A DNA stretch of 39,911 nucleotides from Neoaquamicrobium microcysteis (GTDB lineage Bacteria; Pseudomonadota; Alphaproteobacteria; Rhizobiales; Rhizobiaceae), in contig NZ_VSZS01000049.1 in NCBI RefSeq assembly GCF_008180155.1, positions 1 to 39,911 on the forward strand, read 5' to 3'. Under the pieces are notes generated by a model, which saw nothing but the letters and a program-made list of their open reading frames with translations, was not told where the DNA came from and did no database searches. Below, piece by piece: positions 1 through 39,911 of this stretch. Numbering within the stretch: the first letter of the stretch is position 1; each line of letters opens with the position of its first letter. Position numbers and translations under genes: made by a program.

Positions 1-46
1 CCGGTTCCGGATTTCTGTCTCATCTTCGCTCCTTTGAAAGGCTACG

Positions 47-187
47 ATGAACCAGAAATCCTCCGTTCTCAGTTAAGCCGATTTGGTCCCATCAGTGCTG
101 ACGCCGGACATCGCCGCCTTCCGTCGCCGCCACGGTCTGCCGGAGGTCGATCCGGAGCCGGATATGGCGGGCCGCCGCGCGGCCTGA
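47..187 (+). pseudogene. Possible small gene interrupted by an in-frame stop
   Basis: An ATG at 47 opens a frame that reads nine residues to a TAA at 74-76 and then stays open, in the same frame, to a TGA at 185-187. The downstream part reads like protein (LVPSVLTPDIAAFRRRHGL, followed by PEVDPEPDMAG) and could also start from a TTG at 83, giving 34 residues. If the TAA were a sense codon the product would be 46 residues. I do not recognise a family. It may be a decayed small gene, a short leader followed by a second start, or chance in GC-rich DNA. Confidence 0.25.
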
Positions 188-679
188 TTCTTCCCCGCGC
201 ATCTCCACGCGCGATTCCGCGTGCCGTGACCTGCAATCGGGAGGGGCGGCCCTGTGCGGGACCGTCTGGCGGGGCTGTGCGGGTAGCAGGGCAATATCCG
301 GGTAGAGCCGCGCGGCGGCTGTCCAACCGTGCTGCCGTCGGAAGCGGATTGATCTGTCGCACTTCCTCGCGCGAGCCAATCTCATGGAACCATCCCCGTG
401 CCGGTCTTCCCGGCGGGTTTGCTGCGGTCTGAACCGGCGGCTGGCCCCTTCAAGGCCGCTTTGCGCCGCGATGCGGCCGGAGCCAGCCGATCTCGACAAG
501 GCCGGCCCGCGTTCCGCGCAGGGCTGTTAGCCCCGCTTGTCCGCAAGCCAACCTTGCTCGCCTGGCAGGCCCCGGACCCTGAAGCGTCCAGCTTCCGCCG
601 GTTCTTTTCGACCGCACCCGCAGGGAAGACCGGCACGGGGCCGGATCGCCCGAAGGGCATCGCTAGAAAGGATTGCTTC
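188..679. other. Non-coding stretch upstream of the 195-aa gene
   Basis: No convincing gene lies between 188 and 679. The frames that are open here on both strands are explained by high GC and by the inverted duplication at 394-640. The stretch would form a long structured leader if the promoter of the gene at 680 lies upstream of it. Confidence 0.5.
394..640. repeat. Imperfect inverted duplication with arms of about 60 bp
   Basis: The left arm starts at 394 with CCCCGTGCCGGTCTTCCC and is matched without mismatch over 18 bases by the reverse complement of the right arm ending at 640. The similarity continues, with a few mismatches and a 4-base and a short further indel, through a GAACCGGCGG block (left near 433-442, right near 595-604) and a GCTGG...CTTCA block, so that about 394-457 mirrors about 577-640. 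The unpaired centre is about 120 bp. The structure sits directly upstream of the gene starting at 680. Confidence 0.75.
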
Positions 680-1267
680 ATGTCCAGTTCAACCCGCTCC
701 ACCAAGGCCAAGGCTCGCGTCGTCCAACTCCGCAAGGGCACCACCCTCGAAATGGTTCGTCTGTGCTGCCCGGATGCCAACCAGGCCGCACTCATCTCCG
801 AAAGCTTCGGGCTCGCCGTCCTCGACAGCGACGGTATCCGGGACTTCCACGAGCGCACCCTGATCGAAAGCGCCGACACCCTCTCTGACGGCCTTTCCGA
901 CAAGGCCATGCAGATCCACCTCCAGCGGATCGTCGGTTCCCATGTCGGGTCCGCTTTCGGGGCTGGGCAGTTCTACTCCAAGGCCGTCACCGAGGCCAAG
1001 GACGCGACCGCCCGGCTCGCCAACGACATGCGCGACGAGGATCGCGACGGCCCGGTCGGGTTCGACAGCGCCGCCCAACGCAAGCGCGAGTTCGCCGCCG
1101 ACATGGGTATCCAGGCCCATGCCCTGCGCATGGCGGCCGAGGGAGTGGTCGCGGCCTATGAGCATATCGTCGGCGAGAGCTGGAAGCCCTACGAGCGGCA
1201 GGCCGAAAATCCCGGCCAAACCGTCAGCCGCCAGGCCGCCGACCTCCAGATGGCCGCTCTCGGATAG
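680..1267 (+). CDS. Conserved plasmid protein of unknown function (195 aa)
   Basis: I do not recognise a named domain. The ATG at 680 follows an AAGGA ribosome binding site (667-671), and the protein begins MSSSTRSTKAKARVVQLRKG, a short basic N-terminus, then becomes acidic, helical and Ala/Glu/Asp-rich with no signal peptide or membrane segment, so a soluble cytoplasmic protein is expected. The middle part (SDKAMQIHLQRIVGSHVGS) and the C-terminal part (HALRMAAEGVVAAYEHIVG) are predicted helices by eye. It is followed at once by two hairpins typical of terminators, so it is probably monocistronic. An in-frame extension upstream to 398 exists but runs through the inverted duplication and is rejected. 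Its position beside ardC and DUF736 genes suggests a plasmid maintenance or establishment role, which is only inference. Confidence 0.75.
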   Translation: MSSSTRSTKAKARVVQLRKGTTLEMVRLCCPDANQAALISESFGLAVLDSDGIRDFHERTLIESADTLSDGLSDKAMQIHLQRIVGSHVGSAFGAGQFYSKAVTEAKDATARLANDMRDEDRDGPVGFDSAAQRKREFAADMGIQAHALRMAAEGVVAAYEHIVGESWKPYERQAENPGQTVSRQAADLQMAALG

Positions 1268-1274
1268 CGGCCGC

Positions 1275-1305
1275 GGGCGGGGCTCCGGCTCCGCCCTTTG
1301 CTTTT
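1275..1305 (+). terminator. Intrinsic terminator after the 195-aa gene
   Basis: GGGCGG at 1275-1280 pairs with CCGCCC at 1291-1296 across a GC-rich loop, followed by TTTGCTTTT. It starts 8 bases after the stop codon of the gene ending at 1267. Confidence 0.6.
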
Positions 1306-1318
1306 CCGAATCTTCGCA

Positions 1319-1350
1319 GGCCGGACCCGATGGGGTGCCGGCCCTTTTTT
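1319..1350 (+). terminator. Second intrinsic terminator, strong hairpin plus T6
   Basis: GGCCGGACCC pairs with GGGGTGCCGGCC around a GAT loop and is followed directly by six T residues (1345-1350). It is a tandem or backup terminator to the one at 1275-1305. Confidence 0.7.
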
Positions 1351-1629
1351 CTGTGCTGCGGCAGACGCCGCTGGCTTCCGCGGGACCGGGAGGCGGAAGA
1401 AAAACTGGAAGACCCATGGCGAGGCCGGCGCGATCGCGGCCGTCACGATCGTTGGTCCTGCTCCGGTCCTCGTTCCGCGAAACGGCGATGCCGTCCTCCA
1501 CTGCCGTTCCGGCCCGGCTGCGACGTCTCTCCTTCTTCAGATCGATCCTCCCGGGTTCGCGAACCTGCGGTCCTCCGCGGTCGGACCTCGTGACGGCCGC
1601 GATCGGCGCGGCCTCGAATGGAGGTTCTG
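1351..1629. other. Gap before ardC, nothing recognised
   Basis: About 280 bases with no supported gene; open frames here have no recognisable protein character. It should contain the ardC promoter, but I cannot point to a convincing -35/-10 pair. Confidence 0.4.
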
Positions 1630-2556
1630 ATGATAAACAGGAAAGACAAGAAACACCGCGTCGACATCTACGCGAAGATCACGGACCGCATCGTCGCGGA
1701 TCTGGAGAAGGGTGTTCGTCCGTGGGTCAAGCCCTGGAGTACTGCCAACACCGCCGGTCGCATTACGCGGCCGCTGCGCCAAAATGGAACGCCCTACCAG
1801 GGCATCAATGTCATCCTGCTCTGGTCGGAGGCCGTCGCACGAGGCTTCGCCTCGCCCATCTGGATGACGTTCAAGCAATCGGTCGAGCTTGGCGGGCATG
1901 TCCGCAAGGGCGAGACCGGCTCGACCGTCGTCTATGCCAGCCAGTTCACCAGGACCGAGACCGACGAGCGTGGCGATGAGGTCGAGCGCGGCATCCCGTT
2001 CCTCAAGGCCTATTCGGTCTTCAATGTCGACCAGATCGAGGGACTGCCGGATCACTATTATGGTGCGCCGCAGCCGGTGATCGATCCCGTCACGCGCATC
2101 GCCCACGCCGATGCGTTCTTCGACGCGACAGGCGCCAGGGTCGTTTATGGCGGCACAAAGGCATTCTACGCGCCCTCGTCCGACCACATCCAGCTCCCGG
2201 TCTTCGAGAGCTTCCGTGATGCGGAATCCTTCGTCGCCGTCAGGGCGCACGAGACCATCCACTGGACAGCTCCGGCCCACCGGGTCAACCGCGATCTCAG
2301 CCGCTACCACAAGGACCGAAGCGAACGCAGCCGCGAGGAGCTGATCGCCGAACTGGGGTCAGTGTTCCTCTGCGCGGACCTCGGCATCGTGCCGGAGCTC
2401 GAGCCGCGGCCGGACCACGCCAGTTACCTCAAGTCCTGGCTCGAGGTGCTCTCCAACGAGAAGCGTTTCATTTTCTCGGCCGCCGCGCACGCTCAACGCG
2501 CAGCCACCTACCTGCACGATCTTCAGCCGGCGGCCAGGGTTGCGGAGGCGGCCTGA
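1630..2556 (+). CDS. ardC: ArdC-like antirestriction / zincin-type protein
   Basis: This is an ArdC-family (DUF1738) protein of 308 residues. The N-terminal part (about 8-130; RVDIYAKITDRIVADLEKG, then PWVKPW, GTPYQGINVILLW) is the single-strand DNA binding ArdC domain, and the C-terminal half is a zincin-like metallopeptidase-type domain carrying AHETIHW (HExxH) and, further on, EELIAELGS, which supplies the usual third-ligand Glu. Family members protect incoming single-stranded plasmid DNA from restriction in the recipient. The ATG at 1630 is chosen because GGAGGT lies at 1620-1625; an ATG at 1618 is in frame but overlaps that Shine-Dalgarno sequence. It is the first gene of the left accessory block and is probably expressed early after transfer. 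Confidence 0.85.
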   Translation: MINRKDKKHRVDIYAKITDRIVADLEKGVRPWVKPWSTANTAGRITRPLRQNGTPYQGINVILLWSEAVARGFASPIWMTFKQSVELGGHVRKGETGSTVVYASQFTRTETDERGDEVERGIPFLKAYSVFNVDQIEGLPDHYYGAPQPVIDPVTRIAHADAFFDATGARVVYGGTKAFYAPSSDHIQLPVFESFRDAESFVAVRAHETIHWTAPAHRVNRDLSRYHKDRSERSREELIAELGSVFLCADLGIVPELEPRPDHASYLKSWLEVLSNEKRFIFSAAAHAQRAATYLHDLQPAARVAEAA

Positions 2557-2687
2557 TGCTCCGCGCTTCGATCCCGGCCGAAGCGTGACTCAGTGCCAGG
2601 CGAGGGGCCGCGCTGCGATGCGGGATCCTCAGCCCTTGAGATATAGGCCGCGATTTTGATGTGGCTCCGGCTACAGCAATCCGGCTC

Positions 2688-2933
2688 TCAGCTCTCAACA
2701 TAACCACGTCGTCGCTTCCGCCGCTCCAGCCGCATTGTGGCCCTGGTCAACCCTTCCATGTCCGGGAAGGTCTCGATCTTGCTCCGGCCGGCAGCGCCGA
2801 TCCGCCCCCAGTTGCGGATGAGCGACAGCTCTCCGAACAGGGTGGGCTGAACGGAGATGACGTAGAACCGGGCCATGTTCCGGTTGGGGTCGACCCGTTC
2901 CAGATAGAGCGGCGTTTCACGGGGTTCTTCCAT
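2688..2933 (-). CDS. WGR-domain protein (81 aa)
   Basis: Almost the whole protein is a WGR domain: LERVDPNRNMARFYVISVQ, then LFGELSLIRNWGRIGAAG and a following strand-helix with conserved hydrophobic spacing, ending in a very basic tail (RLERRKRRRGYVES). WGR domains occur in poly(ADP-ribose) polymerases, in MolR-type regulators and as free-standing small proteins on rhizobial replicons, and are thought to bind nucleic acids. The ATG at 2933 (MEEPRETPLYLERV) is preferred because the domain starts just after it; a TTG at 2969 would add twelve residues. The gene is convergent with ardC and appears to be transcribed alone. Its partner is unknown. Confidence 0.8.
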   Translation of the reverse strand: MEEPRETPLYLERVDPNRNMARFYVISVQPTLFGELSLIRNWGRIGAAGRSKIETFPDMEGLTRATMRLERRKRRRGYVES

Positions 2934-3590
2934 TCGGGAATTCTTGTGCGCCCAGCCTTCGCAGTCCAACGCATTTGATGAATCGATCCGTCACCGGCGA
3001 TTCATTTCCGTGATGGTTCGGCGGGACAGGACAATGAATTGGGCGATCCGCCTGGCCAGTGGCGGACGTCGATGGGGCCCGGCTTCGATCCGGCATGAAT
3101 AAAGAACCGCGTCAGTCCTCTCGACCTCAGTCACGGCGCCAAGGGGCTGATCGACCGGCCGAGAAAAGGTGGAATTGCTGGTCGATGACCCGGGACTCCA
3201 CCCGTGCACCTGCGCTTGGTGGTTGGTCGTTGCCGGGGATGGCCGTTCCGGCCGTTCTGGTGGTTTGCAGGGCAATACCGATGAGACGACGCCGGTCTTC
3301 ATTCCGGTTGCTTCTGCTACGGACACACCCACCTGCGTCCTCGATGTGGCTGGTCTGACCGAAGGCCGATCTCGCTGCTCTCGGTCTCGCTCTTGTCCTC
3401 GCAACGGCTGATCTCGACTTTCTTCCCCTGGCCGCTGCGCGTCCATTCCTCGCGGGTCAAGAAAGTCTCTTCCCGCCGCCCTCCATTTCATTCCGGCCCC
3501 TTCGGGGTGCGGGCCGATCGCCTCCGGTCTGTCGACCGCCATCGAGGTCGCGATGGTCGCGGCCCGAGAAAAACCCAAGGAATGAGACAC
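2934..3590. other. 657-bp stretch without a supported gene
   Basis: Several frames are open on both strands, but none has a convincing start or recognisable protein. A hairpin (CGGCCC at 3494-3499 with GGGCCG at 3511-3516) lies about 75 bases before the DUF736 gene and may be part of a structured leader or the end of an unseen upstream transcript. Confidence 0.4.
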
Positions 3591-3902
3591 ATGGCTACCA
3601 TCGGCACCTTCACCTCGACCGGCACCGGCTTTTCCGGCACGATCAAGACCCTCAACCTCAACGTCAAGGCTAAGCTGGTCCGCGTCGAGAACCCTTCCGA
3701 CAAGGGTCCGCACTTCCGCATCTTCGCAGCAGCCAATGTCGAGCTGGGCGCCGCATGGCAAATGACCTCCAACAAGGGCCGCGACTACCTCTCGGTCAAG
3801 CTGGACGATCCGAGCTTCCCCGCTCCGATCTATGCCACCCTGATCGAGGTGGAAGGCGAGGAAGGCCTTCAGTTGATCTGGTCCCGACCGAACCGGGACT
3901 GA
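3591..3902 (+). CDS. DUF736 family protein (103 aa)
   Basis: The sequence [20 protein letters not shown] with the later [20 protein letters not shown] and [18 protein letters not shown] blocks is the DUF736 family, small single-domain proteins that are frequent on rhizobial plasmids and integrative elements, often beside transfer and partition genes; their function is not established. The start at 3591 follows CAAGGA near 3576; an ATG nine bases upstream (MRHMATIG) is possible but less well placed. The length is normal for the family. The protein is soluble, beta-rich by eye, without export signals. A perfect terminator follows it. Confidence 0.9.
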
Positions 3903-3917
3903 TCACGTCAGCCTGCA

Positions 3918-3948
3918 GGCCCCGCCGAAACGGCGGGGCCTTCTGCTT
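3918..3948 (+). terminator. Perfect 10-bp hairpin terminator after the DUF736 gene
   Basis: GGCCCCGCCG (3918-3927) and CGGCGGGGCC (3931-3940) form a perfect 10-bp stem with an AAA loop, followed by TTCTGCTT. Confidence 0.8.
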
Positions 3949-4002
3949 GACGCCGCGGGCAAATTGGATGGCTGGCCGTACCGGCGAAAGGACTGCCGAG
4001 TC

Positions 4003-4031
4003 TGGCTTTCGAGCCGAATTTCGGCTATACA
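4003..4031 (+). promoter_or_regulatory. Promoter with palindromic operator before the antitoxin-Fic operon
   Basis: AGCCGAA-T-TTCGGCT (4012-4026) is a perfect 7-1-7 palindrome. It overlaps the start of a TATACA -10 candidate (4026-4031) and lies downstream of a weak -35 candidate (TGGCTT, 4003-4008). This places the dyad in the promoter spacer, 32 bases upstream of the antitoxin ATG, a layout expected for autorepression of a toxin-antitoxin operon. The -35/-10 assignment is tentative; the palindrome is certain. Confidence 0.55.
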
Positions 4032-4058
4032 AAAGAGCAAGTTGTTGGAGCCTGAAAC

Positions 4059-4349
4059 ATGACCGCAACGCTAGTGGAAAGCCCCGCTGTCGCAGATCGC
4101 GCACATGCGTTGCGGCTTGCCAAACAGGTCATCAGAACCCTCGATCAGAAGCCGCTCGAGCCGATCGTCGCAGCAATGCTGACTGATGGTCACAAGGCCG
4201 CGCTTTCGGCAATGGCTGTGTCGCGGGACGAGCCAAACCTGTTCGAACAGTTCCTCGTCTTGTGCGAAGAGGCCGGGCTGTTGAGCGAAGAGGATTGCGA
4301 TCAGCTGGGCGATGCCTATGTCGAAGCAAGGCGTGCCCGTGCCGCTTGA
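4059..4349 (+). CDS. Putative antitoxin partner of the Fic protein (96 aa)
   Basis: A small, acidic, helical protein (begins MTATLVESPAVADRAHALRL; C-terminus EEAGLLSEEDCDQLGDAYVE). Its stop codon overlaps the Fic gene start (ATGA at 4349), the arrangement of class I Fic antitoxins such as VbhA of Bartonella. The hallmark inhibitory motif of those antitoxins, (S/T)xxxE(G/N), is not evident, so the antitoxin role rests on position, size and coupling rather than on a motif. A DNA-binding role in repression at the palindrome upstream is also possible. An alternative is an unrelated accessory or chaperone protein for the Fic-BID effector. The start is supported by GGAG at 4046-4049. Confidence 0.55.
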   Translation: MTATLVESPAVADRAHALRLAKQVIRTLDQKPLEPIVAAMLTDGHKAALSAMAVSRDEPNLFEQFLVLCEEAGLLSEEDCDQLGDAYVEARRARAA

Positions 4350-5734
4350 TGAGTGACCCCTATCTTTATCCGGGCACGACAGTCCTCATCAATCATTTCA
4401 ACATCAGGGATCAGGCCAAGCTCGACAGCAAGGAGCGTCGGGAGACCCTGAAGACGTTGAAGGGTCTTTACGACAATCCGGTCAAAGGCGAATTCGGCCT
4501 CCCCCACCTGCTGGAAATACACCGGCGCATCTTTGCGCCGGTGTATCCGTTCGCCGGCGAAATCCGCCGCATCGATATGGTCAAGGCCGAGGAGAAGCTG
4601 GGCGGCGGCAGTGTCGAGTACGCACAGTTCCACCTGGCGCGCCTCGAGGTCGAGCACTGCCTGAAGCAACTCAATGCCAGCGATTGGTCGGGTCTCAGGG
4701 ACCTGTCCCGGCCCGAGGACATGGCCGCATTTGCCAGGATGATTGTCGATATCTGGAAGGTCCATCCGTTCCGGGAAGGCAATACGCGCACAACCATGAC
4801 CTTCATGCACCAGTTTGCGGCGGCGAAGGGCTTCGCGCTGGACCGTGAGTTGATCCGTGCGAATGCCGAATATGTCCGTCATGCGCTGGTGGTCGGCACC
4901 CATGGTGAAACCCACTATCTGACACGCATCCTCACCGACGCGCGCCAACGCGAACATGCGCGTGAGCAGAGCCAGGCACGGATGGAGGCCCAAAGCCGCA
5001 CCGACATTGGGCAGGCAGAACGGGCTGCATTGCTTCCCGGCCGGACCCTCGCCACGGAGGTTCCGAAGGTCGAGCTACTAGAACGGATCGCCGCTTCCGA
5101 AAGCGCCACCGAGGCGATGAAACGCCTTGTCGCCACGGCAAAGACGATATTCGCCGACTACCGACCGGTGATGGAAGCCATCCGGAATGCCGCTCTTGAC
5201 GGTGAGATCGGCAATCGGCAGGTGATTTCGGAGTTGCGGGATGCTCCCGAGCGGTTCGGGCCGCTTGCCGGCAGGGGCGCCATTCTTGCCAGCCGTCAGG
5301 AGCGGGAGGCACACCGCCAAGCGATCGCTGCACAGCCCAGCTTTCGCGGGATCGCCGAGAGCTACCTGAAAATCGTGCATGGAATCCGGCAGATGATGCA
5401 GCAGCAGCGTCACGACCAGGTGCGGCGGGCGGGCGTCGAGGTTCCGCAGCCGAGCGACCAGCTCATGAGCGCGCTTGATCGGGGTGATGTGCTCTCGCCC
5501 GACCTCAAGGTCGAGCTGCGGCGTACCACGAGCGCATTAGAGCGCCGTTTCGGTGATGATCTGGCAGCATTGCGTTCGGGCAAGAATCTCGGTCCACTTG
5601 CCACCAGGCACGGCGTCGACGAGAAGCAGCTCGAAGAATTGAGAGGCGTACTGAAAGCGCTTGACAGGGCCCAGGCTCAGGAGCGCACCCGGGCACAATC
5701 ACCGTCTCTGGACAGGCACGGTCCCACCCGATAA
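4349..5734 (+). CDS. Fic-domain AMPylase with BID-like C-terminus (VbhT-like)
   Basis: 461 residues. The N-terminal half is a Fic domain with the complete catalytic motif HPFREGNTR at residues 139-147 and the usual flap region near YPFAGEIR (66-73), so AMP transfer (or a related nucleotidyl transfer) from ATP to a target hydroxyl is expected. From about residue 240 the sequence is helical and includes ELRDAPERFGPLAGRG, resembling the BID domain that type IV secretion systems use to recognise Bartonella Bep effectors and the plasmid-borne VbhT toxin. The extreme C-terminus is Arg/Gln-rich, again typical of type IV substrates. It is translationally coupled to the upstream putative antitoxin and lies on a plasmid with a full conjugation channel, so it is likely to be injected into recipients or to act as an addiction toxin. 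The BID call is by eye and moderate; the Fic call is firm. Confidence 0.85.
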   Translation: MSDPYLYPGTTVLINHFNIRDQAKLDSKERRETLKTLKGLYDNPVKGEFGLPHLLEIHRRIFAPVYPFAGEIRRIDMVKAEEKLGGGSVEYAQFHLARLEVEHCLKQLNASDWSGLRDLSRPEDMAAFARMIVDIWKVHPFREGNTRTTMTFMHQFAAAKGFALDRELIRANAEYVRHALVVGTHGETHYLTRILTDARQREHAREQSQARMEAQSRTDIGQAERAALLPGRTLATEVPKVELLERIAASESATEAMKRLVATAKTIFADYRPVMEAIRNAALDGEIGNRQVISELRDAPERFGPLAGRGAILASRQEREAHRQAIAAQPSFRGIAESYLKIVHGIRQMMQQQRHDQVRRAGVEVPQPSDQLMSALDRGDVLSPDLKVELRRTTSALERRFGDDLAALRSGKNLGPLATRHGVDEKQLEELRGVLKALDRAQAQERTRAQSPSLDRHGPTR

Positions 5735-5875
5735 TTCCATGCGGCCTGGAGCGCGGCATTCAGCTGGGCCGGCCGTGCGCGGTCATTCAATTCTCCCAAA
5801 GCAATCACTTTCTAAACAATGGTTCAACATGACATTGAGGCGGGCGTATCGGTGGGGGTTCGGTGCAATACGACA

Positions 5876-6823
5876 TCATGGTTTGTTATGGGGCCAGTTT
5901 CCGCCGACTCGAACGTCAGAGATATCTTCGGAGTCGGCCTGCGCCTGCAAAGAAATGCGCCAGTCCTGGGTACGCCCTGACGCAAACTCTAGCCGATGCA
6001 CAGAACGACCTTGAGGTTCTGCGTATGAAACCTTAAGTGCCTCCTCAATCGAGACGAACTCCGGTTCGATCCACATCGCCATTCCCAAGAAGACATAGCC
6101 CAGGCGTCGAGGCCCTTCCGGAGTGTCGATAGTGACCGTTCCTGGGTAGGGAACCCGCGCAGTCCGCACGATGGGCGGCGCGCCCTTCGCTATTTCCGCA
6201 TAGGGATTTAAGGTCTCTTGAACCTTTCGCCACACGTCATTCAACGACCAACTCGTGCTGTCTTCCGCGTCATGGAAGATCGGCTGGAACAAATCCGTAT
6301 CAGGAGGAAGGACATAATCCGCGTCGTCGGGTTCGGGTACGATCTCTTCTCCAGATCGATACGTCCGAATGCCGGCTCCGGTGATGGCGCACGCCTTATG
6401 CCAGAATATCACCAGATCCAGGCCGAGCAGCGGATTGACGTCCGCCGCCGTAAGGTCTGAAACTTTGCGCAGCGAAATCCCCGCATGGGACGCGGCGATC
6501 TGAGCGTCCGAGGAAAAGCCCGATACACTGACGGCAATGGTTCGATCGGCGCCAATCGAAGTCTTCTTTGTGGCTAGCTGCTCGATCCAGGTTACGTCCT
6601 GAGTCTTCGCGCGGCGCCGACATTCGATCGTGACGAGCATTTCGGTCGTGCCCACCTTGGCTCGAATGGTGGCGTCAACTTCTCTCATCCGACCGGTGAG
6701 CTTGCAGCGCAGACGATCTGGAGACGTCACGACCAGGCCTTGGGGCCCCGCGTCGGCCTCGATCCGCGCGATCAAGCGTTCGAACTCACGCCATTCCGGA
6801 TCCCGACGATGCCGCGCGGTCAT
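5876..6823 (-). CDS. Mrr-like restriction endonuclease, third gene of the TcmP operon
   Basis: 315 residues. The N-terminal ~130 residues resemble the PD-(D/E)xK nuclease fold of Mrr-type enzymes: FERLIARIE helix, then REVDATIRAKVG (Asp50), the strand MLVTIECRRR (Glu67-x-Arg69) and a helix DVTWIEQLATKK. The last catalytic position is Arg rather than the common Lys. The C-terminal ~190 residues (from about FWHKACAITGAGIR) are unrecognised and may recognise target or partner. The ATG overlaps the tcmP stop (ATGA at 6820-6823), so the two proteins are made together. The likely role is cleavage of foreign or modified DNA under control of the other two proteins; this is inference. No transmembrane or export signals are seen. 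Confidence 0.7.
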   Translation of the reverse strand: MTARHRRDPEWREFERLIARIEADAGPQGLVVTSPDRLRCKLTGRMREVDATIRAKVGTTEMLVTIECRRRAKTQDVTWIEQLATKKTSIGADRTIAVSVSGFSSDAQIAASHAGISLRKVSDLTAADVNPLLGLDLVIFWHKACAITGAGIRTYRSGEEIVPEPDDADYVLPPDTDLFQPIFHDAEDSTSWSLNDVWRKVQETLNPYAEIAKGAPPIVRTARVPYPGTVTIDTPEGPRRLGYVFLGMAMWIEPEFVSIEEALKVSYAEPQGRSVHRLEFASGRTQDWRISLQAQADSEDISDVRVGGNWPHNKP

Positions 6824-8085
6824 TTCTTGGCGCCCCCTTTCATTCCGGCGTTCAAAAACATCGGAAAGAAGCTGATCTGCTTCTTGATTTTGATAACGTC
6901 ATCGACACCAATCGTATTGGCCTTCCTTCGCTCACCTCCGGCGGGCGTTATTACCTCTAGGTCGGGGTTCTCTATGATTGCCGCATGCACGTCGTCGGCA
7001 TGGGCAGGGGTGATGTTGTAGATGCTCTCGTAGAAATCCATGACGGGCATGGCGTTCCCGGATTCCGTGATCAGGCGCGGAATGTCCCCCAGAAGCTGAT
7101 TTTTCGCCGATGCCCGACCGCTGATATCGAAGAGGTACAGCATGCCTTCATCATGCGTTGGATCGTAGGACAGCATGTTTAGGCCTGACCGACCGAAGTG
7201 CGCCTGCAAGCTGGCGTTATCGTGAAGGATATTGTTGTAGACCTGCCTTGCTCGATAAGCGTTGGCGAAGTGAATCAGCCAATAACGCCAGCCTTCTGGG
7301 TTGTTGATCGAAAAGGGGCTGACATAGGGCGCGCATAATCGGAAAGCATCGAATACGATCTTTTCCGCAGTGCCGAGCCAGTCCTTCTGGCTCATCAGCG
7401 AATCGAGCGCCTGGACGTCAATAGTCGTCAGGCCGACATGGTCGAGTTGGGCGCGAAGCCGGTCCGGCTGGTCCTTCTGGAGGAACGCCAGCAGCGAACT
7501 GATGACGAAGGTGTAGAAGACCTCCGCCGCGGGATAGGAATGCATGATGTCGAGGATGGTGTTTCGCTCGACATGACTATGGCCGCATTGATCGAGATTG
7601 AAGATGACGCTCCGATACCGGCCTTGCTCTAGCAGGCGCTTGATATCGTGATAGGCGACTTCGAAGAACTCGTTCAGATATTCGACGCGCAAATGCAATT
7701 TCGGACAGGTTTGGCTACTCTCCGCTTGCATAGGTGCGACATGCGTCTTCAAAAGCTCGATCGCGACGCGGTTGGCGTCGTTGAAAACGAGCAGGCATTC
7801 GACTTCGACAGCGCCAAGCCCTTGGACGGCACGCTGCGTGTTCACTGCCTCGACGGCCCGTTTCAATTCCTCGATGAAAATCAACGGCGATCCGGGCGAG
7901 CCGCACTGATATCGCCCCCCGCCGGCAAAACCGTCGACAATGGCGAGCCGAAACCGCTCTTGCTGAGGTAGCCTGCAGCGCACGGTCAGGTAGTCGAAGA
8001 CATATTCACGTAGTATTTTATGTTTGCGGCGTGAGTGCTCCTCGAGCTTTGCCCCATCGGCCCATTCGTATCGCTTCTCGACCAC
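6820..8085 (-). CDS. tcmP: Three-Cys-motif partner protein TcmP
   Basis: 421 residues, starting at a GTG (MVEKRYEWADGAKLEEHSRR) behind a purine-rich GGGGGGAAG. The family signature is clear: EEHSRRKHKILREYV, then LAIVDGFAGGGRYQCGSPGS, a glycine-rich motif like the S-adenosylmethionine site of methyltransferases, and later FNLDQCGHSHV in the position of the catalytic motif. TcmP proteins are found next to proteins with a three-cysteine motif, and here that partner (DUF5131) lies 27 bases upstream. The biochemical reaction of the pair is not established; a nucleic-acid methyltransferase-like activity is a fair guess from the motifs. The 3' end overlaps the nuclease gene. Length is in the usual range. 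Confidence 0.85.
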   Translation of the reverse strand: MVEKRYEWADGAKLEEHSRRKHKILREYVFDYLTVRCRLPQQERFRLAIVDGFAGGGRYQCGSPGSPLIFIEELKRAVEAVNTQRAVQGLGAVEVECLLVFNDANRVAIELLKTHVAPMQAESSQTCPKLHLRVEYLNEFFEVAYHDIKRLLEQGRYRSVIFNLDQCGHSHVERNTILDIMHSYPAAEVFYTFVISSLLAFLQKDQPDRLRAQLDHVGLTTIDVQALDSLMSQKDWLGTAEKIVFDAFRLCAPYVSPFSINNPEGWRYWLIHFANAYRARQVYNNILHDNASLQAHFGRSGLNMLSYDPTHDEGMLYLFDISGRASAKNQLLGDIPRLITESGNAMPVMDFYESIYNITPAHADDVHAAIIENPDLEVITPAGGERRKANTIGVDDVIKIKKQISFFPMFLNAGMKGGAKK

Positions 8086-8112
8086 CTGCGCTTCCCCCCG
8101 ACAGATACTATC

Positions 8113-8901
8113 CTACATTCTAGCCGCGTCCTGCGGGGTTGCTGGCATCTCGTCCCAAGTGCGGCCGCGATACTCACGACCGTTGGCCTTCTTGGAGCGC
8201 TTTTTGTTGTCCTTACCCCAGGTCCCCCACTGCTTGAAGAAGAAGGCGGTGCCGGCGGTCAGACATTGGCCGTAGATTTCATCGATCCATTCTTCCCTGA
8301 TCGGCCGAGCGGATTTGCCGCTTTCACCGCCCACGATTGCCCAATGAATGTCACGCAGATCGACAGCGCCGACCGATCCAATCAGTGGCTCAAAAGATAT
8401 GAAGCGAATGGCTGCGGGCGCCTGGCGGAGGTAGTCGACACGGCTCACGACATCTGCATTTTCGATACTAGTGCCAAGCCAGACATTAGGCAGGATGTCG
8501 TCCATCTGCGAGGCGACAAGCGCTGACATTCGTTCGGGGCGCTTTGTAAGGATCTGATAGTTGTGGCGCGGCGTCTCGCGCATGACCTTCCAGACGCCGA
8601 GGATGAATTCGTCGCTGACGCCCTCGTGGAAGAGATCGCTCATCGAGTTTACGAAGATCTTCCGCGGCTTTTTCCACCCATAGGGAATAGAAAGTGCCTC
8701 GCGGTCCTCCCGCACGACGCCATTCCACACCGTGCGCTTGCCCGTTTTTCGAGTGAGACCCGCATATTTTCCGATGCCCATAGCCTCAAGGCGCTTGGCC
8801 ATCTCCATCGCATAACAATGGGTGCAACCCGCGGTGACGATCGAGCATCCTGCCACGGGATTCCAAGTGGAGTCTGTCCACTCTATCTGAGTTTCAGCCA
8901 T
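8113..8901 (-). CDS. DUF5131 (phage Gp37/Gp68-type) three-Cys-motif protein
   Basis: 262 residues. Starts MAETQIEWTDSTWNPVAGCS; the three cysteines are Cys19, Cys26 and Cys29 (C-x6-C-x2-C), reminiscent of the iron-sulfur site of radical-SAM proteins although the spacing is not the classic CxxxCxxC. Other family blocks present are KIFVNSMSDLFHEGV, ILTKRPERM, LGTSIENADV, IRFISFEPLIG and WAIVGGESGKSARPI. The family occurs in phages and mobile elements and is paired with TcmP. GGGAGG lies just upstream of the ATG. It heads a three-gene operon with tcmP and the Mrr-like nuclease. The role could be a base or RNA modification or repair-like reaction; nothing in the sequence decides it. Confidence 0.88.
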   Translation of the reverse strand: MAETQIEWTDSTWNPVAGCSIVTAGCTHCYAMEMAKRLEAMGIGKYAGLTRKTGKRTVWNGVVREDREALSIPYGWKKPRKIFVNSMSDLFHEGVSDEFILGVWKVMRETPRHNYQILTKRPERMSALVASQMDDILPNVWLGTSIENADVVSRVDYLRQAPAAIRFISFEPLIGSVGAVDLRDIHWAIVGGESGKSARPIREEWIDEIYGQCLTAGTAFFFKQWGTWGKDNKKRSKKANGREYRGRTWDEMPATPQDAARM

Positions 8902-9573
8902 CTTGCCTCCCGAACTCTTCTGTCAATCGATCGTTTAGCCTACTGAATGAGAACGTGGAATTCGTTATTGATACACGCCGGCAACTACTAGTTCATACGA
9001 ACTCCTGTGGAAATTCCGCGCGAATTCTCTGCGTGTCCGGTCAAATAATGCCCGCTGGTAGAGCCCAGTGTCAGCTCCGATCTGGTTGAGCCTCATGCGA
9101 CACCGGCCAACAATACCTTCTTCTGGCGCAACCGCCACGTCCAGAACGGTCGACAGCAACGTTCGCTCTCAGGCAGCGGCAAAGGTGAAATCAACGGCGG
9201 GCATGAGGCGCATTACTGCCATTCGAGATGCAGACAAGAAAGGTCACCGATGGGTCATGGCGTCGCGTTGCTGGCCGATCGGCAAAGGTCAGCAACGGGT
9301 CCGAATGCCGAAATCCGAGTCCTTGCCGGGAGCCAGCCACGTCGGTTTTGTCGTGATGCTCGAATGATGATCCCCCTTTTCGTCAGCGAGAATCGTTGCG
9401 TGAGCCGCCGTCATGCGGCCAAGGCACAGAGTCCCGTGCCGTCCCTGTTTTCCACCCCGCCGTCGGCGGGGCGGAGCGCAGCGGAGCAGGCGAGGGGGCT
9501 GAACGCGCTCCCCATATAGCGCCGAAGAGAAGCCCCCGAGCTTGTGGTAAACCGGGGCGGGACGGCTGCCGTT
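8902..9573. other. 672-bp gap between the TcmP operon and traG
   Basis: It must contain the promoter of the DUF5131-tcmP-nuclease operon. A 14-base inverted repeat AGTTC-ATAC-GAACT (8990-9003) lies about 90 bases upstream of the DUF5131 start and could be an operator. A 64-codon minus-strand frame at 8965-9159 has some protein character (VLDVAVAPEEGIVGRCRMRL) but no recognisable family and may be a remnant. A hairpin CCCCGCC-GTC-GGCGGGG (9455-9471) lies downstream of traG but lacks a T-run in either direction. Confidence 0.4.
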
Positions 9574-11505
9574 TTAGGATCCAGCCGCTCCCGACTTCGG
9601 CTGGAAGCTGCTCTTGCCGACGAGCGCCGCCATTTCCGGACGGCGGAAGTAGATGGCGCGACCGCACCGCAGCGGCGGGTTGCCACCGGTCAGGATGATC
9701 TGCTCATCGGCGCGCATCTGGGTGACTTCATGCGGCAGGATCAGCGGGCGTTGCGAGAGCTGTTGAGAGCGGGTGCGGGACGAACCCATGTCGCGCGAGG
9801 TTCGGCTGACCTGGTTCACCTCCACGGTGGTCATGCCGCAGCGCTCGGAGATGTACTTCGCTGTCTCCGGATCGTTGATGGCCGAGAACGACACCCAGGA
9901 CGCGGACTCGAACCATTTGCTGGTCGCATCGCGCCCGCCGAAGGCTTCGCGCATCTGACCGAGTGACTGGAACAGCATCAGCAGGGTGATGCCATATTTG
10001 CGGCCAGCATCGCGGGCGGTTTCGATGATGCGCATGTAGCCGAGGCGGGCGGCCTCATCGAGAAGGAACAGGGCGCGTTCCTGCATGTCTCCGTTGCGAT
10101 TGTAGATTGCCTTGAGGAACGCACCGATGATGACACGGGCCATGCCGGGATGATTTTCGAGGGTCGAGAGATCGATGTTGATGAACACGGTGGTGCGCCC
10201 GTTGGCGATGTCGTCGGTCCTGAACGTGTTACCCGACACGATGGCCGCATAGCTGTCGTAAGACAGCCAATGCGTCTCCTTGGCGGCCGTCGCATAGACG
10301 CCCGAGAAGGTTTGCGGCGTCATGTTGATGAAGGGGGCGATGACCTCCTTGACGAACCGGGAGGTCGAGCTTTGATAAAGATCGGCGAGCTTTTCCTTGA
10401 GCGTTTCTTCCGGCTCGGCCAGCCGCGCGCGCACGACGCGCAGCGATCGTTCGCGCTTGGTATCGTCCGGATCGGACAGCATCACGTCGGCGATGACGCC
10501 GGTGATGAGCTGTTCGGCTGAGACGCGGAAGAAATCGTCCGCGCCGGACGTGACGCGCGGTCTCTCCGACATCAGCCACGCCGCCACGGAGGCGATGTCT
10601 TCCTCCGGCGCATTGCCGAAGCGGCCGATCCAATCGAGCACATTGAAGCCGATGTCGGGTCGTTTCGGATCGAGAACGAGCACGTCCTGCCCATGCGCCT
10701 CGCGGTGCGCGGCGACCATGGGGGCAATCTCGGTCGAGGGATCCAGAACGATCAGCGAGCCCTTGAACTTGAGCGCTGTGGGCACAACCATGGAGGTGGT
10801 CTTGTAGCCACCGGAACCGGCGAAGACGATGCCATGGGTCGAACCGAAGCCGCAATCGAAGCAGACGAGCGGTGATCTTCCGCCCTTGCCCCAGGTCTCC
10901 TTGAGACGCGGATCGAAGTTGACGCCAGCAACGGAATCCTCGTCGACGCGATAACGTTCACCGAGGACGATGCCGCCGCTTCCGGCAAAGAGACGAGCCG
11001 TTGTGGCGCTGTCCATCCAATGGCTGTCGCCATGGATGGCGCGACGGCCGGAGAGCCGTTTTGGACCTGTCGCTCCAAACGCGGCATTGCCGCGCAGCGC
11101 AACCCGCAATCCGAACATGCCGGCGACGAAGGCCGTCGCCGCGCCGCCGATGGGGTAGAGGTCGAGGTAGGAGAATATCGTTCCTTCGGGCACCTGGTTG
11201 GCGAAGGCGGACAGGCGCGTCATCTCGGACAACGCTGCGAAGACGACGGCGGCAAGGCCGCCGATCAGGACGCCGAGGCCGGCCGACTGAATTGCAAGTG
11301 AGCCATTCGCGGCGAATAGGAAGATGACACCGATCGCGGCGGCAGCTGCATAGGGCAGGGCAAGACCGATCCGCCCAAGCGTCTGATAACTCTCCGGCGA
11401 ATTCCCGAATGACGCAAGCCAGGTCTCAATCCCCTGGAGCGCGAGCACGATCCCCAACATCATCAATGCCGGTGCGGCCAGCAGCATCAGCTTCTTTGCT
11501 GTCAT
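9574..11505 (-). CDS. traG: Conjugal transfer coupling protein TraG (VirD4 family)
   Basis: 643 residues, the normal length for rhizobial TraG. The N-terminus has membrane segments (about 7-26, 47-67, 74-94 and 120-138), then comes the cytoplasmic ATPase with Walker A GSGGYKTT at 230-237 followed by LIVLDPSTE, and Walker B in [13 protein letters not shown]. It is a hexameric inner-membrane ATPase that brings the TraA-DNA relaxosome to the Trb type IV channel. The start [16 protein letters not shown] at 11505 matches the family N-terminus and overlaps the last 80 bases of traD. It is the last gene of the traC-traD-traG operon transcribed away from oriT. Confidence 0.96.
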
Positions 11506-11716
11506 TGTCGAATATCGCCTTTCCGATTGCGGTCAATCGTGCGCGCTCTGTCGCGTCGCCGAGCCGCGCCACCGCGTCAATGAGGGCGCCGAGAATGACG
11601 GCGCGATCCTCGCTGCGAAGCCCCGCCTTTATGATGAGCCCGCCGAGCTGGATCTTTTCGCGCGCATCCTTCTTCCGGGCTTCCGCCTGTGACGCCCGGT
11701 AGCGGCGTTCATGCAT
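11426..11716 (-). CDS. traD: Conjugal transfer protein TraD (oriT accessory)
   Basis: 96 residues from the ATG at 11716 ([20 protein letters not shown]). TraD family hallmarks are the basic helical N-terminus and the [21 protein letters not shown] block. It is a small cytoplasmic protein of the DNA-processing set in Ti-type plasmids. The start lies inside the end of traC, and the 3' end overlaps traG by 80 bases, so the last ~26 residues are longer than in many homologues. The upstream in-frame extension to 11821 duplicates traC coding sequence in another frame and is not used. Confidence 0.88.
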
Positions 11717-11957
11717 CAGAAGCGTCCGCTTGAGAGCGAGCAGCCGGCTCGGACTTCTTCTGCCTCGTTCCCGTTTGAAATCGCTTTGCCATCTCTTCGA
11801 AGCCAGCGACCAGCTCGGCATCGGACGCGCTCACGTCGCCCAAACCCGCCTTCAGCGCCAGTCGACCGATGCGTTCGGCCTCTTTGGCTTCGGCAAGTTT
11901 CAGCTGCTCCTGCAGGCGTTCGATTTCTTCTCGGATGCGGGAAGTGGGTCGTCTCAT
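11709..11957 (-). CDS. traC: Conjugal transfer protein TraC (oriT accessory)
   Basis: 82 residues beginning [20 protein letters not shown], a coiled-coil-like heptad region, followed by [20 protein letters not shown], then an ERF-type basic tail. TraC family proteins help TraA at oriT of Ti-like plasmids. GGAGAA precedes the ATG with normal spacing. It is the first gene of traCDG and faces the oriT region; its promoter should overlap the dyads at 12013-12061. Confidence 0.88.
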
Positions 11958-12012
11958 CAGCTTGGTTCTCCGGTTTCGTAGATGGTCGATGCGATCCGGA
12001 GAATCGCATTGC

Positions 12013-12030
12013 ATGTGCGCGGAGCGCACC
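12013..12030. promoter_or_regulatory. 18-bp dyad resembling a Ti tra box
   Basis: GTGCGC-GGA-GCGCAC within ATGTGCGCGGAGCGCACC. The outer positions (ATGTGC...GCAC) match the outer part of the Agrobacterium TraR binding site, which is also an 18-bp dyad, and the location between divergent traC and traA promoters is where that box is found on Ti plasmids. The centre differs. Confidence 0.4.
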
Positions 12031-12046
12031 CTGGGAAAAACCACAG
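12031..12046. promoter_or_regulatory. Candidate TraR box 1 (traC/traA-oriT gap)
   Basis: CTGGGAAAAACCACAG, 13 of 16 positions identical to the perfect dyad CTGTGAAAAGTCACAG upstream of traI (37138-37153). It abuts the dyad at 12013-12030 and precedes the hairpin at 12047-12061. Confidence 0.5.
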
Positions 12047-12156
12047 GTAGGCGCAGCCTACGCATTTCGGGAAGAATCCCGCCGTTCGGAAGAACGGTCC
12101 AAGGGCGCAGTAATACGTTGCAAGCAACGTCGCTGCGTTCGGCCCCGAGGGGGGCC
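12047..12156 (-). other. oriT: Origin of transfer (oriT) with flanking hairpins
   Basis: The core CCAAGGGCGCAGTAATACG (12099-12117) read on the minus strand ends in CTGCGCCCTTGG, the conserved nick region of RSF1010/Ti-type oriTs, next to the inverted repeat ACGTTGC-AA-GCAACGT (12115-12130). By analogy the nick would fall between minus-strand bases paired to 12106 and 12105 (TGCG^CCCTT). Further stem-loops surround it: GTAGGC-GCA-GCCTAC (12047-12061), CGGGA-AGAA-TCCCG (12068-12081), CCGTTC-GGAA-GAACGG (12082-12097) and GGCCCC-GAGG-GGGGCC (12141-12156). The place, between traC and traA, is the standard one. Confidence 0.9.
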
Positions 12157-12205
12157 GCGCTCGACCGAACAGCATTCGCGTTCGGATCGAGAAAGCACCT
12201 GTCCC

Positions 12206-15200
12206 GTGGCGATCACCCACTTCACGCCTCAACTGATCAGCCGCGGCGAAGGCCGCAGTGCTGTTGCGGCGGCAGCCTATCGCCATTGCGCCCGCATGGA
12301 GAACGAGCGCGAAGGCAGGGTGGCGGACTTCTCGCGCAAGCCCGGCATGGTCCATGACGAGTTCGTGTTGCCGACCGATGCGCCGGACTGGGCGAGGACT
12401 CTTATTGCCGACCGCTCGGTTGCGGGAGCATCGGAAGCCTTCTGGAACAAGGTGGAGGCGTTCGAGACCCGCAGGGACGCGCAACTTGCCAAGGAGTTTA
12501 TTCTGGCGCTGCCGCGCGAGCTGACCACCGAGCAGAATATCGCAATGATGCGCGAGTTCGTCGCCGAGCATGTCAGCACGCGCGGGCTGGTCGCGGATTG
12601 GGTCTATCACGACGCGCCGGGCAATCCGCATGCGCATCTGATGACGACATTGCGCCCGCTGACCGAAGAAGGTTTCGGCGGCAAGAAGGTGCCGGTCATC
12701 GGAGAAGACGGACAGCCGGTCCGGTCGAAATCCGGCCAGATCGTGTACAAGCTCTGGGCAGGTGACAAGGCCGACTTCCTCGCATTGCGGGAAGCCTGGT
12801 ATGCCGCCCAGAACAAGCATCTCGAATTGAACGGCCATGACATTCGTGTCGATGGCCGCTCCTATGCCGAGCGCGGCATCGATTTTGAACCGACTTCGCA
12901 TATCGGTGTTCAAGCCAAAAACATTCAGCGGGAGGCAGAGGCTGAAGGGCGCGAGGCCAGGCTTGAACGGCTCGCGTTGCACGAGGAAACGCGGCGCGAG
13001 AATGCGCGCCGGATAGAGCGCCGACCGGAGATCGTACTGGACGCGATCGCGCGCGAGAAGAGCGTCTTCGACGAGCGGGACGTCGCCAAATATCTGCACC
13101 GCTATGTCGATGATCCCGGCCAGTTCGCGAACTTGTTGGCGCGCGTCATGGGAAGCCCGGAAGCCGTGAAGATCGAGGCGGAAGGGGTCGATCCGGAAAC
13201 CGGCGAGCGACTGCCGGAGCGTTTTGCGACGCGTGACATGATCCGCATTGAAGCCGAGATGGGGTATCGGGCCGAGCATCTCGCGACGAACGGCCGGTTC
13301 GGTGTCTCAATGAGCGCGCGCGCCGAAGTCATTGCCGGCCAGACGCAGATTTCCGACGAGCAGGGCATCGGTCTGGAACGCATCACCGGGGACGAGCGCC
13401 TTGCCATCATCGTCGGCCGCGCCGGCGCCGGCAAGACCACCATGATGAAGGCCGCGCGCGAGGTATGGGAGGCTTCGGGCTATCGCGTTGTCGGCGGGGC
13501 GCTCGCCGGCAAGGCGGCCGAAGGTTTAGAAAAGGAGGCTGGCATTGCCTCGCGCACGCTCGCGTCATGGCAATTGCAATGGGAGCGGGGCCGTCTTCAC
13601 CTGGACAAAAGATGCGTGTTCGTGATGGACGAGGCGGGCATGGTGTCGTCGCGCCAGATGGCGGACTTCGTTTCGGCCATTGCCCATGCCGGCGCCAAGC
13701 TCGTTCTTGTCGGTGATGCCGACCAACTGCAGCCGATCGAGGCGGGCGCTGCATTCCGCTCGCTCGCCGATCGCGTCGGCTATGCCGAGCTCGGCACGAT
13801 CTATCGTCAGCGCGAGCAATGGATGCGCGATGCCTCGATGGATCTTGCCCGAGGCAAGATCGGCGCGGCGATCTCCGCCTATCAGAGGCGGGGGCGCTTG
13901 ATCGGAATGGAGTTGAAGGACCAGGCGGTCAGCGCGCTCGTCCGCGACTGGATTGCCGACTACGACCCGAACCGGTCGAGCTTGATCCTTGCGCATCTTC
14001 GCCGCGATGTGCGGACACTGAACGAGCTCGCACGTGGCGCGCTTCTCGAGCGTGGTGTGATCGAGCAAGGCCATGCCTTCCGCACCGAGGACGGGATGCG
14101 GAACTTCGCTCCCGGCGATCAGATCGTGTTCCTGAAGAACGAGGGTTCGCTTGGCGTCAAGAACGGCATGATCGGCCGCATCATCGAGGCCGAGAAAGGG
14201 CGCTTCGTCGCCGAGGTCGGCGATGGAGGTGGTCCGGGCGACAGACGGCGTGTGGAGGTTGACCAGCGGTTATATCGCAATGTCGACCACGGCTATGCGA
14301 CCACCATTCACAAGTCCCAGGGCGCCACCATCGACCGGGTGAAGGTGCTGGCCACGCTCTCGCTCGACCGGCACCTGACCTATGTGGCGATGACTCGCCA
14401 CCGGCATGACGTGAAGCTTTATTACGGACGCCGCTCTTTCGAGAAGGCGGGCGGGCTCATCCAGAATCTCTCCAAGCGCGGGGCCAAGGACACGACGCTC
14501 GATTTCGCCGGATCGAAGCTCTACGAGCAGGCGCTTTCCTATGCCAACAGTCGCGGCCTCTACGGCGCGCGTGTGGCGAAAGCCCTGGTCGAGAACCAGC
14601 TCCGTTGGATCAGGGAGCAGCGCGATCGGCTCGAGACGGCCGCCGCCAGGCTTTCAATTTTCATCGGGCGGTTCGGTCGTGCCGCCGATCGTCAGGCAGC
14701 GGCTGCCGCGACCGCGACTGCTGCTCCCGTTTCCCAGCCCTGGATTCGCGGCCTCGCGACCTGGGCGCAATCCATCCCGCAGCTCGTGGAGGCCAAATTG
14801 CAATCAGACGCCACGCTTACCCATGCCTGGACCCAGCTTCGCGACCGCGTTGCCCAAGTCTATGAGAATCCCGATGGCGCTATTGATGCGATGAACCTTT
14901 CCGCAATCATGAGCGCCAGTGAAGCGGAAAGGCAAACAGCGCAAACCCGCATCCTCGACCAGCTCGGTCGCGATCCGGAGGCCTACGGTGAGTTGCGCGG
15001 CAAGACCGGCATGTTCGCATCGGCTGTCGCCAAGGCGGAACGGCAGCGGGCCTTGAACAACGTTCCGGCACTCAAGGACAACCTTGCCCGCTATGTGCGG
15101 CTACGCGCCCAGATCGGAGATCTTCGCACCGTCGAATTGTCGCGCGAGCGTGACCGCAGCCGCGTCGACATTCCTGCATTGTCCGGATCGGCGCAGGGCG

Positions 15201-15529
15201 TGCTTGACCGCATCCGCGATGCGATCGATCGCAACGATCTTTCGGCCGCGCTCGGTTTCGCCCTGGCCGACAAAATGGCGAAGGCGGAGATCGACCAGCT
15301 CAACAAGGCGCTCGATCAGCGTTTTGGGGAACGCGCCTTCCTTGGCTCGAAAGAGGCCAAGGGGCCGGCCTATGAGGCAGCCGCGGCACAAGTCGCCGAG
15401 GGCGACCGGTCGAAACTGGTCGCGGCATGGCCAAGTTTCAACGCTGCGCAGCGCGTCGCGGCCTATGAACGGGCGCAGAAGCAGACTCAGGCCCAGGGCC
15501 AGGTCCGCGATCAGGGCATGACCCGATGA
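12206..15529 (+). CDS. traA: Relaxase-helicase TraA
   Basis: 1107 residues from a GTG at 12206 (MAITHFTPQLISRGEGRSAV), the expected length. The N-terminal MobA/MobL relaxase domain has the probable nicking tyrosine at Tyr25 (AAAAYRHCAR) and the metal-binding histidine cluster HDAPGNPHAH at 135-144. The second half is a RecD/TraI-like superfamily 1 helicase: Walker A GRAGAGKTT at 404-412, Walker B VFVMDEAGMVS, and the late motifs TIHKSQGATIDRV and YVAMTRHRHD. It cleaves oriT on the minus strand, stays bound to the 5' end and unwinds the DNA during transfer. The open frame extends back to 11711 but that part overlaps oriT and traC; the GTG fits the family start. The stop overlaps traF by ATGA. 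Confidence 0.96.
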   Translation: MAITHFTPQLISRGEGRSAVAAAAYRHCARMENEREGRVADFSRKPGMVHDEFVLPTDAPDWARTLIADRSVAGASEAFWNKVEAFETRRDAQLAKEFILALPRELTTEQNIAMMREFVAEHVSTRGLVADWVYHDAPGNPHAHLMTTLRPLTEEGFGGKKVPVIGEDGQPVRSKSGQIVYKLWAGDKADFLALREAWYAAQNKHLELNGHDIRVDGRSYAERGIDFEPTSHIGVQAKNIQREAEAEGREARLERLALHEETRRENARRIERRPEIVLDAIAREKSVFDERDVAKYLHRYVDDPGQFANLLARVMGSPEAVKIEAEGVDPETGERLPERFATRDMIRIEAEMGYRAEHLATNGRFGVSMSARAEVIAGQTQISDEQGIGLERITGDERLAIIVGRAGAGKTTMMKAAREVWEASGYRVVGGALAGKAAEGLEKEAGIASRTLASWQLQWERGRLHLDKRCVFVMDEAGMVSSRQMADFVSAIAHAGAKLVLVGDADQLQPIEAGAAFRSLADRVGYAELGTIYRQREQWMRDASMDLARGKIGAAISAYQRRGRLIGMELKDQAVSALVRDWIADYDPNRSSLILAHLRRDVRTLNELARGALLERGVIEQGHAFRTEDGMRNFAPGDQIVFLKNEGSLGVKNGMIGRIIEAEKGRFVAEVGDGGGPGDRRRVEVDQRLYRNVDHGYATTIHKSQGATIDRVKVLATLSLDRHLTYVAMTRHRHDVKLYYGRRSFEKAGGLIQNLSKRGAKDTTLDFAGSKLYEQALSYANSRGLYGARVAKALVENQLRWIREQRDRLETAAARLSIFIGRFGRAADRQAAAAATATAAPVSQPWIRGLATWAQSIPQLVEAKLQSDATLTHAWTQLRDRVAQVYENPDGAIDAMNLSAIMSASEAERQTAQTRILDQLGRDPEAYGELRGKTGMFASAVAKAERQRALNNVPALKDNLARYVRLRAQIGDLRTVELSRERDRSRVDIPALSGSAQGVLDRIRDAIDRNDLSAALGFALADKMAKAEIDQLNKALDQRFGERAFLGSKEAKGPAYEAAAAQVAEGDRSKLVAAWPSFNAAQRVAAYERAQKQTQAQGQVRDQGMTR

Positions 15530-16059
15530 CGAGACAGGGCAGGGCGCTTGTGATCATCGGCGCCGGGGCCATCCTTCTCGGTTCGATGGCGGCAGTCTTC
15601 GCATGGGGCGGCTATCGGGTGAACTTCACACCCTCATATCCCCTCGGCCTTTGGCAGATAGAAACGCTGGACCGGCCGGTTGCGGTCGGCGACCGTGTAT
15701 TCATCTGCCCGCCTTCCGGTCCCGCCGTCGATCTTGCCCGCGAGCGCTTCTATCTGCCCCGTGGGCTTTGCCCAGCCGGCACAGCGCCGCTCATCAAGAC
15801 CGTCGTCGCGTTGGCCGGGCAGTCCATCCGCGTCGAGAACCAGGTCATCATCGATGACGTGCCCTTGGCAGCTTCGACCGTTCACGCCCTGGACGCCAAA
15901 GGGCGGCCGATGACGCCCTGGACGGGCGGCGTCGTGCCCGAGGGCGAAGTGTTTCTCCATTCCGATTTTGTTGGTTCCTATGATTCAAGATATTTTGGGC
16001 CGCTTCCGGCCGCCGGCGTCCTTGGGCTCGCACAGGAAATCATCACCTTCGCGCCGTAG
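15526..16059 (+). CDS. traF: TraF, S26-type signal peptidase of the transfer system
   Basis: 177 residues. One N-terminal membrane segment (about 8-27, ALVIIGAGAILLGSMAAVFA) is followed by the catalytic region TPSYPLGLWQIE with the presumed nucleophile Ser, and LIKTVVALAGQSI with the general-base Lys; the late block FVGSYDSRYFGPLPA is also conserved. TraF of IncP and Ti plasmids processes the TrbC pilin to its mature, cyclised form at the periplasmic face of the inner membrane. Starts by ATGA overlap with traA and overlaps the start of traB. Confidence 0.93.
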   Translation: MTRQGRALVIIGAGAILLGSMAAVFAWGGYRVNFTPSYPLGLWQIETLDRPVAVGDRVFICPPSGPAVDLARERFYLPRGLCPAGTAPLIKTVVALAGQSIRVENQVIIDDVPLAASTVHALDAKGRPMTPWTGGVVPEGEVFLHSDFVGSYDSRYFGPLPAAGVLGLAQEIITFAP

Positions 16060-17203
16060 GATCTCACAGGCCGTCCTGTTTGTCGCCGGCGGCGCCATCA
16101 CAGGGGCGATAGGGTGGAGCGGGCATCCACTCGCCTTCGCCATCGGTGTCGCCTTCCCGGCCCTTTGGGCCTTCGCTCCTTCGCGCACGGTTGCGAGCCT
16201 GGTCGCGCTTGCGCATTTTCTCGGTGCATCACGCGGTCTGCCGGTCGGCGCCTCGATTTTCTTCGGCACGCAGCTCGCAATCGGCCTTGGCCTCTGGCTT
16301 GCCGCCTCGCTGATGTTCGTCGCTGTCCATGCCGTGTTGTGGACATCGCGCGGCGGCTGGCGGCGGCCGGTACGCTACGCGATAGCAGCCGTCGTTCTGA
16401 GCGTGCCGCCGTTAGGGATTGTCGGTTGGGCACATCCGATCACAGCGGCCGGTGTTCTCTTCCCTGGCTGGGCCTGGTTCGGCCTTGCCACGACCGGCGC
16501 CCTGTTGATCGCGATGACAACGCGCGCATGGCCGATTGCGGCGGGCGTTGCGATGCTCGCCTTCGCTTGGTCCGCCCAGAACTGGACCCCGCCGGTCGAG
16601 CCGGCAGGCTGGCGGGGCATCGACACCAGGTTCAGTTTCGAAGCATCGGGACAGTATGCCGATTATCATCAGCAGGTCGGGACGATACGGCTGGTCGAGA
16701 CCGCAGCCGGCGAGGGTGCGCGTGTCGCGATCCTGCCGGAAAGCGCCATGGGCTTGTGGAGTGCCACGACCGAGCGGCTTTGGACCCGCGAGCTTTCCAG
16801 CCTCGACATCATGGTCAATGGCGGGGCGGCTATCGTCGATCCGGTCGGCTACGACAATGTGATGCTCGGGGTTTCGGGGAAGGGCGCGGAGATCCTTTAC
16901 CGCGAGCGCATGCCGATCCCGGTCTCCATGTGGCAACCCTGGACCACCGGCGGTGCGCATGCGCGGTTTTTCGCCAATCCGGTCTTCGAGTTCAGTGGGC
17001 TGAAGGTTGCGCCGCTCATCTGCTACGAGCAACTGATCATTTGGCCCGTCATCCAGTCGATGCTTTATGCGCCCGAGGTCATAGTCGCGACCGGCAACGC
17101 CTGGTGGAGCGGCAATACCAATATCGTTGCCATCCAGCGATCGAGTGCGCAGGCCTGGGCCTCGCTGTTCGGCCTGCCGCTGGTGATGGCGTTCAACGAA
17201 TAG
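15980..17203 (+). CDS. traB: TraB, Lnt/nitrilase-like membrane protein of conjugal transfer
   Basis: About 407 residues from the ATG at 15980 (MIQDILGRFRPPASLG), overlapping traF by 80 bases. Five or so membrane segments follow (for example QAVLFVAGGAITGAIGW, LPVGASIFFGTQLAIGLG), then a nitrilase-type domain related to apolipoprotein N-acyltransferase: VAILPESAMGLW (catalytic Glu), a Lys region, and KVAPLICYEQLIIWPV (catalytic Cys). TraB increases transfer efficiency in Ti plasmids; the reaction is not known. The true start could be further downstream near 16040-16080, where no ATG exists in frame, so the start is uncertain, but the gene is not. Confidence 0.88.
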   Translation: MIQDILGRFRPPASLGSHRKSSPSRRRISQAVLFVAGGAITGAIGWSGHPLAFAIGVAFPALWAFAPSRTVASLVALAHFLGASRGLPVGASIFFGTQLAIGLGLWLAASLMFVAVHAVLWTSRGGWRRPVRYAIAAVVLSVPPLGIVGWAHPITAAGVLFPGWAWFGLATTGALLIAMTTRAWPIAAGVAMLAFAWSAQNWTPPVEPAGWRGIDTRFSFEASGQYADYHQQVGTIRLVETAAGEGARVAILPESAMGLWSATTERLWTRELSSLDIMVNGGAAIVDPVGYDNVMLGVSGKGAEILYRERMPIPVSMWQPWTTGGAHARFFANPVFEFSGLKVAPLICYEQLIIWPVIQSMLYAPEVIVATGNAWWSGNTNIVAIQRSSAQAWASLFGLPLVMAFNE

Positions 17204-17214
17204 GAGATGGAGCC

Positions 17215-17823
17215 ATGATCGATGCCGAACTGATCCAGCAATGCGCCGACCCCAGCCTCAAGGTCGAGATCGTGCAAAAGTTCATCGAGGAGGCCGGCGG
17301 CGCCGACCATCTGACCGTCACGGTGCGGGCAGGGGAGCGCATCATCCTTGTGCCGAAACCGTCAACCGAGGACGAGGCGATGCAGCTCATCCGGCGGAAT
17401 TTGGGTCAGTCGATCGTCAGGGTAGGAGTGACGCAGTATCCGGCCGGTCTCGGCATTCAGGACATCTCCGAGCTCAACCCCGACCTCCTCGATTCCTGCA
17501 AGAATATCGGCATGGGCACCGCGCTCTTTGCCAAGGTCTATCGCATCGTCACCAAGTGGTACGGTGCTCCCGCCCAGGAGGCTTTTGAGGACGCGATATT
17601 CGCCTACAGGACCGGCTGGTTCGAGGGCCGCCAAGTCTTCTATGAGCCCGATCCCGGAGAAACGCCGCAGCCGGCCCAGCAGGGAGGTGAAGCCATGGAG
17701 CAGGGCGAGTATACGGCGACCGATGACAGCAGCCCATCGGAGCGGCCGTTTTCGGAGGAAGACCCGAACAAGGCCGGCATCCGCATCGACCTTTCCGGAA
17801 TCAGCAGCAACAATAAAGAGTAA
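17215..17823 (+). CDS. traH: Conjugal transfer protein TraH
   Basis: 202 residues, MIDAELIQQCADPSLKVEIV..., with the family blocks IQKFIEEAG, SIVRVGVTQYPAGLGIQD and LFAKVYRIVTKWYGA. The C-terminal ~50 residues are acidic, Pro/Gln/Ser-rich and probably disordered. TraH is the last conserved gene of traAFBH in Ti-type plasmids and is soluble; its exact role is unknown. GGAG at 17203-17207 precedes the ATG; the stop overlaps the next gene (TAATGA). Confidence 0.92.
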   Translation: MIDAELIQQCADPSLKVEIVQKFIEEAGGADHLTVTVRAGERIILVPKPSTEDEAMQLIRRNLGQSIVRVGVTQYPAGLGIQDISELNPDLLDSCKNIGMGTALFAKVYRIVTKWYGAPAQEAFEDAIFAYRTGWFEGRQVFYEPDPGETPQPAQQGGEAMEQGEYTATDDSSPSERPFSEEDPNKAGIRIDLSGISSNNKE

Positions 17824-18194
17824 TGAGCAGCCACATCATCGTCACCATCATGCTTTGCGCCTTGTCATGCGAGCCGGCCGAAATCCGCGTCTGGGACGGG
17901 GATTCCCTGCGGCTCGGCATGACGCAAGAGGCAGAGGCGATCCGCATCTTCAACATCGATGCGCCGGAGATCGAGGGGCAGTGTGCCTATGAAAGCGATC
18001 TGGCGGAGCGTTCGAAACACCGACTGGCGGAGCTGTTGCAGGGTCAGCGCGTCGAGATCCTGCGCCAAGGCACGGACCGCTATGGCCGCACGCTCGCGAG
18101 CGTGAGCGTCAACGGCAGTGACGCGGGCGATAGTCTCGTCAGTGAAGGGCTTGCCAGGTCCTGGAGCGGCCGGCGCGAACCATGGTGCGGTTGA
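17823..18194 (+). CDS. Staphylococcal-nuclease-like (thermonuclease family) protein
   Basis: 123 residues. A hydrophobic N-terminus (IIVTIMLCALSC) that looks like a short signal or lipoprotein-type sequence is followed by an SNase domain: EIRVWDGDSLRLG, IRIFNIDAPEIEGQCAYE, RILRQGTDRYGRTLASVSV-type strand with the catalytic Arg region (TDRYGRTLA) and VSEGLARSW. The fold hydrolyses DNA or RNA with Ca2+. It is coupled to traH (ATG at 17823 overlaps the TAA), so it is co-expressed with the transfer genes. A role in clearing peptidoglycan-space DNA or in VirB1-like processing is speculative. Confidence 0.82.
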   Translation: MSSHIIVTIMLCALSCEPAEIRVWDGDSLRLGMTQEAEAIRIFNIDAPEIEGQCAYESDLAERSKHRLAELLQGQRVEILRQGTDRYGRTLASVSVNGSDAGDSLVSEGLARSWSGRREPWCG

Positions 18195-18201
18195 GGGATG
18201 C

Positions 18202-18240
18202 TGGCGCATTCGAGTCAACGCTGAACGATTCAGTGCGCCA
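18202..18240. repeat. 7-bp inverted repeat at the tra/defence-island junction
   Basis: TGGCGCA (18202-18208) and TGCGCCA (18234-18240) flank 25 bases between the 3' ends of the two convergent blocks. It could be a weak bidirectional terminator or a cassette boundary; no T-run follows. Confidence 0.3.
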
Positions 18241-18287
18241 ATATCTACATCAGGGACGTCGAACGACCTCCGAGTTTGAGGCGTTCA

Positions 18288-21200
18288 TCAAATGGTGAGG
18301 ATTCGTGAAAGTGTTGCGACCCACGACTTTAGATTGCTGTTTGCAGTCGCCGCGTCCCTAAGCTCCTTCTCCGTGTGTGCGACGTAGGTGTTGCGGAAAT
18401 CGTTCACGGCCGACACCTCGTTGAGGAACGAGCGAGCGCCGTCAAATCTGAATGCCGCGGTGATGGCTTCAAAAACTCCGCCGATCTTGGACTTGTCGTT
18501 CAACGCGAAATCCAAACACGAGCGCAGCAAGCCAATGACAGAATGCGGGTTTCCATAAACCAAACCGCGCTTCAGATTCTTCGCCATGTTCTCGTAATGC
18601 TTCAGGTTCTTTTTGTCAGCATCGCCCATATAAGGCTCGAACCAATCGCGCTGATCTACCGGAGTTGTGGGCAGGTTGCCTTGCAGGCGCTTGACAATCG
18701 TTGTCTTGCAGGCCTCATCGTATGGTCCAAGGAGGGCGCTAAAGACAGGGGCGAAGTTCGGGGCTTCCTCTTTCTTCTCAAAAAAGCGGTACAGTTCGAG
18801 AGCGTCGGTTGCGGCCTTCTTTGCGCGCAGCGGCAGCGCGTGGAACACCTCTTTGCCAAAGAAGATTTCCGCGTCGTCGTCGGAGCGCGGTCCGAAAAGC
18901 GGCAGCTCTGGCTGCGATGTCGTTTCGCTCAAGAGATTCTGGAGCGCAGGCACGCAGGCACGAGCAAGGTCGGCGAAGCGGTTGCCGGTTAAGCGCTCCA
19001 TCACGTTTTGCGGGGTAAAAACATACTGCCATTTTACGGTGCCCTTCGACGCCGCCTTGCACCATTCGATGGCCGCCATTGCCTTGCGCGGGACATCGCT
19101 GTCCTGACGTCCCTTGGTCTCGACAAGCGAATATTCGCCGTTGTCCATCCGGACAAAGAAGTCCGGGCGATAGAAGGCAAGGCGCTGGTCCGCGGTCAGA
19201 TAGTCGATACGAAGTGCTTGTGGCCCGGCATTTTTCGCGAAAGCGCCAACGTCCGAGCAATTGTCGAGAAAGGATGTCATTGCCACTTCAAGCGACTGAT
19301 CACATGGCACCAGATTGAAGAGCGTATGTTTCGCTTTCTCGACGGGCTTCCGCTCGGAGAGCGTTGCCTGATATGGTTTCCAGTTTCGCAGCTGGATCGC
19401 CGTGCCCTCAGACCGGCGCTTTTCGGTCTTCACCGTGCGCGCCCGAATCAACGGAATGAAAACCGCACGGATGTGCTCGCGCACGTCCTGATCAGCAAGC
19501 CGGCCCGTGAGCCGTGTATCAAACAGCCCGACCTTCTCGGAAAAGAGGATTTCGGAAAGGAACGTCTGAAGCAGCGGCGCCAACACAGGATGGGTGGACT
19601 GCACCTTGCAGGCAGCTTCCAGCTCGCGGACGTAGAAGGAAATTGCTGTCGCGCCGTTCTGGAGGAGCGGGAGGCTGATGTTCATCACTTCGATCACCTC
19701 GTCGGTGATCAGGTGACGGCCCTCGTAGACGACGTCCACGCCCCCTTTGCTGCCGAGCGGTAGCGGCGAGTACCGTTTGAAGGCGCTTTTCACGTCCTCA
19801 TGCGTAATCCCTTCGAGCTTGGGCTGGACCTCGTGCGCGGCAGTGAGCGCCGGGAGAACGATATCCAGTGCGGGGAGGTCCTTGGTCTCGTCGGGAAAGA
19901 TGGTGACGGTTGTCGCCGGAACCTTGTCGGTATCCAGCACTTCGATGGGCAGGCCTTCTTGCTCAAGTTCCTGCTCATAGAGGCTTGAAAAAGCCGGATG
20001 CTCAACGACGGTTACAAGTTCGTTGGCCTGCCCCGGTGGTGTCATGCGCCGCAGCCCGCGCCCAAGTGTCTGCTCCGGCAGAATATTGGCCTTTGAGCTG
20101 TAGGGGCGGAGCGGCACGATTGTCGTCACGTTGCGAACGTCCCACCCTTCCCGCAGCATCAGAACGGACACGATGCACGAGTACGGACCATCCGACTTGT
20201 CGAGCTCACGGCTGATACGCCGTAGGGCCTTCAGATTCTCGTCGTTGATGTCCTTGTCGCTCTCCTCAAAGACCTCGATGGTCTGGCCGCCGATATTACG
20301 CTTCTTCACCGTGCCCTTGAGGTTCGTATGAAGATTGATCGTCTTGCCGTTCAGCTCAGCAAACACGCCATCGGCATTGAGGCGGTTGGTGATCTGGTTC
20401 GCCGACTCGGTGTCCGTACACATGACAAACAGCAGCGGCTTTTTCCCGCTCTTTTCCCATTCCGTCCGGCTTCGCTTCCAGCGCTCATAGCCAAGACGCA
20501 GGTGCGCCTCGTAGCGGTAGGCCGCATCGTCATGCGCCTGCTCGACCAGTTCTTTGGTGCGCCCGATGATCGGCGTCTTGACGATCCCTGCATCAACCGC
20601 CTCACCCAATGGCGTGTCGCACACAACGTGAGGGAAGATGCGACCCTTGTTGTCCTTGGGAGTGGCAGAGAAATCGAGTTGTGCAGTAAGACCGTTGCCC
20701 GAGCGCTTGCGCACTGTCTCATGCAGCCAGCGGATGGCCTCGCTCCATGCCGAACCGGGGTCCCAAACGTGGTGTGCCTCGTCGTTCAGCACCATAATGC
20801 GCGAATGCGAAGTGATCCGCTCGCGAAGCTCAGCACCCGTGTCCAAAGCCTTCGATTTGGAAACCGCTGGGCCTGCCCAGTCGTAGGTTTCAGCTCCCGG
20901 TCTGCGACCACTGCGCGGCTCGAACAACCGATGAATATTGGTCAGGTAGAGAACCCCGCCGGTGCTTGCGCCGCTTGCCTCGTCCTGCAAGACAACCGTG
21001 AAATTCCAGTCACCGCGCCATTCTGGGGGAATGAGCGGATCCGTCATAAAGATATCCGGCCCACCGCCTTCTGGGCGGAAGTCCTCCTTGAGACGCTCGA
21101 ACACCGTCAGGTTGGGGGCAACGATGACGAAATGTTTCGCCATCTCGGAGCCGCTTTCGCGCAAGGCGTGGAAATAGCTCCACACGATCGCTAGGCTCAT

Positions 21201-21701
21201 GCACTTGGTCTTGCCAGCGCCGGTCGCCAGCTTGAACGCATAGCGCGCCCACTCGTCATCCTCGGGTTTGATGCCGAGGGCTTCCGTTTCCGCGTTGGGG
21301 CCGCCGTATTCAAAGATAAGGGATGACAGAGAGGCCATACCCCGGACTTCGGTCAGGTAAATAAGCGTCTCGATGGCCTCACGCTGGCAGAAGTAGTAGC
21401 GGAAATCGAACTCCTCGCCGCCGCCGCCGATCAGCCGGTGCGGTCGCTCGAACCAATATCCGAGAAGCTCCCGGGTCGTGTCGCTCGCGCCGAAATAGTT
21501 CAGTTCGCGCCATTCTTTCACGGCGGCCCGAAGCGGGTTCACCATCCGTATCGGGGATTGGCGACGGTAGGTTTTGATCTCCGGCGGCTGGCCCTTCTTG
21601 GCGCGCACCCTGTGCTTGCTCGGCTCCTCCCAAGGGGCGAAGAGCGGTTCGAGCGCAGCGGCGTTGATCGAAATGCTGTCGGGCGTGGTGGTCTCGGTCA
21701 T
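18288..21701 (-). CDS. Type III-like restriction subunit (Res): helicase, PD-ExK nuclease and C-terminal HEPN-like extension
   Basis: 1137 residues. Superfamily 2 helicase motifs: Walker A ATGAGKT 159-165, DEAH 307-310, SATP 345-348, REGWDV 517-522, QTLGRGLRR 544-552. A nuclease site follows: PD at 846-847 in YRPDFFV and ETK at 861-863 in SLVETKGR. About 270 more residues follow, more than many Res proteins have, all helical, ending with NDFRNTYVAHTEKE, where Arg1103 and His1109 form an R-N-x4-H motif like that of HEPN ribonucleases. The gene overlaps mod by ATGA (21698-21701). It should translocate on unmodified DNA and cut it with Mod supplying recognition. The HEPN reading is my inference. 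Confidence 0.9.
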   Translation of the reverse strand: MTETTTPDSISINAAALEPLFAPWEEPSKHRVRAKKGQPPEIKTYRRQSPIRMVNPLRAAVKEWRELNYFGASDTTRELLGYWFERPHRLIGGGGEEFDFRYYFCQREAIETLIYLTEVRGMASLSSLIFEYGGPNAETEALGIKPEDDEWARYAFKLATGAGKTKCMSLAIVWSYFHALRESGSEMAKHFVIVAPNLTVFERLKEDFRPEGGGPDIFMTDPLIPPEWRGDWNFTVVLQDEASGASTGGVLYLTNIHRLFEPRSGRRPGAETYDWAGPAVSKSKALDTGAELRERITSHSRIMVLNDEAHHVWDPGSAWSEAIRWLHETVRKRSGNGLTAQLDFSATPKDNKGRIFPHVVCDTPLGEAVDAGIVKTPIIGRTKELVEQAHDDAAYRYEAHLRLGYERWKRSRTEWEKSGKKPLLFVMCTDTESANQITNRLNADGVFAELNGKTINLHTNLKGTVKKRNIGGQTIEVFEESDKDINDENLKALRRISRELDKSDGPYSCIVSVLMLREGWDVRNVTTIVPLRPYSSKANILPEQTLGRGLRRMTPPGQANELVTVVEHPAFSSLYEQELEQEGLPIEVLDTDKVPATTVTIFPDETKDLPALDIVLPALTAAHEVQPKLEGITHEDVKSAFKRYSPLPLGSKGGVDVVYEGRHLITDEVIEVMNISLPLLQNGATAISFYVRELEAACKVQSTHPVLAPLLQTFLSEILFSEKVGLFDTRLTGRLADQDVREHIRAVFIPLIRARTVKTEKRRSEGTAIQLRNWKPYQATLSERKPVEKAKHTLFNLVPCDQSLEVAMTSFLDNCSDVGAFAKNAGPQALRIDYLTADQRLAFYRPDFFVRMDNGEYSLVETKGRQDSDVPRKAMAAIEWCKAASKGTVKWQYVFTPQNVMERLTGNRFADLARACVPALQNLLSETTSQPELPLFGPRSDDDAEIFFGKEVFHALPLRAKKAATDALELYRFFEKKEEAPNFAPVFSALLGPYDEACKTTIVKRLQGNLPTTPVDQRDWFEPYMGDADKKNLKHYENMAKNLKRGLVYGNPHSVIGLLRSCLDFALNDKSKIGGVFEAITAAFRFDGARSFLNEVSAVNDFRNTYVAHTEKELRDAATANSNLKSWVATLSRILTI

Positions 21702-23749
21702 ACTTCGATCTCCACGGAAATGCTGGTGTCGCAGCCGAACACATCCACCACCTTGACGCAGGCCGTGTATTTTCCCGGCTTGTTGTAGGAAAAGTCGGCA
21801 TCACTGATCGTTTTCAAGGAACGATCCTTGCGGGTGCGATAATCCTGCCAGTGGTGATTGAACGGCTTGTCTGGAGCCCAATCGAAATCGACGGCCCAGA
21901 AGTCGATGAAATCGAAACCACTCGTCATTGCGCGTTCTTGAAGCGCCTCAAGCTCCTTGGAGGGAACCTCGGTCAGGCTCGGCAGGAAGCTTTTCAGCTT
22001 GATCTCAACGGTCTTGCCCTTTGGCGCATTTCGGAGGACAGGCTCGGCCTCCAGAAGCGCCACTTCAAAAAAGGGCGGAACTTCGGTACGGTTTTTCTCC
22101 ATAATCTCGCGCGGGATGCGGTGCAGCCGGATCTTGACGTCAAGTTCCGACTCAATTCCGGCTATTGTCTGCCGAATGTCCATCTCGAAGTCCCAAGCAA
22201 GGCAATGAACTTGCTTGCCACCAGCAGCCTTGACGGCTAGTGCAACAGCCTTCGCTTCTTCGCCCGAAAAAATACTGTCGATGCCGTCAACGTGAACGAA
22301 TGCCGCTGCTTTCCGTCCATGAATCAGCGGCGATGGCGCATGAGGCAATGGTTCTGCGCGAAAGAACCGCAACACCACTTTGTGATGTTCATCTTCGGCC
22401 CCCTTCAGAATGTCGCGCTGCCACCATTGCCGCTCGTAACGTCCCAAATTGAAGACATCAAATGACCGGTAGCGCCTGCCCTGCTCATGCAACTCCCGCT
22501 GTACTCCGATCAGTCGCTTCCGGCTTGTATGAACAGCAAAACGGCCGAGATCGGCACCAATCCAGCGACGCCCGAGTTTCTCGGCGACGGCTAGCGTTGT
22601 CCCTGATCCGCAGAAGAAATCGACCACAAGATCACCTTCGCTCGTCGCGCAATTGATGATTCTTTCTAGTAGCGCCTCCGGCTTCTGTGTTGCGTATCCC
22701 AAGAGCTCGGCTGAAACCGGATTGACCGGCGGAATGTCATCCCAGATAGACTGTACGACCGTGCCGTCCATCTCATCGAGGTATTGCTTTATATTAGGCT
22801 GCCCGGTGCGAGCAAACACGATCTTGCCGCTCTTAAGGCCTTCGTCTATTCGTTGCTGCCCCCAGGCCCAGTGCCTACCCGGAGGCGGATCGATAACTCG
22901 ATCGCCAAACTTCCGCGCGGGGCCAGGCCCCGCTGCACTCAGTGTGACCAGCCTGAACCGGCGTCCATTCTCGTCAACCTGACCATAGTGCGACTTGATA
23001 TAAGAATCATCGTGCGGCTTGTGTTGCCTGAAAAACGAGTAATTCTCGCTATTGGAGTACATCAATAAGCAATCGTGAATAATACCAAATCTCTTAGCAT
23101 CACTATGGGCATGCGTTCTCTTCCAAATTATCTCATTCAAAAAATTATCACGGCCAAACACATCATCCATGAGCACCCGAACAAGATGATTTATGTTTGA
23201 GCCAATGTGGACAAAAATGATCCCATCCTCGGATAGCAATTCCCTTGAAAGAATTAGTCGTTCATATAGCATATGCAAATATGAGTTTGTTCCTTTGCCC
23301 CACATGTCCCTGTATGCGACCATCTCAAGTATGGATTGATCTTTCTCGGCGGTTTCCTTTCCATCACCGATAGCCACACTTAAACTAAAATCTGTTCCAA
23401 TGTCGAACGGGGGGTCAATATAGATTAGCTTCGCCGCCCCTTTGAATTCTTCAAGTAACGCGGCAATGACTGCCCTATTGTCACCCCAGATAAGCCGATT
23501 CCTAAAATCGTCAGCGTGTGCACGAGCGTCGTCAAACAATGTTCCTTGAGCCTTGGCTCGCGACTGCGGCCAGTCAATTGCCTCGGTTCTCTGCAAAGGC
23601 ATCGACAGGTGGGCGACATTCACCTCCCGTCGGTTGCCGAATTCGTCATACTTCCCTTCCCAAACCAGTTCGGTGCGCATCTGCGACAGCGGATGAGGGT
23701 TGCTCGGGCCATAGGTGATGTTGGGCTTATCGGACATGCGCGATCTCAT
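21698..23749 (-). CDS. Type III-like adenine-specific DNA methyltransferase (Mod)
   Basis: 683 residues. The beta-class motif order is seen: catalytic DPPF at 112-115 (LIYIDPPFDIGTD) first, then S-adenosylmethionine motif FCGSG at 379-383 (VVDFFCGSGTTLAVAEKLG). The region between them (about 200-345) is the expected target-recognition part, and the C-terminal 280 residues probably contact Res. It methylates adenine in the recognition site and guides Res. It starts at 23749 by ATGA overlap with the WYL gene; an ATG at 23737 (MSDKPNITYG) is an alternative. The part encoding residues about 190-250 (near 23041-23220) is strikingly AT-rich, 67 G/C in 180 bases, against a GC-rich background, pointing to recombination within the gene. 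Confidence 0.93.
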   Translation of the reverse strand: MRSRMSDKPNITYGPSNPHPLSQMRTELVWEGKYDEFGNRREVNVAHLSMPLQRTEAIDWPQSRAKAQGTLFDDARAHADDFRNRLIWGDNRAVIAALLEEFKGAAKLIYIDPPFDIGTDFSLSVAIGDGKETAEKDQSILEMVAYRDMWGKGTNSYLHMLYERLILSRELLSEDGIIFVHIGSNINHLVRVLMDDVFGRDNFLNEIIWKRTHAHSDAKRFGIIHDCLLMYSNSENYSFFRQHKPHDDSYIKSHYGQVDENGRRFRLVTLSAAGPGPARKFGDRVIDPPPGRHWAWGQQRIDEGLKSGKIVFARTGQPNIKQYLDEMDGTVVQSIWDDIPPVNPVSAELLGYATQKPEALLERIINCATSEGDLVVDFFCGSGTTLAVAEKLGRRWIGADLGRFAVHTSRKRLIGVQRELHEQGRRYRSFDVFNLGRYERQWWQRDILKGAEDEHHKVVLRFFRAEPLPHAPSPLIHGRKAAAFVHVDGIDSIFSGEEAKAVALAVKAAGGKQVHCLAWDFEMDIRQTIAGIESELDVKIRLHRIPREIMEKNRTEVPPFFEVALLEAEPVLRNAPKGKTVEIKLKSFLPSLTEVPSKELEALQERAMTSGFDFIDFWAVDFDWAPDKPFNHHWQDYRTRKDRSLKTISDADFSYNKPGKYTACVKVVDVFGCDTSISVEIEV
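23041..23220. other. AT-rich segment inside mod
   Basis: Counted directly: 20, 23 and 24 G/C in the three consecutive 60-base lines from 23041, about 37 percent, while the flanking genes are clearly above 55 percent. It lies between the two methyltransferase catalytic motifs and keeps the reading frame. Confidence 0.7.
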
Positions 23750-24639
23750 TCTGCGGGTAGCGCGTCAGCGCGGGTTTGGGCCGACCGAACCGAATCGGGG
23801 TCCGCCATGACGATATGCTGTTGCTGCGGGTCTTTCTCGTGCTCTTTGTAGTCCAAGCCAAGATGCTGCTTCCGGAAATAGAAGAGCATCGCGAGACGCA
23901 TGGGAATTTCGAACTCGCCATCTTTCATGCCGTAGTCTGCCGCGACTGCTTTCTGCTGGTCTTCTGAGAGCCCGGGGTGGGGCTTCAGCTTGATATTGTA
24001 GATTTCATGCCAAGCATGATCCCTCGAAGCGTGAGCGCCCGGCTCCCCGTCGCCGCGTACTCCTGAGATACGTGGAAGGAGGAAATCTCTAAATAGACGG
24101 CGCTCATGACAATAGGCTCGCGCGTGCCAACGCATTCCGTCGAAACAGAAAGCGTGCGGGGTGATCCATCGCCATTGGGGTTTCGGTTTGTCCGGATTGA
24201 GAGATTGATAGCGAATCTCGACAGCTCGCTTCGAGCGCATCACCGTGAGCAACTGGCGAAGCATGTGCGGATCGACGGCGCGCTGCGGCTGCGGCACCGT
24301 CGCAAATCCGACAGGCTGCGAGACTCGTGTTTGTGCTGTCGCATATGGCGCAAGGTCGGCAGCGGCCACCTGAGAAAGATAGTGCGCGGCGTCAGGCTCC
24401 AGAAATTTGGGGTTGAAGGTGTCGGTGGCGAAGTAGCGCTTTAGACTCTTGTCGTAATGCATGTTGCCCGGCGCTACCTCTTGATAATGCGTCAGGTCCT
24501 TGGAGGCCTGCGGCACCGACACGCCGAAATAGTCTATGATGTCGGCTCGATTGACGCCGCCCTCCCAGAACAGCCGAAACTCAATGAACTCAAGCCGCTG
24601 CTCGATACCCCATCGCAGGCTCCGGCTTTGCTCACCCAT
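23746..24639 (-). CDS. WYL-domain transcriptional regulator (BrxR/CapW-like)
   Basis: 297 residues starting MGEQSRSLRWGIEQRLEFIE, with AAGGA upstream. The N-terminus is a winged helix (about 10-95: RADIIDYFGVSVPQASKDLT as recognition region), followed by a linker and a WYL domain (IRYQSLNPDKPKPQWRWITP, FDGMRWHARAYCHERRLFRDF) and a C-terminal WCX-like domain (IPMRLAMLFYFRKQ). This three-part architecture is that of BrxR and CapW, repressors at the head of BREX, CBASS and other phage-defence operons. It is coupled to mod by an ATGA overlap. The perfect inverted repeat at 24666-24716 is its likely operator. It may sense an infection signal (a nucleotide or nucleic acid ligand in the WYL pocket). 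Confidence 0.85.
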   Translation of the reverse strand: MGEQSRSLRWGIEQRLEFIEFRLFWEGGVNRADIIDYFGVSVPQASKDLTHYQEVAPGNMHYDKSLKRYFATDTFNPKFLEPDAAHYLSQVAAADLAPYATAQTRVSQPVGFATVPQPQRAVDPHMLRQLLTVMRSKRAVEIRYQSLNPDKPKPQWRWITPHAFCFDGMRWHARAYCHERRLFRDFLLPRISGVRGDGEPGAHASRDHAWHEIYNIKLKPHPGLSEDQQKAVAADYGMKDGEFEIPMRLAMLFYFRKQHLGLDYKEHEKDPQQQHIVMADPDSVRSAQTRADALPAE

Positions 24640-24665
24640 CGGTCCTTCTCTCCCTCTGCATAGGC

Positions 24666-24716
24666 ATAGAAACTATTCTGATCTTGACGGCTCGTCGAAT
24701 CACGAATAGTTTCTAT
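24666..24716. promoter_or_regulatory. Perfect 13-bp inverted repeat, divergent promoter and probable WYL operator
   Basis: ATAGAAACTATTC (24666-24678) and GAATAGTTTCTAT (24704-24716) are exact reverse complements separated by 25 bases. On the plus strand TTGACG (24684-24689) is followed after 17 bases by TAGTTT (24707-24712), so the right arm overlaps a -10; on the minus strand TTCGAC sits with a similar spacing before the left arm. Each arm therefore would cover one of the two divergent promoters. Confidence 0.8.
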
Positions 24717-24773
24717 TCCCATCAGCGACTCGGGGTCAACGGATATCTCGCGTTAGGCAATGGAGATCGAACG

Positions 24774-25019
24774 ATGGTCAAGGTTGAGTTCAAGCTGAAC
24801 GGGCGCTCGGTGCGGCCCAATGACATCGCCAATCAATTGGAGAAGGCGATGCTGAAGCAGGTGCGGGACGGAATCACGAAGAAGCTTCGGACCGTCCGCG
24901 ACCCTGAAACTGGTGAGGCGCCGACGGTCAAGGTCGTGGGGCGGTCTCTGGACAACCTCTCGTTCGAGGTCGTCGGCTCGCCGGCCCTCGTTGAGGAAGT
25001 GAAGCGTCGCCTGCGGTAG
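24774..25019 (+). CDS. Small unknown protein 1 of the divergent defence cluster (81 aa)
   Basis: 81 residues from the ATG at 24774 (GGAGAT upstream): MVKVEFKLNGRSVRPNDIAN, a predicted strand-helix, then KAMLKQVRDGITKKLRTVRD, and a C-terminal strand-helix (LSFEVVGSPALVEEVKRRLR). The alternation of beta-strands and helices suggests a small alpha/beta fold, strongly basic. I do not recognise the family. It is the first gene to the right of the WYL operator, and its mRNA would start near the right arm, so it is probably co-controlled with the restriction cassette. Confidence 0.75.
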   Translation: MVKVEFKLNGRSVRPNDIANQLEKAMLKQVRDGITKKLRTVRDPETGEAPTVKVVGRSLDNLSFEVVGSPALVEEVKRRLR

Positions 25020-25065
25020 GCGAAGCAACAATCCCACTCCAGGAAATGGAAAGGAGGTGATTCAT

Positions 25066-25197
25066 ATGGCGAATAAGGAAGTTACGAGCGCAAAGGCGGC
25101 TTCGGCGGCTGCGAAGGTGCTCAGCAACCCCAATTCGAGCAAAGCTGCCAAGACTGCGGCAGCATCGGCTCTCACGCAGCGTCCCAACAAGAAGTAG
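25066..25197 (+). CDS. Small Ala/Lys-rich protein of the SALxQ type (43 aa)
   Basis: 43 residues, too short for most gene finders: MANKEVTSAKAASAAAKVLS, then a second helix ending AASALTQRPNKK. The Shine-Dalgarno AAGGAGGTGA (25051-25060), a complete complement of the 16S 3' end, sits five bases upstream of the ATG and makes this a real gene. I recall short proteins with a TS..AS.A...L......SALxQ pattern in many bacterial mobile elements, but cannot verify that here. A helical RNA/DNA-binding or inhibitory micropeptide is possible. Strong translation is implied relative to the neighbours. Confidence 0.8.
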   Translation: MANKEVTSAKAASAAAKVLSNPNSSKAAKTAAASALTQRPNKK

Positions 25198-25272
25198 AGG
25201 GCGGGCATCCTGGTGGGCCGGAGGTATTCGGCCCACCACTCTCAAGCGCTATCGGCTCAAAGGAGGCCAGCG

Positions 25273-25551
25273 GTGATTTACGCAATTAACTACGACCTGA
25301 AGCGTCCGGGTCAGAATTACGAGGCGCTGTACGATGCCATCAAGAGCTGTGGCGTTTGGTGGCATCATCTCGATTCAACGTGGCTGGTCGATACCTCGCT
25401 GACCGCGCAGGGCATCTGGAGCGTGCTCGAGCCTCAAGTCGACAAGAACGACTTCTTCCTCGTCATTGGCGTCACCCGCGACTATCAGGGCTGGTTGCCG
25501 AAGGACGCTTGGGAATGGATCAACGGCCGCTCTTCGAAGATGGCGGCATAA
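25273..25551 (+). CDS. SinR-family Cas2-like protein (92 aa)
   Basis: 92 residues from a GTG at 25273 with AAAGGAGG upstream: VIYAINYDLKRPGQNYEALY, then GVWWHHLDSTWLVDTSLTAQ and DFFLVIGVTRDYQGWLPKDA. This is the small ferredoxin-like protein family annotated as SinR and related to Cas2 and VapD nucleases; the Asp in the first strand (YDL) is in the place of Cas2's metal-binding Asp. No CRISPR array or other cas gene is nearby, so it is a stand-alone member. It is embedded in the four-gene cluster divergent from the WYL-mod-res cassette, spaced by less than 80 bases from its neighbours. Confidence 0.85.
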   Translation: MIYAINYDLKRPGQNYEALYDAIKSCGVWWHHLDSTWLVDTSLTAQGIWSVLEPQVDKNDFFLVIGVTRDYQGWLPKDAWEWINGRSSKMAA

Positions 25552-25562
25552 GGAGAAATCAG

Positions 25563-25820
25563 ATGCGCGTCCAAGGTGCAGTTATCCGCGAGCAAGGTCA
25601 GACCTTCGCGGTTGTAGCGGTGAAGCCCCATGTCGTTCAGAACAGATCGGAGGCTGCGAATGCGATCAACAGCTTCGCGCCGGCCTTCGGAGTTCCTGTG
25701 GTTCTGATGGCACAGGATAGCCGTGGTCGTCCTACGTATTACGGTCGTCCCGACATCGCGAAGTTCATGTCATCGGTGCCGATGCACAGGATCCCGTGGC
25801 GCGAGTATACGGTCAAGTAA
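25563..25820 (+). CDS. Small unknown protein next to SinR (85 aa)
   Basis: 85 residues, MRVQGAVIREQGQTFAVVAV at the N-terminus; then RSEAANAINSFAPAFGVPVV, LMAQDSRGRPTYYGRPDIAK and the end MHRIPWREYTVK. The start follows AAGGAG (25551 on) and the gene lies 11 bases after sinR, so the two are co-translated. Predicted beta-alpha-beta with a conserved-looking central DSRGRPTYYGR. No family is recognised; pairing with a Cas2-like protein suggests a functional couple. A hairpin CGAGAG...CTCTCG (25830-25849) follows, perhaps ending the transcript. Confidence 0.75.
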   Translation: MRVQGAVIREQGQTFAVVAVKPHVVQNRSEAANAINSFAPAFGVPVVLMAQDSRGRPTYYGRPDIAKFMSSVPMHRIPWREYTVK

Positions 25821-25829
25821 AACGACGCC

Positions 25830-25849
25830 CGAGAGGATTGAAGCTCTCG
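25830..25849 (+). terminator. Weak hairpin after the small-gene cluster
   Basis: CGAGAG (25830-25835) and CTCTCG (25844-25849) with an 8-base loop, 10 bases after the last stop codon; no T-run, so only a weak terminator candidate. Confidence 0.3.
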
Positions 25850-25915
25850 AGCTATATGCTTCCTAATCTGATGCCCGTTTCCTGCACGAAAGAAAAGTGG
25901 GGGAGAGCTGCGTCA

Positions 25916-26128
25916 CTATCTTGAGCCCTTTGTGCCGACCGTTGCGACCGCCCTTCCCTTTCTGCCAACCACCCTTACCTCGATCTCACGATGCTCCGGT
26001 TCTTCAGCGATTTCCGACACGATCCGGTGCGCCATTGCGATCGCTTGAGCGTCATCATCGAGCGGTTCTCCTTTTCGATCCGGATACTCCTCATCACGGC
26101 TGTGGATGTGAAAATAGTAGCGGGGCAT
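25916..26128 (-). CDS. DUF6894 family protein (70 aa)
   Basis: 70 residues: MPRYYFHIHSRDEEYPDRKG, then a Glu/Asp-rich block and a helix (AIAMAHRIVSEIAEEP) and a basic end. The PRYYFHI start followed by DxxG is the DUF6894 family, small proteins frequent in Rhizobiales, of unknown function. It lies 25 bases after the lipoprotein gene that ends the trb operon and may be read through from it; otherwise it has its own promoter. Soluble, without export signal. Confidence 0.75.
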   Translation of the reverse strand: MPRYYFHIHSRDEEYPDRKGEPLDDDAQAIAMAHRIVSEIAEEPEHREIEVRVVGRKGRAVATVGTKGSR

Positions 26129-26153
26129 TCATCCTCCTTCGGGCCAAGTTGCA

Positions 26154-26783
26154 TCAATCAACAGCCGGGTCGACCTTGAGAAACACGCGGTCATCCCAGG
26201 ACGAGATGTTCCAGCGATACGCCCCACCGAAGAAGAGGCCGGGCGTTTCGCTGGCGTTGGTCTCAATGACCTTGCCGGACACGGTCACGGTTACCGTCCC
26301 GCTGGGTACGATGCCGAGCTGATCGAGATCGGCGCGTGCGCGGTCCGGAATCTCCGGGGTACTGACTTCAATGGTTCCGTCGTCCATGCGCCGAATGCTC
26401 AAGAAATTGGCGGCTTGCGACTTCGCCCGCGTGTTGGGGACGCCGATTGCGGACCCGCTTGCATCCAACTCGCCGGTGAGATTGACGACGAGATCGAAGC
26501 GCCCTTTCCCGCCGTAGGTGAAGCTCTCAAAGCCGGGCATTCGAGCGGCCTTGCGCTCCTCCGCCCGCATCCGGTCCTCTTCCTGTTCTGTGAGCACGTG
26601 GCCATCGGCAAGCGCCTTAACGACGCGGGGATCAGCGAGGCGGGCTTCGACACGCATGTCATATTTGTAGCCCTCGAGCACAATGCTGGCGACGATGGTT
26701 TCCGGCACGAGGCAACCAGTCAGAAGCACTCCAACCGCAATGGCCGCAGCGGCATTGCGGGCGAGTGAAAACAGCTTCGCCAT
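26154..26783 (-). CDS. Lipoprotein at the 3' end of the trb operon
   Basis: 209 residues. Signal peptide with lipobox LLTGC near residue 24 (AAAAIAVGVLLTGCLVPET), so the mature protein should be lipid-anchored, probably in the outer membrane. The rest is beta-rich by eye (KGRFDLVVNLTGEL, GTVTVTVSGKVIETNASETP) and ends in WNISSWDDRVFLKVDPAVD. The start shares one base with the trbI stop (TGATG at 26783), so it is made with the transfer channel. It is not one of the canonical Trb proteins I know; a surface exclusion, VirB7-like stabiliser or channel-associated role is inference. Confidence 0.7.
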   Translation of the reverse strand: MAKLFSLARNAAAAIAVGVLLTGCLVPETIVASIVLEGYKYDMRVEARLADPRVVKALADGHVLTEQEEDRMRAEERKAARMPGFESFTYGGKGRFDLVVNLTGELDASGSAIGVPNTRAKSQAANFLSIRRMDDGTIEVSTPEIPDRARADLDQLGIVPSGTVTVTVSGKVIETNASETPGLFFGGAYRWNISSWDDRVFLKVDPAVD

Positions 26784-28090
26784 CAGCGATAGGCTCCTGG
26801 GAAAACGATGTCCTGCTCCACAATGATGTTGAACCCATACCCCGGACGGATGGTGAGGGTCGGCTGGACATTAAGATTCCGGGAGATGGTCTGGTCGGCC
26901 ACCCGGCCGAAGCTTTCCGCGAAATTCCGCCGTGCAGCATCCGAGGCGGTGTCCTGCGTCGCAAGCGTCGAGCTTTCCGGCACAGCCATGTCGATGCCCG
27001 TTCCGATCAGCGCGATCAGAATGGCCGAGCCGAAGGTCTGGAGGTATTTGTTATCGACCTGGTCGCGGAAGCCGCCATAGCCTTGTGCGTCGACGCCCGC
27101 CATGCCGCCGATCTGCAGTGTCGATCCATTCGGAAATATGAGATCGGTCCAGATTACCAGAACCCGGCTTTGCCCGAACGACACATTGGAATCGTATCGG
27201 CCGAAAAGCTTGGCCCCTTGCGGCACCAACAGCCGATGCCCGGTCGCACTGTCATAGACATTCTGGCTGACCTGGGCGGTGATGCGACCGGGAAGGTCGG
27301 AGTTGATGCCGGTCACGAGCGTTGCCGGGATCACTGAACCGCGTTTGAGCTCAAAGGGCGACTGCTGCGGTACGACGCGGTTCGGCAGATAACCGAGATC
27401 GGCAATGTTCTGATTGAAGAAGTCTGTCTTTCCCGCCTGGTTGTTCGGATCGGCCTGTTGCCCGGCGCCGCCGGCGCGCAGCGCGGCCGCATAGAGATCG
27501 GCCATGCCCGCCCGATCCCCGAACGCCCCCTGCCCCGTCGTCGCCGGCGGCGTTCCGGCCTGGGCCGCCTGCCCAACGTTGCCGATATTGACCGCGATCG
27601 GACTGTCATAGGCGGCGTCATCTGCCTGGAGCCGGGCCATACGCTGCTGGTGCAGCAATCGAAACATCTGCTCGTCCTGTTCCCTTTGCAGCCGCTCGCG
27701 CCAGTCGACCTCACTTTCGACCGGTCGCGGCTGTTGCTGTTGCTGCGTTGCCGGTTGGCGCTGGAAAGGATTGGTGGATTGGGGCTCCTTTTCCGCCTGC
27801 TCGACTGGCTGCACCACCTGTATCTGCTGGGCGGGCCGCGGCTCCTCAATCACGCCATCCGAAACACCGCGCTTGAGCTGGTCGGCGAAGTCGGTTGCCG
27901 GTGCGCCGGTCGAGGTATCGATCGCGCCGCCACTCCGGTTGAGGCCGCGGATCGAGAGGCCCCAAATGATAACGCCGAAGAAAAGGACGACGAGGCCGAT
28001 GAAGAGAAAGACCGGCAGCTTGTTCAAGCGCCGGATCTTGGGCTTCTCGTCGCCGCCTTCGGCGCCGGGGGAAAGATCGAGCGAACTCAT
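26783..28090 (-). CDS. trbI: TrbI, VirB10-type channel protein
   Basis: 435 residues. A single membrane segment near 27-48 (LPVFLFIGLVVLFFGVIIWG), a long Gln/Pro-rich periplasmic linker (about 60-160), and a C-terminal VirB10/TrbI domain with FELKRGSVIPATLVTGINSD, GRYDSNVSFGQSRVLVIWTD and TLTIRPGYGFNIIVEQDIVF. VirB10 proteins span inner and outer membranes as the scaffold of the type IV secretion core complex. Length is typical. Eleven bases after trbH and 1-base overlap with the following lipoprotein gene. Confidence 0.95.
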   Translation of the reverse strand: MSSLDLSPGAEGGDEKPKIRRLNKLPVFLFIGLVVLFFGVIIWGLSIRGLNRSGGAIDTSTGAPATDFADQLKRGVSDGVIEEPRPAQQIQVVQPVEQAEKEPQSTNPFQRQPATQQQQQPRPVESEVDWRERLQREQDEQMFRLLHQQRMARLQADDAAYDSPIAVNIGNVGQAAQAGTPPATTGQGAFGDRAGMADLYAAALRAGGAGQQADPNNQAGKTDFFNQNIADLGYLPNRVVPQQSPFELKRGSVIPATLVTGINSDLPGRITAQVSQNVYDSATGHRLLVPQGAKLFGRYDSNVSFGQSRVLVIWTDLIFPNGSTLQIGGMAGVDAQGYGGFRDQVDNKYLQTFGSAILIALIGTGIDMAVPESSTLATQDTASDAARRNFAESFGRVADQTISRNLNVQPTLTIRPGYGFNIIVEQDIVFPGAYR

Positions 28091-28101
28091 GGCCCCTCCC
28101 C

Positions 28102-28563
28102 TCAGCTCGTACGCTGCATGACGGACAGCGGGCTTGTCGGCGTGGCGCCCGTTGCCGACATGGCATAGGTGCGCGTGAGCTCGACTGAGGACGTCGAAAT
28201 CCGGGTCATGACCGCGCCCTCGAAGGTGTCGACGACATAGGCGAGCGGGATCATATTATCGCCGGGAGCCACCTGGTTCGAGGCGACGGCATAGCCCCAG
28301 CCGCGAAGGGACTCTTCGAGCGCCAGGCCGAACGCGGAATCATCGGGCTTGATGACGATCGTCCCGGTGCCCGGGCCGACATGCTCGGCGAGCTTGGCCA
28401 CCATGTCGCCGGCGACGGCCGAGGCCGCGGCCGGCGAGAGATTGGCGGCATCGGCACTCACAGTTGGCGCGAAATAGCCGCCGCCGGTCGTGGTGCAAGC
28501 GGCCATTGCGCCGGCGAGAAGGACGAGAGCCAGGAAGCGGGAAAGTTGGTGGATGGCGCGCAT
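28102..28563 (-). CDS. trbH: TrbH, transfer lipoprotein
   Basis: 153 residues. A lipoprotein signal (FLALVLLAGAMAACTTTGGG, lipobox MAAC) leads to a small beta-rich domain (ELVIKPDDSAFGLALEESL-type region, LRGWGYAVASNQVAPGDN). The position between trbG and trbI identifies it as TrbH, a VirB7-like outer-membrane lipoprotein of the core complex. Two bases after trbG. Confidence 0.87.
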   Translation of the reverse strand: MRAIHQLSRFLALVLLAGAMAACTTTGGGYFAPTVSADAANLSPAAASAVAGDMVAKLAEHVGPGTGTIVIKPDDSAFGLALEESLRGWGYAVASNQVAPGDNMIPLAYVVDTFEGAVMTRISTSSVELTRTYAMSATGATPTSPLSVMQRTS

Positions 28564-28565
28564 GG

Positions 28566-29405
28566 TCAGCCCTTCCTCGAAATGGTGATCTTTTGCTGAC
28601 GGGAGCCGACGCCGGAAATCAGCACGGCGCGATCGAACACGTAGTCGACAATCATCATCGTGCCGTTGAGGCGATAGTTGACGATGCGGTTTTCGCCGCC
28701 CGAGACGACGAACAGCACCGGCGCATCGCCGCTCATCATCTGGCCGGGGAACTGGATGTAGGTCTTGACGCCATCGGTGTAGACGCGGGTCGGGCGCCAG
28801 CGGGCCTGTCCGCTGATAGCGAAATTGAAGCTCAGGTTTTCGGCCGGGACGCCGGCGCCGGGAATGATACTCGCCTCGACGCGCGCGTTGAGGGCATCAA
28901 ACTTCGCCTGCACGTCTTCGGGATATTCGAAGGCAACGCGGGCCATGTAGTCGCGATGATGTGACCTGAGCCTGATGTGGTAGGTGCGCCGCGATGTCGT
29001 CACCACCATGGACGTCTCGAGCCCTGGTTCTGACGGCTTGACGATCAGGTGGATCTTCTGGCCTTCGGCCGAGCCGGAGGTTGCCGGCTCGACCTTCCAG
29101 CGAACCGTGTCGCCGACCAGCACATCACGCACGGCTTCACCGGCCTGCAGCTCGATTTCGCAGAGCTGGAGTGGTGAGCAGACGACGGACGGCTGCGTTT
29201 GGCCGTAGAGGTAAATGACCTTGCCATCCGGTCCGCGCGTCATCACCGCGGCCGTGCCCTGCCATTGGGTGGAAAGTCCGGTTCCCCTCGCTTCGTTGCT
29301 GCTGAGGCCCTGCTGATCGGCCGCAACCGCGACATTGAGGGCGAACGTGCCGAGCAGCAGAGTTGCCGCACACACGCCCGCGTGCATTTTCTTGAGGTTG
29401 AACAT
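28566..29405 (-). CDS. trbG: TrbG, VirB9-type channel protein
   Basis: 279 residues from the ATG at 29405 ([20 protein letters not shown]) with a cleavable signal peptide ending near AVAA. The C-terminal VirB9 region has [40 protein letters not shown] and [19 protein letters not shown]. VirB9 forms the outer-membrane part of the type IV core complex. An upstream open frame extension to 30041 overlaps trbF in another frame and is rejected. Lies 23 bases after trbF. Confidence 0.95.
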
Positions 29406-29428
29406 TACTCTGACTCCGCGAGCGTGTC

Positions 29429-30091
29429 TCAAAGCTGGGCCGTCCAATCGAAATCCTTGAGGTAGAGGCCGATCGGGTTCAGACGAATGACCGCCTCGTC
29501 CTGCGGCGGCGAAAGGGTCACGGTGGCGATGCCGCGAAAGCGGCGGGTGCGCAGTTCCTTGCCCGCGCGGTCGCGCTCGATCTCGCTCCAGTCGACCTGG
29601 TAGCTCTGGTTCGAGAGGGCAACGACGTTGTTGACCTCGATCGAGACCGTCATCGTGCGGGCGCGATCGAAGGGCGAATTGTTGCGGAACCAGTTGTTGA
29701 CCTTCTCGGTCGCCGGGTCCTGCTGCTTCAGCATCGCGTAGGTGCGGTCGATATAGCCCTTCTGCACGGTGGCATCCGGGGTTATCGACCGGAAGTTCGA
29801 CACCCATGCGCCGAGCATTGAGCGCACGACGCGCTCGTCGGCATATTCGATCTGCGCGGGGAAGCCGGCCAGGACCGCAGCGCCGAGCTTGTCGACTTCG
29901 ACCACATAGGGAACGAGCTTGACCTGTGTGGACTGATAGAGGGCATAACCGAACCCGATCACCGCCATGCTCATCGAAAGCAGGCCGACGGTGCGCCAGG
30001 CCGAGGCCGCGCGCATGTAGCTGCCGTAGCGTTCGTTCCACTCATAGCGGGCGGCCAGATACGGATTGTCGGGGTATTTTCGCTTCGCCAT
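29429..30091 (-). CDS. trbF: TrbF, VirB8-type inner membrane protein
   Basis: 220 residues. [20 protein letters not shown], then one membrane segment (about 33-51), then the periplasmic VirB8 domain with [51 protein letters not shown] and [14 protein letters not shown]. VirB8 is a bitopic assembly factor of the type IV channel. Normal length. Confidence 0.95.
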
Positions 30092-30124
30092 CTAGCCTCG
30101 CCTGATCGATACGGCCGGCCGACC

Positions 30125-31300
30125 TCACGAGTCGGCGTCCATCTTTCTGTTTGAACTTCTGGAACTGGTGCCCGGATTGTTGCCTTGCCGCAGTTTTTCG
30201 TTGGCGAGGCCGAGGGTCGAACCCATCTTGGCGCCGGGGATACCCATCAGCTTGTCGGTCGCCGCGGAGCCGACCGCGCCACCCGCGGCTTTCAACCCGG
30301 CCATTGCGGCCGCGCCACGCGATGCGCCGGCTTGCGATGCCGCCGAGGCGGCAGCCATCCCACCTTTGACGACGCCGGCGCCGCCAGCGGCCATGCCAGC
30401 ACCGGCCGCCGCGAAGCCGGCAACCTGGCCACCGCTGCGGATGGCTTCCATGCCATTGCCGACCGAAACGCCCTGCACAACGCCCTGAATGATGTTCGGC
30501 ACGTACATGGAGATCATGAAGACGACCACCGAAATGCCGGCGATCGTCAATGTGGTGAGGAATTGATCTTCGGATGCCGTATTGTTCGACAGTCCGATCA
30601 GCACCTCCGAGCCGATGCGGGCGATCATCACGAGGCCCATCAGCTTCATGCCGACTGAGAAGGCGTAAACGAGGTAACGGACCGCGAAATCCTTGGTAAA
30701 GGACGAGCCGCCAAGGCCAAGCATGATCATGCCGGCGAGCAAACCGACATACATTTCGACCAGCACAGCCACGAAGATCGCAGCTACGAGAGCAAAGCAG
30801 ATGACCACGACGATCATCGCGAAGACCGAGGCCATGGCGAGGGCATTGTCCTCCCAAAGGCCGAACCGGGCATTTTCTGAGAGCTCAGATGCCACTTTGA
30901 CGCCGGCATTGAAGACGTCGGCCGGCGAAGCCGATCCGCCATCCGCGCCGAGCTGAAACAGGCTATCGACAACCGACTTGGCTAAGTCCGGACCCTGCTG
31001 CAGAACGAAGAGGAAGAAGCCGATGAAGAGAATTCTCCTCACAAGCTCTGCAAACCATGTGTCGAGCGATGGAGCCTGGATCGCGAGCCAGATCGCCGCG
31101 ATACCCACTTCTATGCCGGCCAGTATCCAGAACAGCGAGGTTGCCGCATTGATGACGGTGTCCTGCCAGCCCTGCGATGCGCTAGCGACCTGGTTTTCGA
31201 GATCGGTCAGGATCGAACCGTCCTGCGCAAAGACGGGCTCGACCATGGCGAGCCCGGCGATCATCAGCCAAGCCAATCTCAAAAACATCGCGGCGCGCAT
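30125..31300 (-). CDS. trbL: TrbL, VirB6-type polytopic membrane protein
   Basis: 391 residues. Signal-like N-terminus (AWLMIAGLAMVEPVFAQDGS), then five to six membrane segments (for example FWILAGIEVGIAAIWLAIQA, LFIGFFLFVLQQGPDL, MASVFAMIVVVICFALVAAI, YVGLLAGMIMLGLGG) and a Gly/Ala-rich, probably disordered C-terminus with a short KMDADS end. VirB6/TrbL forms the inner-membrane substrate path. 11 bases after trbK. Confidence 0.94.
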   Translation of the reverse strand: MRAAMFLRLAWLMIAGLAMVEPVFAQDGSILTDLENQVASASQGWQDTVINAATSLFWILAGIEVGIAAIWLAIQAPSLDTWFAELVRRILFIGFFLFVLQQGPDLAKSVVDSLFQLGADGGSASPADVFNAGVKVASELSENARFGLWEDNALAMASVFAMIVVVICFALVAAIFVAVLVEMYVGLLAGMIMLGLGGSSFTKDFAVRYLVYAFSVGMKLMGLVMIARIGSEVLIGLSNNTASEDQFLTTLTIAGISVVVFMISMYVPNIIQGVVQGVSVGNGMEAIRSGGQVAGFAAAGAGMAAGGAGVVKGGMAAASAASQAGASRGAAAMAGLKAAGGAVGSAATDKLMGIPGAKMGSTLGLANEKLRQGNNPGTSSRSSNRKMDADS

Positions 31301-31311
31301 GACCTCGGCCC

Positions 31312-31572
31312 TCAGTTGCCGCCCCAGCGGGGGGCCATCTGCTGGCCTCCCGACGTGGGGTAGTCGTTGGGATTGGCGTTGAAGAAGTCCTTTGCCCGCT
31401 CGGCGGCTTCCTCGCGTGCCGCCGCTTCTTGCTCGGCAAGTTCGACCTGGCGCTGGAGGAGCGCCTTCACTTCCGGATCGGTGTTCGGGATGAACACATA
31501 GGAGGCCACGCCGCCCGCGAGAGCGGCCGCAATGGCGATAACGACGACGATGGGGAGTTTGAGCGTTGCCAT
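31312..31572 (-). CDS. trbK: TrbK, entry exclusion protein
   Basis: 86 residues from the ATG at 31572 (MATLKLPIVVVIAIAAALAG): an N-terminal membrane anchor (about 5-25), an Ala/Glu-rich coiled coil (LLQRQVELAEQEAAAREEAA) and the C-terminus TSGGQQMAPRWGGN. The location between trbJ and trbL marks it as TrbK, which prevents a cell with the plasmid from acting as recipient. Remarkably the C-terminal segment repeats the end of TrbJ (see findings). GTG starts upstream would overlap the trbJ stop. Confidence 0.82.
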   Translation of the reverse strand: MATLKLPIVVVIAIAAALAGGVASYVFIPNTDPEVKALLQRQVELAEQEAAAREEAAERAKDFFNANPNDYPTSGGQQMAPRWGGN

Positions 31573-31577
31573 GGAGG

Positions 31578-32366
31578 TCACCACCGCGGCTGCATCTGCT
31601 GGCCGCCGGAGGTGGACGGAGCGGTAGAGCCGAAAAATGCGTCGCGGCGAGCCTGAGCGAGATCCTTCTCGGCTTGTTCGGATTGATACCAGGTACCCAT
31701 CATCGTCATCTGCTGGGAGACGAGGCCGCGAAGCTTCTGCATCTGCTCGACCTGTTGGGTCGCGATCTGATGCCCGACCTGCAAGGCCTTCATCTGGCCA
31801 TCAGCCGACTCCGATTGGGAGCGCAGTTGCGCCATGGTGGATTCTTCGCTCGAGAACTGATCGGCCGTCAGGCCCGCCGCCGCTAGTGTTCCACCGATGG
31901 TGTCGCGATTGGTGTCCGACCAGGACTGATAGGTCGACGAAAAATCCTGCCCGTTCGGAAGACCGTTCTGGAAATCGGCATAGCTCTGGAAACGCTGCTT
32001 GAGCACATCGTCGAGGTTGCCCATCGAGAAGGCCATGCCCTGCCCCTGTTGCACGATGCCTTGCAGGTTGGCGAGGTCCTGTTGAGCCTGCCCCCACACA
32101 TGATCGGGAAGCTGCAGGGTGTTCTGCAGCATGTTCTCGTAGATGCGAATCTGGTTTGCGATCTGCTCCACCTGGTTGGAGATCTGCGTCACCTGATTTG
32201 CGATCTGCTCGGCGTTCTGACCGCCGAGCGCAATTAGCTCCCCATTGTTGAGGATCTGCGTGAACTCGGTCGCGCCGGTGAGCGCCCCGCTGGCTTGGGC
32301 CGGCGCGGCAAGGCTGACAGAGATCAGGACGCTCGCGAGCGAACTACGCAAGAAGAGCTTCGGCAT
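31578..32366 (-). CDS. trbJ: TrbJ, VirB5-type pilus/channel protein
   Basis: 262 residues from the ATG at 32366 (MPKLFLRSSLASVLISVSLA) with a signal peptide ending near AQA. The mature protein is helical with heptad repeats (AEQIANQVTQISNQVEQIAN) as in VirB5/TrbJ, which sit at the pilus tip or periplasmic part of the channel; GQAQQDLANLQGIVQQGQG and MMGTWYQSEQAEKDLAQARR are family-like. It ends in STSGGQQMQPRW, shared with TrbK. Its start overlaps the last 23 bases of trbE. Confidence 0.92.
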   Translation of the reverse strand: MPKLFLRSSLASVLISVSLAAPAQASGALTGATEFTQILNNGELIALGGQNAEQIANQVTQISNQVEQIANQIRIYENMLQNTLQLPDHVWGQAQQDLANLQGIVQQGQGMAFSMGNLDDVLKQRFQSYADFQNGLPNGQDFSSTYQSWSDTNRDTIGGTLAAAGLTADQFSSEESTMAQLRSQSESADGQMKALQVGHQIATQQVEQMQKLRGLVSQQMTMMGTWYQSEQAEKDLAQARRDAFFGSTAPSTSGGQQMQPRW

Positions 32367-34779
32367 TTTCGATACCTCTTTGCTTGAGCCAGTGGACGGG
32401 CCATTCGTCGCCGTGGTGGACGCGCAGCTCATCGATGCGCTTGATGTCGTCCTTTCCGGACGCGCCGACGAAAGACAGGGTGATCGGCCCGAGGGTCATG
32501 TCGAACAGACGCCGGCCGTCAGGCGAGGCGACGTAATATTCGCGCTTGGGCAGGGCGGTTGCGACGATCTCGATTTGCCGCTCGTTGAGTCCGATGCGCT
32601 CATAGAACTCGCGCGTGCCGCTTTCGCGCGCCGCGCCGTTCGGCAGGCAAATCTTGGTCGGGCAGCTTTCCTTGAGCACGTCGATGATGCCCGACTTTTC
32701 CGCGTCCGAGATTGACTGCGTTGCCAGAACGACGGCGCAATTGGCCTTGCGCAGCACCTTCAGCCATTCGCGGATCTTCTCGCGGAAGGCCGGATGGCCA
32801 AGCATCAGCCATGCTTCATCGAGGATGATGAGGCTGGGAGCGCCGGTTAGGCGCTTTTCGATGCGACGGAAGAGGTAGAGCAGAACCGGCACTAGGTTGC
32901 GGTCGCCGAGGTTCATCAATTCCTCGATCTCGAATGTCTGGAAATACGAGAGGGTCAGGCCATCCTGCTCGGCATCGAGCAGATGGCCCATCGGACCATC
33001 GACGGTGTAATGTCGCAGCGCGTCCTTGATCTCCCGCATCTGCACGCCCGACACGAAGTCGGAGAGCGACCGGCGCGACGTTGCGGCCATGAGTTCGATT
33101 TGCCTGGCGATCGCGTTGCGGTGATCGGGGGTGACTTTCACACCTTGCATCTCGACAAGGGTTTCCAACCATCCGGCCGCCCAGGCCTTGTCGCCATCAT
33201 CTTCCAATTGGGAAAGCGGGCAGAAGGTCAGCGCCTCCCCTGCCCCGACATCATAGTGATCGCCGCCGACGGCGACCGTCAGCGGGTACATCGATTTGCC
33301 CTTGTCGAAAGCGAAGAGCTGGGCGTTTTGATAGCGCCGGAATTGCGTAGCAATCAGCGCCAGAAGCGTCGACTTGCCCGATCCGGTCGGGCCGAAGATC
33401 AGGGTATGGCCCACGTCGCCGGAATGGAGGTTCAGGCGGAACGGCGATGATCCGCTTGCGACCTGCATCAGCGGCGGTGAGCTGTCGGGATAGAACGGGC
33501 ACGGCGCCACCGGTGAGCCCGACCAGACCGAGTTGAGCGGCACCAGATCGGCAAGGTTGCGGCTATTGACCAGCGGTTCGCGGATATTGGCGTACCAGTT
33601 GCCCGGCAAACTCCCAAGGAAAGCCTCGGTGGCGTTCAGGCTCTCGATGCGCGCGGCAAAGCCTTCGGCCTGGATCAGCCGGCGCACGCCTTCGGTTTTT
33701 TCTCGAAGACGCGCCTCGTCGTCATCGAAGATGACGATGACCGGCGTGTAGTAGCCATAGGCGACGAGCTGTGAATTGGCCTCGGCAATGGCGTCCTCGG
33801 TCTCCGCGACCATCGTAGCGGCGTCCTGGTCGATCGCCCCTGAATTGGTCTGGAACAGCTGGTCCATGAACGGCCGCACCTTCTGCAGCCACTTTTTGCG
33901 CGTGCGCTCGAGCCTTTGACGGGCCTCGATCGGATCGAGAAAGACGAAGCGGCTCGACCAGCGGTAGGTGAGCGGCATCAGGTCGAGCGAATTGAGAATG
34001 CCCGGCCAGCTCTCGGCCGGAAAACCGTCGATTGCCACCACGGCCAGATAGCGGTTGTCGACCAGCGGCGAGAGACCGTGGTGGAATTCGGCCGTGACGA
34101 CGAAATCGAGATACATCGGAATGTCGGGCAGGCGAACCGGATGGTTTTCGCCGACGATGCAGAAGCGCGCGAACTGCAGCAGATCGTCGTATTTGGCGAT
34201 ACGGCTGCCGCCGCGTTCCTTGGTCTCCTGTGTGACCATGCGGCGGATCGAGACGACGTTTCCCATATATTGCTCGAATTCGCGGATCGAACGCCGGAAG
34301 TGATCGAGCGCGCGATCGGCAAAGGTGGTCGCGCGGGACTCATCGTCGGAATAGACATATTTGACGAGGCCGGACTTGCGCTTCTCCGGTTCGCGGTAGG
34401 TCAGGATGATGGCGTGCTGGCTCTCGTAGTGCCCGTCCGCAGCCTCGAAGCGCTTGCGCCGTTCGTCATCGATGAGCGCGCTCACCTTGTCTGGGAAGTG
34501 GCAGTTGCCCCGTGCCGGATAGGCCGTCGCCGGCACGCGCACAGCCTCGACCTGGATCATCCAGCCCGATCCGAGGCGGGCGAGAATGGCATTGATCTGG
34601 CGGCTGACCTCATTGCGCTCGAAATCGGTCGAGCTTTCGCTGTCAGGACCGGCGAAGTACCAGCCGGCCATCAGGCTCCCGTCCTTGAGCAAGAGCGTGC
34701 CGTTGTCGATCAAGGCCGCATAGGGCAGCAGATCGGAAAAGGACGGGCCGGTATGGCGAAACCTCTTAAGCGCAACCAT
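32344..34779 (-). CDS. trbE: TrbE, VirB4-type ATPase
   Basis: 811 residues. Walker A GPTGSGKST at 463-471 (LIFGPTGSGKSTLLALIATQ), Walker B SLIILDEAWLMLGHP, and the VirB4 N-terminal domain (about 80-310). It powers pilus biogenesis and substrate passage at the inner membrane. Length is normal for TrbE. The 3' end overlaps trbJ, and the start is two bases from the trbD stop, so all are tightly coupled. Confidence 0.97.
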   Translation of the reverse strand: MVALKRFRHTGPSFSDLLPYAALIDNGTLLLKDGSLMAGWYFAGPDSESSTDFERNEVSRQINAILARLGSGWMIQVEAVRVPATAYPARGNCHFPDKVSALIDDERRKRFEAADGHYESQHAIILTYREPEKRKSGLVKYVYSDDESRATTFADRALDHFRRSIREFEQYMGNVVSIRRMVTQETKERGGSRIAKYDDLLQFARFCIVGENHPVRLPDIPMYLDFVVTAEFHHGLSPLVDNRYLAVVAIDGFPAESWPGILNSLDLMPLTYRWSSRFVFLDPIEARQRLERTRKKWLQKVRPFMDQLFQTNSGAIDQDAATMVAETEDAIAEANSQLVAYGYYTPVIVIFDDDEARLREKTEGVRRLIQAEGFAARIESLNATEAFLGSLPGNWYANIREPLVNSRNLADLVPLNSVWSGSPVAPCPFYPDSSPPLMQVASGSSPFRLNLHSGDVGHTLIFGPTGSGKSTLLALIATQFRRYQNAQLFAFDKGKSMYPLTVAVGGDHYDVGAGEALTFCPLSQLEDDGDKAWAAGWLETLVEMQGVKVTPDHRNAIARQIELMAATSRRSLSDFVSGVQMREIKDALRHYTVDGPMGHLLDAEQDGLTLSYFQTFEIEELMNLGDRNLVPVLLYLFRRIEKRLTGAPSLIILDEAWLMLGHPAFREKIREWLKVLRKANCAVVLATQSISDAEKSGIIDVLKESCPTKICLPNGAARESGTREFYERIGLNERQIEIVATALPKREYYVASPDGRRLFDMTLGPITLSFVGASGKDDIKRIDELRVHHGDEWPVHWLKQRGIENAEALLA

Positions 34780-34781
34780 TG

Positions 34782-35081
34782 TCAGAAAGTCCGCCAGGGC
34801 GTGGAGGTCGGCCGGTAGTAGGGCCGATATTTGATGTGGCGCAGGTAGACGCGGCGCATCAGCGGATCGGCTTTCGCCATCATTCGCAGTAGCCCGACGA
34901 CCACGATCCAGATCACCGTGCCGAGCAGCGCCGACACGGTCGTCAGGACGACGAAGACGAGAATAACCGCGGCGAGCCCGGTCAGGAGCACCAGCTCGCG
35001 GTCAGCCCCAAAGAGCAGCGTCGGACGCGAAAGCGCGCGGTGGATCCGCGCGGTCGCCAGCCGGCTTTCCCTTTCAGCCAT
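34782..35081 (-). CDS. trbD: TrbD, VirB3-type membrane protein
   Basis: 99 residues: [20 protein letters not shown], the typical VirB3/TrbD start, two adjacent membrane segments (about 31-65), and a cytoplasmic basic tail ([20 protein letters not shown]). It is an inner-membrane partner of TrbE in pilus assembly. It overlaps trbC by eight bases. Confidence 0.94.
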
Positions 35082-35445
35082 GCGGGGGAACCGCCGGCGT
35101 TTGCTCGTGCGCCTCCAACGGCACGCCGATGGATGAGCCGCTGGAACCGAAGAGACCGACGATTTGCGTTGCGCCGAGCAGGATGCCGGCGACGAGCACG
35201 ATGTAGCAAAGCCGGCGGGCGAAATCGTTCAGCTCGCCGCCAAAGATCAGCATGCCGCCGGCAATGGCGACCGCGGCGAGCGCAATGGCGCCGGCGACCG
35301 GGCCGGTGATGGATTCTTGAATCTGTTCGAGGGGTCCTTCCCAAGGCAGGCCCCCTCCCCCGCCGCTGGCGAGCGCCGGTTCGATCACGACGAGGGATGC
35401 AGCCGCGAGGCCGAGGAGAAGCGTGAGAGCCTTCTTAGACGACAT
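35074..35445 (-). CDS. trbC: TrbC, VirB2-type pilin precursor
   Basis: 123 residues from the ATG at 35445 ([20 protein letters not shown]): long signal peptide to about ALAS, then a Gly-rich stretch and two hydrophobic segments ([20 protein letters not shown] and [20 protein letters not shown]), as in the cyclic T pilin. The precursor is trimmed at both ends and closed into a ring by TraF, which is encoded in the traAFBH operon. It overlaps the end of trbB by 11 bases. Confidence 0.93.
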
Positions 35446-36418
35446 GAAGATTTCTTCCCTGCATGGATTCCGATTTCGACGCGCCAACCGGCGAGGTGAG
35501 GTATCGCCCGTCGCGAAAGCCTTCGACCTTGAGGATCTCGCGAACTTGGCGCCCGCCGGGCGCGCGTTCGATCGAGACGATCAGATCGACCGCCTCTCCG
35601 ATGACTTCCGGCATCGGCTGGGAGCTGACTTCGGCGACGAGCTGTTCAAGGCGGGTAAGAGCGGCGGCGGCCGAGTTCGAGTGAACCGTCGCGATGCCGC
35701 CCGGATGGCCGGTGTTCCACGCCTTCAAGAGAGTGAGGGCCGCGCCATCGCGGACCTCGCCCACGATGATGCGGTCTGGACGCAGCCGCATCGTCGATTT
35801 GAGCAGACGGCCCATGTCGACCGTATCGGTGGTGTGCAGGATCACATGGTTCTCCGCCGCGCATTGGATCTCGGCGGTGTCTTCCAGGATCACCAACCGA
35901 TGTTCCGGCGTGGTCTCGACCAGCTCCGCCAGGATTGCATTGGTGAGCGTGGTCTTGCCTGTCCCTGTGCCACCAGACACGACGATGTTGAGCCGGTTGG
36001 CGATCGCATCGCGGATCACATCGACCTGTTCGGGTGTCAGGATGTCATCCGCGACATACTGATCGAGCCGGATCAGCATCGAGGCGCGCTTGCGGATCGT
36101 GAACATTGGCGCGGGCGCTGCCGGCGGCAACAAGCCTTCGAAGCGATGCCCCCCAATTGGCAGTTCCCCCGAGATGATCGGCCGGTCCTGGTCGACTTCG
36201 GTCTTGAGGGCGTGGGCGACCTTGCCGATGACGGTCTCGGCGTCGTGGGAGGCCATCCGCCCAGCCGCCGCTATCCCCTGCCCTACCCGCTCGATGAATA
36301 GATTGCCGTCGGGGTTTAGCATCACCTCGACGACCTTCGGATCATCGAGCGCGCTCGTGATCGAGGCACCGAGTGCGTCCTGCAGGCTGAGGATCAGCCG
36401 TCGTGTCGACTCGCTCAT
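35435..36418 (-). CDS. trbB: TrbB, VirB11-type ATPase
   Basis: 327 residues. Walker [10 protein letters not shown] at 149-157 ([20 protein letters not shown]), Asp box [12 protein letters not shown], Walker [17 protein letters not shown] and the late [11 protein letters not shown]. It is the hexameric traffic ATPase that switches between pilus assembly and DNA transfer. First trb gene, 24 bases after traI. Normal length. Confidence 0.96.
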
Positions 36419-36442
36419 GAATCGCCCCCCCGGCTGCTCAGG

Positions 36443-37075
36443 TCAGGCCGCGGCGGCTTCAACAGCGGCCGGGAAAAGGGGGAGGTAGCTCGACGGCCGC
36501 ACCAGCGCGAGACTGGCTTCGTCGGCAGGTAGGAGGCCCGCGACAGCAATGGTATTGCCGACGGGATGTGGAGACCCGAGCCGCTCCAGTGGCCACTTCG
36601 CGCGGGTGAGGATGCGCTCAAACCGAACGTCCGTAACGGTGACGATCCGGTCGAACCCATTGGCCATCGACCATTCGATGATGCCGGCGAACAAGGTGTG
36701 CGTGGCGTCGCGCAGTCCGCTCGCGGAGACAATGCCGCTGCGTTCGGTGTCAATGCAAAAGCGCGAACTCTCGACAACGCTGCTCGATTGGGGCATGCGC
36801 GCAACGTCAGCCAGGAACGGAAATGTCTGACCGAGCATCGTCGGGCCGGTGGACGGAAGCAGCCGGGCGCAACCGATCACCTGACCATCGTGGCCGACGA
36901 GCACGAGGTAGGTCGGATCGAGCTGGTCGTATTCGTCCTTTTCCTGGTTGTGCTCTACGTGGACGTCCCAATCCAACCTGTGCTTGAAGACCCTGGCGCG
37001 CAATTCATGCATGCGCTCGAGCAGACGTTGCTCATTACTTGTTGCCCTCATGCGGCAAATGGCGACGACGCGCAT
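36443..37075 (-). CDS. traI: TraI, acyl-homoserine lactone synthase (LuxI family)
   Basis: 210 residues. All invariant LuxI-family positions are present: Arg26 and Trp36 (ARVFKHRLDWDV), Glu45, Asp47 and Asp50 (EKDEYDQLDP), Arg71 (CARLLPSTGPTMLG), Glu102 and Arg105 (VVESSRFCID). It makes an acyl-homoserine lactone from acyl-ACP and S-adenosylmethionine, the ligand of the TraR-like regulator. AAGGA lies eight bases before the ATG. It heads the trb operon, and the dyad at 37138-37153 is 62 bases upstream, so expression is expected to be autoinduced. Confidence 0.95.
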   Translation of the reverse strand: MRVVAICRMRATSNEQRLLERMHELRARVFKHRLDWDVHVEHNQEKDEYDQLDPTYLVLVGHDGQVIGCARLLPSTGPTMLGQTFPFLADVARMPQSSSVVESSRFCIDTERSGIVSASGLRDATHTLFAGIIEWSMANGFDRIVTVTDVRFERILTRAKWPLERLGSPHPVGNTIAVAGLLPADEASLALVRPSSYLPLFPAAVEAAAA

Positions 37076-37137
37076 GACCCAATCCTTAACCCATTGAATT
37101 GCGGCCTCTTGAATCCCGTACGGCGGCGCACCGCCAG

Positions 37138-37153
37138 CTGTGAAAAGTCACAG
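37138..37153. promoter_or_regulatory. Candidate TraR box 2 (traI/traR gap)
   Basis: CTGTGA-AAAG-TCACAG, a perfect 6-bp dyad with a 4-base centre, midway between divergent traI and traR genes. It is followed towards traI by a hairpin GGCGG-CGCA-CCGCC-like repeat (37121-37135). Related boxes lie at 12031 and 38478. Confidence 0.7.
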
Positions 37154-37285
37154 GGGTTCGATAGTCGTCGCCGTGATAGATAGTGGAGAGTGTCGGGGCG
37201 CGCCGTTGCCGCACTTATGGCTGAATTGCCATGCAACCCGAAATTGCGACTACACGAATTGAGGACGAAATAACCGGAGAGACCG

Positions 37286-37990
37286 TTGCCGAGCGAAGCC
37301 TTCGACCAGTTGCGAGACGCACTAGAAACGGCCCAGGGGATGGCCCCGGTCAAATCCGCGGTGAAGGAATTCGCCGGCCAATTGGGATTTGATTGGTTCG
37401 CCTATCTCTCGGTTTGTGGGCCGGAGATCGACACGTTTTCGACGTACCCGCGCGCATGGCAAGGCCACTACATCAACAAGAAATACGCGATCATCGATCC
37501 GGTGGTGCAGGAAGCCCGCCGCACTGAGCGCTGCTTTGCATGGTCCGAACGCGACCTTGGACGAAAATTGTCTCCGGACCAGGTGCGCTTCCTCGGAGAA
37601 GCCGGGGATCATGGTATCGCATCGGGGATATCTGTGCCCGTGTCGGCCGGGTTCGGCCGGACTGTGTTGTTCACGCTTGCGTCCTCGGATCGGTGTGACA
37701 ATTGCCTGGTGGATTGCCCCTTCCTTGCCGCTTCGGTTGCATCGCACGTGGATGTCTATGCGCGGCGCTGGATGCTCGAGCCAATGCCGGCTATTGCCGT
37801 CAAGCTAAGCCCCAGAGAGCGGCTCTGCCTGAGCTGGATGGCAAAAGGCAAGCGCATGTCCGAAATCGCGCAAATCATCGGTAGCAAGGTCCGGACGGTC
37901 GAGTATCACCTGCAAAATGCTCGGCGGAAGCTCGATGCCACCAACGTCACCCACGCCGTTGCGCTTGCAGTGCGTCAACAGTTGATTTGA
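37286..37990 (+). CDS. traR: TraR-like LuxR-family quorum-sensing activator
   Basis: 234 residues, the same length as Agrobacterium TraR. The autoinducer-binding residues line up with a one-residue shift: Trp58, Tyr62, Asp71, Trp86 and Gly114 (RAWQGHYINKKYAIIDP, CFAWSE, GIASGISVPV). The C-terminal LuxR helix-turn-helix is KLSPRERLCLSWMAKGKRMS to VRTVEYHLQNARRKLDATNV. It binds the TraI product and activates tra, trb and possibly rep genes. The start is a TTG at 37286 with GGAGAG upstream, because the next ATG (37337) would cut into the ligand domain. No traM antiactivator is seen in the window. Confidence 0.93.
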   Translation: MPSEAFDQLRDALETAQGMAPVKSAVKEFAGQLGFDWFAYLSVCGPEIDTFSTYPRAWQGHYINKKYAIIDPVVQEARRTERCFAWSERDLGRKLSPDQVRFLGEAGDHGIASGISVPVSAGFGRTVLFTLASSDRCDNCLVDCPFLAASVASHVDVYARRWMLEPMPAIAVKLSPRERLCLSWMAKGKRMSEIAQIIGSKVRTVEYHLQNARRKLDATNVTHAVALAVRQQLI

Positions 37991-38102
37991 TCTTGTTCGC
38001 CCAGCGGGCCTTTCCGCCTCTGCCTCGTGTAAGTTGTGCTTGCCGGCGGCGAGAGAGTCGACCGCGACGGCGCCTACGCGCCCTAACCTACCCGGCCGGC
38101 CG

Positions 38103-38207
38103 TTTGAGGCACATTGGTTCGATCGCGAGTACATAAAATCGTGCAACGTTGCGCGCGCAATCGCGGCGCTGAAGGACAATTTGGAGCTTCGGCTCAACCA
38201 TGCCTGA
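38103..38207 (+). pseudogene. Possible C-terminal gene remnant
   Basis: The plus-strand frame reads FEAHWFDREYIKSCNVARAI followed by AALKDNLELRLNHA and a TGA at 38205-38207. It has the composition of a real protein C-terminus, but upstream sequence in this frame has no start codon and loses protein character. Family not recognised. Confidence 0.25.
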
Positions 38208-38417
38208 TTGTCACCGACTTCCGGTGCCCACGTCCAATTCATTGGCTGAATCGGTTGGGCGCGAGGGATTCACGTCGGTGACAGTTGCCTCTGCCGAGCA
38301 AGACGATCGACCGTGGGATTGTGGTTGTCTACTCGCTGCCGTTTCCGCCGGTCCATGATCTTTGGGCAACCGTGGGCGCCGTATAGCCGGCTAAGGGTAA
38401 GCGGGTTTCGGGCGAAA

Positions 38418-38456
38418 GTGAGTCGCCGCAATGGAGCGGCAGTCGCGCCGACTCAC
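38418..38456. repeat. 8-bp perfect inverted repeat with inner stem, upstream of repA
   Basis: GTGAGTCG (38418-38425) and CGACTCAC (38449-38456); inside, CCGC (38426-38429) pairs with GCGG (38436-38439). It may be a protein site, a transcription terminator without a T-run or an RNA element. Confidence 0.55.
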
Positions 38457-38477
38457 CCGGTTTGACGCCATCCACGA

Positions 38478-38493
38478 CTGTGAAACTTCTCAG
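38478..38493. promoter_or_regulatory. Candidate TraR box 3 (upstream of repA)
   Basis: CTGTGA-AACT-TCTCAG, dyad with one mismatch, sharing 12 of 16 positions with the perfect box at 37138. TraR activates repABC on Ti plasmids from boxes upstream of repA, so the place is meaningful. It lies 255 bases before the repA ATG. Confidence 0.5.
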
Positions 38494-38692
38494 GGTTCTG
38501 CATGGATCAAGCCAGCGGCACGTGGCATTGAATGTTCTCTCGGAATGGCCAACCGTGGAGTAAGTAAGCGATTGAAAACGCGATGGAAAGCGTAATTGCC
38601 GACGCCGCGGATCCAGACTGTGAGGCTCCGCTGAGTGATCTTATTGAAGTGGACTTGGACGTGTCGTTAAGGTTTCGTTAACCCAAAATCGC

Positions 38693-38720
38693 TTGCCAGA
38701 GAAAAGGAATCGCTCATACT
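38693..38720 (+). promoter_or_regulatory. Candidate repA promoter
   Basis: TTGCCA (38693-38698) and CATACT (38715-38720) with a 16-base spacer, 27 bases before the repA ATG. The GTTAA-N7-TTAAC dyad (38666-38682) just upstream could bind RepA or RepB. Match to consensus is only fair. Confidence 0.35.
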
Positions 38721-38747
38721 GGCGCCAGATTGGCCGAAAAGTCGAAT

Positions 38748-39911
38748 ATGGCGCTATTTTCTCGTTCGGGGGACAAAGCGGAGATGGCATTTCTCCCAAG
38801 TTTTGAGTTTGATGACAAGATCCTCGCCCAAGGGGCCGAGATCTCGCGCAAGCTCGACCAATTGCGCGTCGAGAAGTTTCCGACCGAGGGGCAGAAGACC
38901 CTTCGGCGGTTCTCGATGGCCGAAGTCGCCCACTATCTTGGGATCAGTCCGAACAATCTGAAGCGCCTCCATCTCGAAAAGAAAGGCCCCGAGCCGTTCG
39001 TCGTTACCGGCGGGCGGCGCTTTTACTCGGCCGAGCAGATGACCGAGCTTCGGGACTATCTCGATAAGCACGGGCGCTCGGATTCCAAGAAGTATGTGCC
39101 TTACCGCAAACCCGGCGAAAAGCTACAAGTCATTGCGGTCGTGAACTTCAAGGGCGGTTCGGGAAAGACCACCACAACGGCGCATCTCGCGCAGCACCTT
39201 GCGCTCACCGGTCACAGGGTCCTTACGGTGGACCTTGATCCGCAGGCTTCGCTTTCAGCCCTCCATGGCTTCCAGCCGGAGCTCGACAAGAACCCATCGC
39301 TCTACGACGCGATCCGATACGAGAACCCCGCCCCGGTCGAAGATGTCATCCGCGAGACGAACTTCCCCTTGCTCGATATCATCCCGGCGAACCTTGAGCT
39401 GCAAGAATATGAGTACGAGACGCCGCTTGCCATGCAGTCTCCTTCTCAGGAAGGAAAGCGGTTCTTCACGAGGGTAGCCCGGGCGTTGGATTCGGTCAGT
39501 GAGCGCTACGACGTCGTGGTCGTCGATTGCCCTCCGCAGCTTGGCTATCTGACGCTTTCGGCACTGTCGGCCGCCACCTCGGTTCTGATTACCGTCCACC
39601 CGCAGATGCTGGACCTGATGTCCATGAGCCAGTTTCTGTTGATGCTGGGCAATATCATGAAGTCCATCAAGAATGCTGGCGCGAAGGTCCAGCTGGACTG
39701 GCTGCGCTATCTCATCACCCGATACGAGCCCACGGACATTCCCCAGGCACAGATGGTCGGCTTCATGCAGTCGATGCTTGCCGAGGAGATTCTGAAGAAC
39801 CCCATGCTCAAATCCACGGCTATCTCGGATGCCGGCCTCACTAAACAAACGCTCTATGAGGTCGAGCGATCGAACTTCAACCGCGACACCTATGATCGGG
39901 CGATCGATAGC
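38748..39911 (+). CDS. repA: RepA, ParA-type partition protein of a repABC replicon (3' truncated)
   Basis: 388 residues are present, with no stop before the window end; full-length RepA proteins are about 400, so only the last ~10-20 residues are missing. The N-terminus has the RepA winged-helix segment (LRRFSMAEVAHYLGISPNNL). The ATPase has the deviant Walker A KGGSGKTTTT (VIAVVNFKGGSGKTTTTAHL), VLTVDLDPQASLSALHGFQP and VVVVDCPPQLGYL. It separates plasmid copies together with RepB and represses repABC. The ATG at 38748 (MALFSRSGDKAEMAFLPSFE) is chosen; an ATG at 38784 (MAFLPSFEFDDK) is also possible. repB and repC should follow outside the window. Confidence 0.95.
   Translation, partial: MALFSRSGDKAEMAFLPSFEFDDKILAQGAEISRKLDQLRVEKFPTEGQKTLRRFSMAEVAHYLGISPNNLKRLHLEKKGPEPFVVTGGRRFYSAEQMTELRDYLDKHGRSDSKKYVPYRKPGEKLQVIAVVNFKGGSGKTTTTAHLAQHLALTGHRVLTVDLDPQASLSALHGFQPELDKNPSLYDAIRYENPAPVEDVIRETNFPLLDIIPANLELQEYEYETPLAMQSPSQEGKRFFTRVARALDSVSERYDVVVVDCPPQLGYLTLSALSAATSVLITVHPQMLDLMSMSQFLLMLGNIMKSIKNAGAKVQLDWLRYLITRYEPTDIPQAQMVGFMQSMLAEEILKNPMLKSTAISDAGLTKQTLYEVERSNFNRDTYDRAIDS

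Follow-up and report, generated by a model that had tools for sequence, protein, structure and literature searches.

The window, here the whole 39.9-kb contig analysed, carries a three-gene operon encoding DUF5131 (gene A), TcmP (gene B) and an Mrr-like putative nuclease (gene C), which, judged from sequence, looks like a new design of modification-and-restriction system. The DUF5131–TcmP pair is itself already suspected of phage defence and is widespread across bacteria, plasmids and phages, and the triad offers a handle on its function. New here are the prediction that TcmP is RlmJ-like, the likeness of DUF5131 to SPL/PA0069 proteins, and the ECR motif and family-specific C-terminal domain of the nuclease.

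Table 1. Features of the triad, its proteins and the surrounding element (window coordinates)
Feature	Position	Strand	Basis or remark
Gene A, DUF5131 (PF07505), SPL/PA0069-like radical-SAM-type protein, 262 aa	8113..8901	minus	ATG start
C19-x6-C26-x2-C29 motif of gene A	8815..8847	minus	DUF5131 alignment; co-linear with CX3CX2C of PA0069 radical SAM
Gene B, TcmP (TIGR04474), modelled RlmJ-like SAM-dependent methyltransferase fold, 421 aa	6820..8085	minus	GTG start
TcmP motif I, D51-G-F-A-G-G-G	7915..7935	minus	G55 in 54/54 rows, D51 in 53/54
TcmP motif IV-like, L-D165-Q-C-G	7582..7596	minus	D165 in 54/54 rows; aligned with RlmJ DPPF
GMT-like winged helix, TcmP C-terminus (PF22560)	6937..7167	minus	21 bits, below the Pfam cut-off of 27
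Gene C, putative Mrr-type nuclease of the triad family, 315 aa	5876..6823	minus	ATG start; ATGA overlap with gene B
Mrr_cat domain of gene C, residues 10-124	6452..6796	minus	PF04471, 32.7 bits (cut-off 21), E=8.6e-8
D50 of gene C	6674-6676	minus	Alignment; acidic partner of ECR
E67-C68-R69 of gene C	6617..6625	minus	Alignment; Arg where the catalytic Lys is normally found
C-terminal domain of gene C, residues 119-315	5879..6469	minus	Known only from triad-family nucleases; exchanged relative to L072
Cargo slot holding the triad, 3.5 kb	5776..9250		Aminobacter pSR2 backbone homology (89-90%) ends at 5775, restarts at 9251
ArdC	1618-2556		Other conflict gene on contig
Fic-BID	4262-5734		Other conflict gene on contig
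Type III R-M genes	18288-23749		Other conflict genes on contig; 9.4 kb from triad

A conserved operon in a variable slot

Re-reading the three minus-strand open reading frames reproduced the positions of the initial annotation to the base, together with the layout it had described, a gap of 27 bases between genes A and B and an ATGA overlap between B and C. The motifs it had named (Cys19-x6-Cys26-x2-Cys29, VDGFAGGG and FNLDQCGH) were each found again in the translations, and its family assignments held: gene A matches PF07505 with 334.8 bits (E=3.8e-100; curated cut-off 28.9), gene B matches TIGR04474 with 218.6 bits (E=1.4e-64; curated cut-off 53 bits), and gene C matches Mrr_cat (Table 1). 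Searches by sequence for solved relatives of the three proteins returned none at E up to 1.

The same order with a four-base B/C overlap occurs at five loci, in the window, Aurantimonas (L072), Celeribacter (C. baekdonensis B30, L073, in which every reading frame of the triad is open), Paenirhodobacter and one further genome; at the four loci outside the window the overlap reads ATGA in three and GTGA in L009. Between the window and the Aurantimonas copy, dN/dS is 0.033 for A, 0.05 for B and 0.084 for codons 1-107 of C. Recurrence of order and overlap at four other loci, together with these ratios, makes the arrangement more than chance. Linkage of the nuclease to tcmP on this plasmid alone, an outcome that the initial annotation had named as refuting its proposal, is ruled out by these four loci. 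A sixth locus (L074), close to the contig end of a draft metagenome-assembled genome, holds only the tail of tcmP followed by the nuclease, whose reading frame is open; gene C thus adjoins tcmP, whole or as this tail, at 6/6 loci where the nuclease start is kept.

The triad lies in a variable slot, 3.5 kb long, within a conjugative element and has a G+C content of 0.569 against 0.634-0.636 alongside; no 10-mer is common to positions 5701-5900 and 8881-9600, where flanking repeats were sought. Conjugation genes of the Ti type (TraA, TraF, TraG, TrbI, CagX, TrbL, TrbE and a VirB11-type ATPase) are present on the contig, which is presumably a plasmid, because its close kin is pSR2. Of the setting first proposed, a conjugative plasmid beside other defence genes, the conjugation genes and the ArdC, Fic-BID and type III R-M genes were found directly, and the plasmid state is presumed from the kinship with pSR2.

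Distribution of the triad and of the pair

Within 385 genomes of the class, TcmP occurs in 29, and 27 of the 29 DUF5131–TcmP pairs are without this nuclease. Gene C was found joined to a single TcmP clade, and among 82 TcmP loci it was the only recurring same-strand next gene seen (5 loci; recurrence judged by eye from printed gene starts). On one Phaeobacter plasmid, dgt lies after tcmP. No remnant of gene C with E below 0.05 was detected in 12 pair-only loci. Apart from the window's own genome and G160, a gene C profile matched four genomes of the class sample, and in a phylum sample of 398 genomes it matched four others than the window's own, in both cases in the Mrr part only; viral scans gave one distant relative (residues 32-153) and none afterwards. 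The TcmP tree requires three changes for the triad rather than one (support for the seven-row group, 86/81) and so does not show a single origin; a single gain with two losses, in L045 and L087, may account for the three.

TcmP relatives are present in 62 plasmid records, 28 of them typed conjugative, and at 5/9 of the plasmid loci inspected the neighbours are of defence type, for instance CBASS, R-M or Abi genes. On viral contigs and phages, TcmP stands beside DUF5131 at 39/85 loci; of the 46 loci without it, no more than 35 are flanked by 1.5 kb to left and right, so that some TcmP genes may lie past the contig end. A general association of DUF5131 with C5-cytosine methyltransferases in phages, which would have pointed to a cytosine substrate, was rejected as too weak, with 8/46 loci without TcmP and 2/39 with it, three of the eight positive loci having supplied the queries.

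The pair is not new and, to go by profile matches, corresponds to the PADLOC candidates PDC-M30/M41. Gene A matches PDC-M30B (E=3e-94) and, slightly better, PDC-M41B (E=7e-100), and the adjacent gene B matches PDC-M30A (E=7e-22), all judged by E-value. The triad differs from these candidates in adding gene C, for which the PADLOC models gave nothing up to E=1. The source paper (PMC10855318) terms PDC systems putative rather than validated; among 100 P. aeruginosa strains in one panel, 32 were predicted to carry PDC-M30, and 68.8% of these counted as resistant to phage, which is no more than a correlation. Among the open-access journal papers searched, none addressed what the pair or the triad does.

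Two predicted enzymes with nucleic-acid-acting relatives

For TcmP, the prediction is an RlmJ-like methyltransferase that acts on nucleic acid and ends in a winged helix. Its modelled structure falls within the RlmJ-like methyltransferase fold, and the nearest folds include many RNA methyltransferases (RlmJ, Trm1, Trm5a and METTL16); the RlmJ match comes from a second aligner, as Foldseek gave no convincing match and RlmJ was absent from its top 50. RlmJ (PF04378) is the 23S rRNA m6A2030 methyltransferase, so the TcmP substrate could be RNA. The modelled fold is the common ground between the two, whereas TcmP has D-[PQ]-x-G in place of the RlmJ motif DPP[FY] (P follows D165 in 37 of 54 rows, Q in 16 and S in 1), carries the winged helix, has DUF5131 as partner and is not matched by PF04378 up to E=1. 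Kinship of TcmP with phage C5 methyltransferases was discarded, the profile comparison reaching only 1-16%.

Judged by its conserved blocks, DUF5131 resembles spore-photoproduct-lyase-like (PA0069) radical-SAM proteins, and we infer radical-SAM chemistry for it. Comparison with a PA0069 alignment scored 41-48%, with the NP..GC..GC..C.A and TKR/TKS blocks in register; TIGR04471 matched with E=1.4e-20 over residues 77-223 only, outside the Cys motif. In single-sequence comparisons with nine host radical-SAM proteins, the PA0069 protein alone stood out (14%), the other eight giving 0.1-2.0%, much as the controls did (up to 1.2%). The PA0069/Rv2578c families are linked to spore photoproduct lyase. 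DUF5131 departs from them in its cluster motif, CX6CX2C instead of the radical-SAM CX3CX2C, of which it may be a stretched form, in lacking a match to PF04055 (radical SAM) at E up to 1, and in its methyltransferase partner. The three Cys are kept in all 126 rows with letters there, the other 27 of the 153 alignment rows being gapped at the motif.

A putative Mrr-type nuclease with its own C-terminal domain

Like Mrr-type restriction endonucleases, gene C has an N-terminal domain above the Pfam cut-off; unlike them, it has ECR where theirs is ECK, a C-terminal domain of its own and tcmP as neighbour. We infer nuclease activity, yet with ECR instead of ECK cleavage is not assured. Arg replaces the catalytic Lys in 6/6 triad-family nucleases covering the site, D50 and E67 being kept, and other relatives divide evenly between Arg (5/10) and Lys (5/10); to go by these residues, the group may be inactive or may use a migrated residue. 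The helix and strand order of the structure model fits PD-(D/E)xK, at a model confidence (pLDDT 49.2, pTM 0.37) too low to confirm the fold.

The C-terminal half, described as novel at the outset, indeed matched no Pfam family at E up to 1, and among the 385 genomes of the class the domain was matched only in the two that hold the triad. Between the window and Aurantimonas this half is exchanged, with the break at the domain border, which may reflect one chance recombination. It also evolves faster (dN/dS 0.13-0.24, from the 6/10 comparisons with unsaturated dS).

A proposed mechanism and its alternatives

The reading we prefer, which we hold as possible if a little short of probable, takes the triad for a mobile cassette resembling a modification-restriction system, in which two enzymes form a base-modification module and the restriction nuclease is optional. 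DUF5131 and TcmP would jointly use SAM to modify a nucleobase in DNA or RNA, most likely adenine, and would form a complete unit able to live alone, like solitary modification enzymes. In one alphaproteobacterial lineage the pair would have acquired an Mrr-type nuclease gene overlapping tcmP; the N-terminal domain of its product would be the nuclease module and the family-specific C-terminal half would read the target, the nuclease attacking nucleic acid not marked by the pair. By analogy, the best comparison is with solitary versus complete R-M systems. In R-M and Dnd/Dpd, too, modification genes also occur without their restriction genes; the module is often alone and the nuclease almost only with it, whereas the enzyme types of the triad differ and only the nuclease superfamily is seen to be common to both. 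The initial annotation had suggested that the pair makes or senses a nucleic-acid modification and that the nuclease acts on DNA without (or with) it; the conserved coupling, the mobile slot and the likeness to SAM enzymes with nucleic-acid-acting kin speak for this in part, and it is qualified by the facts that the pair was known and is usually without the nuclease, and that the nuclease has Arg for Lys. The L074 nuclease, open without a whole tcmP, argues against an R-M reading. That this is the first R-M-like system in which a radical-SAM enzyme and an RlmJ-like methyltransferase set the mark, a new DNA base modification, under an Mrr-type guard with an exchanged target-reading half, seems rather doubtful.

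The RNA methyltransferases among the folds nearest TcmP, and the retention of solitary pairs across many hosts and mobile elements, would also suit an RNA-based defence, somewhat unlikely in our view, in which the pair marks tRNA or rRNA and the Mrr-like effector fires, and so kills or stalls the host, once infection disturbs the mark or the enzymes that make it. The pair's presence on viral contigs, phages and plasmids, ArdC on the window element and the Lys-to-Arg change fit instead an anti-restriction role, where the pair disguises the DNA of its carriers, guided by gene C as a non-catalytic or weak DNA-binding partner; we regard this as improbable, as triad-family nucleases keep D50 and E67 and the defence-type neighbours on plasmids fit defence no less well. 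Mrr of E. coli depends on modification, and gene C might likewise cut foreign DNA with other modifications, its faster-evolving C-terminal half being a modified-base reader, with the pair simply co-transcribed and its mark tolerated; this is quite improbable given a nuclease found joined to one TcmP clade only and a C-terminal domain matched, among the 385 genomes, in just the two that hold the triad.

Under the cassette reading, a nuclease joined to the pair leads one to expect that the two enzymes produce a nucleic-acid mark, directly searchable by mass spectrometry, and the RlmJ and SPL-like assignments point to residues for mutation. The host genome also carries its own RlmJ.

Distribution of the DUF5131–TcmP–nuclease triad

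The three minus-strand genes lie where the initial annotation placed them, with a gap of 27 bases between the DUF5131 gene (A) and the TcmP gene (B) and an ATGA overlap between B and the nuclease gene (C). Its proposal that the nuclease is coupled to the TcmP/DUF5131 pair is borne out beyond the window, as the A-B-C order recurs at four further loci. A nuclease-alignment scan of genome contigs covering one genome per species (84,980 species), which used two short peptide patterns and hence reached close relatives only, returned six loci (L072–L077). The whole order is found in Aurantimonas (L072), Celeribacter (L073) and Paenirhodobacter (L076); in the last, gene C is cut to 188 aa and TcmP is nearly the same as that of Celeribacter. 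In a draft MAG (L074), 63 residues of a TcmP tail stand directly 5' of the nuclease, while L075 (Caulobacter) and L077 hold nuclease pieces with the start missing and without tcmP. Including the window and genome G160 (locus L009), there are five A-B-C loci, all with the 4-base B/C overlap.

Gene C is carried by 2 of the 29 pairs in a sample of 385 genomes from the window's class, assigned to Alphaproteobacteria by the relatives of its plasmid, and the profile of its C-terminal domain matches the same two genomes of the 385. The full gene C profile, searched against 398 genomes of the phylum, gave four partial matches besides the window, on the Mrr side. Taken together, these locus counts and profile scans establish the triad as rare and real, seen here in Alphaproteobacteria only. 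The five triad rows of a 23-row TcmP tree belong to a seven-row group (support 86/81) whose pair-only members are L045 and the plasmid locus L087; the tree requires three changes for the triad, for example one gain and two losses.

Triad genes and associated features (positions within the window or the named locus)
Sequence	Positions	Strand	Feature
Window	8113-8901	minus	Gene A; DUF5131, PF07505 E=3.8e-100
Window	6820-8085	minus	Gene B; GTG start; TcmP, TIGR04474 E=1.4e-64
Window	5876-6823	minus	Gene C; Mrr_cat, residues 10-124, PF04471
Window	4262-5734		Fic + BID domain protein, VbhT-like; NF045983 E=1.2e-25, below model cut-off
Window	18288-24639		Type III restriction-modification genes and WYL-domain gene
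Window	36443-37075		Autoinducer synthase gene, end of trb cluster
L072	1752-2183		PIN-domain (VapC-type) gene directly upstream of triad
L073	3342-3773		PIN-domain (VapC-type) gene directly upstream of triad
L076	2593-3024		PIN-domain (VapC-type) gene directly upstream of triad
L009	11069-12685		P-loop kinase-like part fused to adenylosuccinate-synthetase-like part, near G160 triad; adjoins DUF7002 gene
L088, Phaeobacter plasmid pP14_b	6251-7693		dGTPase-type (HD domain) gene directly 3' of tcmP
L175, plasmid	8666-9442	opposite to pair	Second, divergent TcmP beside the pair; adjoins DEAD/DEAH helicase
L177, plasmid	7267-8178	opposite to pair	Second, divergent TcmP beside the pair; close to DEAD/DEAH helicase
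L086, plasmid	6266-7192	opposite to pair	Second, divergent TcmP beside the pair
L159, viral contig	6072-8216		DUF5131 and helicase C-terminal domain in one reading frame

The DUF5131–TcmP pair and its neighbours

TcmP was found in 29 of the 385 genomes, at 30 places. DUF5131 shares the locus at 29 of these, adjacent at all but L047, where 0.8 kb separates the two; the single place without it, L059, starts at a contig end. The DUF5131 family is not confined to genomes with TcmP, being present in 50 of the 385. Among 85 viral or phage DUF5131 loci (the best 80 of at least 581 confirmed IMG/VR relatives and five chosen phage records), TcmP stands beside DUF5131 in 39, in several orientations; C5-cytosine methyltransferase genes are near in 8 of the 46 without TcmP (L092, L093, L094 and L133 among them).

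Relatives of gene B are present in 62 plasmid records. Defence-type neighbours accompany five of the nine plasmid TcmP loci examined (L084–L089, L175–L177): AbiE, CBASS-like genes, a type ISP enzyme, a DNA methyltransferase/helicase/GIY-YIG set, and a CHAT protein plus a helicase with DUF1837, at one locus each. The others comprise one locus with a caspase-family gene and dgt, one with a helicase, one with transposases and other genes only, and one record without annotation. The dGTPase-type gene of pP14_b may encode a further effector linked to the pair.

DUF5131–TcmP already figures among named defence candidates: the PADLOC models PDC-M30 and PDC-M41 match genes A and B, and none matched gene C at E up to 1. 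In a P. aeruginosa panel, PDC-M30 was predicted in 32 of 100 strains, 68.8% of which were counted as phage-resistant, a correlation only (PMC10855318). In an S. meliloti expression table, the TcmP gene SMa2243 is the next entry after hna (PMC12445080). The joined nuclease, its family-specific C-terminal domain, the RlmJ-like (TcmP) and spore-photoproduct-lyase-like (DUF5131) assignments and the domain exchange described below did not turn up in the literature searched, mostly without full texts.

Predicted activities and a possible mechanism

The three Cys of DUF5131 are kept in all 126 rows with letters there. Nine of the ten radical-SAM proteins of the window genome were compared with DUF5131 as single sequences; eight score 0.1–2.0%, roughly as 60 control ORFs do (median 0.13, maximum 1.2%), and a PA0069-family protein stands apart at 14%. 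The PA0069-family alignment scores 41–48% against DUF5131 (E about 2e-4), and C19, C26 and C29 align to its CX3CX2C inside a common NP..GC..GC..C.A block. This score and Cys register, together with a TIGR04471 match (E=1.4e-20), make a spore-photoproduct-lyase-like radical-SAM origin of DUF5131 likely.

The six-sequence AlphaFold model of gene C cannot be relied on (pLDDT 49.2), so the predicted PD-(D/E)xK fold rests on the Mrr_cat profile (32.7 bits versus a cut-off of 21). The C-terminal half has no family assigned. D50 and E67 are kept, and Arg69 occupies the Lys position in all six triad-family nucleases covering the site; ten other relatives have Arg in five cases and Lys in five.

The simplest reading of the triad is that two SAM-using enzymes, DUF5131 and TcmP, would act on a nucleobase of DNA or RNA, either successively or jointly, with the gene C nuclease as the restriction half of the system. 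RNA is the substrate of the top fold relatives of TcmP, and DNA that of the Mrr nuclease family. Most pairs lack the nuclease, whereas a nuclease with an intact start accompanies a complete pair in five of six cases, and this asymmetry fits modification and restriction. However, the sixth case, L074, and Arg69 count against such a division of labour, or point to a silent gene.

Probable exchange of the gene C C-terminal half

Between the window and L072, DNA identity per 100 bases is 78–93% from A through B and 320 bases into C, then drops to 48–66% to the end of C. In the protein, the best single change point is residue 119 (log-likelihood gain 33.8), near the Mrr domain end, with 109 of 118 residues identical before it and 98 of 196 after. 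Nei-Gojobori dN/dS (own script) for this comparison is 0.033 for A, 0.05 for B and 0.084 for codons 1–107 of C; the C-terminal half of C gives 0.13–0.24 in those six of ten comparisons that have unsaturated dS. The window's C-terminal half is closest to its Caulobacter L075 counterpart (59%), and those of L072, L009, L073 and L074 are closest to one another (65–69%). Judged from these alignments, the pattern is the one expected of a swapped specificity domain; one chance recombination event may also lie behind it.

Mobile setting

The window backbone is 89–90% identical to parts of the Aminobacter sp. SR38 plasmid pSR2, with homology ending at 5775 and starting again at 9251, around the triad. 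This slot holds an exonuclease-domain gene and a helicase in pSR2, and other genes in six other related plasmids. The triad has a lower G+C content (0.569) than the sequence on either side (0.634–0.636). Its neighbours in L072 are an integrase, a PIN gene and a type ISP enzyme; the triad of L073 is accompanied by a serine recombinase, with a PIN gene lying 15 bases upstream, L076 likewise, and a serine recombinase is near in L009. A tblastn search for a PIN-domain gene in the window and L009 found none.

The window's Fic-BID protein is of a toxin type that may be exported by the secretion system of the element itself. The type III restriction-modification genes and the WYL-domain gene of the window occupy a second variable place, after TraH, where pSR2 has SNF2/DUF1156/DUF499 genes. 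The trb cluster ends with an autoinducer synthase gene, an arrangement shared with quorum-regulated Ti-type transfer.
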